A DNA stretch of 64,000 bases from the NCBI GenBank assembly GCA_003134045.1, contig PLAH01000059.1:1-64000 (forward strand). Reading direction: 5' to 3'. A program made the position numbers and the translations under genes. The notes under the pieces are model-generated. The model did not search any database. It worked only from the letters and a program-made list of their open reading frames with translations, and had not been told where the DNA came from. Of the stretch, positions 1 through 64,000 are shown one piece after another. Position 1 is the first letter of the stretch; every line of letters begins with the position of its first letter. Source of the stretch: Gammaproteobacteria bacterium (GTDB taxonomy: Bacteria > Pseudomonadota > Gammaproteobacteria > Steroidobacterales > Steroidobacteraceae).

Positions 1-1
1 A

Positions 2-1702
2 CCGAGCGAGTCGTTGCGGTCGGTTGTGTCGACCGAGTCGAGCGCGTCGGCCGTGCCGTTGCTCGGGCCGGTGCAACGGCGGCTGTGCTGGCACTACCAC
101 ACGAGTTTCGTGCGGGCGGGCGCCACGTTGAGCCCCGCCGCGAAAGCGCGCGTCGGCGCGATCAACGAACGTCTGGCCGGCCTGTTTGCGAGCTTCGGCC
201 AGAATCTCCTGGCCGACGAAGCCGACTACACCTTGTTTCTCAGCAACCGCGCCGACCTGGCCGGATTGCCCGACGCACAATGCGCCGCCGCTGCCGCGAC
301 TGCCGCGGCGGCGGGACGCCCGGGCGAGTGGGCGATTCTCAACACGCGCTCGGCCATGGATCCCTTCCTGACCTACGCGCAGCGCCGCGATCTGCGCGAA
401 CAAGTTTGGCGCACGTATTACAACCGCGGCAACAACGGCGGGGCGCACGACAACAAGCAGATCGTCACGGAGATTCTCGCGCTGCGCGGCGAGCGGGCGC
501 TGCTGCTCGGCTACCCGACGCATGCTCACTGGCGGCTCGCCGACAGCATGGCGGGCAATCCCGACAACGCCATGGCGCTGCTGATGCGCGTGTGGCCGGC
601 GGCGGTCGCGCGCGTCCATGAAGAAGTGGCGGATATGCAGGCCTTGGCGGACGCCCCCATAGAAGCATGGGATTATCGATTCTATGCGGAGAAGGTGCGT
701 CAGGAAAAATACGATCTCGACATGAACGAGGTCAAGCCCTACCTGCAGCTCGAAAAGCTGCGCGAGGGAATGTTCTGGGCCGCGGGCCAGCTGTACGGTT
801 TCCGTTTCTCGCAGGTGACGGACCTGCCGCTGCCCAGCCCCGACGTGAGGATATGGGAGGCCAAGACCCCGACCGGCCTTCATGTGGGCCTTTGGTATTT
901 CGATCCCTATGCGCGCGCGGGAAAGAACTCGGGCGCCTGGATGAGCGAATATAGGGATCAACGAAAACTGACGCCGCCGAAGTCGCCCATAGTCTCGAAC
1001 AATACCAATTTCCTCAAGAGCGACAGCGCCGATCCGGTTCTCATCAGCTGGGACGAGGCGGTGACTCTGTTTCACGAGTTCGGTCACGCGCTGCACGGCT
1101 TGAACTCGGACGTCGAGTATCCGTCGCTGTCCGGCACGCGCGTGGTCCGCGATTTCGTGGAGTTCCCGTCGCAGCTGAATGAGAATTGGCTCAGTGTCCC
1201 GGAGCTGCTGTCGCGATTCGCGCTGCATTACCAAACCGGCGAGCCCATGCCGGCGGCGCTTGCGGCCAAGATCAAATCCGCGCGGACGTTCAATCAGGGA
1301 TTCGCCACGGTCGAATACCTGGCGGCGGCGCTGGTCGATATGAAGCTGCACCTGGCGACCGAACCGGTGCGCGATCCGCAGGCCTTCGAGCGCGAGACAC
1401 TCGAGGCCCTGGGAATGCCCGGCCAAGTGGTCATGCGGCATCGGACGCCGCAGTTCGCGCATATTTTCGCGAGCGATGCGTATTCCGCGGGGTATTACAG
1501 CTATCTTTGGGCCGAGGTTCTCGACCATGACGCGTTCGAGGCGTTCGTGCAGGCCGGCGATCCGTTCGACAGAGCCATTGCAAAGCGCTTGCACGATGAC
1601 ATCATGTGCGTCGGCAACAGCGTCGACCCGGCGCAGGCCTACCGCAATTTTCGCGGCCGAGACCCGCAAATCGACGCCCTGTTACGAGCACGCGGTTTTT
1701 AA
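2..1702 (+). CDS. dcp: Peptidyl-dipeptidase Dcp-like M3 metallopeptidase (5' end cut by window)
   Basis: M3-family zinc oligopeptidase that cleaves dipeptides or short peptides. The reading frame is open to the window edge, so the TTG at 14 is probably not the start and the gene is partial; 562 residues are visible against roughly 680-720 for Dcp. Counting from 14, the zinc site HEFGH lies at residues 354-358, and the third-ligand stretch RDFVEFPSQ with the downstream N-E-N-W follows about 25 residues later, as in Dcp and oligopeptidase A. The NNTNFLK and ISWDEAVTLF segments before the zinc site favour Dcp over PrlC. No signal peptide can be judged because the N-terminus is missing. A repeat element begins 13 bases after the stop. 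Family is sure; Dcp versus another M3 subfamily is likely. Confidence 0.9.
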   Translation, partial: PSESLRSVVSTESSASAVPLLGPVQRRLCWHYHTSFVRAGATLSPAAKARVGAINERLAGLFASFGQNLLADEADYTLFLSNRADLAGLPDAQCAAAAATAAAAGRPGEWAILNTRSAMDPFLTYAQRRDLREQVWRTYYNRGNNGGAHDNKQIVTEILALRGERALLLGYPTHAHWRLADSMAGNPDNAMALLMRVWPAAVARVHEEVADMQALADAPIEAWDYRFYAEKVRQEKYDLDMNEVKPYLQLEKLREGMFWAAGQLYGFRFSQVTDLPLPSPDVRIWEAKTPTGLHVGLWYFDPYARAGKNSGAWMSEYRDQRKLTPPKSPIVSNNTNFLKSDSADPVLISWDEAVTLFHEFGHALHGLNSDVEYPSLSGTRVVRDFVEFPSQLNENWLSVPELLSRFALHYQTGEPMPAALAAKIKSARTFNQGFATVEYLAAALVDMKLHLATEPVRDPQAFERETLEALGMPGQVVMRHRTPQFAHIFASDAYSAGYYSYLWAEVLDHDAFEAFVQAGDPFDRAIAKRLHDDIMCVGNSVDPAQAYRNFRGRDPQIDALLRARGF

Positions 1703-1714
1703 TCATTCCGCACA

Positions 1715-1829
1715 TGCTCGCGCAGCGAGCAGCTAAAGGCCGGGGTCGCGGCGACCCCGTAAATTCGGCGCGCAGGCGCCTAGATAAATCGGGGTCGCCG
1801 CGACCCCGTAGATTCGGCGCGCAAGCGCC
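1715..1829 (+). repeat. Structured hairpin element, copy A (tandem double copy)
   Basis: Several short perfect hairpins follow one another. P1: TGCTCG (1715-1720) pairs with CGAGCA (1726-1731) around CGCAG. P2: CGGGGTCG (1741-1748) pairs with CGACCCCG (1752-1759). P3: GGCGC (1767-1771) pairs with GCGCC (1776-1780). P2 and P3 are then repeated (1790-1797 with 1801-1808, and 1816-1820 with 1825-1829). The 7-base linker between P2 and P3 is TAAATTC or TAGATTC. The element fills the gap between the peptidase gene and the zinc-finger gene, ending 17 bases before that gene's start codon and 6 bases before its GGAG. The same architecture recurs at 29981, 52743 and 59178. Function unknown: a REP-like mobile palindrome or a 5'-leader RNA are the options. 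Confidence 0.85.
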
Positions 1830-1846
1830 TGAAATGGAGTGAAGTA

Positions 1847-2089
1847 ATGCCGGCGATGGTTCAAGACGATTCCAAGCACAACCTGATTCAGCCGAATGCG
1901 CTGCATCAATACTCGGTGACACCGGACGACCTGCCCCTGTCATGTCCGATGCCCGGCATGTATCTGTGGAATTCCCACCCGCGGGTGTATCTGGCCATCG
2001 AGGCGGCCGGATGGGCCAAGTGCGCTTATTGCGGCGCTGAATACACGCTGGTGCGCACGCCGCACGAAGTGATCCAAGCGGGGCAGTAA
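1847..2089 (+). CDS. zf-CHCC zinc-finger domain protein
   Basis: Small 80-residue protein with one Cys-His-Cys-Cys zinc-binding pattern: a Cys in LSCPMPG, a His in NSHPRVYL, then CAYC about 14 residues later. This is the zf-CHCC fold shared with the NDUFS6/NUMM subunit of respiratory complex I; in proteobacteria such proteins are usually stand-alone and uncharacterised. The ATG at 1847 has GGAG at 1836-1839. The only upstream feature is the doubled hairpin element, so its leader would contain that structure if transcription starts within or before it. It converges with the DUF6165 gene with 5 bases between the stops. Confidence 0.75.
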   Translation: MPAMVQDDSKHNLIQPNALHQYSVTPDDLPLSCPMPGMYLWNSHPRVYLAIEAAGWAKCAYCGAEYTLVRTPHEVIQAGQ

Positions 2090-2094
2090 GGCGC

Positions 2095-2484
2095 TCAATA
2101 CGTTCGGTAGGACTTCTCTTCGACGATGCGCGAGCCGAGCTTTGAGTTGATGCGCCGTTTGATGGCGGCGCGCTCGTCGTTTTCCACGTAGACCGAGCGC
2201 GCGAGGCGGATGAACTCGGCATCGAACGCTTGCGCTCGCTCCTTGTCGCGAATGTCGTCTTCGATCACCCAGAGGCGCTCGTTCACCGCCATCAGGGCGG
2301 CGATGTCGGCATCGATATCGACGGCGGCGTAGGCCGAACCCGTCCAGGTGCTTTGCAAGGCGTCGAGTTCCAGACGCACGTTGGCCAGCTTTTGCGGATC
2401 CTCCATGCGTTGCGATTTGATGCGCAGGATGGTGATCTTGTCGAGCAGTTCGCCCGGCGATACGGGTACCTTGATATCGGTCAT
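2095..2484 (-). CDS. DUF6165 family protein
   Basis: 129-residue soluble protein beginning with the VSPGELLDKITILRIKSQRM segment that I associate with DUF6165, a family of unknown function often found beside LPS or polysaccharide glycosyltransferases. It is rich in charged helical sequence and has no signal peptide or membrane segment. Its start lies 9 bases after the stop of the heptosyltransferase-like gene on the same strand, so the two are almost certainly co-transcribed and the protein may act in LPS-core assembly. That role is inferred from context only. Confidence 0.7.
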   Translation of the reverse strand: MTDIKVPVSPGELLDKITILRIKSQRMEDPQKLANVRLELDALQSTWTGSAYAAVDIDADIAALMAVNERLWVIEDDIRDKERAQAFDAEFIRLARSVYVENDERAAIKRRINSKLGSRIVEEKSYRTY

Positions 2485-2493
2485 GGAGTGATT

Positions 2494-3576
2494 TTAGCGA
2501 ATTTCGGCGTGCGCCATCAGGGCATCGAGCTGTGCGGCGACTTGCTCGATCTGGATCAGTTCCATGATGCCCGGCCGCTCGATCTTCTCCGTCCAGGGGA
2601 TGTCCGCCGCGGCTTTTCCGAAGGCTTCGCGCGCCGCCTGGTCATACGCGTCGACGCACCATTGCCGGCTGTAGTAGGGGCCTGCGCGCGCCGTGCGGGT
2701 CGCCGCATAGAGGCCGACGACGGGGGTGCCGACCATCGTCGCCATGTGCGCGGGCCCCGAATCGGGCGTGATCAGCACGCGGCTCTTCGCCAGCAGCGCG
2801 AGCATTTCGGGCAACGTATCCTGGCCGATCTGGTTGACGACGGGGGCGCGGGCCGCCGCTGCGATCGCCGCCCCCGTGTCTCGTTCGAGCGCACTGCGGC
2901 CGCCCGCAAGGATCACCCGCATGCCATGCGCTTGGACGGCATGATCGGCGACCGCGGCGTAGCGGTGCGCCGGCCAATTGCGCAGCCGGTGGCTGGAACA
3001 CGGGCTGATGACGAGAGTCGGCTGCGCATCGGGGATGAGTCGTTCCGCGTACGCCAAGGCTGCCGTCGGCAGCGTGATATTCCAGGCGGCGGGGCCAGGC
3101 TCGATGCCGCACGCCCGAACGAAACCCAGGAACGAGTCCAACACGTGCTGATCGGCGGCGGGCGCGATCCGGGCATTGGTGAAGAGCCATTGCAGTTCGC
3201 GCGCGCGCGCGCGGTCGAAGCCGAGTTTGATGGGCGACCGCACCAACGTCGAAATCAGGCTTGCGCGCAACGACAATTGCAGATGCAGCAGCAGATCGAA
3301 ACGGCGTGCGGCGAGCGACTCGCGTAGCCGCAGCAACTCGCGGGTCATTGAGCCTTTGTCGAAGGTGATAAACTCGACACCGGGTAGAATCGCTGCCATC
3401 AGCTTGGCCTCGAGTTTGCCGATGATCCACGTGAACCGGGTGTGCGGCCAAGCGACTTGCAGGGCATTCAGCGCGGCGGCCGCGTGGCAGGTATCGCCGA
3501 TGGCCGAGAGGCGCAGCAGGCAGACGTTGCGCGGCGCCGGCTCGAAGCGTTGTGACATCGGGGAGTGGTGCGCCAT
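2494..3576 (-). CDS. Glycosyltransferase family 9 (ADP-heptose:LPS heptosyltransferase-like)
   Basis: 360-residue GT9 enzyme that would add heptose to the LPS inner core at the cytoplasmic face of the inner membrane. The N-terminal VCLLRLSAIGDTCHAAAALNAL motif is the hallmark of WaaC/WaaF/RfaF-type enzymes, and the donor-binding C-terminal motif appears as TPDSGPAHMATMVGTPVVGLYAATR. Length is normal. Two candidate starts exist (3576 and Met at 3558); neither has a strong Shine-Dalgarno. Divergent from kdkA across only 47 bases, so the two probably share a compact bidirectional promoter. Which heptose is transferred cannot be told from the sequence. Confidence 0.85.
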   Translation of the reverse strand: MAHHSPMSQRFEPAPRNVCLLRLSAIGDTCHAAAALNALQVAWPHTRFTWIIGKLEAKLMAAILPGVEFITFDKGSMTRELLRLRESLAARRFDLLLHLQLSLRASLISTLVRSPIKLGFDRARARELQWLFTNARIAPAADQHVLDSFLGFVRACGIEPGPAAWNITLPTAALAYAERLIPDAQPTLVISPCSSHRLRNWPAHRYAAVADHAVQAHGMRVILAGGRSALERDTGAAIAAAARAPVVNQIGQDTLPEMLALLAKSRVLITPDSGPAHMATMVGTPVVGLYAATRTARAGPYYSRQWCVDAYDQAAREAFGKAAADIPWTEKIERPGIMELIQIEQVAAQLDALMAHAEIR

Positions 3577-3623
3577 AGGCTGTGGTATCGGCTTATCGCT
3601 GCTTTTGAGGACGCGCTCGACAA

Positions 3624-4508
3624 ATGATACAGGACCGCGGCCGACGCACTGCCACCGCCGACGGCGCCATGCTGGCCGATCCGGCCGCCCTTGGCAAACT
3701 GGCTATGCCGGGTGCGGTTACGGACGGCGTTGCCGCAACGGAAGCCGTCGCTGGTACGGCCCGGGTCGGCGCGACGGAAGGCGTCGCTGCCACGGCCGAG
3801 GTCGCTGCCACAGCCGGAATCCCCGTGCCGGACGCTCCGGTCGCGAAAATTTTCGAGCCCGCATTCTGGGCGGACCGCGGCGAGTTGCAAGAGGCGGCCG
3901 GCGGCCGCGGCTCCGCGTGGTTCATCTCGAGCGTGGCGTGCCCGTGGGTGTTGCGCCATTACCGGCGCGGCGGTCTCATCGCGCGCCTCTCGACGGATCG
4001 GTATGTGTGGGCCGGTGAAGCGCGCGTCCGCGCGTTCGCCGAGTGGCGGCTGCTGCATCATTTGTTCGGGCGCGGATTGCCGGTGCCGGCGCCGGTCGCC
4101 GCGCGCTATCAGCGCGAGGGATTTTTTTATCGGTGCGATCTCATTACGCGGAGAATTGCCGGGGCCGAGCCGTTGAGTTCGCTATTGGCGCGGGGCGCCT
4201 TGGCCGGCGCGTCCTGGCGCTCCATCGGCGCGGCGATCGCGCGCTTGCATGCCGCCGGCGCGGATCATGCCGATCTGAATGCGCACAACATTCTTCTCGA
4301 CGGCGATGGCGTCGTCAGCGTGATCGATTTCGACCGTGGCCGGCTGCGCAACGGCGGTTCATGGATGCGGCGAAACCTGGCGCGGCTGCAGCGTTCGCTG
4401 GTCAAAGTAACACGCGCCCTGCCGCCGGATCGGTTCGACGCCGCGGCGTGGCAGCTCCTCCTCGCGGGATATGCGGACGCAAGCCGCGCGCACGCCGCCG
4501 TGATCTAG
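3624..4508 (+). CDS. kdkA: 3-deoxy-D-manno-octulosonic acid kinase KdkA with repeat-expanded N-terminus
   Basis: Phosphorylates Kdo of lipid A-Kdo at the inner membrane, using a protein-kinase-like fold. Catalytic loop is seen as HADLNAHN (the HxDxxxxN pattern) followed by the metal-binding VIDFDRG. The N-terminal ~75 residues before the conserved AWFISSVACPWVLRHYRRGG are unusual: they contain five tandem 18-bp DNA units (3726-3815) encoding six-residue repeats of the type xVAATx. waaA follows 3 bases later, matching the known functional pairing of Kdo transfer and Kdo phosphorylation. Total length 294, longer than typical KdkA (~240), with the excess explained by the repeat region; a later start cannot be excluded. 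Confidence 0.88.
   Translation: MIQDRGRRTATADGAMLADPAALGKLAMPGAVTDGVAATEAVAGTARVGATEGVAATAEVAATAGIPVPDAPVAKIFEPAFWADRGELQEAAGGRGSAWFISSVACPWVLRHYRRGGLIARLSTDRYVWAGEARVRAFAEWRLLHHLFGRGLPVPAPVAARYQREGFFYRCDLITRRIAGAEPLSSLLARGALAGASWRSIGAAIARLHAAGADHADLNAHNILLDGDGVVSVIDFDRGRLRNGGSWMRRNLARLQRSLVKVTRALPPDRFDAAAWQLLLAGYADASRAHAAVI
3726..3815 (+). repeat. 18-bp x 5 in-frame minisatellite in kdkA
   Basis: Five consecutive 18-base units at 3726, 3744, 3762, 3780 and 3798, each a variant of a unit like GGCGTCGCTGCCACGGCC. They keep the kdkA frame and encode GVAATE-AVAGTA-RVGATE-GVAATA-EVAATA. The units have diverged, so this is not a fresh expansion. Confidence 0.85.
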
Positions 4509-4511
4509 GTC

Positions 4512-5777
4512 GTGCGTTATCTGTACACGGTGTTGACCTATCTGCTGCGCCCGATCGCGCTCGCGGCGGTGCTGTGGCGGGGCTTGCGCGATCGCCGTTA
4601 CTGGCTCGGATTGGGCGAGCGCTTGGGGCTGGGTCCGCGCGCAGGCGCCGCGGAGACGATCTGGGTGCATGCCGTGTCGCTGGGCGAGGTGACGGCGGCG
4701 GCCGCGCTCATCCGCGCATTGCGCACGCGCCATCCCGACACTCCTCTGATACTGACGACGGCGACGCTGACGGGGCGCGAGCGGGCTGAAGGGTTGTTCG
4801 GCGATGGCATCACGGTCCGGTACCTACCCTACGACACGCCGGGCTCGGTGCGGCGATTTCTGGCGCGCGCGCGCCCGCGGCTGGCGGTCATCATGGAGAC
4901 CGAGCTGTGGCCGAATCTTTTCCATCGCTGCCGCCGGCTCGGCATTCCCATCGTGCTGGCCAACGCTCGCCTGTCGGTGAAGTCGGTAACGCGATATCGG
5001 CGCTTCGGGCCGTTGTTTCGCGATGCGTTGTCGTTGGGGCGGCTGGCGATCGCGGCACAGAGCGCGGAGGACGCGGAGAGGTTCATCGCCGTCGGTGCGC
5101 AGCGTGACCGGACCCGGGTCATCGGCAATCTGAAATTCGACATTGCGGTGGATGCGGCCGTCATCGAACGGGGCCGCGAGCTGCGCAGGGCCTATGGGGC
5201 GGCGCGACCAGTGTGGATTGCGGGCAGCACGCACCAGGGCGAGGAGGAAGCGGCGCTGACCGCGCACGCGCAGGTACTAGCCGCCGTACCGAGCGCCTTA
5301 TTGCTATTGGTTCCACGGCACCCTGAGCGCTTTCAAGCGGTGGCGGATTTGCTGAATCGACGCGGACTTCGGTTCGAGCGCCGCAGCAGCGACGGCGAAG
5401 TGCGTCCGGATTGCCCGGTTCTGTTGGTCGATACCGTGGGCGAGCTGGCGAGCCTGTACGCCTCGGTCGATGTGGCGTTCGTCGGCGGCAGCCTGGTCCC
5501 TGTGGGCGGGCACAATCTGTTGGAACCCGCCGCGTTGGGGGTTCCGGTCATCACGGGCCCCTATCAGTCGAATGCCCAGGAGATTGCCGATTGGCTGCTC
5601 GGGGAGGGGGCCGCATTGCAGGTCGCCGACGCAGCCGGCCTTGCCGCGGCGCTCGAGGACTTGTTGACGCATCCGGAACTGCGGCGACGTATCGGAGCAA
5701 AGGGACTGCACGTCGTCGCCGTGAACCGCGGCAGCTTGGATCGTTTGCTCGAGATTATCGAGCCGCTGTTGGCGTAG
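4512..5777 (+). CDS. waaA: 3-deoxy-D-manno-octulosonic acid transferase (Kdo transferase)
   Basis: Transfers Kdo from CMP-Kdo to lipid IVA on the cytoplasmic side of the inner membrane. Length 421 is standard. The N-terminus carries the membrane anchor (LYTVLTYLLRPIALAAVLW), followed by WVHAVSLGEVTAA, the VIMETELWPNL motif, and the C-terminal donor site with FVGGSLVPVGGHNLLEPAALGVPVITGP. Start is GTG at 4512, 3 bases after the kdkA stop, so the two form an operon. The 3' end overlaps the convergent tolC end by 23 bases. Confidence 0.95.
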   Translation: MRYLYTVLTYLLRPIALAAVLWRGLRDRRYWLGLGERLGLGPRAGAAETIWVHAVSLGEVTAAAALIRALRTRHPDTPLILTTATLTGRERAEGLFGDGITVRYLPYDTPGSVRRFLARARPRLAVIMETELWPNLFHRCRRLGIPIVLANARLSVKSVTRYRRFGPLFRDALSLGRLAIAAQSAEDAERFIAVGAQRDRTRVIGNLKFDIAVDAAVIERGRELRRAYGAARPVWIAGSTHQGEEEAALTAHAQVLAAVPSALLLLVPRHPERFQAVADLLNRRGLRFERRSSDGEVRPDCPVLLVDTVGELASLYASVDVAFVGGSLVPVGGHNLLEPAALGVPVITGPYQSNAQEIADWLLGEGAALQVADAAGLAAALEDLLTHPELRRRIGAKGLHVVAVNRGSLDRLLEIIEPLLA

Positions 5778-7206
5778 CGTCGGCGCTGCCGGGCGACAGG
5801 CGGTTGCCGCCCGGGCGGGGCTGGTCCTCGAGCAGGACATTGAGCCGGTTCAGGCTCTGTTCCGACAGAATGCCGGCCGCCTGCTGCAGCTTGAGCATGT
5901 TGATCATGTAATCGTAGCGGCTGCGCGAATAATCGGTTTGCGCCTGGATCCATAGCCGCCGCGACTCGAGCACGTCGACCGCAGTCCGGGTACCGGCTTC
6001 ATATCCGGCCTCGGTGGCGTTGAGCGCTGTCGAGTTGGATTCGACGGCGCGCCGCAGCGCCTTGACGCGCGAGATCTCCGATAGAACGCCGAGATAGGAA
6101 TCGCGCGCGTCGTGCTCGGTCTGCCGGGCGACGCGTTCCACGCGTTCCTTGGCCGCCCGCTGCTGGTAGGTGGCCTGGCGCACCTGCGACGACACCATGC
6201 CGCCAGAATACAGGGGAAACGTCACCTGCAGGCCGATGGTTCGCTGGTTCTGGTCCAGCGTCGAGCTGCCGTAGGGAGTGCCGTCCGCATTGATGCTGCT
6301 GCCGTCGCTCGTGACCTTGTAGCCGCTCGCGACCAGATCGAGCGAGGGATAGTGGCCGCCGCGCGCCGAGCTCACGTTCTCGCGGGCGATGTCGGCCGCC
6401 AGGCGACTCGAGACCAGCGACAAATTCTGCTGCAACGCCATGTCGACCCAACGCTCCTCGCTGATGGGATCGGGGTTGGCGAGTTCGAACGGCTCGATCG
6501 GCCGCGCCAGCGTATCGAACAGATCGCCGGTGATCTCGCGCAGCAGTTCCTGAGCGGACGCCACCTGACGCTTCGCCGCAATCACGGCCGCGGCGCTGCT
6601 GTCGTGCGAGGCGCGCGCTTCCTGCACATCGGTGACGGCGATCAGGCCTACTTCGTAGCGTTTTTCGGCCTGTTCCAGCTGGCGGGTCACCGAGGCGAGG
6701 GCGCCCTGCTGGGCATCCAGATCGTCCTCCGCGGCAAGCACGTCGAAATAACGCTGCGCCACTCGGGCGATCAAATCCTGTTGGGCCGCCTGGTAGTCGG
6801 CCTCGGCCTGGGCGACCTGGGCGTCCGCACGCTGCAGGGCGACCCAGTTCTCCCAGCGAAACAGGTTCTGCTTCAGATCGACGCCCCACTTGTGATCGTG
6901 CGTGGTCGTGCGGCCGTTGAACGGAAAGCTCTCGAGAAAGTTCGGGCCGCCGGGGACGCTGACCGACTCGATCGTGTTCGAGGAGCCGGTGTCGCGTTCC
7001 TTGCTGACCACGCCATTGCCCGTCAGTTGCGGCAGCAGCGCGGACAACGCCTGCGGCTTCGATTCGAGGGCGGCCAGACGATTCGCTTCGGCTTCACGCA
7101 GCTGCGGATCGTTCTGCAAGGCGCGCTGATAGACGGCCATCAAATCCGCGGCCGGCGCGGGCTGAAGGCCGTAGAGACAGGCGATCAACATCAGTGCTCG
7201 CTTCAT
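5755..7206 (-). CDS. tolC: TolC-family outer membrane efflux/secretion channel
   Basis: Outer-membrane trimeric channel protein for type I secretion and RND-type drug export. A signal peptide is visible (RALMLIACLYGLQPAPAAD), then the duplicated helical OEP domains with long coiled stretches. The last ~40 residues are Pro/Gly-rich and not conserved. The ATG at 7206 is preferred over the in-frame ATG at 7212, because AGGG sits 8 bases before the former and only 2 before the latter. Lies downstream of pcm and the rhodanese gene on the same strand, but a 103-base gap holding a perfect palindrome separates it, so it may have its own regulated promoter. Confidence 0.93.
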   Translation of the reverse strand: MKRALMLIACLYGLQPAPAADLMAVYQRALQNDPQLREAEANRLAALESKPQALSALLPQLTGNGVVSKERDTGSSNTIESVSVPGGPNFLESFPFNGRTTTHDHKWGVDLKQNLFRWENWVALQRADAQVAQAEADYQAAQQDLIARVAQRYFDVLAAEDDLDAQQGALASVTRQLEQAEKRYEVGLIAVTDVQEARASHDSSAAAVIAAKRQVASAQELLREITGDLFDTLARPIEPFELANPDPISEERWVDMALQQNLSLVSSRLAADIARENVSSARGGHYPSLDLVASGYKVTSDGSSINADGTPYGSSTLDQNQRTIGLQVTFPLYSGGMVSSQVRQATYQQRAAKERVERVARQTEHDARDSYLGVLSEISRVKALRRAVESNSTALNATEAGYEAGTRTAVDVLESRRLWIQAQTDYSRSRYDYMINMLKLQQAAGILSEQSLNRLNVLLEDQPRPGGNRLSPGSADATPTAAR

Positions 7207-7274
7207 TCGCATATCCCTAGCATTCGCGCACCCGTTCCCGGTACCGCGTGCCGTCCCCGCCTGGCCCGCAATGG

Positions 7275-7298
7275 GGTGTTATATGCGAATATAACACC
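7275..7298. promoter_or_regulatory. Perfect 10-bp-arm palindrome upstream of tolC (operator candidate)
   Basis: Arms GGTGTTATAT (7275-7284) and ATATAACACC (7289-7298) are perfect reverse complements around GCGA. It is AT-rich in a GC-rich setting, lies 68 bases before the tolC start and 10 bases past the rhodanese stop, and is not followed by a T-run on either strand. That speaks for a repressor or activator operator rather than a terminator. The regulator is unknown; no regulator gene is adjacent. Confidence 0.6.
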
Positions 7299-7308
7299 GG
7301 CGTCGAGG

Positions 7309-7632
7309 TCAATACTGCGGGATCTTCGGGTCCAAATCCCTGGACCATTTGAGAATGCCGCCGCTGAGATTGAAGACCGATTCGAAGCCGTTCGCGGTGA
7401 GAAACCGCGCAACCTCCATGCTTCGCCCGCCGGAACGACAAATGACCACCGTCTCCTTCGTCGGATCGAGTTCGCCCAGGCGGTCGGCGACCTGTCCCAT
7501 GGGAATATGCAGCAATTCGGACGGAACGGGCGCAAGCTGCACCTCCCAATCCTCACGAACGTCCAGCAACGTCATGTCGGTTCCGGCGTCGCGCCGCTCG
7601 ACAAATTCCTGCGGGCTCATTTCTTTGATCAT
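7309..7632 (-). CDS. Rhodanese-like sulfurtransferase domain protein (GlpE/PspE type)
   Basis: Single-domain cytoplasmic rhodanese of 107 residues. The active-site loop is CRSGGRSMEVA, with the catalytic Cys at about residue 65 and the six-residue loop typical of active rhodaneses. The start ATG at 7632 overlaps the pcm stop by one base (TGATG), implying translational coupling. The exact sulfur acceptor is unknown. The pcm-rhodanese-tolC order suggests an ancestral transcription unit. Confidence 0.85.
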   Translation of the reverse strand: MIKEMSPQEFVERRDAGTDMTLLDVREDWEVQLAPVPSELLHIPMGQVADRLGELDPTKETVVICRSGGRSMEVARFLTANGFESVFNLSGGILKWSRDLDPKIPQY

Positions 7633-8282
7633 CAGAATACGAATCCTTGGGGCGATGGTGCGTTCAACAGGGGCTCGATGACCGTTTCGAACAAGCTCTC
7701 TCGAATCCATTCCGTGCTGTCGACGCGCCGGACCAAGATGGCGTCCATCACCGGCGCGACGCCGACCACGGCGAACAAACGGCCGCCGATGCGCAATGCC
7801 TTTTGAAAACGCGCATCGTAGACCGGCAGCGACCCGGTGACCGCGATCGCATCGTATTCGCTGAAAGCCGCGCTGCTGAACGCATCGCGCCTCTCGAGGC
7901 TCACCCGGGCCTGCGGCACGGCCCGCAGATTCGCCGCGGCAGCCGCGGTGAACTCGGCCTGAATGTCGATCGAGTGCGTGGATGCCCCGAGCAAGCTCAT
8001 GCACGCGCTCAAGTAGCCGGTGCCGGTGCCCACTTCCAGCACGCTGTCGGAGCTGTTGATGCCGAGCGCTTGCAGGATCCGCCCCTGCAGCAGCGGAGCC
8101 AGCATGTGCTGACCGAATCCGATGGGAATCGGCGCGTCGGCGAAAGCGAGTTCACGATACGCGGCGGGCACGAACGCTTCGCGCGGCACCGCGGACAGCA
8201 CGTCGAGGACGCGCGGATCGAGCACTTCCCAGGTGCGGATTTGCTGATCGACCATCTGCTGACGAGCTGCCACGTTGTCCAT
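7632..8282 (-). CDS. pcm: Protein-L-isoaspartate O-methyltransferase
   Basis: Repairs isoaspartyl residues in damaged proteins by SAM-dependent methylation. The family N-terminus (ARQQMVDQQIRTWEVLDPRVL), the VPREAFVP segment and the SAM-binding VLEVGTGTGYLSA motif are all visible. ATG at 8282 is preferred because it places the conserved region at the usual distance; an upstream in-frame TTG at 8321 would add 13 residues. Predicted length 216. Lies divergent from the PAS-GGDEF-EAL gene across about 160 bases. Confidence 0.9.
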   Translation of the reverse strand: MDNVAARQQMVDQQIRTWEVLDPRVLDVLSAVPREAFVPAAYRELAFADAPIPIGFGQHMLAPLLQGRILQALGINSSDSVLEVGTGTGYLSACMSLLGASTHSIDIQAEFTAAAAANLRAVPQARVSLERRDAFSSAAFSEYDAIAVTGSLPVYDARFQKALRIGGRLFAVVGVAPVMDAILVRRVDSTEWIRESLFETVIEPLLNAPSPQGFVF

Positions 8283-8444
8283 AATGTCTCGAGCGCTATT
8301 AAGAGCGTTGATTATGGTCAATTTCCGCAGGCTACGCGAGCCCCTTGCGCTATTCTCCGGCTCACGATGATTCGCGATGCGTCGAACCCGCGGGGGACTT
8401 AAATTTTAAGCATCGTTAAGGTTCGCCGTGCGAGGTCCCCTTCT

Positions 8445-10757
8445 TTGATCTTCCCTGCCGTTGCCGTGTGGTTCTTCGTCTCTGCTGCATTGGCCGTGGG
8501 CTTGGGCGTGCTCGTCGTTTGGAAACGGCGCCAGGAGCGCGCCGTCAACGATTTTTCCGAACAGATTCGGCGCCTGACCTTCGAGGCTGGGACCGCGGGG
8601 CGCATCGGTTTGGCGGACAACCCGAAGTCGTTGGAACAGCTGGGCGTCGCGGTCAACAAACTGCTCGAAAATCTCGAACAGCGCGGTGCGAATCTGAGCG
8701 GCCGCGAGCAGCTGTTTCAGCGCCTGGTGGAGACGGTGCACGATGCCGTTCTGGTGCACCGAAACCAGATCCTGTTCGCCAATTCGCGCTTCCTGACCTT
8801 GTTGGGCATGAATGCGGCGGACGTGATCGGCAGGCCGCTCAGCGATTTCGTCGGGCCGGAATATGTGGAACTGGTGGACCATAATTTGCGCCGGCGCTTG
8901 CGCGGCGAACCCGCCGCCGAGCGCTACGAGGTCGAGTTGGTGGGCTCGCACGGCGAAGTGACGCGCGTCGAACTGTCGAGCACCGTGATCGACAGTGCGG
9001 GCGAAGCCGCGCTGCTGCTGACCGCCCTGGAAATGCTGCCGGAGGCATCGACCTCATCGGTGCTGGCGGCCGGGCCGCCCCGCGCCATGGCCACGCTCGA
9101 CGCCATGGGCGAGAGCGTGATTACCGTCGACGGGGAAGGCAAGATCGATTACGTCAATGTCGCAGCGGAAACGTTGCTGAACCAGCGTCGCGAGCAAATC
9201 ATCGGCAAATCCTTTCCCGACGTGGCCTCGCTGGTCGATGAATCCGACCGCCGATCGCTCGGCGATCCGGTTCGCATGGCGCTGACCTCGGGCGGCAGGG
9301 TCTCCATGGGCAGACGGGCGGTGCTGGTGCCCGCCAACGGCGCCGCGGAACGCTCGGTGGAACTCAGCGTGTCGCCGCTGATGTCGGACAGCAAGGAGAC
9401 GCTCGGTCTGGTCCTGGTATTGCACGACACCAGCGAACTGCGCGGACTCGCGCGGCAGATGACCTACCAGGCGAGCCACGACGCCCTGACCGGCCTCGTC
9501 AACCGGCGCGAGTTCGAACGGCGGCTGCAGGAAGCGATGGACTCCGCTCAGACAGGGGGCGCGGCGCACGCCCTGTGCTACCTGGATCTCGACCGGTTCA
9601 AGGTGGTGAACGACACCTGCGGACATACGGCCGGCGACAACATGCTGCGCGAGGTGGCCTCCATCATCAAAGAAGCGGTACGCGACTCGGATACGGTGGG
9701 GCGCATCGGCGGCGACGAGTTTGCGCTGCTGTTGGTGGGTTGCCCGCTCGAGAAGGCGCGGCAGATCGCCGACAACGTCGTGCATTCGGTCAGCGATTAC
9801 CGCTTCGTCTGGAAGGACAAGATTTTCAACATCGGCGTCAGCATCGGGCTCGTGGAAATCGGCCGCGGCGGCGGCGCGATCGAGGATCTGATGAACTCGG
9901 CGGATTCCGCCTGCTATGTCGCGAAGAAACAGGGCGGCGTGCACGTGCACGTGTATTCGGCGCGCGAGGAGGCGACCGCACGCCACAGCGGCGAGATCCA
10001 CTGGCTGCAGAAGCTGCAAGGCGCTCTGCGCGACGACAAGTTTGAGCTCTACTACCAGCCCATCGTGCACGCGCGCAGCGGTGCCGTGCGCGGACCCGCG
10101 ATCGAAGTGTTCGTGCGTCTGCAGGGCGAGAACGGGCAGCCCGGCGCGCCGCCGGCGGAATTCTTCCGTGCCGCCGAGCGTTACCGTTTGATGCCGGAAG
10201 TCGACCGATGGGTGGTGCAGACGGTGCTGTCCGCCTTGGGCCGCGGCGGCATGAAGCTGCCGGAGGGACGCAGTGTCGCGATCAACATCGCCGGACAGAC
10301 CCTGGGCGACTCGGCGTTCCTGGAGTTCGTGGTCGATTGCTTCGATCACACGGGGGCGAGTCCCGCCGACATCTGTTTCGAAGTCACGGAAAGCTCGGTG
10401 GTCGCCAACTTGGACCACGCGCGGCGTTTCATCGCCGTATTGCACGGCATGGGCTGCGAATTCGCGCTCGACGATTTCGGCAGCGGCTTGAGCTCGTTCT
10501 CGACCTTGAAGACATTGCCCATGGATTACCTCAAGATCGACGGATCGTTCATCCGCAATCTCGCCTCCGATACCGTGAACCGGGCGATGGTGGCGGCCAT
10601 GGTCGAGCTGTCGCGCAGCTTGCACTTCCGCGTCGTCGCCGAGCAGATCGAGGATCAACCGTCGCTGGATGCCGCCAAGGGCATGGGCATCGATTTCCTG
10701 CAAGGTTTCATCATCGGCCGCCCGCAACCCTTGTCGGTGACCCCCAACCCCTTATAA
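8445..10757 (+). CDS. PAS-GGDEF-EAL cyclic di-GMP signalling protein with atypical EAL signature
   Basis: 770-residue membrane-tethered second-messenger enzyme. Order: one N-terminal membrane helix (about 1-25), two PAS-like sensor modules (about 85-190 and 210-330), a GGDEF domain (DALTGLVNRREF, then RIGGDEFALL near residue 422) and an EAL domain (about 515-765). GGDEF is canonical, so diguanylate cyclase activity is plausible. In the EAL domain the signature reads IEVFVR instead of EALLR, while the FEVTES, DDFGSGLSSF and YLKIDG motifs that bind metal and catalyse are kept; phosphodiesterase activity is therefore possible but not certain. Start is TTG at 8445, with a GAGG about 10 bases upstream. 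Confidence 0.88.
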   Translation: MIFPAVAVWFFVSAALAVGLGVLVVWKRRQERAVNDFSEQIRRLTFEAGTAGRIGLADNPKSLEQLGVAVNKLLENLEQRGANLSGREQLFQRLVETVHDAVLVHRNQILFANSRFLTLLGMNAADVIGRPLSDFVGPEYVELVDHNLRRRLRGEPAAERYEVELVGSHGEVTRVELSSTVIDSAGEAALLLTALEMLPEASTSSVLAAGPPRAMATLDAMGESVITVDGEGKIDYVNVAAETLLNQRREQIIGKSFPDVASLVDESDRRSLGDPVRMALTSGGRVSMGRRAVLVPANGAAERSVELSVSPLMSDSKETLGLVLVLHDTSELRGLARQMTYQASHDALTGLVNRREFERRLQEAMDSAQTGGAAHALCYLDLDRFKVVNDTCGHTAGDNMLREVASIIKEAVRDSDTVGRIGGDEFALLLVGCPLEKARQIADNVVHSVSDYRFVWKDKIFNIGVSIGLVEIGRGGGAIEDLMNSADSACYVAKKQGGVHVHVYSAREEATARHSGEIHWLQKLQGALRDDKFELYYQPIVHARSGAVRGPAIEVFVRLQGENGQPGAPPAEFFRAAERYRLMPEVDRWVVQTVLSALGRGGMKLPEGRSVAINIAGQTLGDSAFLEFVVDCFDHTGASPADICFEVTESSVVANLDHARRFIAVLHGMGCEFALDDFGSGLSSFSTLKTLPMDYLKIDGSFIRNLASDTVNRAMVAAMVELSRSLHFRVVAEQIEDQPSLDAAKGMGIDFLQGFIIGRPQPLSVTPNPL

Positions 10758-10850
10758 CCGTCCGGCAGGCGCTCATAACAAACTTCTATGGTATTTACCC
10801 CGCGCTTGGGGGGAAAATCGGGGCAAGCTAGAAGGTCAACGAGGTGCCGC

Positions 10851-11834
10851 ATGCCGATTTACGAAGACAATACCAAATCCATCGGGCATACGCCCTTGGT
10901 CCGGATCAACCGCCTGGATGCCGCCAGCGGCGCGACCATCCTGGCCAAGATCGAAGGCCGTAATCCGGCTTATTCGGTGAAATGCCGGATCGGCTCGGCC
11001 ATGGTCTGGGACGCGGAAGAACGCGGCACCTTGACGCCCGGAATGTCGATCGTCGAAGCCACCAGCGGCAATACCGGCATCGCGCTGGCGTTCGCGGCTG
11101 CCGCGCGCGGTTATGGCTGCGTGCTCACGATGCCCGACACCATGAGCATGGAGCGGCGCAAGGTGCTGATCGCCTTCGGCGCCAAGCTGGTGCTGACGCC
11201 GGGCGCGAAGGGCATGAAGGGCGCCATTGCCAAAGCCGAAGAGTTGGCCGCCGCGGAGCCGGGCAAGTACGTGCTGATGAAGCAATTCGAGAATCCCGCC
11301 AACCCGGCGATTCATGAGAAAACCACGGGGCCGGAGATCTGGGACGATACCCAGGGCCAGGTCGACGTGTTCGTCTCGGGCGTGGGCACCGGCGGCACGC
11401 TCACCGGCGTATCGCGGTACCTCAAGAACACCCGCGCGAAGAAAATCCTCACGGTCGCGGTCGAACCGTCGCATTCGCCGGTGATAAGCCAAACGCTGGC
11501 GGGTCAGCCGCTCGCGCCGGCGCCGCACAAGATCCAGGGCATCGGCGCCGGGTTCATTCCGAAGAACCTCGACCTGTCGCTGGTCGACCGCGTGGAACAG
11601 GTGAGCAACGACGAAGCGATTGCGACGGCGCGCAAGCTGGCGCGCGAGGAAGGCATTCTGTGCGGCATCTCCTGCGGCGCGGCGATGGCGGCGGCGCTGC
11701 GGCTGGCGCGTGAGCCGGCGTTCGCCGGCAAGACCATCGTGGTGATTCTGCCCGACGCGGGCGAGCGCTATTTGTCGGGGGCGTTGTTCGAAGGTCTGTT
11801 CGAGGATGTCGAGAAAATGCAGGCCGTGGCCTAA
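10851..11834 (+). CDS. cysK: Cysteine synthase A (O-acetylserine sulfhydrylase)
   Basis: PLP enzyme that makes cysteine from O-acetylserine and sulfide. The PLP lysine is K44 in [11 protein letters not shown], the cysteine-synthase A signature. The TSGNTG substrate loop is at 71-76, and the glycine-rich PLP-phosphate loop [10 protein letters not shown] follows in the middle. The ATG at 10851 gives the standard N-terminus [18 protein letters not shown]; an upstream in-frame start would add a non-conserved tail. cysE follows 9 bases later, so the two cysteine-biosynthesis enzymes, which form a complex in many bacteria, are co-expressed. Confidence 0.95.
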
Positions 11835-11843
11835 AGGCCCATC

Positions 11844-12830
11844 ATGACCGCCGCTGCCAACCCGCTGCCCAAGACGAACTCCGCGCTCGGCGCCAACGGC
11901 CTCGACGAACTGGCACGGGAGCTGCTCGGCAGCTATCTCGGCGACGAGCGGGCGCGGCGCATCTCGCACCGTTACCTGCCGTCGCGCGAGGCCATCGTGG
12001 AGATCTTGGAGGCGGTGCTCGACCTGATGTACCCGGGCTATTTCGGCCGGCAGGACTTGAGCCAGGAGAATCTCGGCTCGCACATCGCCGAAGCGGTGGC
12101 GACGCTCGCGCCGAAAGTCGAACGGGAAATGGAACATTGCCTATGCTATGGCCGCGAGCGTGAAGCGGCGCGCGCGGCGTTGAGCGATTGCGCGCCCCGG
12201 GCGCGCGAACTGACCCAGGTGTTCCTGCGCCGGCTGCCGGAGATACGCGGCCTCTTGGTGCGCGACGTGCAGGCCGCCTTCGACGGCGATCCTGCCGCGA
12301 GCAATCTCGACGAGGTCATTCTGGCTTATCCGGGGTTGCTGGCGGTCAGCGTCTATCGCATCGCGCATGCGCTGCACGACCTCGGCGTGCCCCTGATGGC
12401 GCGCATCATGACGGAATGGGCGCATTCGAAGACCGGATGCGATATCCACCCGGGCGCGAAGATCGGGGCGGCCTTTTTCGTCGACCACGCGACGGGCGTG
12501 GTGATCGGTGAAACCACGGAGATCGGCGAGGGCGTGAAGCTGTACCAGGGAGTGACCTTGGGGGCGCTGTCGTTCCCGAAGGATTCCAGCGGCCAGATCA
12601 TTCGCGGCACGAAGCGGCATCCGACCGTGGAGAGCGGATCGACCCTGTACGCAAATGCGACCGTTCTCGGCGGCCAGACCGTCGTCGGCGCCGGCAGCGT
12701 CATCGGCGGATCGGTATTCCTGACCCACAGCGTGCCGCCGCGTTCGCGCGTGTCGCTCAAGGAGCCGGAACTGCGGGTGGCGACGCGCGAGGGCGCGGCG
12801 GAGCCCGACGCGATTTACTTCGATATTTGA
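11844..12830 (+). CDS. cysE: Serine O-acetyltransferase, long (EpsC-type) form
   Basis: Makes O-acetylserine from serine and acetyl-CoA, the step before CysK. The C-terminal left-handed beta-helix is clear (DIHPGAKIGAAFFVDHATGVVIGETTEIGEGVKLYQGVTLGALS, then KRHPTVE). The N-terminal ~180 residues form a long helical domain, making the 328-residue protein longer than the E. coli enzyme (273). This matches the EpsC/SATase-long group of proteobacteria. The usual C-terminal Ile that docks in CysK is present: the protein ends in Asp-Ile. Confidence 0.93.
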   Translation: MTAAANPLPKTNSALGANGLDELARELLGSYLGDERARRISHRYLPSREAIVEILEAVLDLMYPGYFGRQDLSQENLGSHIAEAVATLAPKVEREMEHCLCYGREREAARAALSDCAPRARELTQVFLRRLPEIRGLLVRDVQAAFDGDPAASNLDEVILAYPGLLAVSVYRIAHALHDLGVPLMARIMTEWAHSKTGCDIHPGAKIGAAFFVDHATGVVIGETTEIGEGVKLYQGVTLGALSFPKDSSGQIIRGTKRHPTVESGSTLYANATVLGGQTVVGAGSVIGGSVFLTHSVPPRSRVSLKEPELRVATREGAAEPDAIYFDI

Positions 12831-12929
12831 AAGATTTGAGGGCGCCGATGCGCGGGCGGGCGCCACCTTTCGTGGCAGCACATCCCTTTCTGAGGTCGCC
12901 GCCACGCGTCCGGATCTGCAGCGTACGGG

Positions 12930-12955
12930 GCCCCGGCGGCGCGTGGCGCCGGGGC
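12930..12955. terminator. Bidirectional terminator-like hairpin between cysE and hppA
   Basis: Arms GCCCCGGCG (12930-12938) and CGCCGGGGC (12947-12955) form a perfect 9-bp stem with an 8-base loop, followed on the plus strand by a T/C-rich stretch (TCTCGCTTCTT). It lies between two convergent genes, where a shared terminator is expected. Confidence 0.6.
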
Positions 12956-12971
12956 TCTCGCTTCTTGCCTG

Positions 12972-15023
<2,052 letters not shown>

Positions 15024-15095
15024 CGAGGGTCTCCGTATCGTCCAGGGGCACGATCTATGTTATTGAATGATATGCAGTTATTTTCAGACCTAAAC

Positions 15096-16367
15096 TCAAA
15101 GCGGAAATTGGGTCGCGAGGCGCTTGACTACGGGAGCGCCTTTCAGCGTGGCGTAGGCGGGCATGCCGCGAACGTAGGGCGGATAATCTTCGCCGTTGAT
15201 GAGCGGCAGCAGGTAGCGGCGGCAGGCGGCGGTGATGCCGAAGCCATCCGCCGTGATGAAGCTGCGCGGCACCTGTTTTTCTTTGTTGGCGACGGCCGCG
15301 AGCGGCGCTTCACCGATGGTCCAGCGATAGGGCTTGGAGGACTTGCGCACGATGACGGGCATGACGGCGTTCTTGCCCCGCAGCGCCAACTGGACCGCGG
15401 CTTGGCCGACGGCGTAGGCCTGCTCGACGTCGACCTTCGATGCCAGGTGCCGGCCGGCGCGCTGCAGGTAATCGGCGACCGCCCAATGAAATTTATAGCC
15501 GAAGGCCTCCTGGGTCATCTGTGCGACGATCGGACCGACGCCGCCGAGCTGCGAATGTCCGAAGGCGTCCTTGGTGCCGGCCTCGGCCAGGAACTTGCCG
15601 TCGGCGTCCCGCACGCCTTCGGACACGACGACGACGCAGTAACCGGACCCTTCCACGGACCTTTTCACCTTGGCCAGAAACTTCGCCTTGTCGAAGACGA
15701 TTTCGGGAAACAGGATGATATGCGGCGCATCGCCGGACTTCTCGCCCGCGAGACCGCCCGCCGCGGCCAGCCAGCCGGCGTGTCTGCCCATGACTTCGAG
15801 CACGAACACCTTGGTCGAGGTACGTGCCATGGACAGCACGTCGAGCGCGGCCTCGCGCGTCGACACGGCGATGTACTTGGCGGCCGAGCCGAAGCCGGGG
15901 CAGCAGTCGGTTACGGCCAAGTCGTTGTCGACGGTTTTCGGCACGCCGATGCAGGTGATCGGGTATCCCAGCTGCGCGCCGATCTCGGACACCTTGTGCG
16001 CGGTGTCCATGGAATCGTTGCCGCCGTTATAGAAGAAATAGCCGATGTCATGGGCGCGGAACACTTCGATGAGGCGTTCGTACTGCGTCCGATTCTGGTC
16101 GAGTCCGGCCAGTTTGTAGCGCGCCGATCCGAACGCGCCGCCGGGGGTGTGGCGCAACGCGCGGATGGCCGCCGCGCTTTCCTTGCTGGTGTCGATCATA
16201 TCCTCGGTCAGGGCGCCGATGATGCCGTGGCGCCCGGCATAAACCTTGGCGATCCGCTTCGGGTACTTGCGGGCGGTCTCGATCAATCCGCAGGCGGAGG
16301 CGTTGATGACAGCCGTGACTCCGCCCGACTGTGCATAGAACGCGTTTTTGGGTGCTTGTCGCCGCAT
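15096..16367 (-). CDS. pfp: Pyrophosphate-dependent 6-phosphofructokinase
   Basis: Interconverts fructose 6-phosphate and fructose 1,6-bisphosphate using PPi. Two residues decide the phosphate donor: the first motif is GGNDS (115-119) with Asp where ATP enzymes have Gly, and the second is PKTVDND (143-149) with Lys where ATP enzymes have Gly. Both indicate PPi rather than ATP. The ATG at 16367 starts the protein directly at the conserved KNAFYAQSGGVTAVINAS; a longer frame to 16454 is not conserved. 423 residues, usual for this group. Followed by hppA on the same strand and divergent from adk. Confidence 0.92.
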   Translation of the reverse strand: MRRQAPKNAFYAQSGGVTAVINASACGLIETARKYPKRIAKVYAGRHGIIGALTEDMIDTSKESAAAIRALRHTPGGAFGSARYKLAGLDQNRTQYERLIEVFRAHDIGYFFYNGGNDSMDTAHKVSEIGAQLGYPITCIGVPKTVDNDLAVTDCCPGFGSAAKYIAVSTREAALDVLSMARTSTKVFVLEVMGRHAGWLAAAGGLAGEKSGDAPHIILFPEIVFDKAKFLAKVKRSVEGSGYCVVVVSEGVRDADGKFLAEAGTKDAFGHSQLGGVGPIVAQMTQEAFGYKFHWAVADYLQRAGRHLASKVDVEQAYAVGQAAVQLALRGKNAVMPVIVRKSSKPYRWTIGEAPLAAVANKEKQVPRSFITADGFGITAACRRYLLPLINGEDYPPYVRGMPAYATLKGAPVVKRLATQFPL

Positions 16368-16490
16368 GATCCACGAGGATAGCCGATCGGCACGGCCTCG
16401 GCACGGACTATGGAGGGCCGCGGTGGGCGTCCGTTTGACGGTGGGCGCCCGCAAAGGTACGGTAGCGCGGTTTAAACACCAACGAGAATC

Positions 16491-17159
16491 ATGCGTATAG
16501 TTCTACTAGGCGCGCCTGGGTCGGGGAAGGGCACTCAGGCGCAGCTGCTCGTCAAAGCCTACGGTGTGCCGCAAATTTCGACCGGCGATTTGCTGCGCGA
16601 GGCCGTGTCCAGGGGGACCCCGCTCGGGCTGCGCGCGAAGTCCGCCATGGATTCCGGCAAGCTGGTCGACGATGCCACCGTGCTGGGGATGATCCGTGAG
16701 CGGCTGGCTCAGGCCGACGCCGCCAAGGGCTTCATTTTGGACGGATTTCCCCGCAATATCGCGCAGGCCGAAGCGTTGGAGACGTTGCTGGCCGGCCTCG
16801 GCAAACCGCTCGAAGCGGTGGTCCTCCTGAATCTGGACCTGGGCATTTTGTTCAAACGTCTGACGGGCAGGCGGATCTGCCAGACCTGCGGCCAGGTGTT
16901 CAACATATTCACCTCGCCCCCCGACACGGCCGCGCATCGGCAAAAGTGCGGGCATGAACCGGTGCTGATTCAACGGCCCGACGACAAGGAAGAAGTCATC
17001 GGTAAGCGTCTCGAGGTATATGACGCGCAGACCAAGCCGCTCATCAAGTATTACACCGCGGCGAAGCTGTTGCGGGTGGTGGACGCGGATGCCGAGATGG
17101 GCGTGGTGTTCAAGAGCATTCAGGACGCGGTGCGGGCCGCGCCGGTCAACGCGGCGTAG
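16491..17159 (+). CDS. adk: Adenylate kinase with Cys-containing (zinc-type) LID
   Basis: Balances ATP, ADP and AMP. The P-loop GAPGSGKGT is at residues 8-15 region, the AMP-binding STGDLLR and FPRN motifs follow. The LID domain holds C130-x2-C133 and C153 with a nearby His (CGH), which suggests a structural zinc site instead of the hydrogen-bond network of the E. coli enzyme. Length 222 is normal. Divergent from the PPi-phosphofructokinase across about 120 bases, forming an adenylate/pyrophosphate energy cluster. Confidence 0.95.
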   Translation: MRIVLLGAPGSGKGTQAQLLVKAYGVPQISTGDLLREAVSRGTPLGLRAKSAMDSGKLVDDATVLGMIRERLAQADAAKGFILDGFPRNIAQAEALETLLAGLGKPLEAVVLLNLDLGILFKRLTGRRICQTCGQVFNIFTSPPDTAAHRQKCGHEPVLIQRPDDKEEVIGKRLEVYDAQTKPLIKYYTAAKLLRVVDADAEMGVVFKSIQDAVRAAPVNAA

Positions 17160-17289
17160 CCGCGAGCCTGCAGCGCCCGCGCGCGCGGCTCAAGGTGAAA
17201 GCGCGGTAGCCGCGCTAGGGAGTTTAGGCGAGCCTGCAGCCGCAGCCGGGCACCGTGGCGCAATCGACTGCAGCAGCGCTTGCCGCGGT
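17160..17289. other. Intergenic stretch between convergent adk and rnd
   Basis: 130 GC-rich bases with no credible gene. It holds a perfect hairpin, GCGCGG (17201-17206) with CCGCGC (17210-17215) around TAG, and two copies of GCGAGCCTGCAGC (about 17162 and 17229). It may serve as a terminator zone, but no T-run is present. Confidence 0.4.
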
Positions 17290-18387
17290 TCAGGCAAGAG
17301 CCTGGAGCAGCCGCTCGCCGATCTCGGCGCGCCGCCAGCCGAGCATGGCGTGGGTGTCGCGCTTGCCCATGGCGAGCGCCTTCAATTCGCCGCGGGGCGC
17401 GAGCAGTTCGGCGCTGACCTGCAGCTCGGCGGCGCGGGCGTCGACGATTTTGGCGAGGCGTTCGATGAGCGCTTTCTGTTCGGGTGTGGGACGCGCGTCC
17501 TGGCTCGGGTTCAGATCGGTCACGGGTACGGCCCTATCCTCGTGCAGCGTTTGCAGCAGGCTCGCCGCGAAGGCGTCGTTGAAGTTCGCCGGCATGGCCG
17601 GCAGTGCGCCGAGTGCGTCACGCGATGTGGGATTGGCTTGGGCCACGGCGAAGAGGGCCGCATCGGAAATGATCCAAGCGCGCGGCAGGTCGCGTTCGCG
17701 TGCGAGCTTCTCGCGCCAGATGGCAACGCTTTTGGCCCGCGCCCGCGGCGCGGGACCGATCTGCCCGAGCCCGCGCAGCCGTTCCCAGGCCTGCTCGGGC
17801 TCGGGCTCATACAGTCTCGGATCCTCGAGGCCCGCGCAATCCTCGGCGGCCCAATGTTCACGGCCGAGCTCGCGCAGGCGTGCCGTGAGACGCCCGGCGA
17901 TCTCGCCGAGATACAGGACATCGTCCGCGGCGTAGTCGAGCTGCTCGCGCGTCAGCGGCCGCTTCGACCAGTCGGTTCGAGTCTGGCCCTTGGGAATGGC
18001 CACGTCGAGCATGGTCTTGACCAGTTCCGCATAGCCGACTTGAGGTTTGAGGCCGATGCAGCCGGCGGCGATCTGGGTGTCGAACACCGGCGAGATGACG
18101 CGCTTGGTGGTCAGATAGAACGCCTCCAGGTCTTGGCGTGCCGCATGGATGACCTTGCGGGTTTGCGGAGCGGTCAAGGCGGGGACCAAAGGATCGAGGC
18201 TGCCGCCGCGCAGCGTATCGACGCACCAGATGCTGCCGGCGGCCGCCAGTTGCAGCAGACAGAGCTTGGGAAAGAACGTTCGTTCGCGCAGAAATTCCGT
18301 ATCCAGGCCGATGAGGGGCTGCGATTCGAGCGTGCGCGCCAGCGCCGGCAGCTCGTCGTTTCGATCGACCCAAATCGCGTCCGGCAT
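17290..18387 (-). CDS. rnd: Ribonuclease D
   Basis: 3'-5' exoribonuclease for tRNA and stable-RNA maturation. The DEDD exonuclease domain is seen in order: LIGLDTEFLRERTFF (Exo I), HAARQDLEAF (Exo II) and YAADDVLYL (Exo III with the Asp/Tyr). The C-terminal half contains the HRDC domain. The ATG at 18387 is preferred over an in-frame TTG at 18408 because the TAAATT just upstream of the latter looks like a promoter -10 sequence. 365 residues, as usual. Confidence 0.92.
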   Translation of the reverse strand: MPDAIWVDRNDELPALARTLESQPLIGLDTEFLRERTFFPKLCLLQLAAAGSIWCVDTLRGGSLDPLVPALTAPQTRKVIHAARQDLEAFYLTTKRVISPVFDTQIAAGCIGLKPQVGYAELVKTMLDVAIPKGQTRTDWSKRPLTREQLDYAADDVLYLGEIAGRLTARLRELGREHWAAEDCAGLEDPRLYEPEPEQAWERLRGLGQIGPAPRARAKSVAIWREKLARERDLPRAWIISDAALFAVAQANPTSRDALGALPAMPANFNDAFAASLLQTLHEDRAVPVTDLNPSQDARPTPEQKALIERLAKIVDARAAELQVSAELLAPRGELKALAMGKRDTHAMLGWRRAEIGERLLQALA

Positions 18388-18438
18388 GCCTTTGATCCGC
18401 GTGTACAATTTAGATCCTCAATTATGACTGATTGAACG

Positions 18439-18954
18439 ATGCTGCGACTCGCTAAAGCATTTTGGGACATCGCTCTGTGGCGCCGGTCGCCGGCACACTT
18501 GCCGGCATCGCTGTTCTTGCTGGGCCTGGTCGCGGCGGTGGTCGCGATCCTGGAGATATTGGCCGCACTGCTGCCTCCCGGACCCAGCGACCGCATTTTC
18601 ACCCGGGTCGTGTTGAGCGTCGGCCTGCCGCTGTTGTTCGCCTGGGCGGTGCTGTCGATCACGCGGCATCGGCAGCGCTTTCTGCAGACCGGCATCGCGT
18701 TGCTGGGCGTGGCGGTACTGGCGCAATTGGTGCTGTATCCCTTGGGTTCGTTGCTCAACATGGTGGGCTCCGACAGGCCGGCGGCGATCCCGCTGGGCGT
18801 GCTCCTGTTCGTGGGATTGATCTGGTATCTGCTTGCCTGCGCCAATATCTGGCGCGCCGCGCTCGATTCAGGGCTGGGGGTGGGGATAGCCATCAGCGTG
18901 GGGTATCTGTTGCTCTCCATGGTCCTGGAACAACAGCTGCTGCCGGACGCTTAA
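18439..18954 (+). CDS. Conserved four-helix inner-membrane protein of unknown function
   Basis: 171 residues with about four to five hydrophobic segments (near 22-46, 58-72, 85-108, 118-138 and 145-165) separated by short loops; the loop after helix 2 is basic (RHRQRF). No enzymatic motif seen. The stop is 4 bases before mpl, so it is probably co-transcribed with that gene and divergent from rnd. A Yip1-like fold is possible but not supported by a specific motif. Confidence 0.7.
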   Translation: MLRLAKAFWDIALWRRSPAHLPASLFLLGLVAAVVAILEILAALLPPGPSDRIFTRVVLSVGLPLLFAWAVLSITRHRQRFLQTGIALLGVAVLAQLVLYPLGSLLNMVGSDRPAAIPLGVLLFVGLIWYLLACANIWRAALDSGLGVGIAISVGYLLLSMVLEQQLLPDA

Positions 18955-18958
18955 GCTC

Positions 18959-20458
18959 ATGCACGTGCACATCCTGGGAATTGCCGGAACCTTCATGGGC
19001 GGGATTGCCGCCATCGCGAAAGCGGCGGGTTTTCACGTGACCGGCTCGGATCTGAACGTGTACCCGCCCATGAGCACGCAGCTCACCGCGCTGGGAATCG
19101 ATTTCGTGCAAGGGTACGGCGCGGATCAACTGAATCTGCGGCCGGACATCGTCGTGGTGGGCAATGCCCTGAGCCGCGGCAGTCCGGTCGTCGAAGCCAT
19201 GCTCGACCGCGGCATGCCGTACACCTCGGGACCTTTGTGGCTGGCCGAGCAGGTGTTGAAGGATCGCCACGTGCTGGCGGTGGCCGGTACGCATGGCAAG
19301 ACCACCACCAGCAGCATGCTGACATGGATCTTGGAGCATGCGGGACTCGATCCCGGATTCTTGATCGGCGGCGTGCCCACCAATTTCGACTGCACGGCGC
19401 GGCTCGGGTCATCGCCGTACTTCGTGATCGAAGCCGATGAATACGACACGGCGTTCTTCGACAAGCGTGCGAAGTTCGTGCACTACCGGCCGCGCACCGC
19501 CATCCTCAACAATCTGGAATACGACCACGCGGACATCTATCCGGATGTCGCCTCGATCCGGCGGCAATTCAACCAGCTGCTGCGCACCGTGCCGTCGGCG
19601 GGGCGTCTCATCGTCAACGGCGACGATGAGGAACTCGCGACCACGCTCGAGATGGGGTGCTGGACGCCGTGCGAAACGTTCGGTGCACCGCGCGACCACA
19701 CGGCGCTGGGAGGTCCGTTACAGGGCAGTGCGGCTCCAGGCGGCGCGACGCGAGGTAGCGCGGGCCAAGGCGTCGCGGACTGGACCGCGCGTGATGAGGG
19801 CGGCGAATCCGCCCGATTTTCGGTGTTGCTGCACGGCAAGGTCGTGGCCGACGTGGAATGGGACTTATTGGGCAAGCACAATGTGCTGAATGCGCTGGCG
19901 GCGATAGCGGCTGCCGCGCACGTCGGGGTGACTCCGGAACGGTCGGCGCGGGCGTTGCGCGAATTCCGCGGCGTCAAGCGGCGCATGGAAATTCGCGGCG
20001 TGGTCGCCGGGGTAACGCTCTACGACGATTTCGCACATCATCCCACCGCGATCGAAACCACCCTCCAGGGCTTGCGGGCGCGGGTCGGTGCGGCGCGGAT
20101 CATCGCGGTGCTCGAGCCGCGCTCCAACACCATGAAGCTGGGCGTGCACCGCGATCAATTGGCGCCGGCGCTGGCACTGGCGGACCGCGCGTGGTTCCTG
20201 AATTCCGCGGATCTGGGCTGGGACCTGCCCGGTGCCGTGAACTCGCTCGGCGCGCGCGCGGGGTTTGTGCGCAGCGTCGACGCCCTGGTGCAATCGTTGG
20301 CGGACGACGCGCAAGCCGGCGACCACATACTCGTCATGAGCAATGGCGGGTTCGGTGGTCTGCACGACAAGCTGCTGGCGGAATTGCGGCGGCGCGCTGC
20401 GGCGCGCGCGGCCGCGGCCGGCGGTGAGACGGCGGGGCGGGGCGGGGGGCTCGAGTGA
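18959..20458 (+). CDS. mpl: UDP-N-acetylmuramate:L-alanyl-gamma-D-glutamyl-meso-diaminopimelate ligase
   Basis: Cytoplasmic murein-recycling ligase that reattaches the recovered tripeptide to UDP-MurNAc. Mur-ligase features are clear: the N-terminal GIAGTFMGGIA loop, ATP-binding AGTHGKTTTSSML, the FVIEADEYDTAFFDKR stretch typical of Mpl, and FAHHPTAIETTL. Around residues 240-275 the sequence has an extra Gly/Ala/Ser-rich segment (APRDHTALGGPLQGSAAPGG and on) not expected in the family. 499 residues against ~457 in E. coli, with a ragged Ala-rich tail accounting for the rest. Ends overlapping the next gene's GTG start. Confidence 0.93.
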   Translation: MHVHILGIAGTFMGGIAAIAKAAGFHVTGSDLNVYPPMSTQLTALGIDFVQGYGADQLNLRPDIVVVGNALSRGSPVVEAMLDRGMPYTSGPLWLAEQVLKDRHVLAVAGTHGKTTTSSMLTWILEHAGLDPGFLIGGVPTNFDCTARLGSSPYFVIEADEYDTAFFDKRAKFVHYRPRTAILNNLEYDHADIYPDVASIRRQFNQLLRTVPSAGRLIVNGDDEELATTLEMGCWTPCETFGAPRDHTALGGPLQGSAAPGGATRGSAGQGVADWTARDEGGESARFSVLLHGKVVADVEWDLLGKHNVLNALAAIAAAAHVGVTPERSARALREFRGVKRRMEIRGVVAGVTLYDDFAHHPTAIETTLQGLRARVGAARIIAVLEPRSNTMKLGVHRDQLAPALALADRAWFLNSADLGWDLPGAVNSLGARAGFVRSVDALVQSLADDAQAGDHILVMSNGGFGGLHDKLLAELRRRAAARAAAAGGETAGRGGGLE

Positions 20459-21015
20459 AATCGATGCCGCTGTTTCCGCTCAACATCGTGCTGTTTCCGG
20501 ACGGCCCGCTGCCGCTGCGCATTTTCGAAACGCGATACACCGACATGGTGCGCCGTTGCATGCGCGAGGACGCGCCCTTCGGCGTGGTGTTGATACGCGA
20601 GGGCAACGAGGTCGGCCCGGCGGAGACGTACGACGTGGGCACGACGGCGAAGATCATGGATTTCCACCAGTTGCCGGACGGCCTGCTGGGGCTGTCCTGC
20701 GTGGGGCAGCAGCGCTTCCGCATCGTGACTCGCAGCGTGCAACCGGATGGGCTCAACCTCGCCGAGGTCGAGTGGCTGGCGGTCGAACCGACGGTACCGG
20801 TCCCCGAGCGCCACGCGCGCCTCGCCGATCTGCTGCAGACGGTATTGCCCGAACTCGGCGAGGTCTACACCGGCATCGACATGCGCCTCGACGATGCCGC
20901 GTGGGTGGGCCACCGCCTGGCTGAAATACTGCCCATCAAACTCTCGGAAAAGCAGATGTGCCTGGAACTCGACGATCCCATTCAGCGCCTCGACGTGCTG
21001 GCGCCTCTGGCGTGA
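20455..21015 (+). CDS. LON peptidase substrate-binding (N-terminal) domain protein
   Basis: 186-residue stand-alone LON-N domain (PUA-like), opening with MPLFPLNIVLFPDGPLPLRIFETRY, the family hallmark. It lacks the AAA and protease parts of Lon, so it is not a protease itself; the biological role of such proteins is not established. The GTG start at 20455 overlaps the mpl stop (GTGA). Converges with the CPBP protease gene one base apart. Confidence 0.85.
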   Translation: MKSMPLFPLNIVLFPDGPLPLRIFETRYTDMVRRCMREDAPFGVVLIREGNEVGPAETYDVGTTAKIMDFHQLPDGLLGLSCVGQQRFRIVTRSVQPDGLNLAEVEWLAVEPTVPVPERHARLADLLQTVLPELGEVYTGIDMRLDDAAWVGHRLAEILPIKLSEKQMCLELDDPIQRLDVLAPLA

Positions 21016-21016
21016 G

Positions 21017-21910
21017 TCAAGCTGGCGACGGCAGTCGGGCCACCCGGCCGACATAGAAGCGCCGCAGGCACACGCCGAGCAGGATGGTCCAGGCCAAGAC
21101 GAGCCAGCCGATGAAACCGTCGAAGCGGCTCAGCAGAAAGTTTGCCGTAGCGGTTCGCAGCGGTTGCGACATCTCGTGCACCACCAGCATCACCCAGACC
21201 CAGCCGGCGTGTAAACCGATGCAGGCGGCGATGTTGCCGGTGGTGACCCGTATCGTGCCGAGCACGACGCCAACCGCAAACAGGCACAGGAATGCATCGG
21301 CGATGCCCAGAGGTTGCGCGAACAAATGCAGCGTACCGGCCAGCAGATCGATGCCGCTCGATGATGTCACCTGCGCGGCGGGGATGTGGAAGCTCGCGAA
21401 AAAATGCGTCGCGGAATACACCAGGGCGGTCAGCAGCACCGCGGCCTTCGCGCCCGACTCGCGCTCAATGCCGGAGAGCATCGCTCCGCGCAGGAAGGTC
21501 TCCTCGATGAACGCCACCGCGAGCCCGCTCGCGAGACGGGTCAGGACGACCTTGCTCAACCGGGCGGCGTCGAAGGCCGCGGCGGCGGACCAGTCCAGCA
21601 GCCCGAGCGCGGTCATGATTCCGACCACCGCCAGCATGGTGAGGGCGCCGAGCGCGAGTCCCAGCAGCATTTCTCGCAGGAAAAGTCGCCGGGGAATGCC
21701 GTAGCCGAGGCTCGCTCGATCGCTCAAACCCAAACGCCGCGCCATCAGCGCGAAGCCCAGCAGGAGCGCCAGCATGCCGATGCGCTCGCCGATCCGGTGG
21801 AACGGGAAGTCGGCATGCGGATGCAGCAGCAGCCACGCCGGATACGTGAACACCGCGATCGATGCGAGCCCCAGTAGAATCAGCCCGAGAAACCAGGCGA
21901 ACGCTCGCAT
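21017..21910 (-). CDS. CPBP family intramembrane glutamic metalloprotease (Abi/Rce1-like)
   Basis: 297-residue multipass inner-membrane protein. The CPBP motifs are seen in order: FIEETFLRG (paired Glu and Arg), THFFASFH and GLHAGWVW, the Glu/His residues of the Rce1-type active site. About eight hydrophobic segments. The ATG at 21910 is 8 bases downstream of the hemL stop, which rules out the longer frame that would run deep into hemL. Substrate unknown; bacterial members are linked to prenyl-protein-like processing or peptide immunity. Confidence 0.82.
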   Translation of the reverse strand: MRAFAWFLGLILLGLASIAVFTYPAWLLLHPHADFPFHRIGERIGMLALLLGFALMARRLGLSDRASLGYGIPRRLFLREMLLGLALGALTMLAVVGIMTALGLLDWSAAAAFDAARLSKVVLTRLASGLAVAFIEETFLRGAMLSGIERESGAKAAVLLTALVYSATHFFASFHIPAAQVTSSSGIDLLAGTLHLFAQPLGIADAFLCLFAVGVVLGTIRVTTGNIAACIGLHAGWVWVMLVVHEMSQPLRTATANFLLSRFDGFIGWLVLAWTILLGVCLRRFYVGRVARLPSPA

Positions 21911-21917
21911 GGGCGGC

Positions 21918-23198
21918 TCAAGCGGTGTGCAGGCTGGGAAATATGGCGGCTGCCGCCGCCAGGGTGTCATCGATATCCTGGGGCGAGTGCGCGGCCGAGA
22001 GGAACCCTGCTTCAAAGGCTGAGGGAGCGAGATAGATGCCCGCGTCCAGCATGGCATGAAAGAACCGCCGGAAGCGCCCCACATCGCACGTCATCACCTT
22101 GGCGAACGAATCTATCGTATTTTCGGCCGTGAAAAAGAAACCGAACATGCCGCAGACGTGGTTGGTGGCGAGCGGGATGCCGGCCGCCGCCGCGGCTGCC
22201 GCAAATCGCCGTACCAGCAGATCGGTACTTGCGCCCAGCCGCTGATGAAACCCAGGCGTCGAGATGAGTTCCAAGGTGGTGAGACCGGCCACCATGGCCA
22301 CGGGGTTGCCGGAGAGGGTGCCCGCTTGATAGATCGGGCCGAGCGGTGCCAGCTGTTCCATGATGTCGCGCCGGCCGCCGAATGCGCCCACCGGCATGCC
22401 GCCGCCGATGATCTTGCCGAGCGTGGTGAGGTCGGGTTTCACGCCGTACAGCTGCTGCGCGCCGCCGAGCGCCACGCGAAAGCCCGTCATGACTTCGTCG
22501 AAAATCAGCAGCGCGCCCGACTGGTCGCATACCTCACGCAACGTATCGAGAAAACCGGGGAGCGGCACCACGCAATTCATGTTGCCGGCAACGGGTTCGA
22601 CGATGATGCACGCGACCTCATCGCCGATCTGCCGGAACACTTCGCGGACTTGATCCGAATCGTTGTAATCGAGCGTCACGGTATGCGCCGCCAGCGCCTT
22701 CGGCACCCCGGGCGAGGTGGGTACTCCCAGGGTCAACGCACCCGAACCTGCCTTGATCAGCAGCGAGTCGGAGTGCCCGTGATAGCACCCCTCGAACTTC
22801 ACGATGGTGTCGCGGCCGGTGAAGCCGCGCGCAAGCCGGATCGCGCTCATGGTGGCCTCGGTGCCCGAACTCACGAAACGCACCAGATCGATCGACGGCA
22901 CGAGTTCGATCACGCGGCGCGCGAGCGCGGTTTCGAGCTCGGTCGGCGCACCGAAGCTCAAGCCGTCGGCGGCGACGGCTTGCACCGCGGCGATCACCTC
23001 GGGATGCGCGTGTCCCAGGATCATGGGACCCCAGGAGCCCACGTAATCGATGAAGCGCCGTCCATCGGCGGCAACGACACGGGAGCCGGCCGCCTTCTTG
23101 ATGAATATCGGTTCGCCGCCGACGCTGCGAAACGCACGCACGGGCGAATTGACGCCGCCTGGAATGTACTTACAGGCCTCTTGATACAGGCTCGACAA
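21918..23198 (-). CDS. hemL: Glutamate-1-semialdehyde 2,1-aminomutase
   Basis: PLP enzyme making 5-aminolevulinate for heme in the C5 pathway. The N-terminus ([22 protein letters not shown]), the GCYHGHSD motif and the PLP-lysine region [18 protein letters not shown] are all canonical. Length 426 is standard. The histidine-kinase gene lies 10 bases upstream on the same strand, and the CPBP protease gene is 8 bases downstream. Confidence 0.95.
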
Positions 23199-23208
23199 AA
23201 CTCGTCTC

Positions 23209-24621
23209 CTACGGTTGGGCGCCGAGCGCGGTGCGCGGCAGGTTCAGCCGAACCTCGAGTCCGCCGCCCGCAAGGTTGCTTGCCTTGGCCGACCCGCCAT
23301 GGGTTTTCATGACCTGCGAGGTGATCGCCAAGCCGATCCCCTCGCCGCCGCTGGCGCGGTCGCGGGACTCCGCTACGCGGTAAAACGGTTCGAATATACG
23401 CTCAAGATCACAGGCCGGCACCCCCGGCCCGCGATCGCGGATCACGATCGAGAGCCCGGCCGCGTCTTTGCGCTCCACCGAGACGTCGACCGGCGCGTCG
23501 TGCGGGCTGTAGCGAACGGCGTTGCGCAGCACGTTCTCGATGGCGCTGCTCAGAAGTTCGCGATTGCCGTGCAGCGTGGCATGGGCCGCGCCGGAGAACG
23601 ATACGCTGCAGCCCTTGACCGCGCCTTCGAAATTCGCGTCGCGCACCACGCCTTCGATCACCTCGTCGATGTCGAACGCTTCGCGTTCGAAGGGGGCGTG
23701 GGTGCCGTGCAATCGCGCCAGCTTCAGCACCTGGCTGATGAGGCCGTCGAGACGTTCGATCTCGCCTTCCAGGCGATCCAATTGCCGCGGCAGATCGGCG
23801 GTGGGTTGGCGCGCCAATCCGACGGCGACGCGCATGCGCGCCAGCGGCGAGCGCAGTTCGTGCGAAATGTCGCGCAGCAATTGGGTGATGGCGGCGCGAT
23901 TGGCGCGCAGCTGATCGGCCATGGCGTCGAAATCTCGCGCCAGCACCGCGAGTTCATCCTTGCGGCCCTCGAGACCGGCACTGACGCGCAGGTCCCCGCC
24001 GCGTACGTCGAGCTGTTCCGCGGCCAGCGTCCGCGCGCCTTCCTGGATGCGCCGGATCGGCGCACTCAGGTGTTGGGCGAGCCACCAGCTGGCGAGCGCG
24101 CTCACCACCAGCGCGATGCCGAGTATGGTCAGCGAGATACCCGGCAAACTCAATGCACCGAAGATGCTGGGCCGGCGCGGTACCAGCAGCACCGTGAACG
24201 CCGAGCCGTCGGGGCCGACGATTTGCGGGGCATAACGCGGCGGCCGGAAGTTTCGCGGCGGCGGGCCTTGCGGCCGCGGCCCGAGCCCGCCGCCCATCAC
24301 CTCACGGTTGAAGAATTCCAGGCGGCGCGTGGCGTTTTCGGAGAGCCGGCGACCGAGAATGTCCTTGCCTTCCGGCCCGACGATGTAGAGATCGCGGTCG
24401 CCGAGCGAGTGCTCATTCGCCTCGAGCCAGTCCTTGAGGGCGGCGATGCCGCCGGTGCCGAGCACCTCGGACGCCTGGATCGCCAAATTCGGCCGCCGCT
24501 GCGCTTCCAGGGATTCGTATTCGCGGGCGGCCACCATGAATGTGATGGCGATGCTGCCGCCGACGATGAGCGCCATCGCGATCCAGAATAAAACGAATAT
24601 GCGGACGAACAGGCTGTGCAT
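23209..24621 (-). CDS. Envelope-stress sensor histidine kinase, CpxA-like
   Basis: 470-residue membrane kinase. A first membrane helix lies at about 7-30, then a periplasmic domain with a Pro/Arg/Gly-rich patch ([19 protein letters not shown]), a second helix ([21 protein letters not shown]), HAMP, the H-box [15 protein letters not shown], and the ATPase boxes (N-box RNAVRYSP; G boxes IRDRGPGVP and GGEGIGLAI). The [15 protein letters not shown] motif is typical of the CpxA group. Starts 4 bases after the regulator stop, forming an operon with it. The orthologue assignment is supported by the divergent CpxP/Spy-like gene. Confidence 0.88.
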
Positions 24622-24625
24622 GGGT

Positions 24626-25369
24626 TCAAGCGGCGGTACTCGCCCAGGTGAGCGTATAGCCCGAGCCGCGCACGTTCTTGATTTCGGGATTCTTGCCGAT
24701 CTCGAGATCGAGCTTGCGGCGCAGATTGCTGATGTGCGTATCGATGCTGCGATCGTAGGGGACGAGCTTGCGGCCGAGCGCCTGTTCGGTCATCGCTTCG
24801 CGCGAGATGACCTGGCCGGCCGATCTCATCAACAGTTCCAATACGCGAAACTCCGCGCCGGTCAGCGTGACTTGCGCGCCGGCGACGCGTACCTGATGGG
24901 TGCCGGTATTGAGTACGATGGGTCCCACGCTGAGCTCCTCCGGCACGTTGCCGCGCTCGCGCCGGATGCTGGCGCGCCGCAGGATGGCACGCATGCGCGC
25001 CACGAGTTCGCGCGGGTTGAACGGCTTGCTGAGATAGTCGTCGGCTCCCAGTTCCAGTCCCACGATGCGGTCCACGTCATCGCCGCGGGCGGTCAGCATC
25101 AAGATCGGCGTCTCATAGGACGCGCCGAGTTTTCGCAATACGTCGAAGCCGCCGACGCTCGGCAGCATCACGTCCAGAATCAAGAGTTCGAACGGGTTGC
25201 TCTGCAGCTCCTTGAGCGCGTCGGCGCCGTCGTGCACGCTTTTCACCTCGAAATGTTCGGCGTCCAAATACTCCGTGAGCATCTGACATAGTTCGCGATC
25301 GTCGTCGACGAGCAGCACGCGCGCTTCGCGGGCCACGGGACTTGCAGGCGATGTGAGCAGGGTAGTCAT
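24626..25369 (-). CDS. OmpR-family response regulator, CpxR-like
   Basis: 247 residues: N-terminal receiver with VLLVDDDRELCQML, the phospho-acceptor Asp in LLILDVMLP, the switch Thr in MLTARGD and the Lys in DYLSKPFNP. The C-terminal winged helix ends in the RRKLDLEIG...RGSGYTL pattern. Expected to bind direct repeats about 10-11 bp apart. Such a repeat, TTGACAG twice, lies in the upstream divergent region. Likely controls the Spy/CpxP-like gene and itself. Confidence 0.88.
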   Translation of the reverse strand: MTTLLTSPASPVAREARVLLVDDDRELCQMLTEYLDAEHFEVKSVHDGADALKELQSNPFELLILDVMLPSVGGFDVLRKLGASYETPILMLTARGDDVDRIVGLELGADDYLSKPFNPRELVARMRAILRRASIRRERGNVPEELSVGPIVLNTGTHQVRVAGAQVTLTGAEFRVLELLMRSAGQVISREAMTEQALGRKLVPYDRSIDTHISNLRRKLDLEIGKNPEIKNVRGSGYTLTWASTAA

Positions 25370-25426
25370 GAGTTCTCGAGGCTACTCTCGCACAACTCCG
25401 GCCCATGAATGCCGTCCGCACGCAAA

Positions 25427-25443
25427 TTGACAGTTCTTGACAG
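25427..25443. promoter_or_regulatory. TTGACAG direct repeat, response-regulator site candidate
   Basis: TTGACAG at 25427-25433 and again at 25437-25443, a 10-bp period. OmpR-family regulators bind direct repeats on one DNA face at this spacing. It is central in the region between the cpxR-like gene (start 25369) and the cpxP-like gene (start 25568). It does not match the E. coli CpxR GTAAA-type box, so the assignment is inference. Confidence 0.5.
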
Positions 25444-25509
25444 AACCGGGGGCTGCGCACCCACACAACTTTGCACGGTCTTTGGTCCGCTCCGACACTC
25501 CATGGCGCG

Positions 25510-25540
25510 TTGTCAGCTTAGGATGGTGATGTGGTTATCT
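25510..25540 (+). promoter_or_regulatory. Weak sigma-70-like promoter for the cpxP/spy-like gene
   Basis: TTGTCA (25510-25515) and TTATCT (25535-25540) resemble -35 and -10 boxes, with a long 19-base spacer, as expected for an activated promoter. They sit 28-58 bases before the ATG at 25568. Confidence 0.35.
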
Positions 25541-25567
25541 ACTCGACAACGACTTGGAGCAACGAAC

Positions 25568-26104
25568 ATGAAATCGATTCGCAATGTGCTGGCCGTAACC
25601 CTTCTAGCGGGGGGTGCCCTGCTCACTGCCGCCACGAGTTTTTCGATCGCGAATGCGGCGGATGACACGGCGCCACCACCGGCATCCGGCGCGCCCGGTC
25701 CCGGACCTCATGGCTTTGGTCCGTGGCGCATCTATGGCAAGTTGGGATTGCCGGCGGAACAGCAGGCCTCGATCAAGGCTATTTTCACGGCGGCGAAACC
25801 GCAGATGAAGAGCCTGCACGAGCAACTGCGCGCCAACCATTTGAAACTGATGCAGATCAAACCGGACGATCCTAACTACGCCACGGTGGTTGCCGAGGTC
25901 GCGCAGACGAACGCGACGCTGGCATCGCAGCGCACGACGCAGGGCGCCGAGCTGAAAGCGCAGGTGTACGCGCTGTTGACCGCGCCGCAGAAGACGCAGC
26001 TGGCGGCGTTGGAGGCCCAGTGGGCGGCGAATCCGCACCGTGGTCAGTGGGGCCATGGCCCGCGGCCGGGTGCCGCAGCGACGCCTGCGCCCGCGGCGCA
26101 ATAG
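25568..26104 (+). CDS. Spy/CpxP-like periplasmic chaperone or stress adaptor
   Basis: 178-residue exported protein. The signal peptide is at about 1-30, ending in SIANAADD. The mature part has the LTxxQ-type motif family in diverged form (LGLPAEQQASIKAIF and LLTAPQKTQLAALEAQWAA) with long helices between, the shape of Spy/CpxP. A Pro/Gly/His-rich linker follows the signal peptide and a Pro/Ala/His-rich tail ends the protein. ATG at 25568 has GGAG 10 bases upstream. Divergent from the cpxRA-like operon, which is the expected regulatory arrangement. Confidence 0.8.
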   Translation: MKSIRNVLAVTLLAGGALLTAATSFSIANAADDTAPPPASGAPGPGPHGFGPWRIYGKLGLPAEQQASIKAIFTAAKPQMKSLHEQLRANHLKLMQIKPDDPNYATVVAEVAQTNATLASQRTTQGAELKAQVYALLTAPQKTQLAALEAQWAANPHRGQWGHGPRPGAAATPAPAAQ

Positions 26105-26139
26105 TCGAGGCGGGATTGCCCCGGGGGGGCCGGCGCCGC

Positions 26140-27027
26140 TCAACGCTGGGTGGCGCCGACCCCCTCTCGTTTCAGCAGATCGATGACGCTGTCGCGCCCG
26201 ACCAGATGGCCCGTGCCGACGATGACCAGGTAGTTCTTGTCGTCGTTCAACAAGGCCTCGATCTTGGGCAGCCATTTGCGGTTGCGGGCCGCCAGCAGCG
26301 CTTGATAGAGAGCGGGATCCTTGCCGAATTCGGACGCCATTTCGGCGGCGAACCAGCCGGTGTCGCCTCGCTGCCAGGCATGTACCATGTCATCGATTTC
26401 GCGCGGAAGTTCATGGGCCTGCTCCAGGCTCGACAGCAGGTAGTCGGACTGCGCATCCAGGGACAGGCCTTCGAACAGCGCGATCTGCTCGTGCACCGTC
26501 TCCAATCCCGCGATGCTCTTGCCGTCGCTGCGCGCCCGCTCCAGGAAGTACATCTCGACCCCGGATTGCGGCTGGAAGCCGAGTTGCGTCAGCTGCAGCT
26601 GGGAAATGGCCTCGGCCGCGAACCACGGCGCGAAGCGATCGAACTCGGGCAGTTCGACGCCCACCTCATGGGCCAGACTCGCCGCTCGCGCGTAGCGTCG
26701 CGCGCCGAGTACGTCGGTGAGCGTTCGGCCCTCGGGCAGCAGGGCGCTGCCCTGCATCTCGGACTGTACTTGCGCCGAATCGATTTCCTGCAGATCGATT
26801 TCCATCAGCAGGGCTTTGGCGTCGGCATAGGCGCTGAGGACTGCCGGCGCGAGCGGGTAGTCGCCCGGACGCAGCACGTGAATGGAGCCGAGCAGGTAGA
26901 CCGTGTTGTGCTTGCCGTGCAGCTCCCACAGGCAATGCAAGGGCGCGTCGGCGCGGCTGGGCGGGGAGAACGACGCGAGCAGGAATGCCAGCGCGACGCA
27001 GACCGCGCCGACGGCGGATGTCCGCAT
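26140..27027 (-). CDS. TraB/GumN family protein, exported
   Basis: 295 residues. The signal peptide (VGAVCVALAFLLASFSPPSRAD) predicts periplasmic location. TraB/GumN motifs: LHGKHNTVYLLGSIHVLRPGDYPL near the N-terminus, a central QxxxFEGL-like stretch (VHEQIALFEGLSL) and IVGTGHLVGRDSV near the C-terminus. This fold resembles metalloproteases of the EreA/Tiki group, with conserved His and Glu residues, but the bacterial function is unsettled. Start 5 bases after the cpdA stop on the same strand, so co-transcribed. Confidence 0.82.
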   Translation of the reverse strand: MRTSAVGAVCVALAFLLASFSPPSRADAPLHCLWELHGKHNTVYLLGSIHVLRPGDYPLAPAVLSAYADAKALLMEIDLQEIDSAQVQSEMQGSALLPEGRTLTDVLGARRYARAASLAHEVGVELPEFDRFAPWFAAEAISQLQLTQLGFQPQSGVEMYFLERARSDGKSIAGLETVHEQIALFEGLSLDAQSDYLLSSLEQAHELPREIDDMVHAWQRGDTGWFAAEMASEFGKDPALYQALLAARNRKWLPKIEALLNDDKNYLVIVGTGHLVGRDSVIDLLKREGVGATQR

Positions 27028-27032
27028 GCGCT

Positions 27033-27803
27033 TTAGCCCGCCGCGGCGTGGCCGGCGGCGCCAATGAAGTCGACCCAACGAACCTCGGAATGAATGCTGC
27101 CGTCCGGGCGCAGCTCGAAGCGGCGATACGCGGGCGGGCGGGAGTCGACGGCGTAGCGATCGCTGTGCGGCTGAAACTGCGCGCCCGTCGACGGCGTCCC
27201 GAACAGCCGCACGCCGTCGCGCTCGCCCTCGTAGACCTGGTGCACATGGCCCCACACCACACCGCGCACCTGCGCGTGCGCGTCGATGACGCGCCAGAAA
27301 TCCTCGGCATTGGCGAGACCGATGCTGTCGAGCCAGCGGCTGTCCATGGCGACCGGATGATGATGCAGGCACACCAGTGCGTGCGCTGCCGAGTGGGTCA
27401 ACGCCGCATCGAGTCGCTGCAGCTCGCCGGCGCCGAGGCGCCCGCCGACGTGTCCCGGATCGTAGCTGTCCAACATGATGAACTGCCAGTCGTCGATGCG
27501 GCGCGTGCCGCAATATTGGAACGGCTCATCGCGCAGGCTCTGACGCATGGCGTCGGGCTCGTCGTGATTGCCGGGGATGCACAGCACGGGCTTGCCCAAG
27601 CCGGTCAACAGGCTCTTGAAGTGCAGGTAGCCCGTCGGATCGTCCTGGACCACATCGCCGGTCACCAAAATGGCGGAGTAATCGAATGCGGCGGCCGCCG
27701 CGTCATCGAGCACGTGCCGCAAGCTCGAGTCGGTTTCCACCCCACGCAGACTGCCGCCGGCATTGCCGTAGAGATGAAGATCGGTGATTTGTAGGATTTG
27801 CAT
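27033..27803 (-). CDS. cpdA: 3',5'-cyclic AMP phosphodiesterase CpdA-like
   Basis: Class III cAMP phosphodiesterase of the calcineurin-like superfamily. Metal-binding motifs appear in order: QITDLHLY (D-x-H), LVTGDVVQDD (GD), IPGNHDEP (GNHD), LHHHPVAMDS and VWGHVHQVYEG (GHxH). 256 residues from the ATG at 27803; an in-frame TTG six bases further upstream is less likely. Controls intracellular cAMP if the assignment holds, though some homologues act on other phosphodiesters. Confidence 0.88.
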   Translation of the reverse strand: MQILQITDLHLYGNAGGSLRGVETDSSLRHVLDDAAAAAFDYSAILVTGDVVQDDPTGYLHFKSLLTGLGKPVLCIPGNHDEPDAMRQSLRDEPFQYCGTRRIDDWQFIMLDSYDPGHVGGRLGAGELQRLDAALTHSAAHALVCLHHHPVAMDSRWLDSIGLANAEDFWRVIDAHAQVRGVVWGHVHQVYEGERDGVRLFGTPSTGAQFQPHSDRYAVDSRPPAYRRFELRPDGSIHSEVRWVDFIGAAGHAAAG

Positions 27804-27970
27804 CGTCAAATGGTAACAAAGCGCCTCGAGCGCATCGGTGAACTAGGTCATGACCGTGGGACCCGCGTTGGCGGCCTTGCGTTCCCTCGAAAACCGCGAC
27901 CTGGCTCCCGGTTGCTGGCGACGGGCGCATCGGGGACAATACCGGCTTTCCCCCCACAAGAAGAGCGCCC

Positions 27971-29968
27971 ATGCCGACACGCCGTGACCTTGCCAACGCA
28001 ATCCGTGCTTTGTCGATGGATGCGGTGCAAAAGGCCAATTCCGGCCACCCGGGCGCCCCCATGGGGATGGCGGACATCGCCGAGGTGTTGTGGCGCGACG
28101 TACTTAAGTTCAATCCGGGCAATCCGAACTGGATCGACCGCGACCGCTTCGTGCTGTCGAACGGCCACGCGTCCATGCTGCTCTATTCGGTGCTGCATTT
28201 GACGGGTTACCCGCTGTCGATGGAGGAAATCAAGAATTTTCGTCAGTTCGGCTCCAAGACCGCGGGTCACCCCGAACGCGAGACCCACCTGGGCATCGAG
28301 ACGACCACGGGCCCGCTGGGCCAGGGATTCGCCAACGCGGTGGGCATGGCGCTGGCCGAGCGCACGCTCGCGGCGACGTTCAACCGCCCCGGACACAGCA
28401 TCGTCGATCACCATACCTACGTGTTCCTGGGCGACGGCTGCATGATGGAAGGGATCTCGCACGAGGCCGCGTCCTTCGCCGGCGTGCAGAAACTCGGCAA
28501 GCTCATCCTGGTGTATGACGACAACGGCATTTCCATCGACGGCAAGGTGGCGGGTTGGTTCGGCGACAATACCGCGCAGCGCTTCGAGGCGTATGGCTGG
28601 CACGTGCAGCCGCATGTCGACGGCCAGGACAGCGAGGCCATTGCCGCCGCGCTCGAGGCCGCGCGCGCCGAAACGCGCCGGCCGTCGCTGATCTGCGCCC
28701 AGACCGTCATCGGCTGGGGTGCGCCCAACAAGCAGGGCACGGCCTCGATGCACGGCGAAGCCATGGGCAACGACGAAATCGCCGCGACCCGCGCGCACTT
28801 GGGCTGGACCGCGCCGCCCTTCGAAATTCCGGCCGACATCCGCGCCGCCTGGGACATGCGCGAGAAGGGCGCGCGCGTCGAGCAGGAGTGGCGCACTCGC
28901 TTTGCGGCGTACAAGAGCGAGTTTCCGGCGCTGGCGGCGGAATTCGAGCGTCGCATGGCGGGAGATTTGCCGAGCGGCTTCCCGGATCTCATCAACGCCT
29001 ATATCGGGCGCTGCCAGACCGAGGGCAAGGCACTTGCCAGCCGCCAGTCCTCGCAGGCGACGTTGAACGCGATCGGTCCCGCGCTCCCGGAATTGTTGGG
29101 CGGCTCCGCCGACCTGACCCCGTCGAACGGCACGCTGCGCAAGGATTCGGTGACGCTCACGCCCGATTCGCCCGGCGGCAATTATCTGCATTTCGGCGTG
29201 CGCGAGTTCGGCATGTCCGCCATCTTGAACGGCGTGACCGGGCATGGCGGCTTCATTCCCTATGGCGCCACGTTCCTGACCTTCTCCGACTATGCGCGCA
29301 ACGCCGTGCGCATGGCGGCGCTCATGCGCCTGCGGGTGATTTTCGTCTACACGCATGACTCGATCGGCCTGGGCGAGGATGGCCCCACGCACCAGCCCAT
29401 CGAACACATGGCGAGCCTGCGCCTCATCCCGCACATGGATTTGTGGCGGCCGTGCGATGCGGTGGAGACGGCGACGTGTTGGGCGGTCGCGGTCGAGAAC
29501 CGCGATGGCCCCACCTGCGTGATATTCACGCGCCAATCGCTGACGCACGAGGCGCGCGATGCCGCGCAGCTCGCGGCCATCAAACGCGGCGGCTACGTGT
29601 TGATCGATTCCGCTGGCCCGCCGGAGGCCATCGTCATCGCCACGGGCTCCGAGGTGGGTATCGCGGCCGAGGCTGTCCGCGCCGTGGCCGCGACAGGCAG
29701 GAAAATCCGCTTGGTTTCCATGCCGAGCACCACCACCTATGACCGGCAGGACGAGGCCTACAAGCGCAGCGTGCTGCCGCCGTCGGTGACGCGGCGAGTG
29801 GCCGTGGAGGCGGGCGCGACCGGCCCGTGGTGGCACTACGTCGGGCTTAAGGGCGAGATCGTGGGCATCGACCACTTCGGCGCCTCGGCGCCGGCCAAGG
29901 ATCTGTTCAAGGCGTTCGGCTTCACCGTGGACAAGGTGGTCGAGGCCATCGAGAGGGTGCTGGCCTGA
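27971..29968 (+). CDS. tkt: Transketolase
   Basis: TPP-dependent two-carbon transfer between sugar phosphates in the pentose-phosphate pathway. The N-terminus ([37 protein letters not shown]) is canonical. The TPP motif runs from [13 protein letters not shown] to DNGISIDG, and the catalytic-site His/Glu segments ([32 protein letters not shown]) are present. Length 665 as expected. Followed by a copy of the hairpin element and then gap-pgk-pyk, so carbon-metabolism genes are clustered, perhaps in one transcription unit. Confidence 0.96.
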
Positions 29969-29980
29969 TTTTATTCAAAA

Positions 29981-30045
29981 TGCCCGTGCAGCGGGCAACT
30001 ATCAACCGGGGTCGCTTCGACCCCGTAAATTCGGCGCGAAGCGCC
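29981..30045 (+). repeat. Structured hairpin element, copy B (between tkt and gap)
   Basis: Three hairpins: P1 TGCCCG (29981-29986) with CGGGCA (29992-29997) around TGCAG; P2 CGGGGTCG (30007-30014) with CGACCCCG (30018-30025) around CTT; P3 GGCGC (30033-30037) with GCGCC (30041-30045) around GAA. The P2-P3 linker is TAAATTC. Compared with copy A, P1 has swapped a T-A for a C-G pair. P3 ends one base before the GAGGAG ribosome binding site of gap (30047-30052). Confidence 0.85.
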
Positions 30046-30056
30046 TGAGGAGTACG

Positions 30057-31070
30057 ATGGCAATCAAAGTGGGCATCAATGGTTATGGACGCATCGGCCG
30101 CAACGTGCTGCGAGCGCTGTACGAGGGCAAGCACAAAGATGAGATCAAAATCGTCGCAATCAACGATCTCGGCGATGCGAATACGAATGCTCATTTGACC
30201 CGGTTCGATACGGTGCACGGCCGGTTCCACGGCGATGTGCACGTCGAGGGCGATTCGATGGTGGTGAACGGCGATCGCATCCGCGTGGTCGCGCAGCGCG
30301 ATCCGGCCAAGCTGCCGTGGGGCGAACTCGGCGTGGATTTCGTGCTGGAGTCGACCGGCCTGTTCACGAGCAAGGCGAAGGCCTCCGCCCATCTCACCGC
30401 CGGTGCCAAGAAAGTGGTCATCTCCGCGCCCGGCGGCGATGACGTGGATGCCACCATCGTGTACGGTGTGAACCACAAAATCCTGAAGTCCGGCTTCACG
30501 GTCATTTCGAATGCGTCGTGCACCACGAATTGCCTGGCGCCGCTCGCCAAGGTGCTGCACGACGAGATCGGCATTCTGGCCGGCGTCATGAACACCATTC
30601 ATTCGTACACGAACGATCAGGTGTTGACCGATGTCTATCACTCGGATCTGCGGCGCGCGCGCTCGGCGACCATGTCGATGATACCGACGAAGACCGGCGC
30701 GGCCGCCGCGGTCGGTCTGGTGATGCCCGAGTTGAAGGGCAAGCTCGACGGATTCTCGGTGCGCGTTCCGACCATCAACGTCTCGTTCTTGGACTTGACC
30801 TTCAACGCCGCGCGCAAGACCACGGTGGAAGAAATCAATGCGGTGGTCAAGAAGGCCGCCGGCGGCGAGCTGAAGGGCATTCTTGCATACAACGACGCGC
30901 CGCTGGTGTCGGTGGACTTCAATCACGACCCGGCGTCGTCGACGTACGATGCGACGCTCACCAAGGTGATTCAGGGCAGCCTGGTGAAGGTGTGCGCGTG
31001 GTATGACAACGAGTGGGGCTTTTCCAATCGAATGCTCGACACCACCTTGGCGTGGTCGAAGGCTGACTAA
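30057..31070 (+). CDS. gap: Glyceraldehyde-3-phosphate dehydrogenase, type I
   Basis: NAD-dependent glycolytic enzyme. The Rossmann loop [12 protein letters not shown] is at residues 6-17, and the catalytic Cys155 lies in [17 protein letters not shown] (34-40) carries the acidic residue that favours NAD. 337 residues, standard. A strong GAGGAG lies 4 bases before the ATG and directly after the hairpin element. First gene of a gap-pgk-pyk run. Confidence 0.96.
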
Positions 31071-31104
31071 CGACAGGACCGCGTGCTTCAGCGGATGACG
31101 AACA

Positions 31105-32280
31105 ATGAAAATCATAAAAATGTCGAGTCTGGATCTCGCGGGGAAGCGGGTGTTGATTCGCGAGGATCTGAATGTTCCCATCAAGGACGGCGTCGTGACC
31201 AGCGATGCGCGAATCCGCGCGGCGCTGCCGACCATCCAGTCGGCGCTCAACGCCAAGGCCCATGTGCTCGTCATGTCGCACCTCGGCCGCCCGGAAGAAG
31301 GACATTTCACCGAGGAGTTCTCGCTCGCGCCGGTGGCCAAACGGCTGACGCATTTGCTCGGAGTGCCGGTGGCGCTCAAACAGGACTGGCTGGACGGGGT
31401 GACGGTGGGCGCGGGCGAAGTCGTGCTGCTGGAAAACGTCCGCTTCAACAAGGGTGAGAAGAAGAACGCGGACGACCTCGCCAAGAAAATGGCCGCTCTC
31501 TGCGATATCTACGTCATGGACGCGTTCGGCACGGCGCATCGCGCCGAGGCGAGCACTCACGGAGTCGCGAAGTATGCGCCGGTGGCGTGCGCGGGTCCGC
31601 TGCTGGTGAGCGAGTTGTCGGCGCTGGAGACGGCGCTCGACAAGCCGGCGCGCCCGTTGCTGGCGATCGTCGCGGGCTCCAAGGTGTCGACCAAGCTCAC
31701 GGTGCTGGAATCGCTCCTGGCCAAGGTAGATCAACTCATCGTCGGCGGCGGAATCACCAACACGTTCCTGGCGGCGCTGGGCTACAACGTCGGCAAGTCG
31801 CTGTACGAACCGGAGATGCTGGACATCTGCAAGCGCCTGTTGGAGCAGTCGAAGAAGCGCGGCATCGTGATTCCGATGCCCACCGACGTGGTGGTGGCGA
31901 CCGCCTTCTCTGCGCAGGCGGAGGCCGACGTGAAGCCGGTGGACAAGGTTGCCGCCGATGAGATGATTTTGGACATCGGTCCGGATTCGGCCGAGGAGAT
32001 GGCCAAGCTCATCGCCGCGGCCGGGACCGTGCTCTGGAACGGTCCGGTGGGCGTGTTCGAATTCGAGCAGTTCGGCGAGGGCACGCGAACTCTCGCAAAT
32101 GCCATTGCGCGCAGCAAGGCATTCTCGCTGGCCGGCGGCGGCGACACGCTGGCCGCCATCGAAAAATACGGCATCGAGGACAGCATTTCCTACATATCGA
32201 CGGGCGGCGGTGCGTTCCTGGAATTCGTCGAGGGGAAAAAACTCCCCGCGGTCGAGATTCTCGAGCAGCGCGCCGCATGA
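31105..32280 (+). CDS. pgk: Phosphoglycerate kinase
   Basis: Makes ATP from 1,3-bisphosphoglycerate. The N-terminus [22 protein letters not shown] matches the family, followed by SHLGRPEEG, the hinge with [14 protein letters not shown], and the nucleotide site GGGDTLAAI near the C-terminus. 391 residues. The stop overlaps the pyk start by four bases (ATGA), indicating coupled translation. Confidence 0.96.
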
Positions 32281-33719
32281 GCTTCCAACTGCGCCGGACC
32301 AAAATCGTGGCGACGCTGGGGCCGGCGACGGACAACCCAGCCGTCCTCAAGGACATCATTCGAGCCGGCGTGGATGTGGTGCGGCTCAATTTCTCGCATG
32401 GCGCGGTCGCGGATCATGCGCGGCGCTTAGGATTGGTCAGAACGGCCGCCAGGCAGGCGGGCCGGTACGTGGGCGTTTTGGGCGACCTGCAGGGGCCGAA
32501 AATCCGCATCGACCGCTTCGCCCTGGGCAAGGTGCAATTGGCGGACGGCGCCGAGTTCGTGCTCGACGCCAGTCTCGCGGTCGATGCCGGCACCGAGCAT
32601 TCGGTGGGAATCGCCTATAAGAAGCTCCCTGCCGACGTGTTCGCCGGCGACGTGCTGTTGCTCAACGATGGCCAGATCAGCCTGCAGGTGCAGAGCATCG
32701 ACGGTCCGCGCATCAATACGCGGGTGCTGGTCGGGGGCGAACTCGGCAACAACAAGGGCATCAACCGGCAGGGCGGCGGATTGTCCGCCGGTGCTCTGAC
32801 CGACAAGGATCGCGACGACATCCGCGCCGCGGCCTCGCTCGAGGTCGACTATCTCGCCGTGTCCTTCGCGCGCGACGCGGCCGACATGGACGAGGCTCGC
32901 TCGTTGCTGCGCCAGGCCGGCGGCCATGCGCTATTGATCGCGAAGATCGAACGTGCCGAGGCCATCCTGAACCTGGCGGAAGTGTGCAAGGCGAGCGACG
33001 GCGTGATGGTGGCGCGCGGCGATCTGGGCGTCGAAATGGGGTTTGCGGAACTCGCGGGGCTGCAGAAGCTCATCATTCAAGAGGCGCGGCACCAGAATCG
33101 GCTGGTCATCACGGCCACGCAGATGATGGAATCCATGATCGTCAATACCATCCCCACGCGCGCCGAGGTGTCGGACGTGGCCAACGCCGTCATGGACGGC
33201 AGCGACGCGGTCATGCTGTCGGCCGAGACCGCGGCGGGCAAGCATCCCACCAAGGTGGTGGAGGCCATGGCGCAGATCATCGAAGGCGCCGAGAAATACC
33301 AGGGAGCGCACGTGCGCATCCGGCAACGCAACGCCGGCTACTACGAGCGCACCAACGAGGCGATCGCCGCCGCGGTGATGTACACCGCCAACCACTTGCA
33401 CGTGAAAGCCATCGTCGCGCTGACCGAGTCGGGCGAGACGTGCTTATGGATGTCGCGCGTGCGCTCGGACATCCCGATCTATGCGTTCGCGCGGCAGGAA
33501 GCCACGCGTTCGCGGGTGACGTTGTATCGCGGGGTGTATCCGGTCGCCTACGACGGGACGGACGAGAATCGCGAGGCGTTCTACTTCTCCATATTCCATC
33601 ATCTGCTCGACTTGAAGCTGGTGCAGGACGGCGATTTGATCATTTTGACCAAGGGCGAGCTGTCCGGAGTCGTCGGCGGAACGAATTCCATGCAGATCCT
33701 GCAAGTCACCCGGAAGTAA
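32277..33719 (+). CDS. pyk: Pyruvate kinase
   Basis: Final ATP-yielding glycolytic step. Key motifs: [14 protein letters not shown] at the N-terminus, RLNFSHG, the catalytic-lysine stretch [20 protein letters not shown] and the signature [11 protein letters not shown]. 480 residues. Fully coupled to pgk by the ATGA overlap. Together with a reversible PPi-PFK elsewhere in the window, it completes much of lower glycolysis. Confidence 0.96.
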
Positions 33720-33723
33720 TCGG

Positions 33724-34575
33724 ATGGCGTCCGAATTTCGCGGCACCGACCGCTATATTGCGACGGAAGAATTGATGGCGGCGGTGAACGCCGCGGTGGT
33801 TCTGTCGCGCCCGCTGCTCATCAAAGGCGAACCCGGCACGGGCAAGACTCTGCTGGCGACCGAGATTGCGCGCGCTCTGTCGAAGCCGCTGTACGAGTGG
33901 CACATCAAGTCCACCACCAAGGCACAGCAGGGACTGTACGAATACGATGCGGTGTCGCGCCTGCGCGATTCGCAGCTCGGCGATCCGCGGGTGAAGGACA
34001 TTCACAACTACATCGTCAAGGGCAATCTGTGGGAGGCCTTCGATTGCGAGACGCAGCCGGTGCTGTTGATCGACGAAATCGACAAGGCGGACATCGAGTT
34101 TCCCAACGATTTGCTGCGTGAACTCGATCGCATGGAGTTCTACGTGTACGAGACGCGCGAGACCGTCCGCGCCAGGCACCGGCCGGTAATCATCATCACC
34201 AGCAACAACGAGAAGGAGCTGCCCGACGCGTTTCTGCGGCGCTGCTTTTTCCACTACATCCGTTTCCCCGACGAAGCGACCATGACCAGCATCGTCGACG
34301 TGCATTTTCCCGATTTGAAGCGCGATCTGCTGCGTGAGGCGCTGGCCACGTTCTTCAAGATTCGCGAGACGCCGGGTTTGAAGAAGAAGCCCACCACCTC
34401 GGAACTGCTCGACTGGATCAAGCTGCTGGTGGCCGAGGACATCCCCGCCGAGGCGCTGCGCAGCGACGATGCCAAGAAGCTCATACCGCCGCTGTACGGT
34501 GCGCTGCTCAAGAACGAGCAGGACGTGCATTTGTTCGAACAACTGCTGTTCCTCAACCGCCGGAATGCTCGTTAG
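33724..34575 (+). CDS. MoxR-family AAA+ ATPase
   Basis: 283 residues; a chaperone-like AAA+ protein thought to remodel partner proteins with a VWA-domain protein. Walker A GEPGTGKTLLA at about 37-47, Walker B LLIDEIDKAD, sensor 1 IITSNNEKELPDAFLRRC. Starts 4 bases after pyk and overlaps the next gene, a VWA/CoxE-like protein, by 11 bases. That is the classic MoxR-VWA pair. The client is unknown. Confidence 0.9.
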   Translation: MASEFRGTDRYIATEELMAAVNAAVVLSRPLLIKGEPGTGKTLLATEIARALSKPLYEWHIKSTTKAQQGLYEYDAVSRLRDSQLGDPRVKDIHNYIVKGNLWEAFDCETQPVLLIDEIDKADIEFPNDLLRELDRMEFYVYETRETVRARHRPVIIITSNNEKELPDAFLRRCFFHYIRFPDEATMTSIVDVHFPDLKRDLLREALATFFKIRETPGLKKKPTTSELLDWIKLLVAEDIPAEALRSDDAKKLIPPLYGALLKNEQDVHLFEQLLFLNRRNAR

Positions 34576-35740
34576 GTTTTTCTTTTTGTTGAAGAGCGCC
34601 GGCATCCCGGTGTCGATCACGGAATTGTTGATGCTCCTTGCGGCATTGAAGGCGGGCCTGAGCGACGCCAGTGCGGAGCGGTTTTATTACCTGGCGCGCA
34701 CCTGCCTGGTCAAGGACGAACGCCATTACGATCGCTTCGACAAGGCCTTCGCAGCACATTTCAAGGGAGCGCAGGATCTGTTCGCGCTGCTGGAGCGCGA
34801 ACTGCCCGCCGACTGGCTGGCCAAGCTGGCCGAACGAGAGCTGACCGACGAGGAGAAGGCGCAGGTCGAGGCCCTGGGCGGCTGGGAGAAGCTGATGGAG
34901 ACGCTCAAGCAGCGTCTCGAGGAGCAGAAGGAGCGCCATCAGGGCGGCAGCAAGTGGATCGGCACGGCCGGCACGTCGCCGTTCGGCGCCTACGGCTACA
35001 ATCCCGAGGGCGTGCGCATCGGGCAGGACACATCGCGCAATCGCAGCGCGGTCAAGGTATGGGACAAGCGCGAGTTCGCGAATCTCGACGACGGCGTCGA
35101 ACTCGGCACGCGCAACATGAAATTGGCGCTGCGCAAGCTGCGCCGCTTCGCCAGGCGGGGCGCGCCGGACGAATTCGCGCTGGCCGACACCATCGATGCC
35201 ACCGCGCGCTCCGGCGGGTGGCTCGACATCAAAATGGTGCCGGAGCGGCACAATGTCATCAAAGTGTTGCTGCTCCTCGACGTGGGCGGATCGATGGACG
35301 ATCACGTGAAGACCTGCGAGGAGTTGTTCTCGGCCGCCCGCAGCGAGTTCAAGCACCTCGAGCATTTCTATTTTCACAACTTCACTTATGAAGCGCTGTG
35401 GCGCGACAACGGCCGGCGCTTCAATGAGCACGTGGGCACCAGCGAAGTGATGCGCACTTACGGTCCTGACTGGAAGCTCATCGTGGTGGGGGATGCGACC
35501 ATGAGTCCGTACGAGGTCACCTATGCCGGGGGCAGCGTCGAGCATTGGAACGCCGAGCCGGGCAGCGTGTGGCTGCAGCGTTTGATGAAAGCGTACCCGA
35601 AGTACGTGTGGATCAACCCGCAGCCGCAGATGCGCTGGCGGCACACGCAGTCGATCGAGCTGATCCGCGGCCTGGTGGAGGGGCGCATGTATCCGCTGAC
35701 GCTGTCGGGGTTGGACGATGCGATCGAGGCGCTGAGTTAG
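34565..35740 (+). CDS. VWA domain (CoxE-like) partner of the MoxR ATPase
   Basis: 391 residues. The N-terminal helical half is rich in charged residues. The C-terminal von Willebrand A domain has a metal-site motif DVGGSMDD where DxSxS is usual, so the first Ser is replaced by Gly. The ATG at 34565 overlaps the MoxR gene by 11 bases and gives the usual MLVRFFFLLKSAGIPVSITELL opening of the family. CoxE and related proteins assist metal-centre maturation, but here there are no CO-dehydrogenase genes nearby, so the target is open. Confidence 0.85.
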   Translation: MLVRFFFLLKSAGIPVSITELLMLLAALKAGLSDASAERFYYLARTCLVKDERHYDRFDKAFAAHFKGAQDLFALLERELPADWLAKLAERELTDEEKAQVEALGGWEKLMETLKQRLEEQKERHQGGSKWIGTAGTSPFGAYGYNPEGVRIGQDTSRNRSAVKVWDKREFANLDDGVELGTRNMKLALRKLRRFARRGAPDEFALADTIDATARSGGWLDIKMVPERHNVIKVLLLLDVGGSMDDHVKTCEELFSAARSEFKHLEHFYFHNFTYEALWRDNGRRFNEHVGTSEVMRTYGPDWKLIVVGDATMSPYEVTYAGGSVEHWNAEPGSVWLQRLMKAYPKYVWINPQPQMRWRHTQSIELIRGLVEGRMYPLTLSGLDDAIEALS

Positions 35741-35767
35741 AAGATGGCGGCCGATCTCGGCCAAATA

Positions 35768-35983
35768 TCACACGCGTTTATGCGCATGGGTAATTGGCAG
35801 ATCCAGCTCTACTCGGTCATGGCTGACTTTCGGCGCGATCCCTCCGCGTTCCCCCGGCTCGAGTGGAACGAGTCCATAGCCAGCCATCGTTTTCAGCGTG
35901 CGCGACAGATTTGACTTTGCCCGGCCGGTGAGTTGAGCCAATTCCTCGATCGAAGCCGGGGCCGCTTCGCTGATGATGCGCAA
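35768..35983 (-). pseudogene. Remnant of an HVO_A0114-type HTH regulator/antitoxin-like gene
   Basis: 71 residues from TTG at 35983. ASIEELAQLTGRAKSNLSRTLKTMAGYGLVPLEPGE is a winged helix-turn-helix, and the tail KVSHDRVELDLPI matches the end of HVO_A0114-type putative regulators, which are usually 100-130 residues. In the same frame upstream the sequence still looks related (LSSQSGRPLLRIISEA) until a stop codon near 36035, with no good start in between. The N-terminal third is therefore missing or decayed. No toxin gene is beside it. Confidence 0.5.
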
Positions 35984-36339
35984 CAGTGGCCGTCCGCTTT
36001 GGGACGATAGCGCCCGCGAGATCGCTCTGGCTTACCCCGGGTTTCCGTCCAATGGCGACTCAGACCGCGATCTTTGCGAGCGCCTCAGGGTAAGCCCCAA
36101 AAACCGAGATTTTGGAGGCGGCATAAATCTGCACTGGCGATGCCGAAAAACTCATGGTCTTAGGGACAGTAGGAACGGTGATGTGGCGCACTTTTCTTAA
36201 CGCCATTTTAATTGGCGTCGTGAGAAGATTTACTACAGAGCAAAAATATTCACTGATACGCAAGTTACAGCGAATGCATCGGCTAAGCCGTTACCGACCA
36301 ATCGTAAGTCGATTGGCGATCACTCTAGGAGCAAGAGTC
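35984..36339. other. 356-base AT-richer region before the TonB-dependent receptor
   Basis: No convincing gene. It holds several inverted repeats: GGCTTACCC (36029-36037) with GGGTAAGCC (36088-36096); CCAAAA (36097-36102) with TTTTGG (36110-36115); and ACGCCA (36200-36205) with TGGCGT (36213-36218). Base composition is lower in GC than its neighbours. It probably contains the promoter and operator of the receptor gene and may include debris from an insertion event. Confidence 0.6.
36200..36218. promoter_or_regulatory. Operator-like inverted repeat upstream of the receptor gene
   Basis: ACGCCA (36200-36205) and TGGCGT (36213-36218) are reverse complements around the AT-only spacer TTTTAAT, about 120 bases before the preferred TTG start. 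The shape suits a dimeric repressor; the regulator is unknown. Confidence 0.4.
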
Positions 36340-38733
36340 TTGAAATGGAGCGTGAAAGTAATCTTGGCCGCCGTGTTGAGCAGTGCAGCGATATCCTTCT
36401 CGATGCAGGCGCACGCACAATCGGTCGTCGCTAGCGCTGACAATTCGGGCTCGCTTGCCGAAGTGGTTGTCACTGCGGAGAAACGTACCTCCACAGTGCA
36501 GGACACACCGATCAGCATCTCAGCGGTTAGCGGCGCAGAGTTGCAGGCAAGTGGTACTTCCAGTGTGATGGCGGTGGCGCAAGCGACACCAGGCGTCTCC
36601 TTGAAAACTGAGGGACCTGGACAGACCGAGATCGAGATGCGTGGCATGACGTCGAGCGGCGGCAATTCCGCCACGGTCGGGTACTACCTCGACGACATAC
36701 CGTTGACGGCGCCTGCGAGCGCGCAAAACGGAAAGGTGGTGATCGACCCTTCGCTTTACGATCTGAACCGCGTCGAAGTGCTGCGCGGTCCGCAAGGCAC
36801 GCTGTACGGCGCCGGCTCGATGGGCGGAACGGTTAGACTTCTCAGCAATCAGCCCGACCTCGATGCCTTTCACGCATCGGTGCAAAGCGTCCTCTCGGGG
36901 ACGGAGGGTGGCTCGTTCAACCATACCGACAATTTAATGGTTAACATCCCGCTCATTGACGATCGGTTGGCGCTGCGCATCGTCGGCACCGAAGCGTTTA
37001 CCAGCGGCTGGATCACCCGTATTGTCGCCAATCCCTTTCCGTTGACGAGCCCGAACGGCGAGTTCCGCGGCAACGTGCAGGCTGCTCCGATCCAGAGCGA
37101 GTACCCAGGCTCCAATGCCACCCAGCTCGATGGCGCGCGCGTGACACTCCTATGGAAGCCGACGGACGAGCTCACCATCACCCCGATGCTCCTCTATCAG
37201 TTCATGCACGCGGACGGCATCAACGCTTACGACAGCACTGCCGGCACGGACACCCATTATGAGCCGTTCAACGTACCCGAGCCCATGAACGACCGGATCG
37301 ACATCTACGGTCTGACTGTCAATTACAGCTTTGAGAAATTCAACGTGACCTCGGCGACGGCGCAATGGTATCGCCAGGCCAACCAACTGCAGGACGGTAG
37401 CGAGGCCTTCAACAACCCGAATACGGGGGCGAGCTATGCCGGCGACTATGGGCTACCCAATGCGGGATACTATGGTCCGAACGGCACCGGCATTGTCTAT
37501 TCATACGAGACGGACCCCTCCCAGCAATTCAGCCAGGAACTGAGAGCGGCCTCGACAGGGGATTCCCGTTTCAACTGGATCGGCGGCGTTTACTTCAGCA
37601 GCTTCAAATCCGTCTGGAATCTCTACGGCATCAGCGGTAACCCCTACGCGTTCATGGACGAGGGCACTGGGCTGCGGGCCACCACGACAAACATGTGGAC
37701 CGCCGTGACGCCGACAAAGCTCACGCAATATGCCGTCTTTGGCGACGCCAGCTACAGCGTGACCGATCAGTTGAAGGTGGACGTCGGCCTTCGCTACTAT
37801 TCCTACGACACTCGATTCTCGTCGAGCATCGGCGGCTGGGACTCGGCCTTGGGCGCCGCGACGCCATCGGCCACCGGCCTCATCACCCAATCCGCCGACG
37901 GCGTCGATCCGAAGTTCAACATCTCCTACGATTTCACGCGCGACTTGAAAGTCTATTTGGATGTGGCAAAGGGTTTCCGGCCCGGCGGCGGTAATATCAA
38001 ACTGCCGACCACCGGTGCGTATTGGAGCCAGGTCTTCTCCGCCTATGGCTTTACCGGCACCAAATGGCCGTCCACCTATCAGCCGGACAGTGTCTGGAGC
38101 TACGAAATCGGCGAAAAGGCGCGGTTTTTCAATGATCGACTGATCGTGAACTCGGCAGTGTATTTCGAGGATTGGAGCAATATTCAGCTCCAGGCCGAGC
38201 CCGGGGATTGGGAGTTCCAGATCAATGGGAAAGACGCCAAGATCTACGGCGGAGAAATTGAAATCCGCGCCGTTCTGGGCGGCGGCTTCCAGGCATCGGT
38301 CTCCGGCGGCTACACCCATGTCGCGCTGGATGCAGGACCGCACTGGCAGATCACCCCGTCCAACGTGCTGACGGACGTGCCTCCGGAAACGGCGAGTGTC
38401 GGCCTCTCCTATGCCCACGCGCTCACCCACACATACCAGTTTACGGCGCGGATCGATAACAGCTATGTGGGTCCCCGGTATTCGCTCGAGTTTCCCTACG
38501 GCTACTCGGCGAACGGCGAATACGGCCGGCTTCCGCCCTACGACTTCACCAACGTCCGCGCCGGGATTGTGAGCGATCGCGGGTGGAGCGCCACATTGTT
38601 CGTAAACAACGTGTTCAACAAGCATGCCGAGTTGGAGTACATGTTCGCGGAGTCGCTGCCGTCAGCCGCCTTCAATCGCATCATGACCAACCAGCCGCTG
38701 ACGGGGGGCATCGATTTAAGCTACCATTTCTAG
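36340..38733 (+). CDS. TonB-dependent outer-membrane receptor
   Basis: 797 residues from a TTG start at 36340, chosen because AGGAG (36327-36331) lies 8 bases upstream and because it puts a clean signal peptide first (WSVKVILAAVLSSAAISFSMQAHAQ). A longer frame from 36154 would place it internally. Next come the TonB-box region AEVVVTAEKR, the plug (DTPISISAVSGAELQA, YYLDDIPLTAP, NRVEVLRGPQGTLYGAGSMGGTVRL) and a 22-strand barrel ending in SYHF with the C-terminal Phe. Energised uptake across the outer membrane; the substrate (siderophore, sugar or other) cannot be told. No ABC transporter, TonB or degradation gene is adjacent. Confidence 0.9.
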   Translation: MKWSVKVILAAVLSSAAISFSMQAHAQSVVASADNSGSLAEVVVTAEKRTSTVQDTPISISAVSGAELQASGTSSVMAVAQATPGVSLKTEGPGQTEIEMRGMTSSGGNSATVGYYLDDIPLTAPASAQNGKVVIDPSLYDLNRVEVLRGPQGTLYGAGSMGGTVRLLSNQPDLDAFHASVQSVLSGTEGGSFNHTDNLMVNIPLIDDRLALRIVGTEAFTSGWITRIVANPFPLTSPNGEFRGNVQAAPIQSEYPGSNATQLDGARVTLLWKPTDELTITPMLLYQFMHADGINAYDSTAGTDTHYEPFNVPEPMNDRIDIYGLTVNYSFEKFNVTSATAQWYRQANQLQDGSEAFNNPNTGASYAGDYGLPNAGYYGPNGTGIVYSYETDPSQQFSQELRAASTGDSRFNWIGGVYFSSFKSVWNLYGISGNPYAFMDEGTGLRATTTNMWTAVTPTKLTQYAVFGDASYSVTDQLKVDVGLRYYSYDTRFSSSIGGWDSALGAATPSATGLITQSADGVDPKFNISYDFTRDLKVYLDVAKGFRPGGGNIKLPTTGAYWSQVFSAYGFTGTKWPSTYQPDSVWSYEIGEKARFFNDRLIVNSAVYFEDWSNIQLQAEPGDWEFQINGKDAKIYGGEIEIRAVLGGGFQASVSGGYTHVALDAGPHWQITPSNVLTDVPPETASVGLSYAHALTHTYQFTARIDNSYVGPRYSLEFPYGYSANGEYGRLPPYDFTNVRAGIVSDRGWSATLFVNNVFNKHAELEYMFAESLPSAAFNRIMTNQPLTGGIDLSYHF

Positions 38734-38813
38734 GGGGTCGAGTAGCAAACCTGCCCGGGGTATTCGCCGGGGCTAGGCGCGTGGATGCATCGCGGTGGCG
38801 CTTTCCCTGCGGG

Positions 38814-39645
38814 TCAGTGAACGCCCAGCACGCGCAGCACGAAGAACAGCGCGGCACCGAGCAGCACGCACACCGGCAATGTCAGCACCCAGGCGAGCAC
38901 GATGTTGCGTACGGTCTCTTTCTGTATGCCCGAGCCGTTGGCCACCATGGTGCCGGCGATGCCCGACGACAGAATGTGGGTGGTGCTGACGGGAAGCCCC
39001 AAGATGTCGGCGGCCTCGATCGTGGCGAACGCCACCAGTTCGGCCGATGCGCCTTGGGCATAGGTCAGGTGTGCCTTGCCGATCTTCTCGCCCACGGTGA
39101 CCACGATGCGCTTCCAGCCGATCATGGTCCCCAGGCCGAGCGCCAGCGAGACCGCGATCTTGACCCAGAGAGGAATAAAATTAGTCAATGATTTCAACGA
39201 TTTCTGATAGCTCGCCGTCTCGGCGGCGTCCAATGCGCCAGGCAGCTGTTTGGCTTTCTGCAGGCGCGCCAGGGTTTCGGAAACCAGATAGACATCCAAG
39301 CGCAAGGCGATGCGGTCAGCGGGCGCCAGGGCCGACAGATTGTCGAGCGGCGCCAAGCGCGCGGCGGCATTCGCATTGGCGACCGCGAGCGAACCCGGCG
39401 CCGGATCCCACATTGATGACCAGTTCGACGGGCAGCAGCGCGACGATGCCGAAGGCCACCGCTCCGGAGGAGGTCAGGACGCCGATGAAGTTCCACATGC
39501 CCGACCATACGACGGCCTGAGAGGGCTTCAAGGTGTGGGTATAGATCACCGTCGCGACGGCATTGGCGGTGTCGTGGAAACCGTTGACGAATTCGAAACT
39601 CAGCGCGAGCAGAATGGCCAGGAACAACAGAATCGCGGTTGGCAT
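38814..39645 (-). pseudogene. Inorganic phosphate transporter (Pit) pseudogene, internal deletion and frameshift
   Basis: Two halves of a Pit protein in different frames. From ATG 39645 the N-terminal ~85 residues (MPTAILLFLAILLALSFEFV, then NGFHDTANAVATVIYTHTL up to VGSGAGFA) are intact. After a junction near 39385-39415 the frame changes and the C-terminal ~180 residues follow (WVKIAVSLALGLGTMIGWKRIV, AQGASAEL, GLPVSTTHILSSGIAGTMV). Compared with the intact 481-residue paralogue at 41074, roughly 200-230 central residues, including several membrane segments, are missing. The product cannot be a working transporter. Confidence 0.85.
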
Positions 39646-39649
39646 GTCG

Positions 39650-39988
39650 ATGCCAATGCTGGTCAGCGCGGGGAACGCGCAACGCCGCGATCTCTTGTAT
39701 ACGCGGGTACTTACCCCGTTCGATGCCCCCTCGAACTTCAACGCGGTTCGATCGGCCGTGGCGCGGGCTGGCTGGCGCATTTGCGGCGAAGAACCGGCGC
39801 TTAGGCTCGACGCGCAGACGCGGGTGACTTTGCTCGACGTGGGCGAGCGCGTCTCGGTGCAGTTTCACGGCCATGACGTGCTGATCGCGAGCATCTGCGA
39901 CCCGAGCGTGGGTTTCTCGCTGGCGGGACGCCAGCATTGTGCCGAGCATCGCGAACTCGTGCGCCAGGCCGTGCTTCCCAAACCCTGA
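39650..39988 (+). CDS. Small hypothetical protein (orphan) beside the Pit pseudogene
   Basis: About 112 residues from ATG 39650 (other in-frame ATGs lie at 39644 and upstream). The frame has strongly G/C-biased third positions throughout, which marks it as real coding sequence rather than the reverse-strand frame here. The protein reads RRDLLYTRVLTPFDAPSNFNA early and VTLLDVGERVSVQFHGHDVLIASICDP later. No signal peptide, membrane helix or known motif. Its start region slightly overlaps or abuts the 5' end of the Pit pseudogene. It may be a fragment of a larger gene lost on the left. Confidence 0.5.
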   Translation: MPMLVSAGNAQRRDLLYTRVLTPFDAPSNFNAVRSAVARAGWRICGEEPALRLDAQTRVTLLDVGERVSVQFHGHDVLIASICDPSVGFSLAGRQHCAEHRELVRQAVLPKP

Positions 39989-39995
39989 CTCGGGG

Positions 39996-40865
39996 CTACC
40001 CGACGGCGTTCAGGTCCAGTGCGGTACCCGCGAAGCGCTTGCGCTCGGGCGCGGCGTGCGCCTTGTGCACCGGCGCATGAATGAGCGAGATGCTGATCCA
40101 CACCGCCACGCTGAAGTACAGGGACATCCACGCCACTTCATGCTTCCAGTCTTCCCAGCGGTGGGAAACGATCCGGCGCTGGGACATGTCGAGGATGCCT
40201 TGGGCGATGCTCATGTAGCTGCGTCCATTGGCCTCGTCGGCGAGCCAGCGCGACCAGTACATGGGAACGTCCACGGCGAACATGAAGGCGACATACACCA
40301 CGCCGGCGAAGCACCACGCGACCAGCAGCGGCCTGCGGGCGGCCGGCGCTCGCGGCAGGATCACCGCCACACTGGCCACCAGCAAGGCCGCGGAAAGGCC
40401 CCAGATCGATTCTTCGGCCACGTGACCCAAGTTCGACGTGCTGAGCACCGAGTACCATGAACAGGTCTCGGCGATCGCGATGAGCGGCACCAAAGCCAAC
40501 GCGACCACCTGACCCACCTTGCTGCCGGTGGTCCGCGACGTCTCGCGCAGCAACAGCGCCCATTGGGCAACGAAACACAGTTCCGCCAGGGTCGCGACCG
40601 AGCGGCCGACGATGACGCCGGAAAGAGACGTATCGAACAAGCAGATCCGCGGCACGTCGTAGACCAGGAATACGGACCGGTATGCGCAACCGAACACGTA
40701 CACTGCGGAGAGCAGCAACTGCAGGCGGCGGGCCCGATACGCCTCGGGCGAGAGGGCCGATTGCCGACGGCCCAGCGCCACGGCGGAGATCCACCATGCC
40801 AGGATATTCAAGGCAGCAAATCCACACAGGAACGACCACCAGGATAAAACGAGTGCCGACATCAT
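39996..40865 (-). CDS. Multipass inner-membrane protein of unknown function
   Basis: 289 residues from the ATG at 40865, with seven or so hydrophobic segments (MSALVLSWWSFLCGFAALNILAWW in outline, then near 45-70, 80-110, 115-145, 155-175, 185-210 and a C-terminal one). No catalytic motif recognised; aromatic and Trp content is high (TCSWYSVL, YWSRWLA, HRWEDWKHEVAWM). Divergent from the intact pit gene across about 208 bases. The 13-base palindrome TGTCATGATGACA (40868-40880) sits immediately upstream of its start. Confidence 0.7.
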   Translation of the reverse strand: MMSALVLSWWSFLCGFAALNILAWWISAVALGRRQSALSPEAYRARRLQLLLSAVYVFGCAYRSVFLVYDVPRICLFDTSLSGVIVGRSVATLAELCFVAQWALLLRETSRTTGSKVGQVVALALVPLIAIAETCSWYSVLSTSNLGHVAEESIWGLSAALLVASVAVILPRAPAARRPLLVAWCFAGVVYVAFMFAVDVPMYWSRWLADEANGRSYMSIAQGILDMSQRRIVSHRWEDWKHEVAWMSLYFSVAVWISISLIHAPVHKAHAAPERKRFAGTALDLNAVG

Positions 40866-40938
40866 ACTGTCATGATGACATGGTATGCGGGCGTCGGCCA
40901 ACCCAATAACGCGATCGTGGAACGCGGTTATGGGTACT

Positions 40939-40956
40939 GTGTCATACGATTGTCAT
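40939..40956 (+). promoter_or_regulatory. PHO-box-like direct repeat upstream of pit
   Basis: TGTCATA (40940-40946), four bases, then TGTCAT (40951-40956): the two 7-mers are 11 bp apart, as in the PhoB-binding PHO box (consensus CTGTCATAAATCTGTCAC). 117 bases before the pit ATG. It differs from consensus at the first base and in part of the spacer. Suggests phosphate-starvation control of the transporter. Confidence 0.6.
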
Positions 40957-41073
40957 CAATGCCGGGGTCGGCGAGTCAGCGGGGTCCGACCGGCTGGCGC
41001 GGCCGGCACGCCTCGCATGCGCCCGCAGCCTCAGCCAGTATCGGCAGGTCCAAGGCGTCGCGGGAGAAAATCA

Positions 41074-42519
41074 ATGCTGAGTCATCTGGATCCGGCCTCG
41101 GCGCTGGCGATGGGACTGCTGATCTTTGCGCTCGCCATGGTCATCATCTTCGAAGCGACCAACGGCTTTCACGACGCGGCGAACGCGGTGGCCACCGTCA
41201 TCTACACGAAGTCGCTCCAGCCGGGGCAGGCGGTCGTCCTGTCGGGCATCATGAACTTTCTCGGCGTGATGATCGGAGGCATCGCCGTTGCCTATGCGTT
41301 GGTCGAATTGCTGCCGGCGGAGGTATTGTCGCCGCCCGACGGCGGACCCGCCGTCGCCATGTTGGTTTCGCTATTCGCCGCGGCGTTGACCTGGAATATC
41401 GGGACTTGGTGGTTCGGCCTGCCGAACTCGAGTTCGCACTGCCTGATCGGGTCGCTCATCGGGGTCGCCCTCGGCAATGCCTTCGCCCGTTCGCGCAGCG
41501 TCAGCGACGGCGTGCACTGGGCGCAGCTGTGGAAAGTGCTCGAAGCGTTGGCGCTGTCCCCGATCCTCGGGTTCGTGCTGGCCGGTGCGCTGTATTATCT
41601 GTGCCGCAAGACATTGCACGATGAGCACCTGTACGAGCCTGCGACGGACAAGCCGCCCATATGGTGGATGCGGGGAATCCTGATACTGACGTGCACCGGG
41701 GTCAGTTTCGCGCATGGGACGAACGACGGGCAGAAGAGCATTGGACTCATCATGCTCACCATCATCGGTATCTTCCCGGGTACTTATGCTTTGAACCCAG
41801 CGGCCGGCGCGTCGCTTCAGGATATGGCCGCCATCATGCAGCAGGCGGAACCCTTCGTACGGCGCTACGGCGACGATGAGAAGGCGCGGGCGTTGGCCGC
41901 CGCCCGATCGATCGAAGATCGGGCCAAGACTCCGCGCGCGGGGGACGGCGCGGCCGCGGCGGGCGATTCGAGCGGCGGTGGGCGCAAGCTCGAAGCGGGA
42001 CCGGGCTCTGCGGGCGCGAAGGCACGGGCATCGATTCGCGACGACATTTACCAGGTGGTCTCCGAATTGAAGCACGCCGAAGAGGCGAAGGGCATCGGCG
42101 CCGATGAGAAGAAGCAAGTGCAGGGGATTGCCAAGCATCTCGGTCAGTCGGTGGAATACGCGCCGTTCTGGGTGCGCATGTTGAGCGCGCTATGCCTGGG
42201 CGTCGGCACCATGGTCGGGTACAAGCGCATCGTGAAGACCCTGGGCGAGCGCTTGGGCAATGTTCATTTGACCCCTGCTCAGGGCGCGTCGGCGGAAGTC
42301 ATCTCCGCGCTGCTCATCGGCACGGCGGGTTTCACGGGCCTGCCGGTGAGCACCACCCACATCGTCACGTCGGGGATCGCCGGCACCATGGTGACGTCGG
42401 GCGCGGGACTCAAGTACGGCATGATTTCGCGGATCGCGATCGCGTGGGTGTTCACGTTGCCCGTGACCATCGTCGTTGCCGGCGGGTTGTATTATCTGCT
42501 GGCGAGTCCGACGCTTTGA
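41074..42519 (+). CDS. pit: Low-affinity inorganic phosphate transporter (Pit family)
   Basis: 481-residue inner-membrane H+/metal-phosphate symporter. Both copies of the family repeat are present: GFHDAANAVATVIYT near the N-terminus and AHGTNDGQKSIGLIML in the middle; plus GLPNSSSHCLIGSLIG and GLPVSTTHIVTSGIAG. A charged, Gly/Ala-rich cytoplasmic loop (about residues 255-355) separates the two halves. ATG at 41074 has GGGAG 8 bases upstream and gives a sensible N-terminus. The PHO-box-like repeat upstream implies PhoB control. A decayed paralogue lies 1.4 kb to the left. Confidence 0.93.
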   Translation: MLSHLDPASALAMGLLIFALAMVIIFEATNGFHDAANAVATVIYTKSLQPGQAVVLSGIMNFLGVMIGGIAVAYALVELLPAEVLSPPDGGPAVAMLVSLFAAALTWNIGTWWFGLPNSSSHCLIGSLIGVALGNAFARSRSVSDGVHWAQLWKVLEALALSPILGFVLAGALYYLCRKTLHDEHLYEPATDKPPIWWMRGILILTCTGVSFAHGTNDGQKSIGLIMLTIIGIFPGTYALNPAAGASLQDMAAIMQQAEPFVRRYGDDEKARALAAARSIEDRAKTPRAGDGAAAAGDSSGGGRKLEAGPGSAGAKARASIRDDIYQVVSELKHAEEAKGIGADEKKQVQGIAKHLGQSVEYAPFWVRMLSALCLGVGTMVGYKRIVKTLGERLGNVHLTPAQGASAEVISALLIGTAGFTGLPVSTTHIVTSGIAGTMVTSGAGLKYGMISRIAIAWVFTLPVTIVVAGGLYYLLASPTL

Positions 42520-42591
42520 ACGGCGCCGCCGCGCCGAACGAGAGACCAGAGCGAGTGCACGCCGGGGCGGGTACCGACGATGGGGCGATGG

Positions 42592-43428
42592 TTACGTCCC
42601 GAGCGCGAGTTCGATGTTATCGATGAGCCGCGTGCCGCCGAGCCGGGCGGCTCCCAACACGACCAACGGCTCGTCGGCGGCGGGCTCATCCAGATTGGCC
42701 TGGCGCCGGATCGCGATGTAGTCAGGAGACCAGCCACGCTGGGTCAGACGCTGAATCGCGCCGCGCTCGAGCATCGACCAGTCGGTGCGGCCTGCTCGCA
42801 CCTGCTCGCTCGTCTCGCGGAGCGCTGCATTGAGGTGGCCCGCCTCCTGAAGCTCGAGGTCGTTCAAGTATCCATTGCGCGATGACAAAGCGAGGCCAGT
42901 GGGGCTGCGCACGGTGCCGCCCGCGACCACGTCGATCGGCAGATTGAACTGCTGCACCATGTTTCGAATCACGAGCAGTTGCTGATAATCCTTCTTGCCG
43001 AATACCGCAATATCGGGTCGAACGATGTTGAACAGCTTGAGCACCACCGTGCACACGCCGGTAAAGAACCCGGGGCGAACGTTACCCTCGAGGATGTCGG
43101 CCAAGTTCGCCGGCGGCCGCACGGTGTATGTCTGCGCCACCGGATACATCTCGCGCTCCGACGGCGCGAACACGATGTCGCACCCTGCGGTGGCCAATAG
43201 TTGGCAATCCCTATCCAACGTACGCGGATAGCTGGCGAAGTCTTCGGTGGGGGCAAACTGCAATGGATTGACGAACACGCTGGCGACGACGATATCGCCG
43301 CGGCTGCGCGCGATCTGGATCAACGACAAGTGGCCGGCGTGCAGATTTCCCATGGTGGGAACCAGCGCGATACGGCGTCGGTGCGCCAGCGCCTTCTCCA
43401 GGTCCGTTATGGTTGCGACTAATTGCAT
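42592..43428 (-). CDS. panC: Pantothenate synthetase (pantoate-beta-alanine ligase)
   Basis: ATP-dependent ligation of pantoate and beta-alanine in coenzyme A biosynthesis. The nucleotide-binding PTMGNLHAGHLSLI carries the HIGH-type motif, and FVNPLQFAPTEDFASYPR, GKKDYQQL and SSRNGYL are all canonical. 278 residues. Follows panB by 12 bases on the same strand. No panD is visible here. Confidence 0.96.
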   Translation of the reverse strand: MQLVATITDLEKALAHRRRIALVPTMGNLHAGHLSLIQIARSRGDIVVASVFVNPLQFAPTEDFASYPRTLDRDCQLLATAGCDIVFAPSEREMYPVAQTYTVRPPANLADILEGNVRPGFFTGVCTVVLKLFNIVRPDIAVFGKKDYQQLLVIRNMVQQFNLPIDVVAGGTVRSPTGLALSSRNGYLNDLELQEAGHLNAALRETSEQVRAGRTDWSMLERGAIQRLTQRGWSPDYIAIRRQANLDEPAADEPLVVLGAARLGGTRLIDNIELALGT

Positions 43429-43440
43429 GAGGACCCCGAG

Positions 43441-44247
43441 TCAAAAACCGTGCACGGCATTGTCGGGAAAGGCGGTGCTTTTCACGTCGGTCACGTAGCG
43501 CCTGACCGCCGCGTCGATGCCTGCCGCACCGTTCAGGAAATCGCGAACGAACTTGAGGGGTTGCCCGCTCGAGAGGCCTAGCATGTCGTGCAGCACCAGA
43601 ACCTGGCCGCCGCAGCCTGAGCCGGCACCGATACCGATCACGGGAATCGGCAGCGTGTCTGCCAGTGCGCTCGCCATCGTAGACGGCACCATCTCGATCA
43701 CCAGGAGAGCCGCGCCGGCATCGGCAAGTTCGTGCGCTTGGCTGTTCAGCAATTCGCTTTGGGCCGCGTCTCGACCTTGGACACGGTAGCCCCCCAGGCG
43801 GTGCACCGACTGCGGCGTGAACCCGAGATGGGCGCAGACCGGGATGCCGCGCTCGACCAGGAAACGCACGACGGGCGCGGTCCAACCGCCGCCTTCGAGC
43901 TTCACCATATGGGCCCCTTCCTGCATGAGGCGAGCTGCGTTGCGCCAGGCGAGTTCGGCGGACTCTTGGTAGCTTCCGAAGGGCATGTCGGCGATGACCC
44001 AGGCGGTTCGATTGCCTCGCGCCACGCAGCGCGTGTGGTAGGCCATGTCGTCCATCGACACGGCTAGGGTGGTATCGCGTCCCTGCAGGACCATGCCGAG
44101 CGAATCACCGACGAGCAGGGCATCGACGCCGGCCCGATCCAAGACGCGCGCAAAGGCGGCGTCGTAACAGGTCAACATGGCAATTTTCTCGCCGGCGGCA
44201 TGCATCTCGCGCAGGCGGTGGAGCGTGACAGGCTTGCGGCTGTTCAT
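43441..44247 (-). CDS. panB: 3-methyl-2-oxobutanoate hydroxymethyltransferase
   Basis: Makes ketopantoate from 2-oxoisovalerate and methylenetetrahydrofolate, the first pantothenate step. Motifs: [45 protein letters not shown] and AHLGFTPQ. The ATG at 44247 gives the expected [15 protein letters not shown] start (268 residues); the longer frame is not conserved. Forms a panB-panC operon. Confidence 0.95.
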
Positions 44248-44309
44248 CCCCCATTGTGATCTAAGCGGTGCCGGTGATCCAGCGACCGGCGCCATGATCG
44301 TGAGGCCGT

Positions 44310-44885
44310 CTAATTCCCCGGCTTGGCCTCGAGCGCTTTCAGATCGGCCAGCACCGCCTGCGAGTGACCTTTCGGGTCGACGGCCGTGTAGTGTTTGGCG
44401 ACGCGCCCCTGGGGGTCGATGATGAACGTCTCGCGGGCGGCGATTTCCATGATGCCGAGCGCGCTGCGCAACACGCCGTAGGACCTGGCGGTTTCCTTGG
44501 TGCTGTCCGCGAGCAGGGTGAAGGGCAGCGAATGCTCCTCGGCAAATTGTTTGTGGGAGGCCACGTCATCCACGCTGACGCCGAGGATGACGGCGCCCAA
44601 TTTGTTGAATGCGAAGATATTGTCGCGGAACTCGCAGGCCTGGGTGGTGCACCCCGGGGTGTCGTCCTTGGGGTAAAAATACAACACCAGCCATTTGCCG
44701 CGATATTCGCTCAACGTATGCCAGACACCGGCTTGATCCTGGAGGCGGAACGCCGGGGCGGCCGTTCCCACGGCGGGAGGGGCGGGTTCGTCGGCCGAAT
44801 GGGCGTTTTGCGCCGCCATCAGGCAAATTTGAAATACGGCCAGGAGCGCCCACGCCCGGACATCGATCAGCTGCCGCATCGCCAT
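44310..44885 (-). CDS. Exported PrxQ/Bcp-type peroxiredoxin
   Basis: 191 residues. The N-terminal hydrophobic stretch (about 11-30, ending QNAHSAD) is a signal peptide, so this thiol peroxidase should act in the periplasm, unlike cytoplasmic Bcp. Peroxidatic C79 lies in DDTPGCTT and the resolving C84 follows five residues later, the atypical 2-Cys arrangement. ATG at 44885 has GGAG upstream. Substrate (peroxides) is inferred from the family. Its electron donor is not encoded nearby. Confidence 0.87.
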
Positions 44886-44947
44886 TGACCACTCCACGTG
44901 ACGTAACGCCACAAAACCGCCGCTGCGCGATGGCATACTAGCTTGCG

Positions 44948-46129
44948 TTGCGTTCTTATGACAGCGGGACCGAATACTTGGACGATACAGCCCCCCAGCT
45001 CGGCTTGGTTTTGACCGGCGGCGGTGCGCGGGCGGCGTATCAAGCGGGCGTCCTCAAAGGCATTTCCGAACTATTGCCGCGCGGCGCTGCCTGCCCGTTT
45101 CCCGTGATTACCGGTACCTCGGCGGGTGCCGTCAGCGCGATCGCTCTGGCCTCGGATCCGGCGCATTTCCGGCAGGCGGTGTACGCCATCGAGCGAGTGT
45201 GGCGTGCCTTTCGCGTGCATCACGTGTTCAAGGCGGACGCGGTCAGTGTGCTGCGCTCCGGACTGCATTGGATATTGGCGCTCGTCACCGGGGGTTGGCT
45301 GGTGCATCCGCCGAAGTCGCTGTTCGACAATACGCCGCTGTGGGATCTGCTGCGGGTGCAATTGAATTTCGACGGCATTCCGCGCGGCCTCTACAAGAAG
45401 CATTTGTCGGCCATCGGCATTTGCGCGACCAGCTATGCCGATGCGGATTCGGTGACTTTCTATGCGTGCGCGTCGGCCATCGATCCCTGGCAACGAGCTT
45501 TTCGCAAGGGCGCTCGAGTCCAGCTCACGCTGGATCACCTGATGGCGAGCCTGGCCATTCCGTTCCTGTTTCGCCCGATTTTCGTGCATGACCAATATTT
45601 TGGCGACGGTGCCATGCGCCAGACCTCGCCGTTGAGTCCGGCCATCCATTTGGGCGCCAACCGGTTGCTGGTGGTCGGCGTGGGCGATACCGAGGCTGAT
45701 GGGCTCGGACTGCGCAATCCGAAAACCGAACCCACGTTCGGGCAGATGTTCGGCTTCATGCTGGATTCGCTGTTCATGGATCAGCTGCATTCCGATCTGG
45801 AACTCATCAAGAGCAACAATGAAACCCCGGGCGCCCGGCGGATCGATGCCTTGGTGATCACGCCGTCCCAGGATTTGAGCGAGATTGCGCGTCGGCACCG
45901 CTACGAGCTGCCGCGCGCTCTGCGCGCGCTGCTGCGTACCATCGGCGCCAACAACAGCGCGGGCATGCTGCTTTTGAGCTATTTGCTGTTCGAGCGCGGC
46001 TATACGCGCGAGCTGATCGCGTTGGGACACGCCGACGCGCGGGCGCGCGCCGACGAAATCCGGGAATTCCTGGCGCTCGATCGGGTTCCTACGTACCGCG
46101 CGGCACGCGCTGTCGAAGGGCTGAGCTGA
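44948..46129 (+). CDS. Patatin-like phospholipase family protein
   Basis: 393 residues. The patatin hydrolase fold is clear: oxyanion-hole GGGARAAYQAGVLKG, nucleophile Ser in GTSAG, and catalytic Asp in GDGAMR. The rest is helical, with a hydrophobic stretch around residues 105-125, possibly a membrane-associated segment. Start is TTG at 44948 or TTG at 44978; neither has a strong ribosome binding site. Likely a lipid acyl hydrolase; the target lipid is unknown. Divergent from the peroxiredoxin. Confidence 0.87.
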   Translation: MRSYDSGTEYLDDTAPQLGLVLTGGGARAAYQAGVLKGISELLPRGAACPFPVITGTSAGAVSAIALASDPAHFRQAVYAIERVWRAFRVHHVFKADAVSVLRSGLHWILALVTGGWLVHPPKSLFDNTPLWDLLRVQLNFDGIPRGLYKKHLSAIGICATSYADADSVTFYACASAIDPWQRAFRKGARVQLTLDHLMASLAIPFLFRPIFVHDQYFGDGAMRQTSPLSPAIHLGANRLLVVGVGDTEADGLGLRNPKTEPTFGQMFGFMLDSLFMDQLHSDLELIKSNNETPGARRIDALVITPSQDLSEIARRHRYELPRALRALLRTIGANNSAGMLLLSYLLFERGYTRELIALGHADARARADEIREFLALDRVPTYRAARAVEGLS

Positions 46130-46256
46130 GCGGCGGACGCTCGGCGATCCGCGGCACCCGGCTGGTCCATGGCACGCGGAATTTGACCGGTTGCGAGGTG
46201 TAGCATCGACCAGCGAGTTGCCAGGGTCCGGAACGGTCAACGTCACGGTGCCGATA

Positions 46257-47120
46257 TTAATGCATCTTCAGCGAATCGTGGCGCGTCAGCACGTGGGGTT
46301 GGCTCCGGCGGAAATGCTCGGCCAGCCGCTCGGCGACGTATACGGAACGATGTTGTCCGCCCGTGCAGCCGATCGCGATGGTCAGATAACTGCGATTCGC
46401 CTGCGAGAATTCGGCGATGCGCTGCGTCAGGAATTCGCTGAGCGCCGCGACCATGCGGTTCACCGCGGGGTGCCCCGACAGATAGTCGATCACTTCGGGG
46501 TCGCACCCCGTGAGGTGGCGCAAGGTGTGTTCCCAATAGGGGTTCGGCAGGCTGCGGACGTCGAATACGAAGTCGGCGTCGCCGGGGATTCCGTGCTTGT
46601 AGCCGAACGATTCGAACATCAGCGCGAGACGGCCGTCCTGCCGCGAATCGATGCGTTCGCGCAAGCGTTCGCGCAGTGCGTGCACGCCCATGTTGGACGT
46701 GTCGATCACCAAGTCCGCGGCGATCGTGATCGGTTCCAGCAATTTGCGTTCGGTGCCGATGGCCTCCCGCAGGCTCACGTCGCCGGTCACCAGCGGGTGC
46801 TTGCGCCGCGTCTCGGCATAGCGCTTGAGCAAAACCTCGTCGCTCGCGTGCAGATACACCACTTCGCAACTGATACCGCTGCGGCGCAGTTCCGCCACCA
46901 GCGCGGGGATGGTCTCGATCTCGTTCGGTCGATTGCGCGCATCGAGACCCACGGCGGTCCGGGGGTAGGTATCGTCCGTACCCCGGATCGTGTGGGAGAT
47001 GAAGGGCTTCAGTAAGGCGGCCGGAATGTTGTCGACACAGTAGAAGTCGATGTCCTCGAGCAAGTGCAGGGCCACGCTCTTGCCGGACCCGGACAAGCCG
47101 CTGACGATGATCAATCGCAT
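46257..47120 (-). CDS. rapZ: RNase adapter protein RapZ
   Basis: Nucleotide-binding regulator; in enterobacteria it presents small RNAs to RNase E to control glucosamine-6-phosphate synthase. Walker A GLSGSGKS at residues 8-15. The C-terminal part keeps the basic GCTGGQHRSVYVAERL motif. 287 residues. Located after rpoN-hpf as in E. coli, but with ptsN absent between hpf and rapZ and no ptsO after it. Confidence 0.94.
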   Translation of the reverse strand: MRLIIVSGLSGSGKSVALHLLEDIDFYCVDNIPAALLKPFISHTIRGTDDTYPRTAVGLDARNRPNEIETIPALVAELRRSGISCEVVYLHASDEVLLKRYAETRRKHPLVTGDVSLREAIGTERKLLEPITIAADLVIDTSNMGVHALRERLRERIDSRQDGRLALMFESFGYKHGIPGDADFVFDVRSLPNPYWEHTLRHLTGCDPEVIDYLSGHPAVNRMVAALSEFLTQRIAEFSQANRSYLTIAIGCTGGQHRSVYVAERLAEHFRRSQPHVLTRHDSLKMH

Positions 47121-47181
47121 GATTCGATGGCGGGGAGCGCGCCGCGCGGCGCGCTCCCGATCGGCGCGTGCCCCCGATTCC

Positions 47182-47508
47182 TCACGGCGCGGCCGAACGC
47201 CCCTTGATGACCTCCTCGGCGTGGTGGTCGGAGGCCTTTTCCTTGTGCTTCTTGACGCAGCGGTCGAGTTTGTCGGCTAGCGCATCGATCGATGCGTACA
47301 TGTTGGCTTCCGTGGCATCCGCGTAGAGTTTGTTTCCCCGCATCACCAGCGTGGCTTCCGCCTTGTGGCGCAATTTTTCCACCGTGAGGACGCAGTGGAC
47401 GTCGATGACTTGCTCGAAATGCCGGGAGATCTTCTCGAATTTCTTCAAAACGTAAGCCCGCATGCTATCCGTGATTTCCACATGATGACCGCTGAGATCG
47501 AGTTGCAT
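47182..47508 (-). CDS. hpf: Short ribosome hibernation promoting factor
   Basis: 108-residue protein of the HPF/RaiA family that binds the 30S subunit at stationary phase. MQLDLSGHHVEITDSMRAYV and the CVKKHKEK basic tail match short HPF. An unusually strong Shine-Dalgarno (AAGGAGGAG) lies just before the ATG at 47508, implying high expression. Follows rpoN by about 40 bases. Confidence 0.92.
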   Translation of the reverse strand: MQLDLSGHHVEITDSMRAYVLKKFEKISRHFEQVIDVHCVLTVEKLRHKAEATLVMRGNKLYADATEANMYASIDALADKLDRCVKKHKEKASDHHAEEVIKGRSAAP

Positions 47509-47548
47509 AATGCTCCTCCTTAAGATCGACCTTTGGAGTCGATACGTT

Positions 47549-49024
47549 TTACGACGCGCGGGCAGCGGCTCGTTTCCGTTCGTTGGACGGAGCGATCTGC
47601 ATGCCTTCGCGATATTTGGCAACCGTGCGCCGTGCCACCGGTATGCCTTCCTGCGACAGAATCTCCGCCAGCCTGCTGTCGCTGCACGGATTTTCCGGGT
47701 TCTCTTGAGATATCAATTTCTTGATCTTGGCGCGTATGGCGGTGGAGGACATCTCCGTGCCGTCGGCGGCCGCGACGTGACTCGAAAAAAAGTAGCGGAA
47801 CTCGAACACGCCGCGCGGCGTGTGCATGTACTTCGCGGTGGTCACCCGAGAAATCGTCGATTCGTGCATTTCCACGGCTTCCGCCACGTCCTTGAGGATG
47901 AGCGGTTCCATGGCTTCCTCGCCGAGCTCGAAGAAACTCGTCTGACGCTGCACGATGCAGCGCGCGACCTTGATCAAGGTTTCGTTGCGGATCTCCAGAC
48001 TGCGCATCAGCCAGCGCGCCTCCTGCAGTTGAGTACGCAGCATGGCATGATCGGGCGTGCGGGAGATCAGGTTCGCGTAGCTTTGATTGATGCGCACCCG
48101 CGGTACGGTCGCCTGGTTGATCTCGACGAGCCAGCCATGATCGGTGCGTCGCACGAATACGTCCGGAATGACGTATTCGGCCTGCGCCGGATTGACCGCC
48201 GCTCCCGGCCGGGGGTGACAGGAGCGCACCAGTGCCAGCGCCATTTCCAGATCCCCCTCGGGGCAACGCAACTGGCGGCGCAACAGCACGTGCTGTTGAC
48301 TCGCCACCAAGTCCAGATGCTCGAGCGCCACGCGGATGGCGATGTCGCGGGCAGGCGTACCGGGATGCAGCTGGCGCAGTTGCAGGGCGATACACTCGCC
48401 TAAGTTGCGTGCGCCGACGCCGGCGGGTTCGAGCGACTGGACCGCGGCCAGCACGCGCTCCACGTCCGCGGGCGTGGCGTCGATCTCGGGCAGCAGACTC
48501 AGGCGGACGTCTTCCAGGTCGTCCTTCAAATAGCCGTCGTCCGTGATCGCATCGGTGATGACGCGCGCGATGGCGAGATCGATGGGCGACAATTTGGCGA
48601 GTTCCAGCTGTTCGATGAGCTGTTCCTGCAAGGTCTGACCATGCTGGTCGCTGAAATCGCCGCTGCGGTCGTCCTCGCCGGACCAGGAGGAGTCGGAGGG
48701 GCCGCTGGTCTGTTCCCCCCAGGCTTCATCCGCGATTTCCACCTCGGGTTCTTCGCGTTGATCGCCAGCGCTGGTATGGCCGTCGAGCTCGACGTATTTT
48801 TCCTCGGCCGGCGGCGCCGGCTCGTCGCGTTCGCGCACCGCATCGGGCGGCGCGTCCAGGGCGAGTTCGTCCTCGGCTTCGAGCATCACATTGGTTTCGA
48901 GGGTCTCGCGGACATGGGCCTGCAGGTCCAGCGATGGCAGCTGCAGCAAGCGAATAGCCTGTTGCAGCTGCGGCGTCATCGTCAGCTGCTGGCCAATGCG
49001 AAGCTGCAGACTTGGCTTCAACAT
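47549..49024 (-). CDS. rpoN: RNA polymerase sigma-54 factor
   Basis: 491 residues. The N-terminal activator-interaction region (LRIGQQLTMTPQLQQAIRLLQLP) is Gln/Leu-rich, followed by an acidic region II (about 50-140), the core-binding domain, and the DNA-binding RpoN box ARRTVAKYRE at about residues 464-473. Sits in the conserved lptB-rpoN-hpf arrangement. No sigma-54 enhancer-binding protein was recognised in this window. Confidence 0.96.
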   Translation of the reverse strand: MLKPSLQLRIGQQLTMTPQLQQAIRLLQLPSLDLQAHVRETLETNVMLEAEDELALDAPPDAVRERDEPAPPAEEKYVELDGHTSAGDQREEPEVEIADEAWGEQTSGPSDSSWSGEDDRSGDFSDQHGQTLQEQLIEQLELAKLSPIDLAIARVITDAITDDGYLKDDLEDVRLSLLPEIDATPADVERVLAAVQSLEPAGVGARNLGECIALQLRQLHPGTPARDIAIRVALEHLDLVASQQHVLLRRQLRCPEGDLEMALALVRSCHPRPGAAVNPAQAEYVIPDVFVRRTDHGWLVEINQATVPRVRINQSYANLISRTPDHAMLRTQLQEARWLMRSLEIRNETLIKVARCIVQRQTSFFELGEEAMEPLILKDVAEAVEMHESTISRVTTAKYMHTPRGVFEFRYFFSSHVAAADGTEMSSTAIRAKIKKLISQENPENPCSDSRLAEILSQEGIPVARRTVAKYREGMQIAPSNERKRAAARAS

Positions 49025-49042
49025 AGTTCTTAAGATCCAAGC

Positions 49043-49768
49043 CTACAGTTTGAAATCCTGACCCAAGTACACCTCACGAACCTGCGGGTTGGCAAGAATC
49101 TGCTCCGCAGAACCGGAAGCAAGCACGCTGCCCTGGCTGACGATATACGCCCGGCCGCAGATTCCCAACGTTTCCCGTACATTATGATCCGTTATCAGGA
49201 CGCCGATTCCCTTGTCTGATAAGTGCTTGATTATTCGCTGAATATCGGCGACCGACAGCGGATCCACGCCGGCGAACGGCTCATCGAGCAGAATGAACTG
49301 CGGATCGGCTGCCAGGGCGCGCGCGATCTCGACGCGGCGCCGCTCGCCGCCCGACAGGCTCATCCCCAGGCTGTCCCGTACGTGGCCGATGTGAAGTTCC
49401 GCCAGCAGCTCCTTCAAACGCGCGGCGCGCTGCTCGGCGTCCATCCCGGGACGGGTCTCGAGAATGGCCATGATATTGCTCGACACCGACAATCGGCGGA
49501 AGACCGACGGTTCCTGCGGCAGGTAGCCTAAGCCCAATTGAGCGCGGCGATGCATGGGCAGGCGGGTGATCTCCCGATTGTCGAGATAGATCTCACCGTG
49601 CTCGCACTTGGTGAGCCCCACCACCATGTAGAACGCGGTGGTCTTGCCGGCGCCGTTCGGACCCAACAGCCCCACGACCTCGCCGCTCTCGACTTCGAGC
49701 GACAAATCCCGCAATACCTGCCGCGACTTGTAGCTTTTGGCGAGGTTCAGTGCCCGCAGCACGCTCAT
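49043..49768 (-). CDS. lptB: LPS export ABC transporter ATP-binding protein
   Basis: Cytoplasmic ATPase of the LptB2FGC complex. Walker [10 protein letters not shown], signature LSGGERRR, Walker [13 protein letters not shown] and the switch His in [10 protein letters not shown]. 241 residues from ATG 49768, which overlaps the lptA stop by four bases (ATGA). Followed by rpoN on the same strand 18 bases later. Confidence 0.96.
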
Positions 49769-50385
49769 GGTTTGGCCGGCGGCGGCGTGATGACGATGTG
49801 CACGCGCTGCGATCCTTGTTCCGCGGCCTCCGCGACGATGCTCTGTGCGAGCACGTTGTACTTCAGCGACTCGCCCCGGATCTCGGTCTGTCCGTCGCTG
49901 AGCCATGCGTTCTTCGAGAGCCGCACCAACCCCTTGCCGGCGTCGTAATCGATGGTCTCTGCGTGGCCTTGGGCGAGCTTGCCTGTCTTCGCGACACGTT
50001 GTTCGAAGGCGGCGGGTTTGCCGTTGACCACCGCTTTGGACAGGACCTGTTTGACGAAGTTGATCTGGGCATCGTCCGAGGTGAGCTGACCGGTGTCCAT
50101 CGTGATTTTTACATTGCCTCGAAAAACCCACAGGCTGTTCTCGAAATCCAGGCGCGTCTTTTGCTGGGTGCCCTGACCCACGTCCGCAGCGACCGACATG
50201 CCGCCTTGAGTGATGCGAACCTTCCTGAAGACCACATTGTTGTTGGCCAGATCGCCATCCGCGGATTGAGCATCCAAGACGATCGGCTGGGCCTGCGGTT
50301 GGGCGGCGAGCGCAGCGCCGATCCCCAACGAGGTCAGCAGCAGCAGCGCGGCCCAGGCAAGCGTCTTAGCGTTGGAAACGGCCAT
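49765..50385 (-). CDS. lptA: LPS transport periplasmic bridge protein
   Basis: 206-residue periplasmic protein of the OstA/LptA family. Signal peptide [19 protein letters not shown]. The repeating beta-jellyroll strands (DNNVV-, [33 protein letters not shown]) are visible. Carries LPS between LptC and LptD. Overlaps lptB (4 bases) and lptC (20 bases), so translation of the three is coupled. Confidence 0.93.
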
Positions 50386-50923
50386 TGACCTTCGATTGTA
50401 GGCGCATCGTGCGCTCTTTCAAATTGACGACCAGTCCGCGCGCGGTGAGAATGTGGGCGCCGAACTCGACCCGCACGTCGCTCTGCGTGCTGGCGATCGC
50501 CTCCGGCACGTTGTAGCTCAGGGTGTCGGTGCGCACGATCGCCGCGCCTGCGTGTTGCGTGGCATCGCCCTGCAATCGCACGTTGCCCCTGACGTCGATT
50601 ACTTTGCCGCCCGGCTCGATGTGGGCAAAGTCTCCGAACAGCATCCAGTTCTGCCCGTTTGGCCCCTGGTAGTCGACGCGCATGTTCGACAGCTCCACTT
50701 CGCCGCCATGCGCGATCTGATCGATGCGTTCGGCCTCGATGCGAGTGCTAGGCGCGCCGTTGGCATCGTAGTCGGTCAGGACGGCATTCTTCAAATAGTA
50801 GCCCGGCAGGCCGACCGCGCCGGTGCCGGAAGTCGCTTTCGGCCGATGGGCCGGAGAACTCAAGATCCACGTGCTCACGCCGAGTGCGATGACAGCCAAC
50901 ACCGTAAAGATACGGAATAACAT
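50366..50923 (-). CDS. lptC: LPS export system protein LptC
   Basis: 185 residues. Single N-terminal membrane anchor (FRIFTVLAVIALGVSTWIL), then the periplasmic LptC jellyroll (GYYLKNAVLTDYDANGAPSTRIEAERI, IDVRGNVRLQG). ATG at 50923 overlaps the kdsC stop by one base (TGATG). Receives LPS from LptB2FG and passes it to LptA. A longer frame upstream belongs to kdsC. Confidence 0.93.
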   Translation of the reverse strand: MLFRIFTVLAVIALGVSTWILSSPAHRPKATSGTGAVGLPGYYLKNAVLTDYDANGAPSTRIEAERIDQIAHGGEVELSNMRVDYQGPNGQNWMLFGDFAHIEPGGKVIDVRGNVRLQGDATQHAGAAIVRTDTLSYNVPEAIASTQSDVRVEFGAHILTARGLVVNLKERTMRLQSKVNGRFQR

Positions 50924-51681
50924 CAGCGTGCCGTATCGCGCTCGAGGGCGGGCAGGCGGGGGATGCGGCCGGCGCGGGCGCGCAGGATGGCGTCGCAGAG
51001 TTCCCGCACGGCGCCGCATCCGCCGGGCGCGTCGCTCACCCAGTGTGCGGCCGATCGCACCAGCGGATGCGCGTCCGCCACGGCGGCCGCAAATCCCACC
51101 GCCGACATCAACGGTAAGTCGGGCGTGTCGTCGACGATGCAGGCGCAGGCGAGCGGAGCGATGCCGAGATCCTCGGCCAACGTTGTCAGAGCCGCGATTT
51201 TGTCGCCGCATCCTTGCACGACGTGGCGTACGCTGAGTTCGCGCATGCGTGCGGTGACTGCGGCGGAACGGCGTCCACTGACCGCCGCGACTTGCACGCC
51301 GCTGCCCATCAGCAACTTGATGCCGTGGCCGTCGCGCACGTGAAAGACCTTGAGCGCTTCGCCCGTGGGCGCGAAATATAGTCGGCCGTCGGTGAGTACG
51401 CCATCGACGTCGAGGATGAGGAGTTCGATGCGGCCCAGTGGCGTGGGGGTGCGCGTCCGCAAGGTCCCGGTGCGCGGGGTGCGCGGCGACGTGCCGGGTG
51501 AGCGCGAGGCGCCGGATGTACGCGATATCGCGCCGGTTGCGCGCGCGGCATCGGACGCGTGCGATGCGCCCGACGTGCCGGGTGTACGCAGGGCGCCGGA
51601 CTTGCGCGATGATGCCGCGGCCTGCGGGCGCGGCGCGGCGGCGCGCCGCGTGGACGAGGATGGGGAGCCGCGCCGGGTCAA
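50923..51681 (-). CDS. kdsC: KdsC 3-deoxy-D-manno-octulosonate 8-phosphate phosphatase with ~80-residue N-terminal extension
   Basis: HAD phosphatase that makes Kdo from Kdo 8-phosphate. HAD motif I LILDVDGVLTDG has nucleophile D91 and acid/base D93; VSGRRS and VDDTPDLPLM follow. The N-terminal ~82 residues are Ser/Thr/Ala/Arg/Pro-rich and contain two copies of a 13-residue unit, SRKSGALRTPGTS (25-37) and SRTSGASRSPGTS (53-65), encoded by a 39-bp DNA repeat 84 bp apart. Typical KdsC is about 170-190 residues, so the tail is extra. kdsD overlaps its start (ATGA); lptC overlaps its end. A shorter start inside the extension cannot be excluded. Confidence 0.87.
   Translation of the reverse strand: MTRRGSPSSSTRRAAAPRPQAAASSRKSGALRTPGTSGASHASDAARATGAISRTSGASRSPGTSPRTPRTGTLRTRTPTPLGRIELLILDVDGVLTDGRLYFAPTGEALKVFHVRDGHGIKLLMGSGVQVAAVSGRRSAAVTARMRELSVRHVVQGCGDKIAALTTLAEDLGIAPLACACIVDDTPDLPLMSAVGFAAAVADAHPLVRSAAHWVSDAPGGCGAVRELCDAILRARAGRIPRLPALERDTAR
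51488..51611 (-). repeat. Two imperfect ~39-bp repeats, 84 bp apart, inside kdsC
   Basis: Units begin at 51488 and 51572 on the plus strand; both open with GACGTGCCGGGTG and later share GGCGCCGGA and CGCGAT. They keep the kdsC frame (84 = 28 codons) and encode the duplicated Ser/Gly/Thr-rich peptide. Confidence 0.75.
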
Positions 51682-52676
51682 ACTACACCCGCGCGCATCA
51701 AATCGTGCACGTTGAGCGCCCCCACGAGGATGTCGTGCGCATCGACCACGACCAGCGACGTGATGCGATGCGTCTCCATGATATGCACGGCTTCGGCGGC
51801 GAGCGTGGTGGCGCGCACCGTCTTGGCATGCCGGGTCATGACTTCGTCCATTCGGGTGGTATGCAGGTTGGCCGCACGGTCGAGCGCGCGGCGCAAATCG
51901 CCGTCCGTGAACACGCCGAGCACGCGGTCGGCCTCGTCGACGATGGCGGTCATGCCGAGACCTTTGCGGGTCACTTCCATCAGGCCTTCGGCGAGCGGCA
52001 TGTGGCCCGGGACCTTCGGGACGTCCGCGCCGACGCGCATGACATCTCTGACGTGCAGCAGCAACCGCCTGCCCAGACTTCCCGCCGGATGGGAGCGGGC
52101 GAAGTCTTCCTCGGTAAAACCGCGTGCTTTGAGCAGCGTGACGGCGAGGGCATCGCCCACGGCCAGCGCGGCGGTGGTGCTGGCGGTGGGAGCGAGATTG
52201 AGCGGACAGGCCTCGGCAGGCACGCCAATGTCGAGATGGACGGTGGCGATCCGTGCGAGGGCCGAGACGGCATTGCCGGTAAAGGCGATGAGGGGCACTC
52301 CTAAGCGCTTGATGACGGGCGCGATGGTGAGGATCTCGTCGGTTTCGCCGGAATTGGACAGGGCGAGCACCACATCCTCGCGGGTTATCATGCCGATGTC
52401 GCCATGGCTCGCCTCGCCCGGATGGACGAAGAACGCCGGTGTACCGGTGCTGGCCAGGGTGGCGGCAATCTTCCCGCCGATATGGCCCGATTTACCCATG
52501 CCGGTGACGACGATGCGCCCGCGGCAGGCCAGGCAAATCCGGCAGGCGCGCGCAAACTCCGCTCCCAGGCGGGGCAACTGCGCTTTAAGTCCTTCGATCT
52601 CGATGTCAAGGGCTTTGCGGCCGAGATCGACCAGTGCTTCGTCCGTGAAGTCGAGGGTCGCAGGGGCGAGGTTCAT
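51678..52676 (-). CDS. kdsD: D-arabinose 5-phosphate isomerase (KdsD/KpsF type)
   Basis: First step of Kdo synthesis: ribulose 5-phosphate to arabinose 5-phosphate. SIS domain with VVTGMGKSGHIGGKIAATLASTGTPA and LALSNSGETDEI, then two CBS domains near the C-terminus (HVRDVMRVG; RMDEVMTRH). ATG at 52676 gives 332 residues; the longer frame is not conserved. First gene of the kdsD-kdsC-lptC-lptA-lptB operon and divergent from ibaG. Confidence 0.94.
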   Translation of the reverse strand: MNLAPATLDFTDEALVDLGRKALDIEIEGLKAQLPRLGAEFARACRICLACRGRIVVTGMGKSGHIGGKIAATLASTGTPAFFVHPGEASHGDIGMITREDVVLALSNSGETDEILTIAPVIKRLGVPLIAFTGNAVSALARIATVHLDIGVPAEACPLNLAPTASTTAALAVGDALAVTLLKARGFTEEDFARSHPAGSLGRRLLLHVRDVMRVGADVPKVPGHMPLAEGLMEVTRKGLGMTAIVDEADRVLGVFTDGDLRRALDRAANLHTTRMDEVMTRHAKTVRATTLAAEAVHIMETHRITSLVVVDAHDILVGALNVHDLMRAGVV

Positions 52677-52729
52677 TGCCGAATGATACCGCGTATGCAC
52701 GAATCCCACCCCCAGTGCGGTAAGCTCTT

Positions 52730-52735
52730 TAAAAT
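52730..52735 (+). promoter_or_regulatory. Possible -10 box (TAAAAT) for ibaG-murA
   Basis: TAAAAT at 52730-52735 is the only good -10-like hexamer in the kdsD-ibaG divergent region; no matching -35 is visible 17 bases upstream. If used, the leader RNA would contain hairpin copy C. Confidence 0.3.
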
Positions 52736-52742
52736 TAGAGGG

Positions 52743-52803
52743 CGGCGTCGCATCGACGCCGTTAATTCGGCGCGCAGCGCCTGAGACAGTGGCGCGAAGC
52801 GCC
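52743..52803 (+). repeat. Structured hairpin element, copy C (before ibaG)
   Basis: P2: CGGCGTCG (52743-52750) with CGACGCCG (52754-52761). Compared with copies A and B one G-C pair has become C-G, a compensatory change. Linker TTAATTC. P3: GGCGC (52769-52773) with GCGCC (52777-52781). A second P3 follows: GGCGC (52791-52795) with GCGCC (52799-52803) around GAA. P1 is absent or too diverged. The last stem ends two bases before the GGGAAG ribosome binding site of ibaG. Confidence 0.85.
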
Positions 52804-52813
52804 TGGGAAGCAT

Positions 52814-54311
<1,498 letters not shown>

Positions 54312-54469
54312 CGTTCGTGAGGGTCGGCGTTCGAGCGAAGTGACTCTCGGCTGACGGTGCTCGCGTAGGGACGGCACTCGACGCGGAGTTGTGCTCGAAC
54401 GGAAGCGGCGCCCAGGGCGGAACGGCACTCGCGCGGGTTGGCTCGCGCAGACGGCCTCGGAGCGTACGC
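54312..54469. other. Intergenic region between convergent murA and the DegS-like gene
   Basis: 158 GC-rich bases with no credible gene or terminator hairpin with a T-run. ACGGCACTCG occurs twice about 50 bases apart (near 54372 and 54422), a minor direct repeat. Confidence 0.4.
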
Positions 54470-55612
54470 TCAGCCGGGTCGGGCCTGGCGGGTGGGCCGT
54501 TCGATGACTTTGAGTTTGAGCTTGTAGGATTGGCGGCCGTGCCGCCCCTCGAGTTCGACGTTCTCACCGGGCTTGAGCGCCGCCACCCGGCTGACCAGGT
54601 CCTGGGCGCTCTTCACGGGGTCGCCATTCAATCCGGTGACGAGATCGCCGGGACGGACGCCGGCTTCGAAAGCCGGGCTTTTCACCAGGATGTTGACCAC
54701 CGTCACGCCGCCGTCGGCGCTGATACCGAGCTGTGCGGACTGGTCGGGCGAGAGATCCTGGGGCATGAAACCCAGCCAGCCGCGCACCACATGGCCGTGC
54801 GCCAGAATCTGTTCCATGACGCCGCGCACCAAGTTCACGGGAATGGCAAAGCCGATGCCTTCCGGGCCGCCGGACGTCCGATTCAGGACCGCCGTATTGA
54901 TGCCGACCAGGTCGCCGTTGGCATCGATCAATGCGCCGCCCGAGTTCCCGAGATTGATGGCCGCGTCGGTTTGGATGAAATTCTCGAACGTCGCGAGCCC
55001 GAGCTGACCACGGCCGGTCGCGCTGACGATCCCCTGGGTCACGGTTTGACTGAGGCCATACGGATTGCCGATGGCGAGCACGATGTCGCCGACCCGCAGA
55101 GTGTCCGATCGGCCCAGCGGCATGATGGGCAGCTTGCCGATGGAGAGCGCCAGGACCGCGATGTCGGTGTCGGGATCCTGGCCGACGATGGTCGCCTCGG
55201 CGATCCGCCCGTCGGCAAGCTGTACCCGGATGGAGTCCGCACCGGCTATCACGTGCTGGTTGGTGATGATGGTGCCCGCCGCATCGACGATGACGCCCGA
55301 CCCCAGGCTGCGCTCGACGCGTTGCCGGTAGCTTGGCCAGTAGTCGCCGAACAGTTGGTCGAGAGGCGCGGTCTGCGTGCGCTCGGTCACCACGCGCGCC
55401 GTATAGATGTTGACAACCGCCGGCGCAGCCCTGGCGACGGCGTCGGCGAAACTGGGAATGGAGGCGGGGCGCAGACCCACGCTCACGCGCGGTGCGGCCG
55501 GTGCGGCAGCGGCGCCCCGCGATGGCGCGGCGCCCAATAATGCAGGCTTCCACCAGACCAGTAAGAATGCAGCCGCCAGACCTATGATCACCGCTCTGAG
55601 TAAAAAACTCAT
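54470..55612 (-). CDS. degS: Membrane-anchored HtrA-type serine protease (DegS/AlgW-like)
   Basis: 380 residues from ATG 55612. N-terminal membrane anchor (LLRAVIIGLAAAFLLVWW), then a trypsin-like domain with His120 (TNQH), Asp150 (DTDIAVL) and Ser224 (GNSGGAL), and one PDZ domain (VVNILVKSPAFEAGVRPGDLV). One PDZ and the anchor point to DegS/AlgW, which cleave the anti-sigma RseA in the envelope-stress pathway, rather than to two-PDZ DegP. Partner genes rpoE/rseA are not here, so this is by domain layout. Confidence 0.88.
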   Translation of the reverse strand: MSFLLRAVIIGLAAAFLLVWWKPALLGAAPSRGAAAAPAAPRVSVGLRPASIPSFADAVARAAPAVVNIYTARVVTERTQTAPLDQLFGDYWPSYRQRVERSLGSGVIVDAAGTIITNQHVIAGADSIRVQLADGRIAEATIVGQDPDTDIAVLALSIGKLPIMPLGRSDTLRVGDIVLAIGNPYGLSQTVTQGIVSATGRGQLGLATFENFIQTDAAINLGNSGGALIDANGDLVGINTAVLNRTSGGPEGIGFAIPVNLVRGVMEQILAHGHVVRGWLGFMPQDLSPDQSAQLGISADGGVTVVNILVKSPAFEAGVRPGDLVTGLNGDPVKSAQDLVSRVAALKPGENVELEGRHGRQSYKLKLKVIERPTRQARPG

Positions 55613-55677
55613 GATAGTTCGTGCGCGGTGCAACTAGAATCGCTCCTCAGCCTGCGGGGCCAGCCACTTAATCTGTG

Positions 55678-55683
55678 TATAAT
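55678..55683 (+). promoter_or_regulatory. Perfect -10 box (TATAAT) before petABC
   Basis: TATAAT at 55678-55683, 82 bases before the petA ATG, in the divergent region with degS. No clear -35 is found 17 bases upstream, so this may be an activated or weak-consensus promoter. Confidence 0.45.
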
Positions 55684-55764
55684 GCGCTCCCAATATTCTT
55701 TGGGAAACACTACCGCCATAGGGGTTTGCGTGAAGATTTGTCAACATTGCGTAGGGGCGATCGA

Positions 55765-56385
55765 ATGAATGATCTGGTTGACCATAGTCGGCGCCGCTTG
55801 TTGACGGCGGCTACCGTCGGCACGGGTGCGATCGGCGTAGCGTTCGCCGCCGTGCCTTTTTTGGCTTCTTGGAAGCCCAGTGCGCGCGCCAAAGCGTTGG
55901 GCGCTCCGGTGGAGGTGGATGCATCGAAGCTCGAGGCGGGCCAGATGCTCAAAGTGGTGTGGCGCGGACAGCCGGTGTTCATCGTGCGCCGTTCGAAGGC
56001 CGTGATCGAGGACTTGAGTGGCCACGACGAGCTGCTGGCCGACCCGAAATCGGAGGATTCGCTGCAGCCGGATTACATCAAGTCGCAGGGTGCGGCGCGT
56101 GCGCGAAATCCCGAGTATTGGGTGGGCCTGGCCGTCTGCACGCACCTGGGCTGCTCGCCGTTGGGGGCTTTCGAGCCGAATGATTCGACGCAACTGGCCG
56201 GTACCGATTTGGGCCAAGGCTGGCCGGGCGGATTTTATTGCCCGTGCCACGGCTCGAAATACGATATATCCGGACGTGTCTTCAAGGGCATGCCGGCGCC
56301 GAAGAACCTCACGGTTCCTTCCTACACGTTCTCGGGCGATGCACGCATTTCGATTGGCGTGGACGAAGCCCCGAAAACCGCCTGA
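55765..56385 (+). CDS. petA: Ubiquinol-cytochrome c reductase Rieske iron-sulfur subunit
   Basis: 206 residues. N-terminal Tat-type sequence SRRRLLTAATVGTGAIGVAF precedes the single membrane helix. The 2Fe-2S ligands are C125 and H127 in CTHLGC and C159 and H162 in CPCHGS, with the bridging disulfide Cys residues at 130 and 161. ATG at 55765. Part of complex bc1 in the inner membrane; petB follows 37 bases on. Confidence 0.96.
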   Translation: MNDLVDHSRRRLLTAATVGTGAIGVAFAAVPFLASWKPSARAKALGAPVEVDASKLEAGQMLKVVWRGQPVFIVRRSKAVIEDLSGHDELLADPKSEDSLQPDYIKSQGAARARNPEYWVGLAVCTHLGCSPLGAFEPNDSTQLAGTDLGQGWPGGFYCPCHGSKYDISGRVFKGMPAPKNLTVPSYTFSGDARISIGVDEAPKTA

Positions 56386-56422
56386 TAAAGACGAACAAGT
56401 TTGACGAACGAGAGGTTGAGCG

Positions 56423-57688
56423 ATGTCCGCAGCACCTGAATCTGCCGATCCCAGCAAATCCACCGGTTTGATCGGCTGGATCGATCAGCGCTTTCCCCTG
56501 ACGAAAATGTGGAAGGAGCAAGTCTCCGAGTATTACGCACCGAAGAATTTCAACTTCTGGTACTACTTCGGATCGCTCGCCCTGTTGGTTCTCGTGAACC
56601 AATTGGTGACGGGCATCTTCCTGACGATGAACTACAAGCCCTCGTCCGCCGAAGCGTTCTCTTCGGTGGAATACATCATGCGCGACGTGGACTGGGGCTG
56701 GCTCATCCGCTACATGCATTCGACCGGCGCTTCGTTCTTCTTCATCGTGGTCTACCTGCACATGTTCAGGGCGCTGCTCTACGGATCCAGCCGCAAACCC
56801 CGCGAATTGCTGTGGATATTCGGCTGCCTGATCTTCCTGCTGTTGATGGCCGAGGCGTTCATGGGTTACGTGCTGCCGTGGGGCAACATGAGCTTCTGGG
56901 GCGCGCAGGTGATCGTGTCCTTGTTCGGCAGCCTGCCCGTCATCGGCGGCGGATTGGTCGAATGGATCCGCGGCGACTATGTCATCGCGGATGCGACGCT
57001 GAACCGATTCTTCGCGCTGCACGTGGCGGCATTGCCGCTGGCCTTGATCTTCCTGGTGATTGCGCATTTGATGGCCCTGCATGAAGTGGGCTCCAACAAT
57101 CCCGATGGGATCGACATCCATAAGCACAAGGATGCCGACGGGCATTATCTCGACGGCATTCCTTTCCACCCGTATTACACGGTGAAGGATGTGGTCGGCG
57201 TGGCTGGGTTTCTGTTGATTTTCTGCGGCGTCATCTTCTTCGCGCCCACCTTCGGCGGCGTGTTCCTGGAGGCGCCGAATTTCGAGCCGGCCAATCCGCT
57301 GCAGACTCCGCCGCACATCGCGCCGGTGTGGTATTTCACGCCGTTCTACGCCATGTTGCGCGCCGTGCCGTCGTTTGCCGGCACCCAGGTGTGGGGCGTT
57401 CTGGTCATGGGGGCGGCGGTCTTGATCCTGTTCTTCGTCCCCTGGCTGGATCGCTCACCGGTGCTCTCGATTCGCTATCGGGGGCCTCTCTACAAAATTG
57501 CATTGGGCATTTTCGTGGTGACCTTCGTCATGCTGGGTGTGTGCGGACTGAAGCCCCCGTCGGGCATCTATCCGCTGCTGGCGAAGATCGGAACGGTACT
57601 TTATTTTGCATTCTTTTTGCTGATGCCCTGGTACACGAAGATCGACAGCGTGAAGCCGGTGCCGGAGAGGGTCACGGGACATGTCTAA
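56423..57688 (+). CDS. petB: Cytochrome b subunit of the bc1 complex
   Basis: 421 residues, the length of the fused bacterial cytochrome b, with about eight to nine membrane helices. Heme-ligand His residues lie in helices B and D (VVYLHMFRALLYG, RFFALHVAALPLALIFLVIAHLMALHEVG), and the quinol-site stretch reads WGNMSFWGAQVIVSLFGSLPVIG. Stop overlaps the petC start by eight bases. Confidence 0.96.
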   Translation: MSAAPESADPSKSTGLIGWIDQRFPLTKMWKEQVSEYYAPKNFNFWYYFGSLALLVLVNQLVTGIFLTMNYKPSSAEAFSSVEYIMRDVDWGWLIRYMHSTGASFFFIVVYLHMFRALLYGSSRKPRELLWIFGCLIFLLLMAEAFMGYVLPWGNMSFWGAQVIVSLFGSLPVIGGGLVEWIRGDYVIADATLNRFFALHVAALPLALIFLVIAHLMALHEVGSNNPDGIDIHKHKDADGHYLDGIPFHPYYTVKDVVGVAGFLLIFCGVIFFAPTFGGVFLEAPNFEPANPLQTPPHIAPVWYFTPFYAMLRAVPSFAGTQVWGVLVMGAAVLILFFVPWLDRSPVLSIRYRGPLYKIALGIFVVTFVMLGVCGLKPPSGIYPLLAKIGTVLYFAFFLLMPWYTKIDSVKPVPERVTGHV

Positions 57689-58433
57689 GCCACTGGTATT
57701 GATCGCGCTCGCGTTCCTCGTATCGGGTGCCGCCGGCGGCGTGGCGATGGCCGAGGAGGGCGAGGGCTCGCTGCCTCATTCTGGGGCGGATATCAACGAC
57801 ATCGAGTCGTTGCAGCGCGGCGCACGTAATTTCATGAATTACTGCTCCGGATGCCACTCGCTGAAATATCTGCGGTACAACCGCATGGCGACCGATCTGC
57901 ACATCCCGGAGCCGGAACTTGCCGCCAATCTGATGTTCACATCGGATAAGTCCTTCGACACCATCGGCACGTCCATGCCGGCGGACGCCGAGGGCTGGTT
58001 CGGCAAGCAGCCGCCGGACCTGTCGCTGATGGCTCGAGCCCGCAGCGTGGATTATCTCTATGCGTTCCTGAAAGGCTTCTACGTCGACAAGACGCGTCCC
58101 TGGGGCACGAACAATCTGGTCCTGCCGGCGGCGGCGATGCCGGACGTGCTGGCAAGCCTGCAGGGGCTGCAGAAGCCGGTTTTCAAGAACGAGGCGGACG
58201 AGCACGGCAGCGCCAACATGGTGCTCGTGGGCGTGGAACAGATGACGCCGGGCGCGTTGAAGCCGGAAGAGTATGATCAGTTCGTCAGGGACACCGTGAA
58301 CTTCCTCGATTACGCGGCCGAGCCCGTGAAGGCGAAACGGCAATCGATGGGCGTTTTTGTGACGTTGTTCCTACTGGTGTTCTTCGCGTTCGCTTACATG
58401 CTGAAGAAAGAATATTGGAAGGACGTCCACTGA
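57681..58433 (+). CDS. petC: Cytochrome c1 subunit of the bc1 complex
   Basis: 250 residues: a cleavable signal peptide (VLIALAFLVSGAAGGVAMAEE), the covalent heme motif C55-S-G-C58-H59, and a C-terminal membrane anchor (VFVTLFLLVFFAFAYML) followed by a basic tail. Passes electrons from the Rieske protein to soluble or membrane cytochrome c. Third gene of the petABC operon. Confidence 0.95.
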   Translation: MSKPLVLIALAFLVSGAAGGVAMAEEGEGSLPHSGADINDIESLQRGARNFMNYCSGCHSLKYLRYNRMATDLHIPEPELAANLMFTSDKSFDTIGTSMPADAEGWFGKQPPDLSLMARARSVDYLYAFLKGFYVDKTRPWGTNNLVLPAAAMPDVLASLQGLQKPVFKNEADEHGSANMVLVGVEQMTPGALKPEEYDQFVRDTVNFLDYAAEPVKAKRQSMGVFVTLFLLVFFAFAYMLKKEYWKDVH

Positions 58434-58455
58434 CGCATCAGCGGAGGCTTCCAGC

Positions 58456-58500
58456 AGCGGGCCTCCCTTGAGCGGGCCTCCGTAAAGCGGGCCGCCCCCG
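58456..58500 (+). repeat. 15-bp x 3 tandem repeat between petC and sspA
   Basis: AGCGGGCCTCCCTTG (58456-58470), AGCGGGCCTCCGTAA (58471-58485) and AGCGGGCCGCCCCCG (58486-58500). The last unit runs into a small hairpin, CGCCCC with GGGGCG (58493-58507), which may end the petABC transcript. Confidence 0.7.
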
Positions 58501-58541
58501 TGGGGCGTCCGTTAGTCCTAAGGATCTAGGAGATCGCGTTA

Positions 58542-59159
58542 GTGGCACGTCGCTCGGTGATGACCTTGTTTTCCGCACCGACTGACCCGTGGAGTCATCG
58601 GACGCGGCTGGTCCTCGCCGAGAAGGGAATTACGGTCGAGTTGGTGAACGTCGATCCCCTCAAGCTGCCGGAGGACCTGCTCGATCTGAACCCCTACCAC
58701 AGCGTGCCGACGTTGGTGGACCGGGACCTGGTGCTGTACGACTCGCGCGTCATCATCGAGTACCTGGACGAACGCTTCCCCCATCCGCCGTTGATGCCCA
58801 TCGACCCCGTGACCCGGGCGCAGTTTCGGGTGGCGCTCTATCGCGTCGAACGGGATTGGTATGCGCTGGCGAGCGATATCGAGCAGGGGGCGTCGAGCAA
58901 GACCGCGGCGCACAGCCGCAAGGTGCTGGGCGAGGCCATCTGCGCCAGCGCGGATGTGTTCAAGGCGAAGCCGTTTTTCCTGAGCGACGAATTTTCGCTG
59001 GTCGATGCCAGCATCGCCCCGATACTCTGGCGCCTGCCGTCCTACGGCATAGAATTGCCCGCTCAGGCGCAGCCGATCGTGAAGTACATGAACTCCATTT
59101 TCTCCCGCTCCACTTTTCGTTCGTGTTTGTCCGAGGCTGAACGGGGCATGCGCCATTGA
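58542..59159 (+). CDS. sspA: Stringent starvation protein A
   Basis: 205-residue glutathione S-transferase-like protein that binds RNA polymerase and promotes stress-phase transcription in gammaproteobacteria. The thioredoxin-like half is seen in MTLFSAPTDPWSHRTRLVLAEKGITVELVNVDP with the missing catalytic Cys/Ser typical of SspA, and HSVPTLVDRDLVLYDSRVIIEYLDE. Start GTG at 58542, with AGGAG upstream. Conserved order petABC-sspA-sspB. Confidence 0.93.
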   Translation: MARRSVMTLFSAPTDPWSHRTRLVLAEKGITVELVNVDPLKLPEDLLDLNPYHSVPTLVDRDLVLYDSRVIIEYLDERFPHPPLMPIDPVTRAQFRVALYRVERDWYALASDIEQGASSKTAAHSRKVLGEAICASADVFKAKPFFLSDEFSLVDASIAPILWRLPSYGIELPAQAQPIVKYMNSIFSRSTFRSCLSEAERGMRH

Positions 59160-59177
59160 AGCCGCGCCGACTTTCCA

Positions 59178-59218
59178 GGCGCTTCGCGCCAACTTTCAAC
59201 GGGGCCGAGGCGGCCCCG
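59178..59218 (-). repeat. Structured hairpin element, copy D, inverted between sspA and sspB
   Basis: Read on the minus strand: P2 CGGGGCCG with CGGCCCCG (59200-59218) around CCT, then a 9-base linker, then P3 GGCGC with GCGCC (59178-59190) around GAA. P2 differs from copies A and B by a T-A to C-G pair swap, again compensatory. It sits between the sspA stop and the sspB start, but in opposite orientation to both genes. P1 is not seen. Confidence 0.75.
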
Positions 59219-59277
59219 TCCGATAAATATGGGATGAGCGGACGTTATTTGTTTCGACGTTCGCAGGAGCGTCACCC

Positions 59278-59682
59278 GTGAAGCCGCGTCGTCCCTATCT
59301 ACTGCGCGCCCTGCACGAGTGGATCACGGACAGCGGCGAGACGCCGCATATCGTGGTCGATGCCGCGGCGGAGAATGTCACCGTGCCGCGGCAGTACGTC
59401 AAGGATGGGAAAATCGTCCTGAACGTCAGCTTTTCGGCGACGCAGATGCTGAAACTGGGAAACGATTTCGTGAGTTTCGAGGCCCGCTTCGGCGGCGTCG
59501 GCTTTGCGGTGCTCGTTCCGGTGCGCGCGATTCTCGGCATCTACGCCCGCGAGACGGGCCAGGGCATGATTTTTCCGGAAGGCGATGCCGATCCCGATCC
59601 CACCGATGCGCCGCCCGCGGCTCCCGCCGGCGGGGGCGCGCGGACCGCGTCGAAGCGGCCCAAACTGCAAGTAGTCAAATAG
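59278..59682 (+). CDS. sspB: ClpXP protease specificity-enhancing factor
   Basis: 134 residues. Substrate-binding domain with RPYLLRALHEWITDSGETPHIVVDA, then NVSFSATQMLKLGNDFVSFEARFGG, and a flexible tail ending KRPKLQVVK, the type of tail SspB uses to tether to ClpX. Delivers ssrA-tagged proteins to ClpXP. GTG start at 59278. Converges with yraN. Confidence 0.93.
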   Translation: MKPRRPYLLRALHEWITDSGETPHIVVDAAAENVTVPRQYVKDGKIVLNVSFSATQMLKLGNDFVSFEARFGGVGFAVLVPVRAILGIYARETGQGMIFPEGDADPDPTDAPPAAPAGGGARTASKRPKLQVVK

Positions 59683-59737
59683 CGGGCAGCGCGCGGCTCG
59701 TGGGACGCCGCTCGCGGCTCGCGATGTTCAGGTGCGC

Positions 59738-60268
59738 CTATGCTCGAGTGGAGCGGAAAGCGTCCTTGATCCATATGATTTCCCGCATACCGTCGGTGCG
59801 CGGCTCGAGTGCCACCACGTCGAAGCGCAAGCGGCGGGTGCGCCATTGCGCCTGGCGCTGCCAGAAGAACTGAGTGGCGCGGACCAGTTTGCGTTGTTTA
59901 CGCCAGGTCACCGACGCCAACGCCCCGCCATAGTCCATCCGGCCCCGTAGCCGCACTTCCACGATCACGAGCATTTCGGCGTCGAGACAGACGAGATCGA
60001 GTTCGCCGGCCTTGCAGGTCAGATTGCGGGCGATGACGACGAGGCCCTGACCTTGCAGGAACTCGGCGGCCTGTACCTCGGCAGCGGCCCCGACTTGGGC
60101 GCGCGCGGCATGCGGAGTCGGGGGCGTCGGGGCCGCCGGGGTAAGCGTGGAGGGAGACGCGGTGGTGCGCGCCGTGCCAGGAGTCGCTTGGGTCCGTGGC
60201 GTGCTTTGCTGCGGGGCGGGTTTGGGCGTCATTGCCGCAGCATGGTCCGACGGACCCGAGGAAGTCAC
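59738..60268 (-). CDS. yraN: YraN (UPF0102) endonuclease-like family protein with low-complexity N-terminus
   Basis: 176 residues. The UPF0102 core is residues ~57-165: AAAEVQAAEFLQGQGLVVIARNLTCKAGELDLVCLDAEMLVIVEVRLRG matches the restriction-endonuclease-like E-x-D-x-V motif. A Thr/Pro/Ala/Ser-rich segment precedes it; an internal ATG at 60232 would still leave about 45 such residues. Usually lpoA and yraN are adjacent; here a MASE1-GGDEF gene lies between them. Function of YraN not established. Confidence 0.82.
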   Translation of the reverse strand: MTSSGPSDHAAAMTPKPAPQQSTPRTQATPGTARTTASPSTLTPAAPTPPTPHAARAQVGAAAEVQAAEFLQGQGLVVIARNLTCKAGELDLVCLDAEMLVIVEVRLRGRMDYGGALASVTWRKQRKLVRATQFFWQRQAQWRTRRLRFDVVALEPRTDGMREIIWIKDAFRSTRA

Positions 60269-60450
60269 CGTCCAAAGCTCGCCTATTCAACGCGATATCG
60301 TCCCGGCACCCTGATGCCGACCGGTTCGAACAGCGGCGAGCAAAGTGAAGACACTTCACGGCGACTGTATCCCGTCGTTGCCTGGAAGGGGCTCGACCTT
60401 GCTGGTCGATGCCACACCCATCAAGCGGTCAAACTCAGCGCGCCGAGCCG

Positions 60451-62022
60451 CTAGCGATCGCGGCCGAGCATGCGAGCGATGCGATTGCGCGAGGTGGTGC
60501 TGTGGGCGTTCGATGCCTGCACGCCGTCGATCGACGAGAGGGTTTCGACGCGGTTTCGGCCGCCGCCCTTGGCTTGATAGAGCGCGGCATCGGCGAGCTG
60601 GATCAGTGCCGACTGCCTGTCGCCGTGGATGGGGATGAGCGCCGAATAACCGATGGACACGGTCACGCGTCGCCACGGGTTGCCGGTATGTTCGATGTTG
60701 AGCTCGAGTACGGCGGCACGAATCCTTTCGACCACCTCGAGTGCGCCGTCCGCCGAGGTGTGCGGCAGCAGCAGCGCGAATTCCTCTCCGCCGAAGCGCG
60801 CGACCAGGTCTTCGGGACCCTGTACTTGTTCGCCGAGCACCTGCGCCACCGCACACAGGCATTGGTCGCCGGCGACGTGTCCATAGTGGTCGTTGAACTG
60901 TTTGAAATTGTCCAAATCGATCATGGCCACGGCCAATGGCCTGCGCAGGCGCAGCGCCCGATTCCATTCGTGGGCGAACCGCTCGTCGAACGAGCGTCGA
61001 TTGGCGATGCCGGTCAATCCATCCAACGAGGCGAGCAGAGTGAGACGCGCATTCGTATCGTGCAGGTCCTCGGTCATCCGCCGGCGCTCCATGAACATCA
61101 GCGACGCCGGGAACAGCGCGATCATCTGGAAGCCCCAGAAGATCTGCATGGCGAGATCGCGGGGTATTCTCAAATCGGCGGGCCACACGCCGAAAGGCCC
61201 GAGCGAATTGCTGGTGAAATAGACCGAGATGAACAGCACGCCGACGACGGCGATGGCCGAGCCCGCGAATGACAGGAGGGAGTCCACCAGCAGCAGCAGC
61301 GGGAACAACAGGAACAGCAGGGGGTAGCGGCCGACGTTGAAGATCACCGCGGCACCGGCGAACGCGAGGATCAGCAAACTCAAGGTCTTCGGCAGGGCGT
61401 CGCGCTGGAACAGGCTGCGCATCTGCGGCGAGCGCAGCGACAGCGCCAGGGGCATGGTGGCGGCCATACCGAGCGCATCGGCCGTCGCCCAGTTGTTGAA
61501 GGCCAGCAGAAACGGCTGGCCTTGGCCGTAATGAAACAGCACGGCGGCCATCAGGCCCGAGATGCCGGGACCGAGAACCAGGGCGGCGGCGAACCGCATG
61601 AAGATGCGCGGCGTACGCAGCCAGCGATCCAGCGACACGAAGGGCGGCAACAAGCATGCGCTCGAGAGGACTTCGATGGCGGAGCAGAGCCGCTGGCCGA
61701 CCTCCATGAGAGCAGGATTGCCGTCGATCAGTTCGCCGATGCCGGTGCCGATCTCGATGCCGAGCAGCATCCAGGGCCAGCGTGCGCGGGGATTCATCAA
61801 GAGCAGGGCGACATTGACGCCGTTCAGCGGCCACACGATGGTCCATGCGTCGGCAAACGCGAATTCGTTCAAGGCGACATCGATGAGCAAGTAGGCGAGG
61901 GAAAAGCCAAGGACGATTTTGGCCGCCCCTATCCCTGTCTGCCGAAGCGGCTGCCGTTCAGCGGAATGCACGTTATGTCTCAGAGGCGCTCGAGGGTGAG
62001 GAGCGATCCGGAGAGTCTGCAT
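60451..62022 (-). CDS. MASE1-GGDEF diguanylate cyclase
   Basis: 523 residues from ATG 62022 (another in-frame ATG lies at 62085). N-terminal MASE1 domain with about eight membrane segments (about 25-290), then GGDEF: DGLTGIANRRSFDERF and ARFGGEEFALLLP. The active site GGEEF is intact. The inhibitory RxxD site, normally five residues before it, is replaced (QGPED), so product feedback may be absent. MASE1 sensors perceive unknown membrane-associated signals. No phosphodiesterase is adjacent; one EAL protein is 50 kb away in this window. Confidence 0.87.
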   Translation of the reverse strand: MQTLRIAPHPRAPLRHNVHSAERQPLRQTGIGAAKIVLGFSLAYLLIDVALNEFAFADAWTIVWPLNGVNVALLLMNPRARWPWMLLGIEIGTGIGELIDGNPALMEVGQRLCSAIEVLSSACLLPPFVSLDRWLRTPRIFMRFAAALVLGPGISGLMAAVLFHYGQGQPFLLAFNNWATADALGMAATMPLALSLRSPQMRSLFQRDALPKTLSLLILAFAGAAVIFNVGRYPLLFLLFPLLLLVDSLLSFAGSAIAVVGVLFISVYFTSNSLGPFGVWPADLRIPRDLAMQIFWGFQMIALFPASLMFMERRRMTEDLHDTNARLTLLASLDGLTGIANRRSFDERFAHEWNRALRLRRPLAVAMIDLDNFKQFNDHYGHVAGDQCLCAVAQVLGEQVQGPEDLVARFGGEEFALLLPHTSADGALEVVERIRAAVLELNIEHTGNPWRRVTVSIGYSALIPIHGDRQSALIQLADAALYQAKGGGRNRVETLSSIDGVQASNAHSTTSRNRIARMLGRDR

Positions 62023-62153
62023 CGAGCGGCACCCGGTGTGGGCGCGGCGCGACACCTTTTGGGGGGGTGCAAGAGTGACGATCATCGCAGATTGCGAGTT
62101 TCGGCGACCGCCCGCGGTATGGGTTACGCTACCATCCGCGGCCGCCGGGCGGA

Positions 62154-63950
62154 TTACAACGCGGCCGGCACCCCGTTCTTGATCTGCGCCCAGTCGAGGT
62201 CGCGGCGGATGCGATTGTGATCGTCGACGTGCAGTCTGCCGGTCACGCCGGACAGCTCCGGGGATTGGCCCGAGGATTTCGACCGCAGGATGGGGACCAG
62301 GCGGTAGGCGTCGAAGCCGAATGCGTAGAGGCGGTCGCGCCGCGCCGTTCTCGAAGGCCAAGCGCCGCGCACGGCGTCGCGAATCTGGCCGGTGACCGCA
62401 TCCTCCGACACCATCCAGGGCATATCCGGAAAGTACAGGCCGTCGAGATCGTTATTGGCGGCCGGATCGGGCTCGAAACTATCCGAAGTGGCGTACACGG
62501 GCACATCGCCCGCGTAGTGGAATTTCAGCTGCGATACGATCAAGCGCGTCGCGGCCGGCGTACCTGCGACGAACACGAAGGTCGCGTCGCCGCGGTGCGT
62601 CGCCGGTTCGCCCTTGACTCCATGAATCTGCAAGGTCTGTTTGATGACGTCGCTGAAATCGGGCCGTCCGGACAGATAGCGGCCGGTGTCGAGCACGGTT
62701 CCGCCGAGTTGCGAGAGTTCATCCGCGAATGCGGCGCCGACGCGGCTGCCCAGTTCGCCGTCGGGAAGAATGGCGACGCCGGTGAGTTTGCCGTCGGCCG
62801 CGAGACGCCGCGCGACGATGCGCGCCTCGTCCTCCGGCAGCAACGCGAACTGGAAGAAATTGGGCGAGGCGCTGGTCGAATCGCTGAGGAAATTCAGCGC
62901 GAGCACCGGCGTGCGGCCGGCGCTCAAGGGCGCGATGGCGGCCACGTCCTCTTTGGTTAGCGGCCCCACCACGAAGCTTGCGCCTTCTTGAATGGCGCGC
63001 TGGTAGGCGCTGGCGACCGATTCCGCCGCGACGTCGTAGACCTTGAGGCGGGGCCGCGCCGCGGGATCTTGTTCGAGGTACGAGGCGATGAACCCGTCGC
63101 GTACCGCGACACCCACGGCCTCGGCGCGTCCGGACAGCGGCAGCAGCAACGCGATCTGGTTGGGGAATTCGGTGGCGGCCGCGATCTGGCTCTGCGCGAG
63201 GCCGAGGGCACTATCATTGGCCGGATGCCCCGGAAATTGGCGCTTCCAGTTATCGAGGGCGGGCGCCGCGCGCAGCGGGTCGCGCTGCAGTTCGACGGTC
63301 ACGGGCGCAAGCGCCAACCAGCCGGCAACGACGCCGTCGGTCTTGGCGGGCGCTTTCAGCGACTGTGCATGCTGCGCGGCGTTGCGCAGTTTGGCGATGA
63401 GCTCGTCGCGGCTGGCACGCAGGCTCGCGGTATCCGTCAAATAGCGTTCGCGCTCGACGAACGCCCGGGTTCCGTCCACGGGGTGACCGGTCAGGAACGC
63501 GCTCTCACCGCGGATGTACCAGTAATTCTGGGCGAGATCCGGCGCCGTCGGCACGGCGATGGAATCGAGCTCCTGGTTGGCGCGGGCGCCGTCGTTTTCT
63601 GCGAGGGCGACTTCGGCGGCGACCAGCGCCCTCGAGGTGGGCAATTTGGTGCGCGCGTCCGGCGAAACCGCCGCCAGCGCTTGCCTGGCCTCAGCCACGT
63701 TACCTGCGGCAACCCACTGCTCCGCGCTCAACAATTCATAGCTGTCGTGATCCGCCGGCGCTGCGGCGGCGAGCTCCGCGTAGGCCCGGGCGGCATCGAC
63801 GTGTTTGCCCTCGCCGGCGAGTTTCGCTGCGTGGGCTTGCCTGTCGGTGGAGGTTTCGAGGGGCTTGACCAGGGTGCAGGCGGCGGCCAGCAGCGAGAGG
63901 ATTACCATCGCGCAGAGCGTCAGCCGTGGACGTCGAGAGATCGCTGCCAT
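62154..63950 (-). CDS. lpoA: Penicillin-binding protein activator LpoA-like lipoprotein
   Basis: 598 residues. Lipoprotein signal with lipobox LAAAC (acylated Cys25), then an N-terminal TPR-like helical domain (to about 220), then a periplasmic-binding-protein fold (QIALLLPLSGRAEAVGVAVRDGFIASY to the end). In E. coli LpoA stimulates PBP1A from the outer membrane. Upstream of yraN but separated by the MASE1-GGDEF gene. ATG at 63950. Confidence 0.92.
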   Translation of the reverse strand: MAAISRRPRLTLCAMVILSLLAAACTLVKPLETSTDRQAHAAKLAGEGKHVDAARAYAELAAAAPADHDSYELLSAEQWVAAGNVAEARQALAAVSPDARTKLPTSRALVAAEVALAENDGARANQELDSIAVPTAPDLAQNYWYIRGESAFLTGHPVDGTRAFVERERYLTDTASLRASRDELIAKLRNAAQHAQSLKAPAKTDGVVAGWLALAPVTVELQRDPLRAAPALDNWKRQFPGHPANDSALGLAQSQIAAATEFPNQIALLLPLSGRAEAVGVAVRDGFIASYLEQDPAARPRLKVYDVAAESVASAYQRAIQEGASFVVGPLTKEDVAAIAPLSAGRTPVLALNFLSDSTSASPNFFQFALLPEDEARIVARRLAADGKLTGVAILPDGELGSRVGAAFADELSQLGGTVLDTGRYLSGRPDFSDVIKQTLQIHGVKGEPATHRGDATFVFVAGTPAATRLIVSQLKFHYAGDVPVYATSDSFEPDPAANNDLDGLYFPDMPWMVSEDAVTGQIRDAVRGAWPSRTARRDRLYAFGFDAYRLVPILRSKSSGQSPELSGVTGRLHVDDHNRIRRDLDWAQIKNGVPAAL

Positions 63951-64000
63951 ACCCTGCGTTCCTTGAACTTTGCATACAGGCGCGGATTATAGTGATAAAA

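Follow-up and report, generated by a model that had tools for sequence, protein, structure and literature searches.

What kind of element places a run of GC-rich hairpins directly in front of start codons, and how did it come to stand there? The initial annotation of the stretch of 64,000 nucleotides analysed here (the window, which is contig C39 of a MAG that has 197 contigs and 5.5 Mb, with 96.8% completeness and 6.3% contamination) offered two answers, a mobile palindrome resembling the REPs or an undescribed 5′ leader that controls translation. We favour the former for the origin of the element, though in a form that has neither a constant GTAG tag nor a RAYT, and we leave room for the latter as a retained function, but not as a dedicated leader. 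The element is probably a dispersed, RAYT-less REP-like repeat that is transcribed and kept as an intercistronic hairpin for mRNA stability or processing; in this reading, the mechanism of mobility and the function in RNA are what we infer.

The hairpin unit and its copies in the window

The unit consists of an optional hairpin with a GNA loop (P1), a long GC-rich hairpin (P2), a linker, a short hairpin with a GNA or GNRA loop (P3) and the sequence TGRRAA. Four copies had been annotated, at 1715, 29981, 52743 and, inverted, at 59178, each with three hairpins and a constant linker of 7 bases between P2 and P3. All four were found, and P2 and P3 can be read at every one of them (Table 1), but P1 stands only at loci A and B and is absent from C and D, and the linker, which is 7 nt long in A, B and C, measures 9 nt in D (TTGAAAGTT); across the wider family it ranges from about 7 to 11 nt, with a consensus near TTGAAAGTT. 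The count of four also falls short, as locus A is made up of two tandem copies in the order P1-P2-P3-P2-P3 (1715-1829) and P3 is duplicated at C. As annotated, the last stem ends just before a Shine-Dalgarno sequence (SD) in three places, A, B and C, while D lies antisense between sspA and sspB.

A covariance model of the P2-linker-P3 core (R1, built from 19 copies) finds five full units in the window, at 1738-1787, 1787-1836, 30004-30052 and 52740-52788 on the forward strand and at 59221-59171 on the reverse strand, with scores of 53-66 bits, the best full-length match elsewhere in the window reaching 11.5 bits. The junction sequence CGACCCCGTAAATTCGGCGC, which is conserved, has four matches in the window at up to 3 mismatches, compared with 0.02 expected from dinucleotide shuffles. 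Chance palindromes are ruled out by these pattern shuffles and by the scores of the covariance model. P1 is an optional module: hairpins of its type lie upstream of 70 of 174 copies, against 7 in shuffled flanks.

Table 1. Copies of the repeat in the window, with the neighbouring genes and the insert at copy D
Feature	Position	Strand	Evidence
Copy A, optional hairpin P1 (TGCTCG CGCAG CGAGCA)	1715..1731	+	read directly
Copy A1: P2 1741-1759, linker, P3 1767-1780	1741..1780	+	R1 64.2 bits at 1738-1787
Copy A2, second tandem unit: P2 1790-1808, linker, P3 1816-1829	1790..1829	+	R1 53.5 bits
zf-CHCC gene, ATG at 1847, after copy A2 and SD TGGAG	1847-2089		Pfam zf-CHCC
Copy B, optional hairpin P1 (TGCCCG TGCAG CGGGCA)	29981..29997	+	read directly
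Copy B: P2 30007-30025, linker 30026-30032, P3 30033-30045	30007..30045	+	R1 65.4 bits
gap, after copy B and SD GAGGAG 30047-30052	ATG at 30057		GAPDH family match
Copy C: P2 52743-52761, linker, P3 52769-52781	52743..52781	+	R1 64.8 bits
Copy C, duplicated P3	52791..52803	+	sequence
ibaG (BolA-like), after duplicated P3 and SD GGGAAG 52805-52810	ATG at 52814		BolA family match
Copy D, inverted: P2 59218-59200, 9-nt linker, P3 59190-59178	59178..59218	-	R1 66.1 bits
109-bp insert carrying copy D between sspA and sspB	59170..59278		orthologous junction in G018, G008, G003, G010
Left copy of 13-bp near-perfect direct repeat flanking insert, TGAAGCCGCGCCG	59157..59169	+	sequence; single in relatives
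Right copy of direct repeat, TGAAGCCGCGTCG, 1 mismatch, now sspB start	59279..59291	+	sequence; single in relatives
sspB	59278-59682		SspB family match

Stem covariation and structural variants

The hairpins are real and homologous. In the alignment of 81 copies from which a broader covariance model (R2) was built, 98.1% of paired cells hold standard pairs and 9 of the 13 stem pairs show double changes, with 72 cells of double change compared with 18.7 in shuffles and 3-8 when the partners were slid. The compensatory changes that had been noticed between the window copies hold up, P2 reading CGGCG/CGCCG in copy C and CGGGGC/GCCCCG in copy D, but by our count they fall on the fourth pair in C instead of the third and on the sixth pair in D instead of the fifth. 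P3 stems are GGCGC/GCGCC (73), TGCGC/GCGCA (51), TGGGC/GCCCA (9), GGGGC/GCCCC (5) and others, closed by a loop that is mostly GAA, GCA or GTA or has four bases such as GCAA, GTAA or GTGA. The architecture stays constant while the stem sequences drift genus by genus, and no unpaired sequence is conserved except a loose linker. Among the rpoB orthologue copies alone, covariation does not rise above shuffles. In predicted RNA folds, the hairpins P2 and P3 stay apart at D, dnaJ and carB and largely so at B; in A and C, pairing between the tandem units is possible as well.

Local variants accompany this common plan. Upstream of atpD (L158:9869-10024) there are two tandem copies with a different P3 stem (GGCCGAAGGCC), one of them with a compensated P2 (GGGGTTGCAGCAACCCC), which form a local subfamily. 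Two sister species, G013 and G017, have in common a subfamily in which the P2 loop region is longer (GGCGCTTAGCAC or similar; e.g. L255, L259, L266, L281). Upstream of parE (L157:17283-17413) and adjoining the rbfA/infB junction (L160:19718 onwards), the element leads into a longer array of further GC-rich palindromes, so that other palindrome families may coexist in the host genome.

Distribution among relatives

The covariance search carried through the host genome and its relatives recovered the four annotated loci, the fifth copy at 1787-1836, at least 45 copies in the host (R1, E<=0.01) and further copies in the same family. Genome-wide counts are lower bounds, with 22-150 candidates scored per genome and 150 in the host. 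Copies at E<=1e-4 occur in 13 of the 23 genomes of the host genus (R1), several congeners having no detectable ones, and at 1e-6 R1 had no match outside the host genus in a class sample of 274 genomes. Like the host, G000, the congeners G021, G013 and G010 are rich in the element, and G005, G006, G012, G015 and G019 are free of it. In the gammaproteobacterial family to which the host belongs, R2 matched 24 of 120 genomes, and in an order sample of 196 genomes every R2 match lies within that family. Loci read in family genomes contain clear elements at rpoB and fusA (g3), gloA (g10), carB, rplO and rplR (g2), atpA, dnaJ, rplF and rpsM (g254) and tsf (g4); the element is carried by congeners and by at least three other genera. 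The figure of 9 genera in 25 is an upper reading because some low-scoring family-wide matches are false, namely those in tRNA regions (L213, L218) and within a gene (L219).

An exact-pattern scan of GTDB genomes gave two true matches, both Gammaproteobacteria MAGs of the same genus (palsa_1193 and GL140_3_metabinner_193); the matches in Holophagaceae, Aggregatilineales and Actinoplanes are due to chance and lack the hairpins. Rfam 15 has no gathering-threshold match over the element in the window or at 14 other loci, the best sub-threshold score being 9.2 bits. As far as these genome samples reach, the repeat is confined to one gammaproteobacterial family, an uncultured group, none having been found beyond it, and we describe it from its sequences as a new composite REP-like repeat family of that group.

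Gain by insertion and retention of an old copy

All four loci of the window are lineage-specific gains whose sites are empty in most or all congeners. The ibaG site (copy C) is occupied only in the host, G000, among the congeners read, and the parE site is empty in G018 and G014. The gap site (copy B) is occupied in G000, G010 and G014 and empty in most congeners; on a concatenated Gap+MurA+RpoB tree the occupied genomes are scattered, and the sisters G018 (of G000) and G020 (of G010) are empty. At copy D, four congeners (G018, G008, G003, G010) have overlapping sspA and sspB genes (...GCGCCATTGAAGCCGCGCCG...), and the start of sspB is duplicated in the host because the 109-bp insert is flanked by the two direct repeats of Table 1. 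This single case looks like an insertion with target duplication. No flanking duplication is evident at A, B and C, where the nearest relatives are too diverged to resolve one. The element has no visible terminal inverted repeats, and neither excision nor a mobile intermediate was seen. Downstream gene sets differ between sister species. Judged by these comparisons, the element is mobile on an evolutionary timescale.

One copy, judged by its orthologues, is old, retained and common to two genera. It lies between rplL and rpoB in G000, G018, G020, G010, G021, G008 and G016 and in G024 and G342 of another genus, with P3-like remnants at the same site in G003, G007 and G011; in these nine full copies the linker varies, but none of the five P3 pairs does.

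Both the host (L108, C182) and its sister G018 (L109, C39) have another gap gene, at 82% identity to the one in the window.

Relation to known repeat systems

GTAG REPs and BIMEs are short extragenic palindromes that form clustered, lineage-specific families with stem variation; they lie mostly between unidirectional or convergent ORFs, hug the 3′ end of the upstream ORF and sometimes supply a neighbour's TAG stop (Di Nocera et al. 2013, PMC3733652). The present element resembles them as a short extragenic palindrome in many copies (at least 45 in the host), mostly intergenic, with clustered units and lineage-specific stem variation. It differs in that two or three unlike hairpins follow in fixed order, where REPs have one palindrome or inverted dimers, and in that it is shifted towards the downstream start. 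The tandem units at A, C and many other loci run head-to-tail, and there are no inverted dimers of the kind that mark REPINs and BIMEs. At the position of the tag, GTAG stands in 25 of 124 scoreable copies, GTTG in 51 and GTTA in 23. A RAYT gene (Y1_Tnp, PF01797) is absent from all 23 genomes of the genus, compared with 5 of 14 genomes among the positive controls, and we therefore reject a classical RAYT/REP system; with neither a constant GTAG tag nor a RAYT, the element is not a classical REP.

CGTC REPs, which also have no dedicated transposase, have 8-9 bp stems that nearly always begin with AT residues, loops of 4-5 nt and mostly CCA tails (PMC3733652). Like them, the element is a dispersed palindrome with no dedicated transposase, but compared with their description its P2 starts with a C-G pair, its P2 and P3 loops are mostly 3 nt long and it has no CCA tail. 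The lack of PF01797, of a GTAG tag, of inverted dimers and of a match to the described CGTC class makes the element REP-like in behaviour but places it outside the described REP classes. The TAACTGA repeats of marine Beggiatoaceae, whose mechanism of spread is unknown (PMC4679880), are likewise gammaproteobacterial and intergenic and lie just upstream of starts, including those of ribosomal protein genes; they are heptamer direct repeats, whereas the element is a covarying multi-hairpin unit. Finally, REP or intercistronic stem-loops of the malEFG type protect operon segments, a function that has been tested (PMC5927463). They share with the element stable hairpins between the cistrons of one operon and serve as the model for the function proposed here, though our hairpins abut the next RBS and their function is putative.

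Gene context and placement

Genes downstream of the element include fusA, rpsJ, rplK, rplJ, rplC, rplN, rplF, rplO, rplR, rpsM, tsf, rbfA, aspS, rpoB, nusG, secE, atpA, atpD, dnaJ, gap, ndk, ahcY, fabI, carB and parE; the element has thus come to lie many times beside essential genes for the ribosome, RNA polymerase, ATP synthase and sugar metabolism. Of the 45 host copies, 13 lie on two contigs that carry the rpl-rpoB and S10 operons and make up 0.32% of the genome (p about 3e-22, a value that overstates the concentration because copies within one operon are not independent).

We placed 174 copies (37 of the host, 99 of the genus, 38 of the family) with a simple gene finder. Overlap with a CDS by more than about 8 nt is rare (3/37, 8/99 and 8/38, respectively). 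In unidirectional gaps, 99 copies are in sense and 19 in antisense (p=3e-14), a strand bias that could stem from replication orientation; 22 further copies lie between convergent genes and 13 between divergent ones. In sense gaps, 45 of 90 copies have P3 within 20 nt of the start that follows, compared with 33 expected from uniform placement in the free gap (P=0.0007), or 25 against 17.6 when each downstream gene is counted once (P=0.004); there is no excess of copies at the upstream stop. An SD-like motif lies between P3 and the start in 29/37, and P3 often abuts the stop codon of a convergent or antisense neighbour, which ends within -1 to +3 nt of it. Against a random scatter of decaying palindromes or a family restricted to the window stand the homologues elsewhere, the covariation above both shuffled and slid controls and the non-random positions and orientations.

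Selection on DNA or on the transcript

Covariation alone cannot tell DNA hairpins from RNA hairpins, but under selection on the transcript, G.U mismatches on the element strand should survive better than A.C mismatches. In sense copies there are 30 G.U and 9 A.C (p=0.001; 26:8 without orthologous repeats), whereas all remaining copies have 12 of each. The contrast between sense and other copies is borderline and rests on few events (Fisher p=0.05), so that the asymmetry favours selection at the RNA level on sense copies, short of proof.

These observations bear on the closest competitor of our reading, that the element is a purely selfish or passive REP-like DNA palindrome, which would propagate through hairpins of single-stranded DNA and be tolerated where it does least harm, in intergenic gaps, after stops and before ribosome-binding sites. 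Stem covariation suits such DNA hairpins too, copies are gained and lost, and REPs share both the placement between unidirectional or convergent genes and the supply of TAG stops (PMC3733652), with which the convergent and antisense neighbours that so often end at P3 are consistent. It accounts poorly for the 99:19 sense bias, the shift to the downstream start and not to the upstream stop, the strong concentration in essential, highly expressed operons, the excess of G.U over A.C in sense copies only and the retention of the rpoB copy across genera, and we consider it possible but rather unlikely.

Less probable still, and in our view a poor fit, is a dedicated cis-regulatory leader RNA of the ribosomal-protein type or one that binds a regulator, which would control a regulon of genes for translation and energy and would have spread by duplication. 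The position of P3 next to the RBS with its GNA or GNRA loop, the SD-like sequence behind it, the enrichment of ribosomal and RNA polymerase genes and the deep rpoB copy would all suit a leader, and repeats just upstream of starts are known from other gammaproteobacteria, such as TAACTGA in Beggiatoaceae (PMC4679880). Yet loci are gained and lost freely, which argues against a dedicated regulon leader: sister species do not have the same gene sets, most congeners have empty sites and several have no detectable copies. Some copies are antisense or between convergent genes, and only the loose linker is conserved unpaired, whereas a binding site would need conserved sequence. Intrinsic terminators or attenuators, which stable GC-rich hairpins in intergenic gaps might suggest, are highly improbable, as neither P2 nor P3 is followed by a T-run on the sense strand, at locus B only P1, read on the opposite strand, resembles a terminator, and most copies lie inside core operons such as rplL-rpoB, where termination would harm.

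A REP-like repeat probably kept between cistrons

Thus, we favour a REP-like origin on account of the dispersed copies, the lineage-specific insertions with empty sites, the duplication at D and the intergenic distribution, and we leave room for a retained RNA function given the sense orientation, the shift to starts, the wobble bias confined to sense copies and the concentration in translation operons. The element would have spread by insertion into intergenic gaps, moved by an agent other than a resident RAYT/Y1 transposase, and its copies would persist mainly in those gaps between two cistrons where they are transcribed in sense; there P3 ends at the Shine-Dalgarno sequence or start codon or a little short of it, or directly adjoins the stop of a convergent gene. 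Once a copy has been inserted, selection on the transcript appears to keep the stems. The most likely function would be that of an intercistronic hairpin which blocks or positions mRNA decay or processing, the downstream cistron acquiring a structured 5′ end while its RBS presumably stays free.

A more far-reaching version, which we put forward only tentatively, is that of a mobile family acting in RNA: a RAYT-independent repeat that would install a structured intercistronic leader, at once a decay barrier and an open RBS, before core genes of translation, RNA polymerase and ATP synthase, its stems being under selection in the transcript. If this were true, a selfish repeat would rewire the expression of essential operons across a bacterial family. 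The usual account of REPs invokes a resident RAYT transposase and regards them as clutter at 3′ ends, and here is a family-wide repeat without RAYT (23 genomes). The element thereby provides a natural case in which to test whether selfish palindromes are co-opted for the processing of operon mRNA, and it raises the question of what moves REPs that have no transposase, one to which Di Nocera et al. gave no answer for the CGTC class.

Two further arrangements were seen at a few loci. At carB (L209) and dnaJ (L215/L220/L221) of other genera, the start codon ATG and the P3 stem overlap at the 3′ base of the stem (GCGCATGAAAA), and hairpin and start have no separate Shine-Dalgarno sequence between them. 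At L224, the element (1501-1556, reverse strand) directly abuts the 3′ end of a gene for 6S RNA (Rfam match 1310-1500, forward strand; joint span 1310-1556), and L210, which has the same downstream sequence, is probably arranged in the same way.
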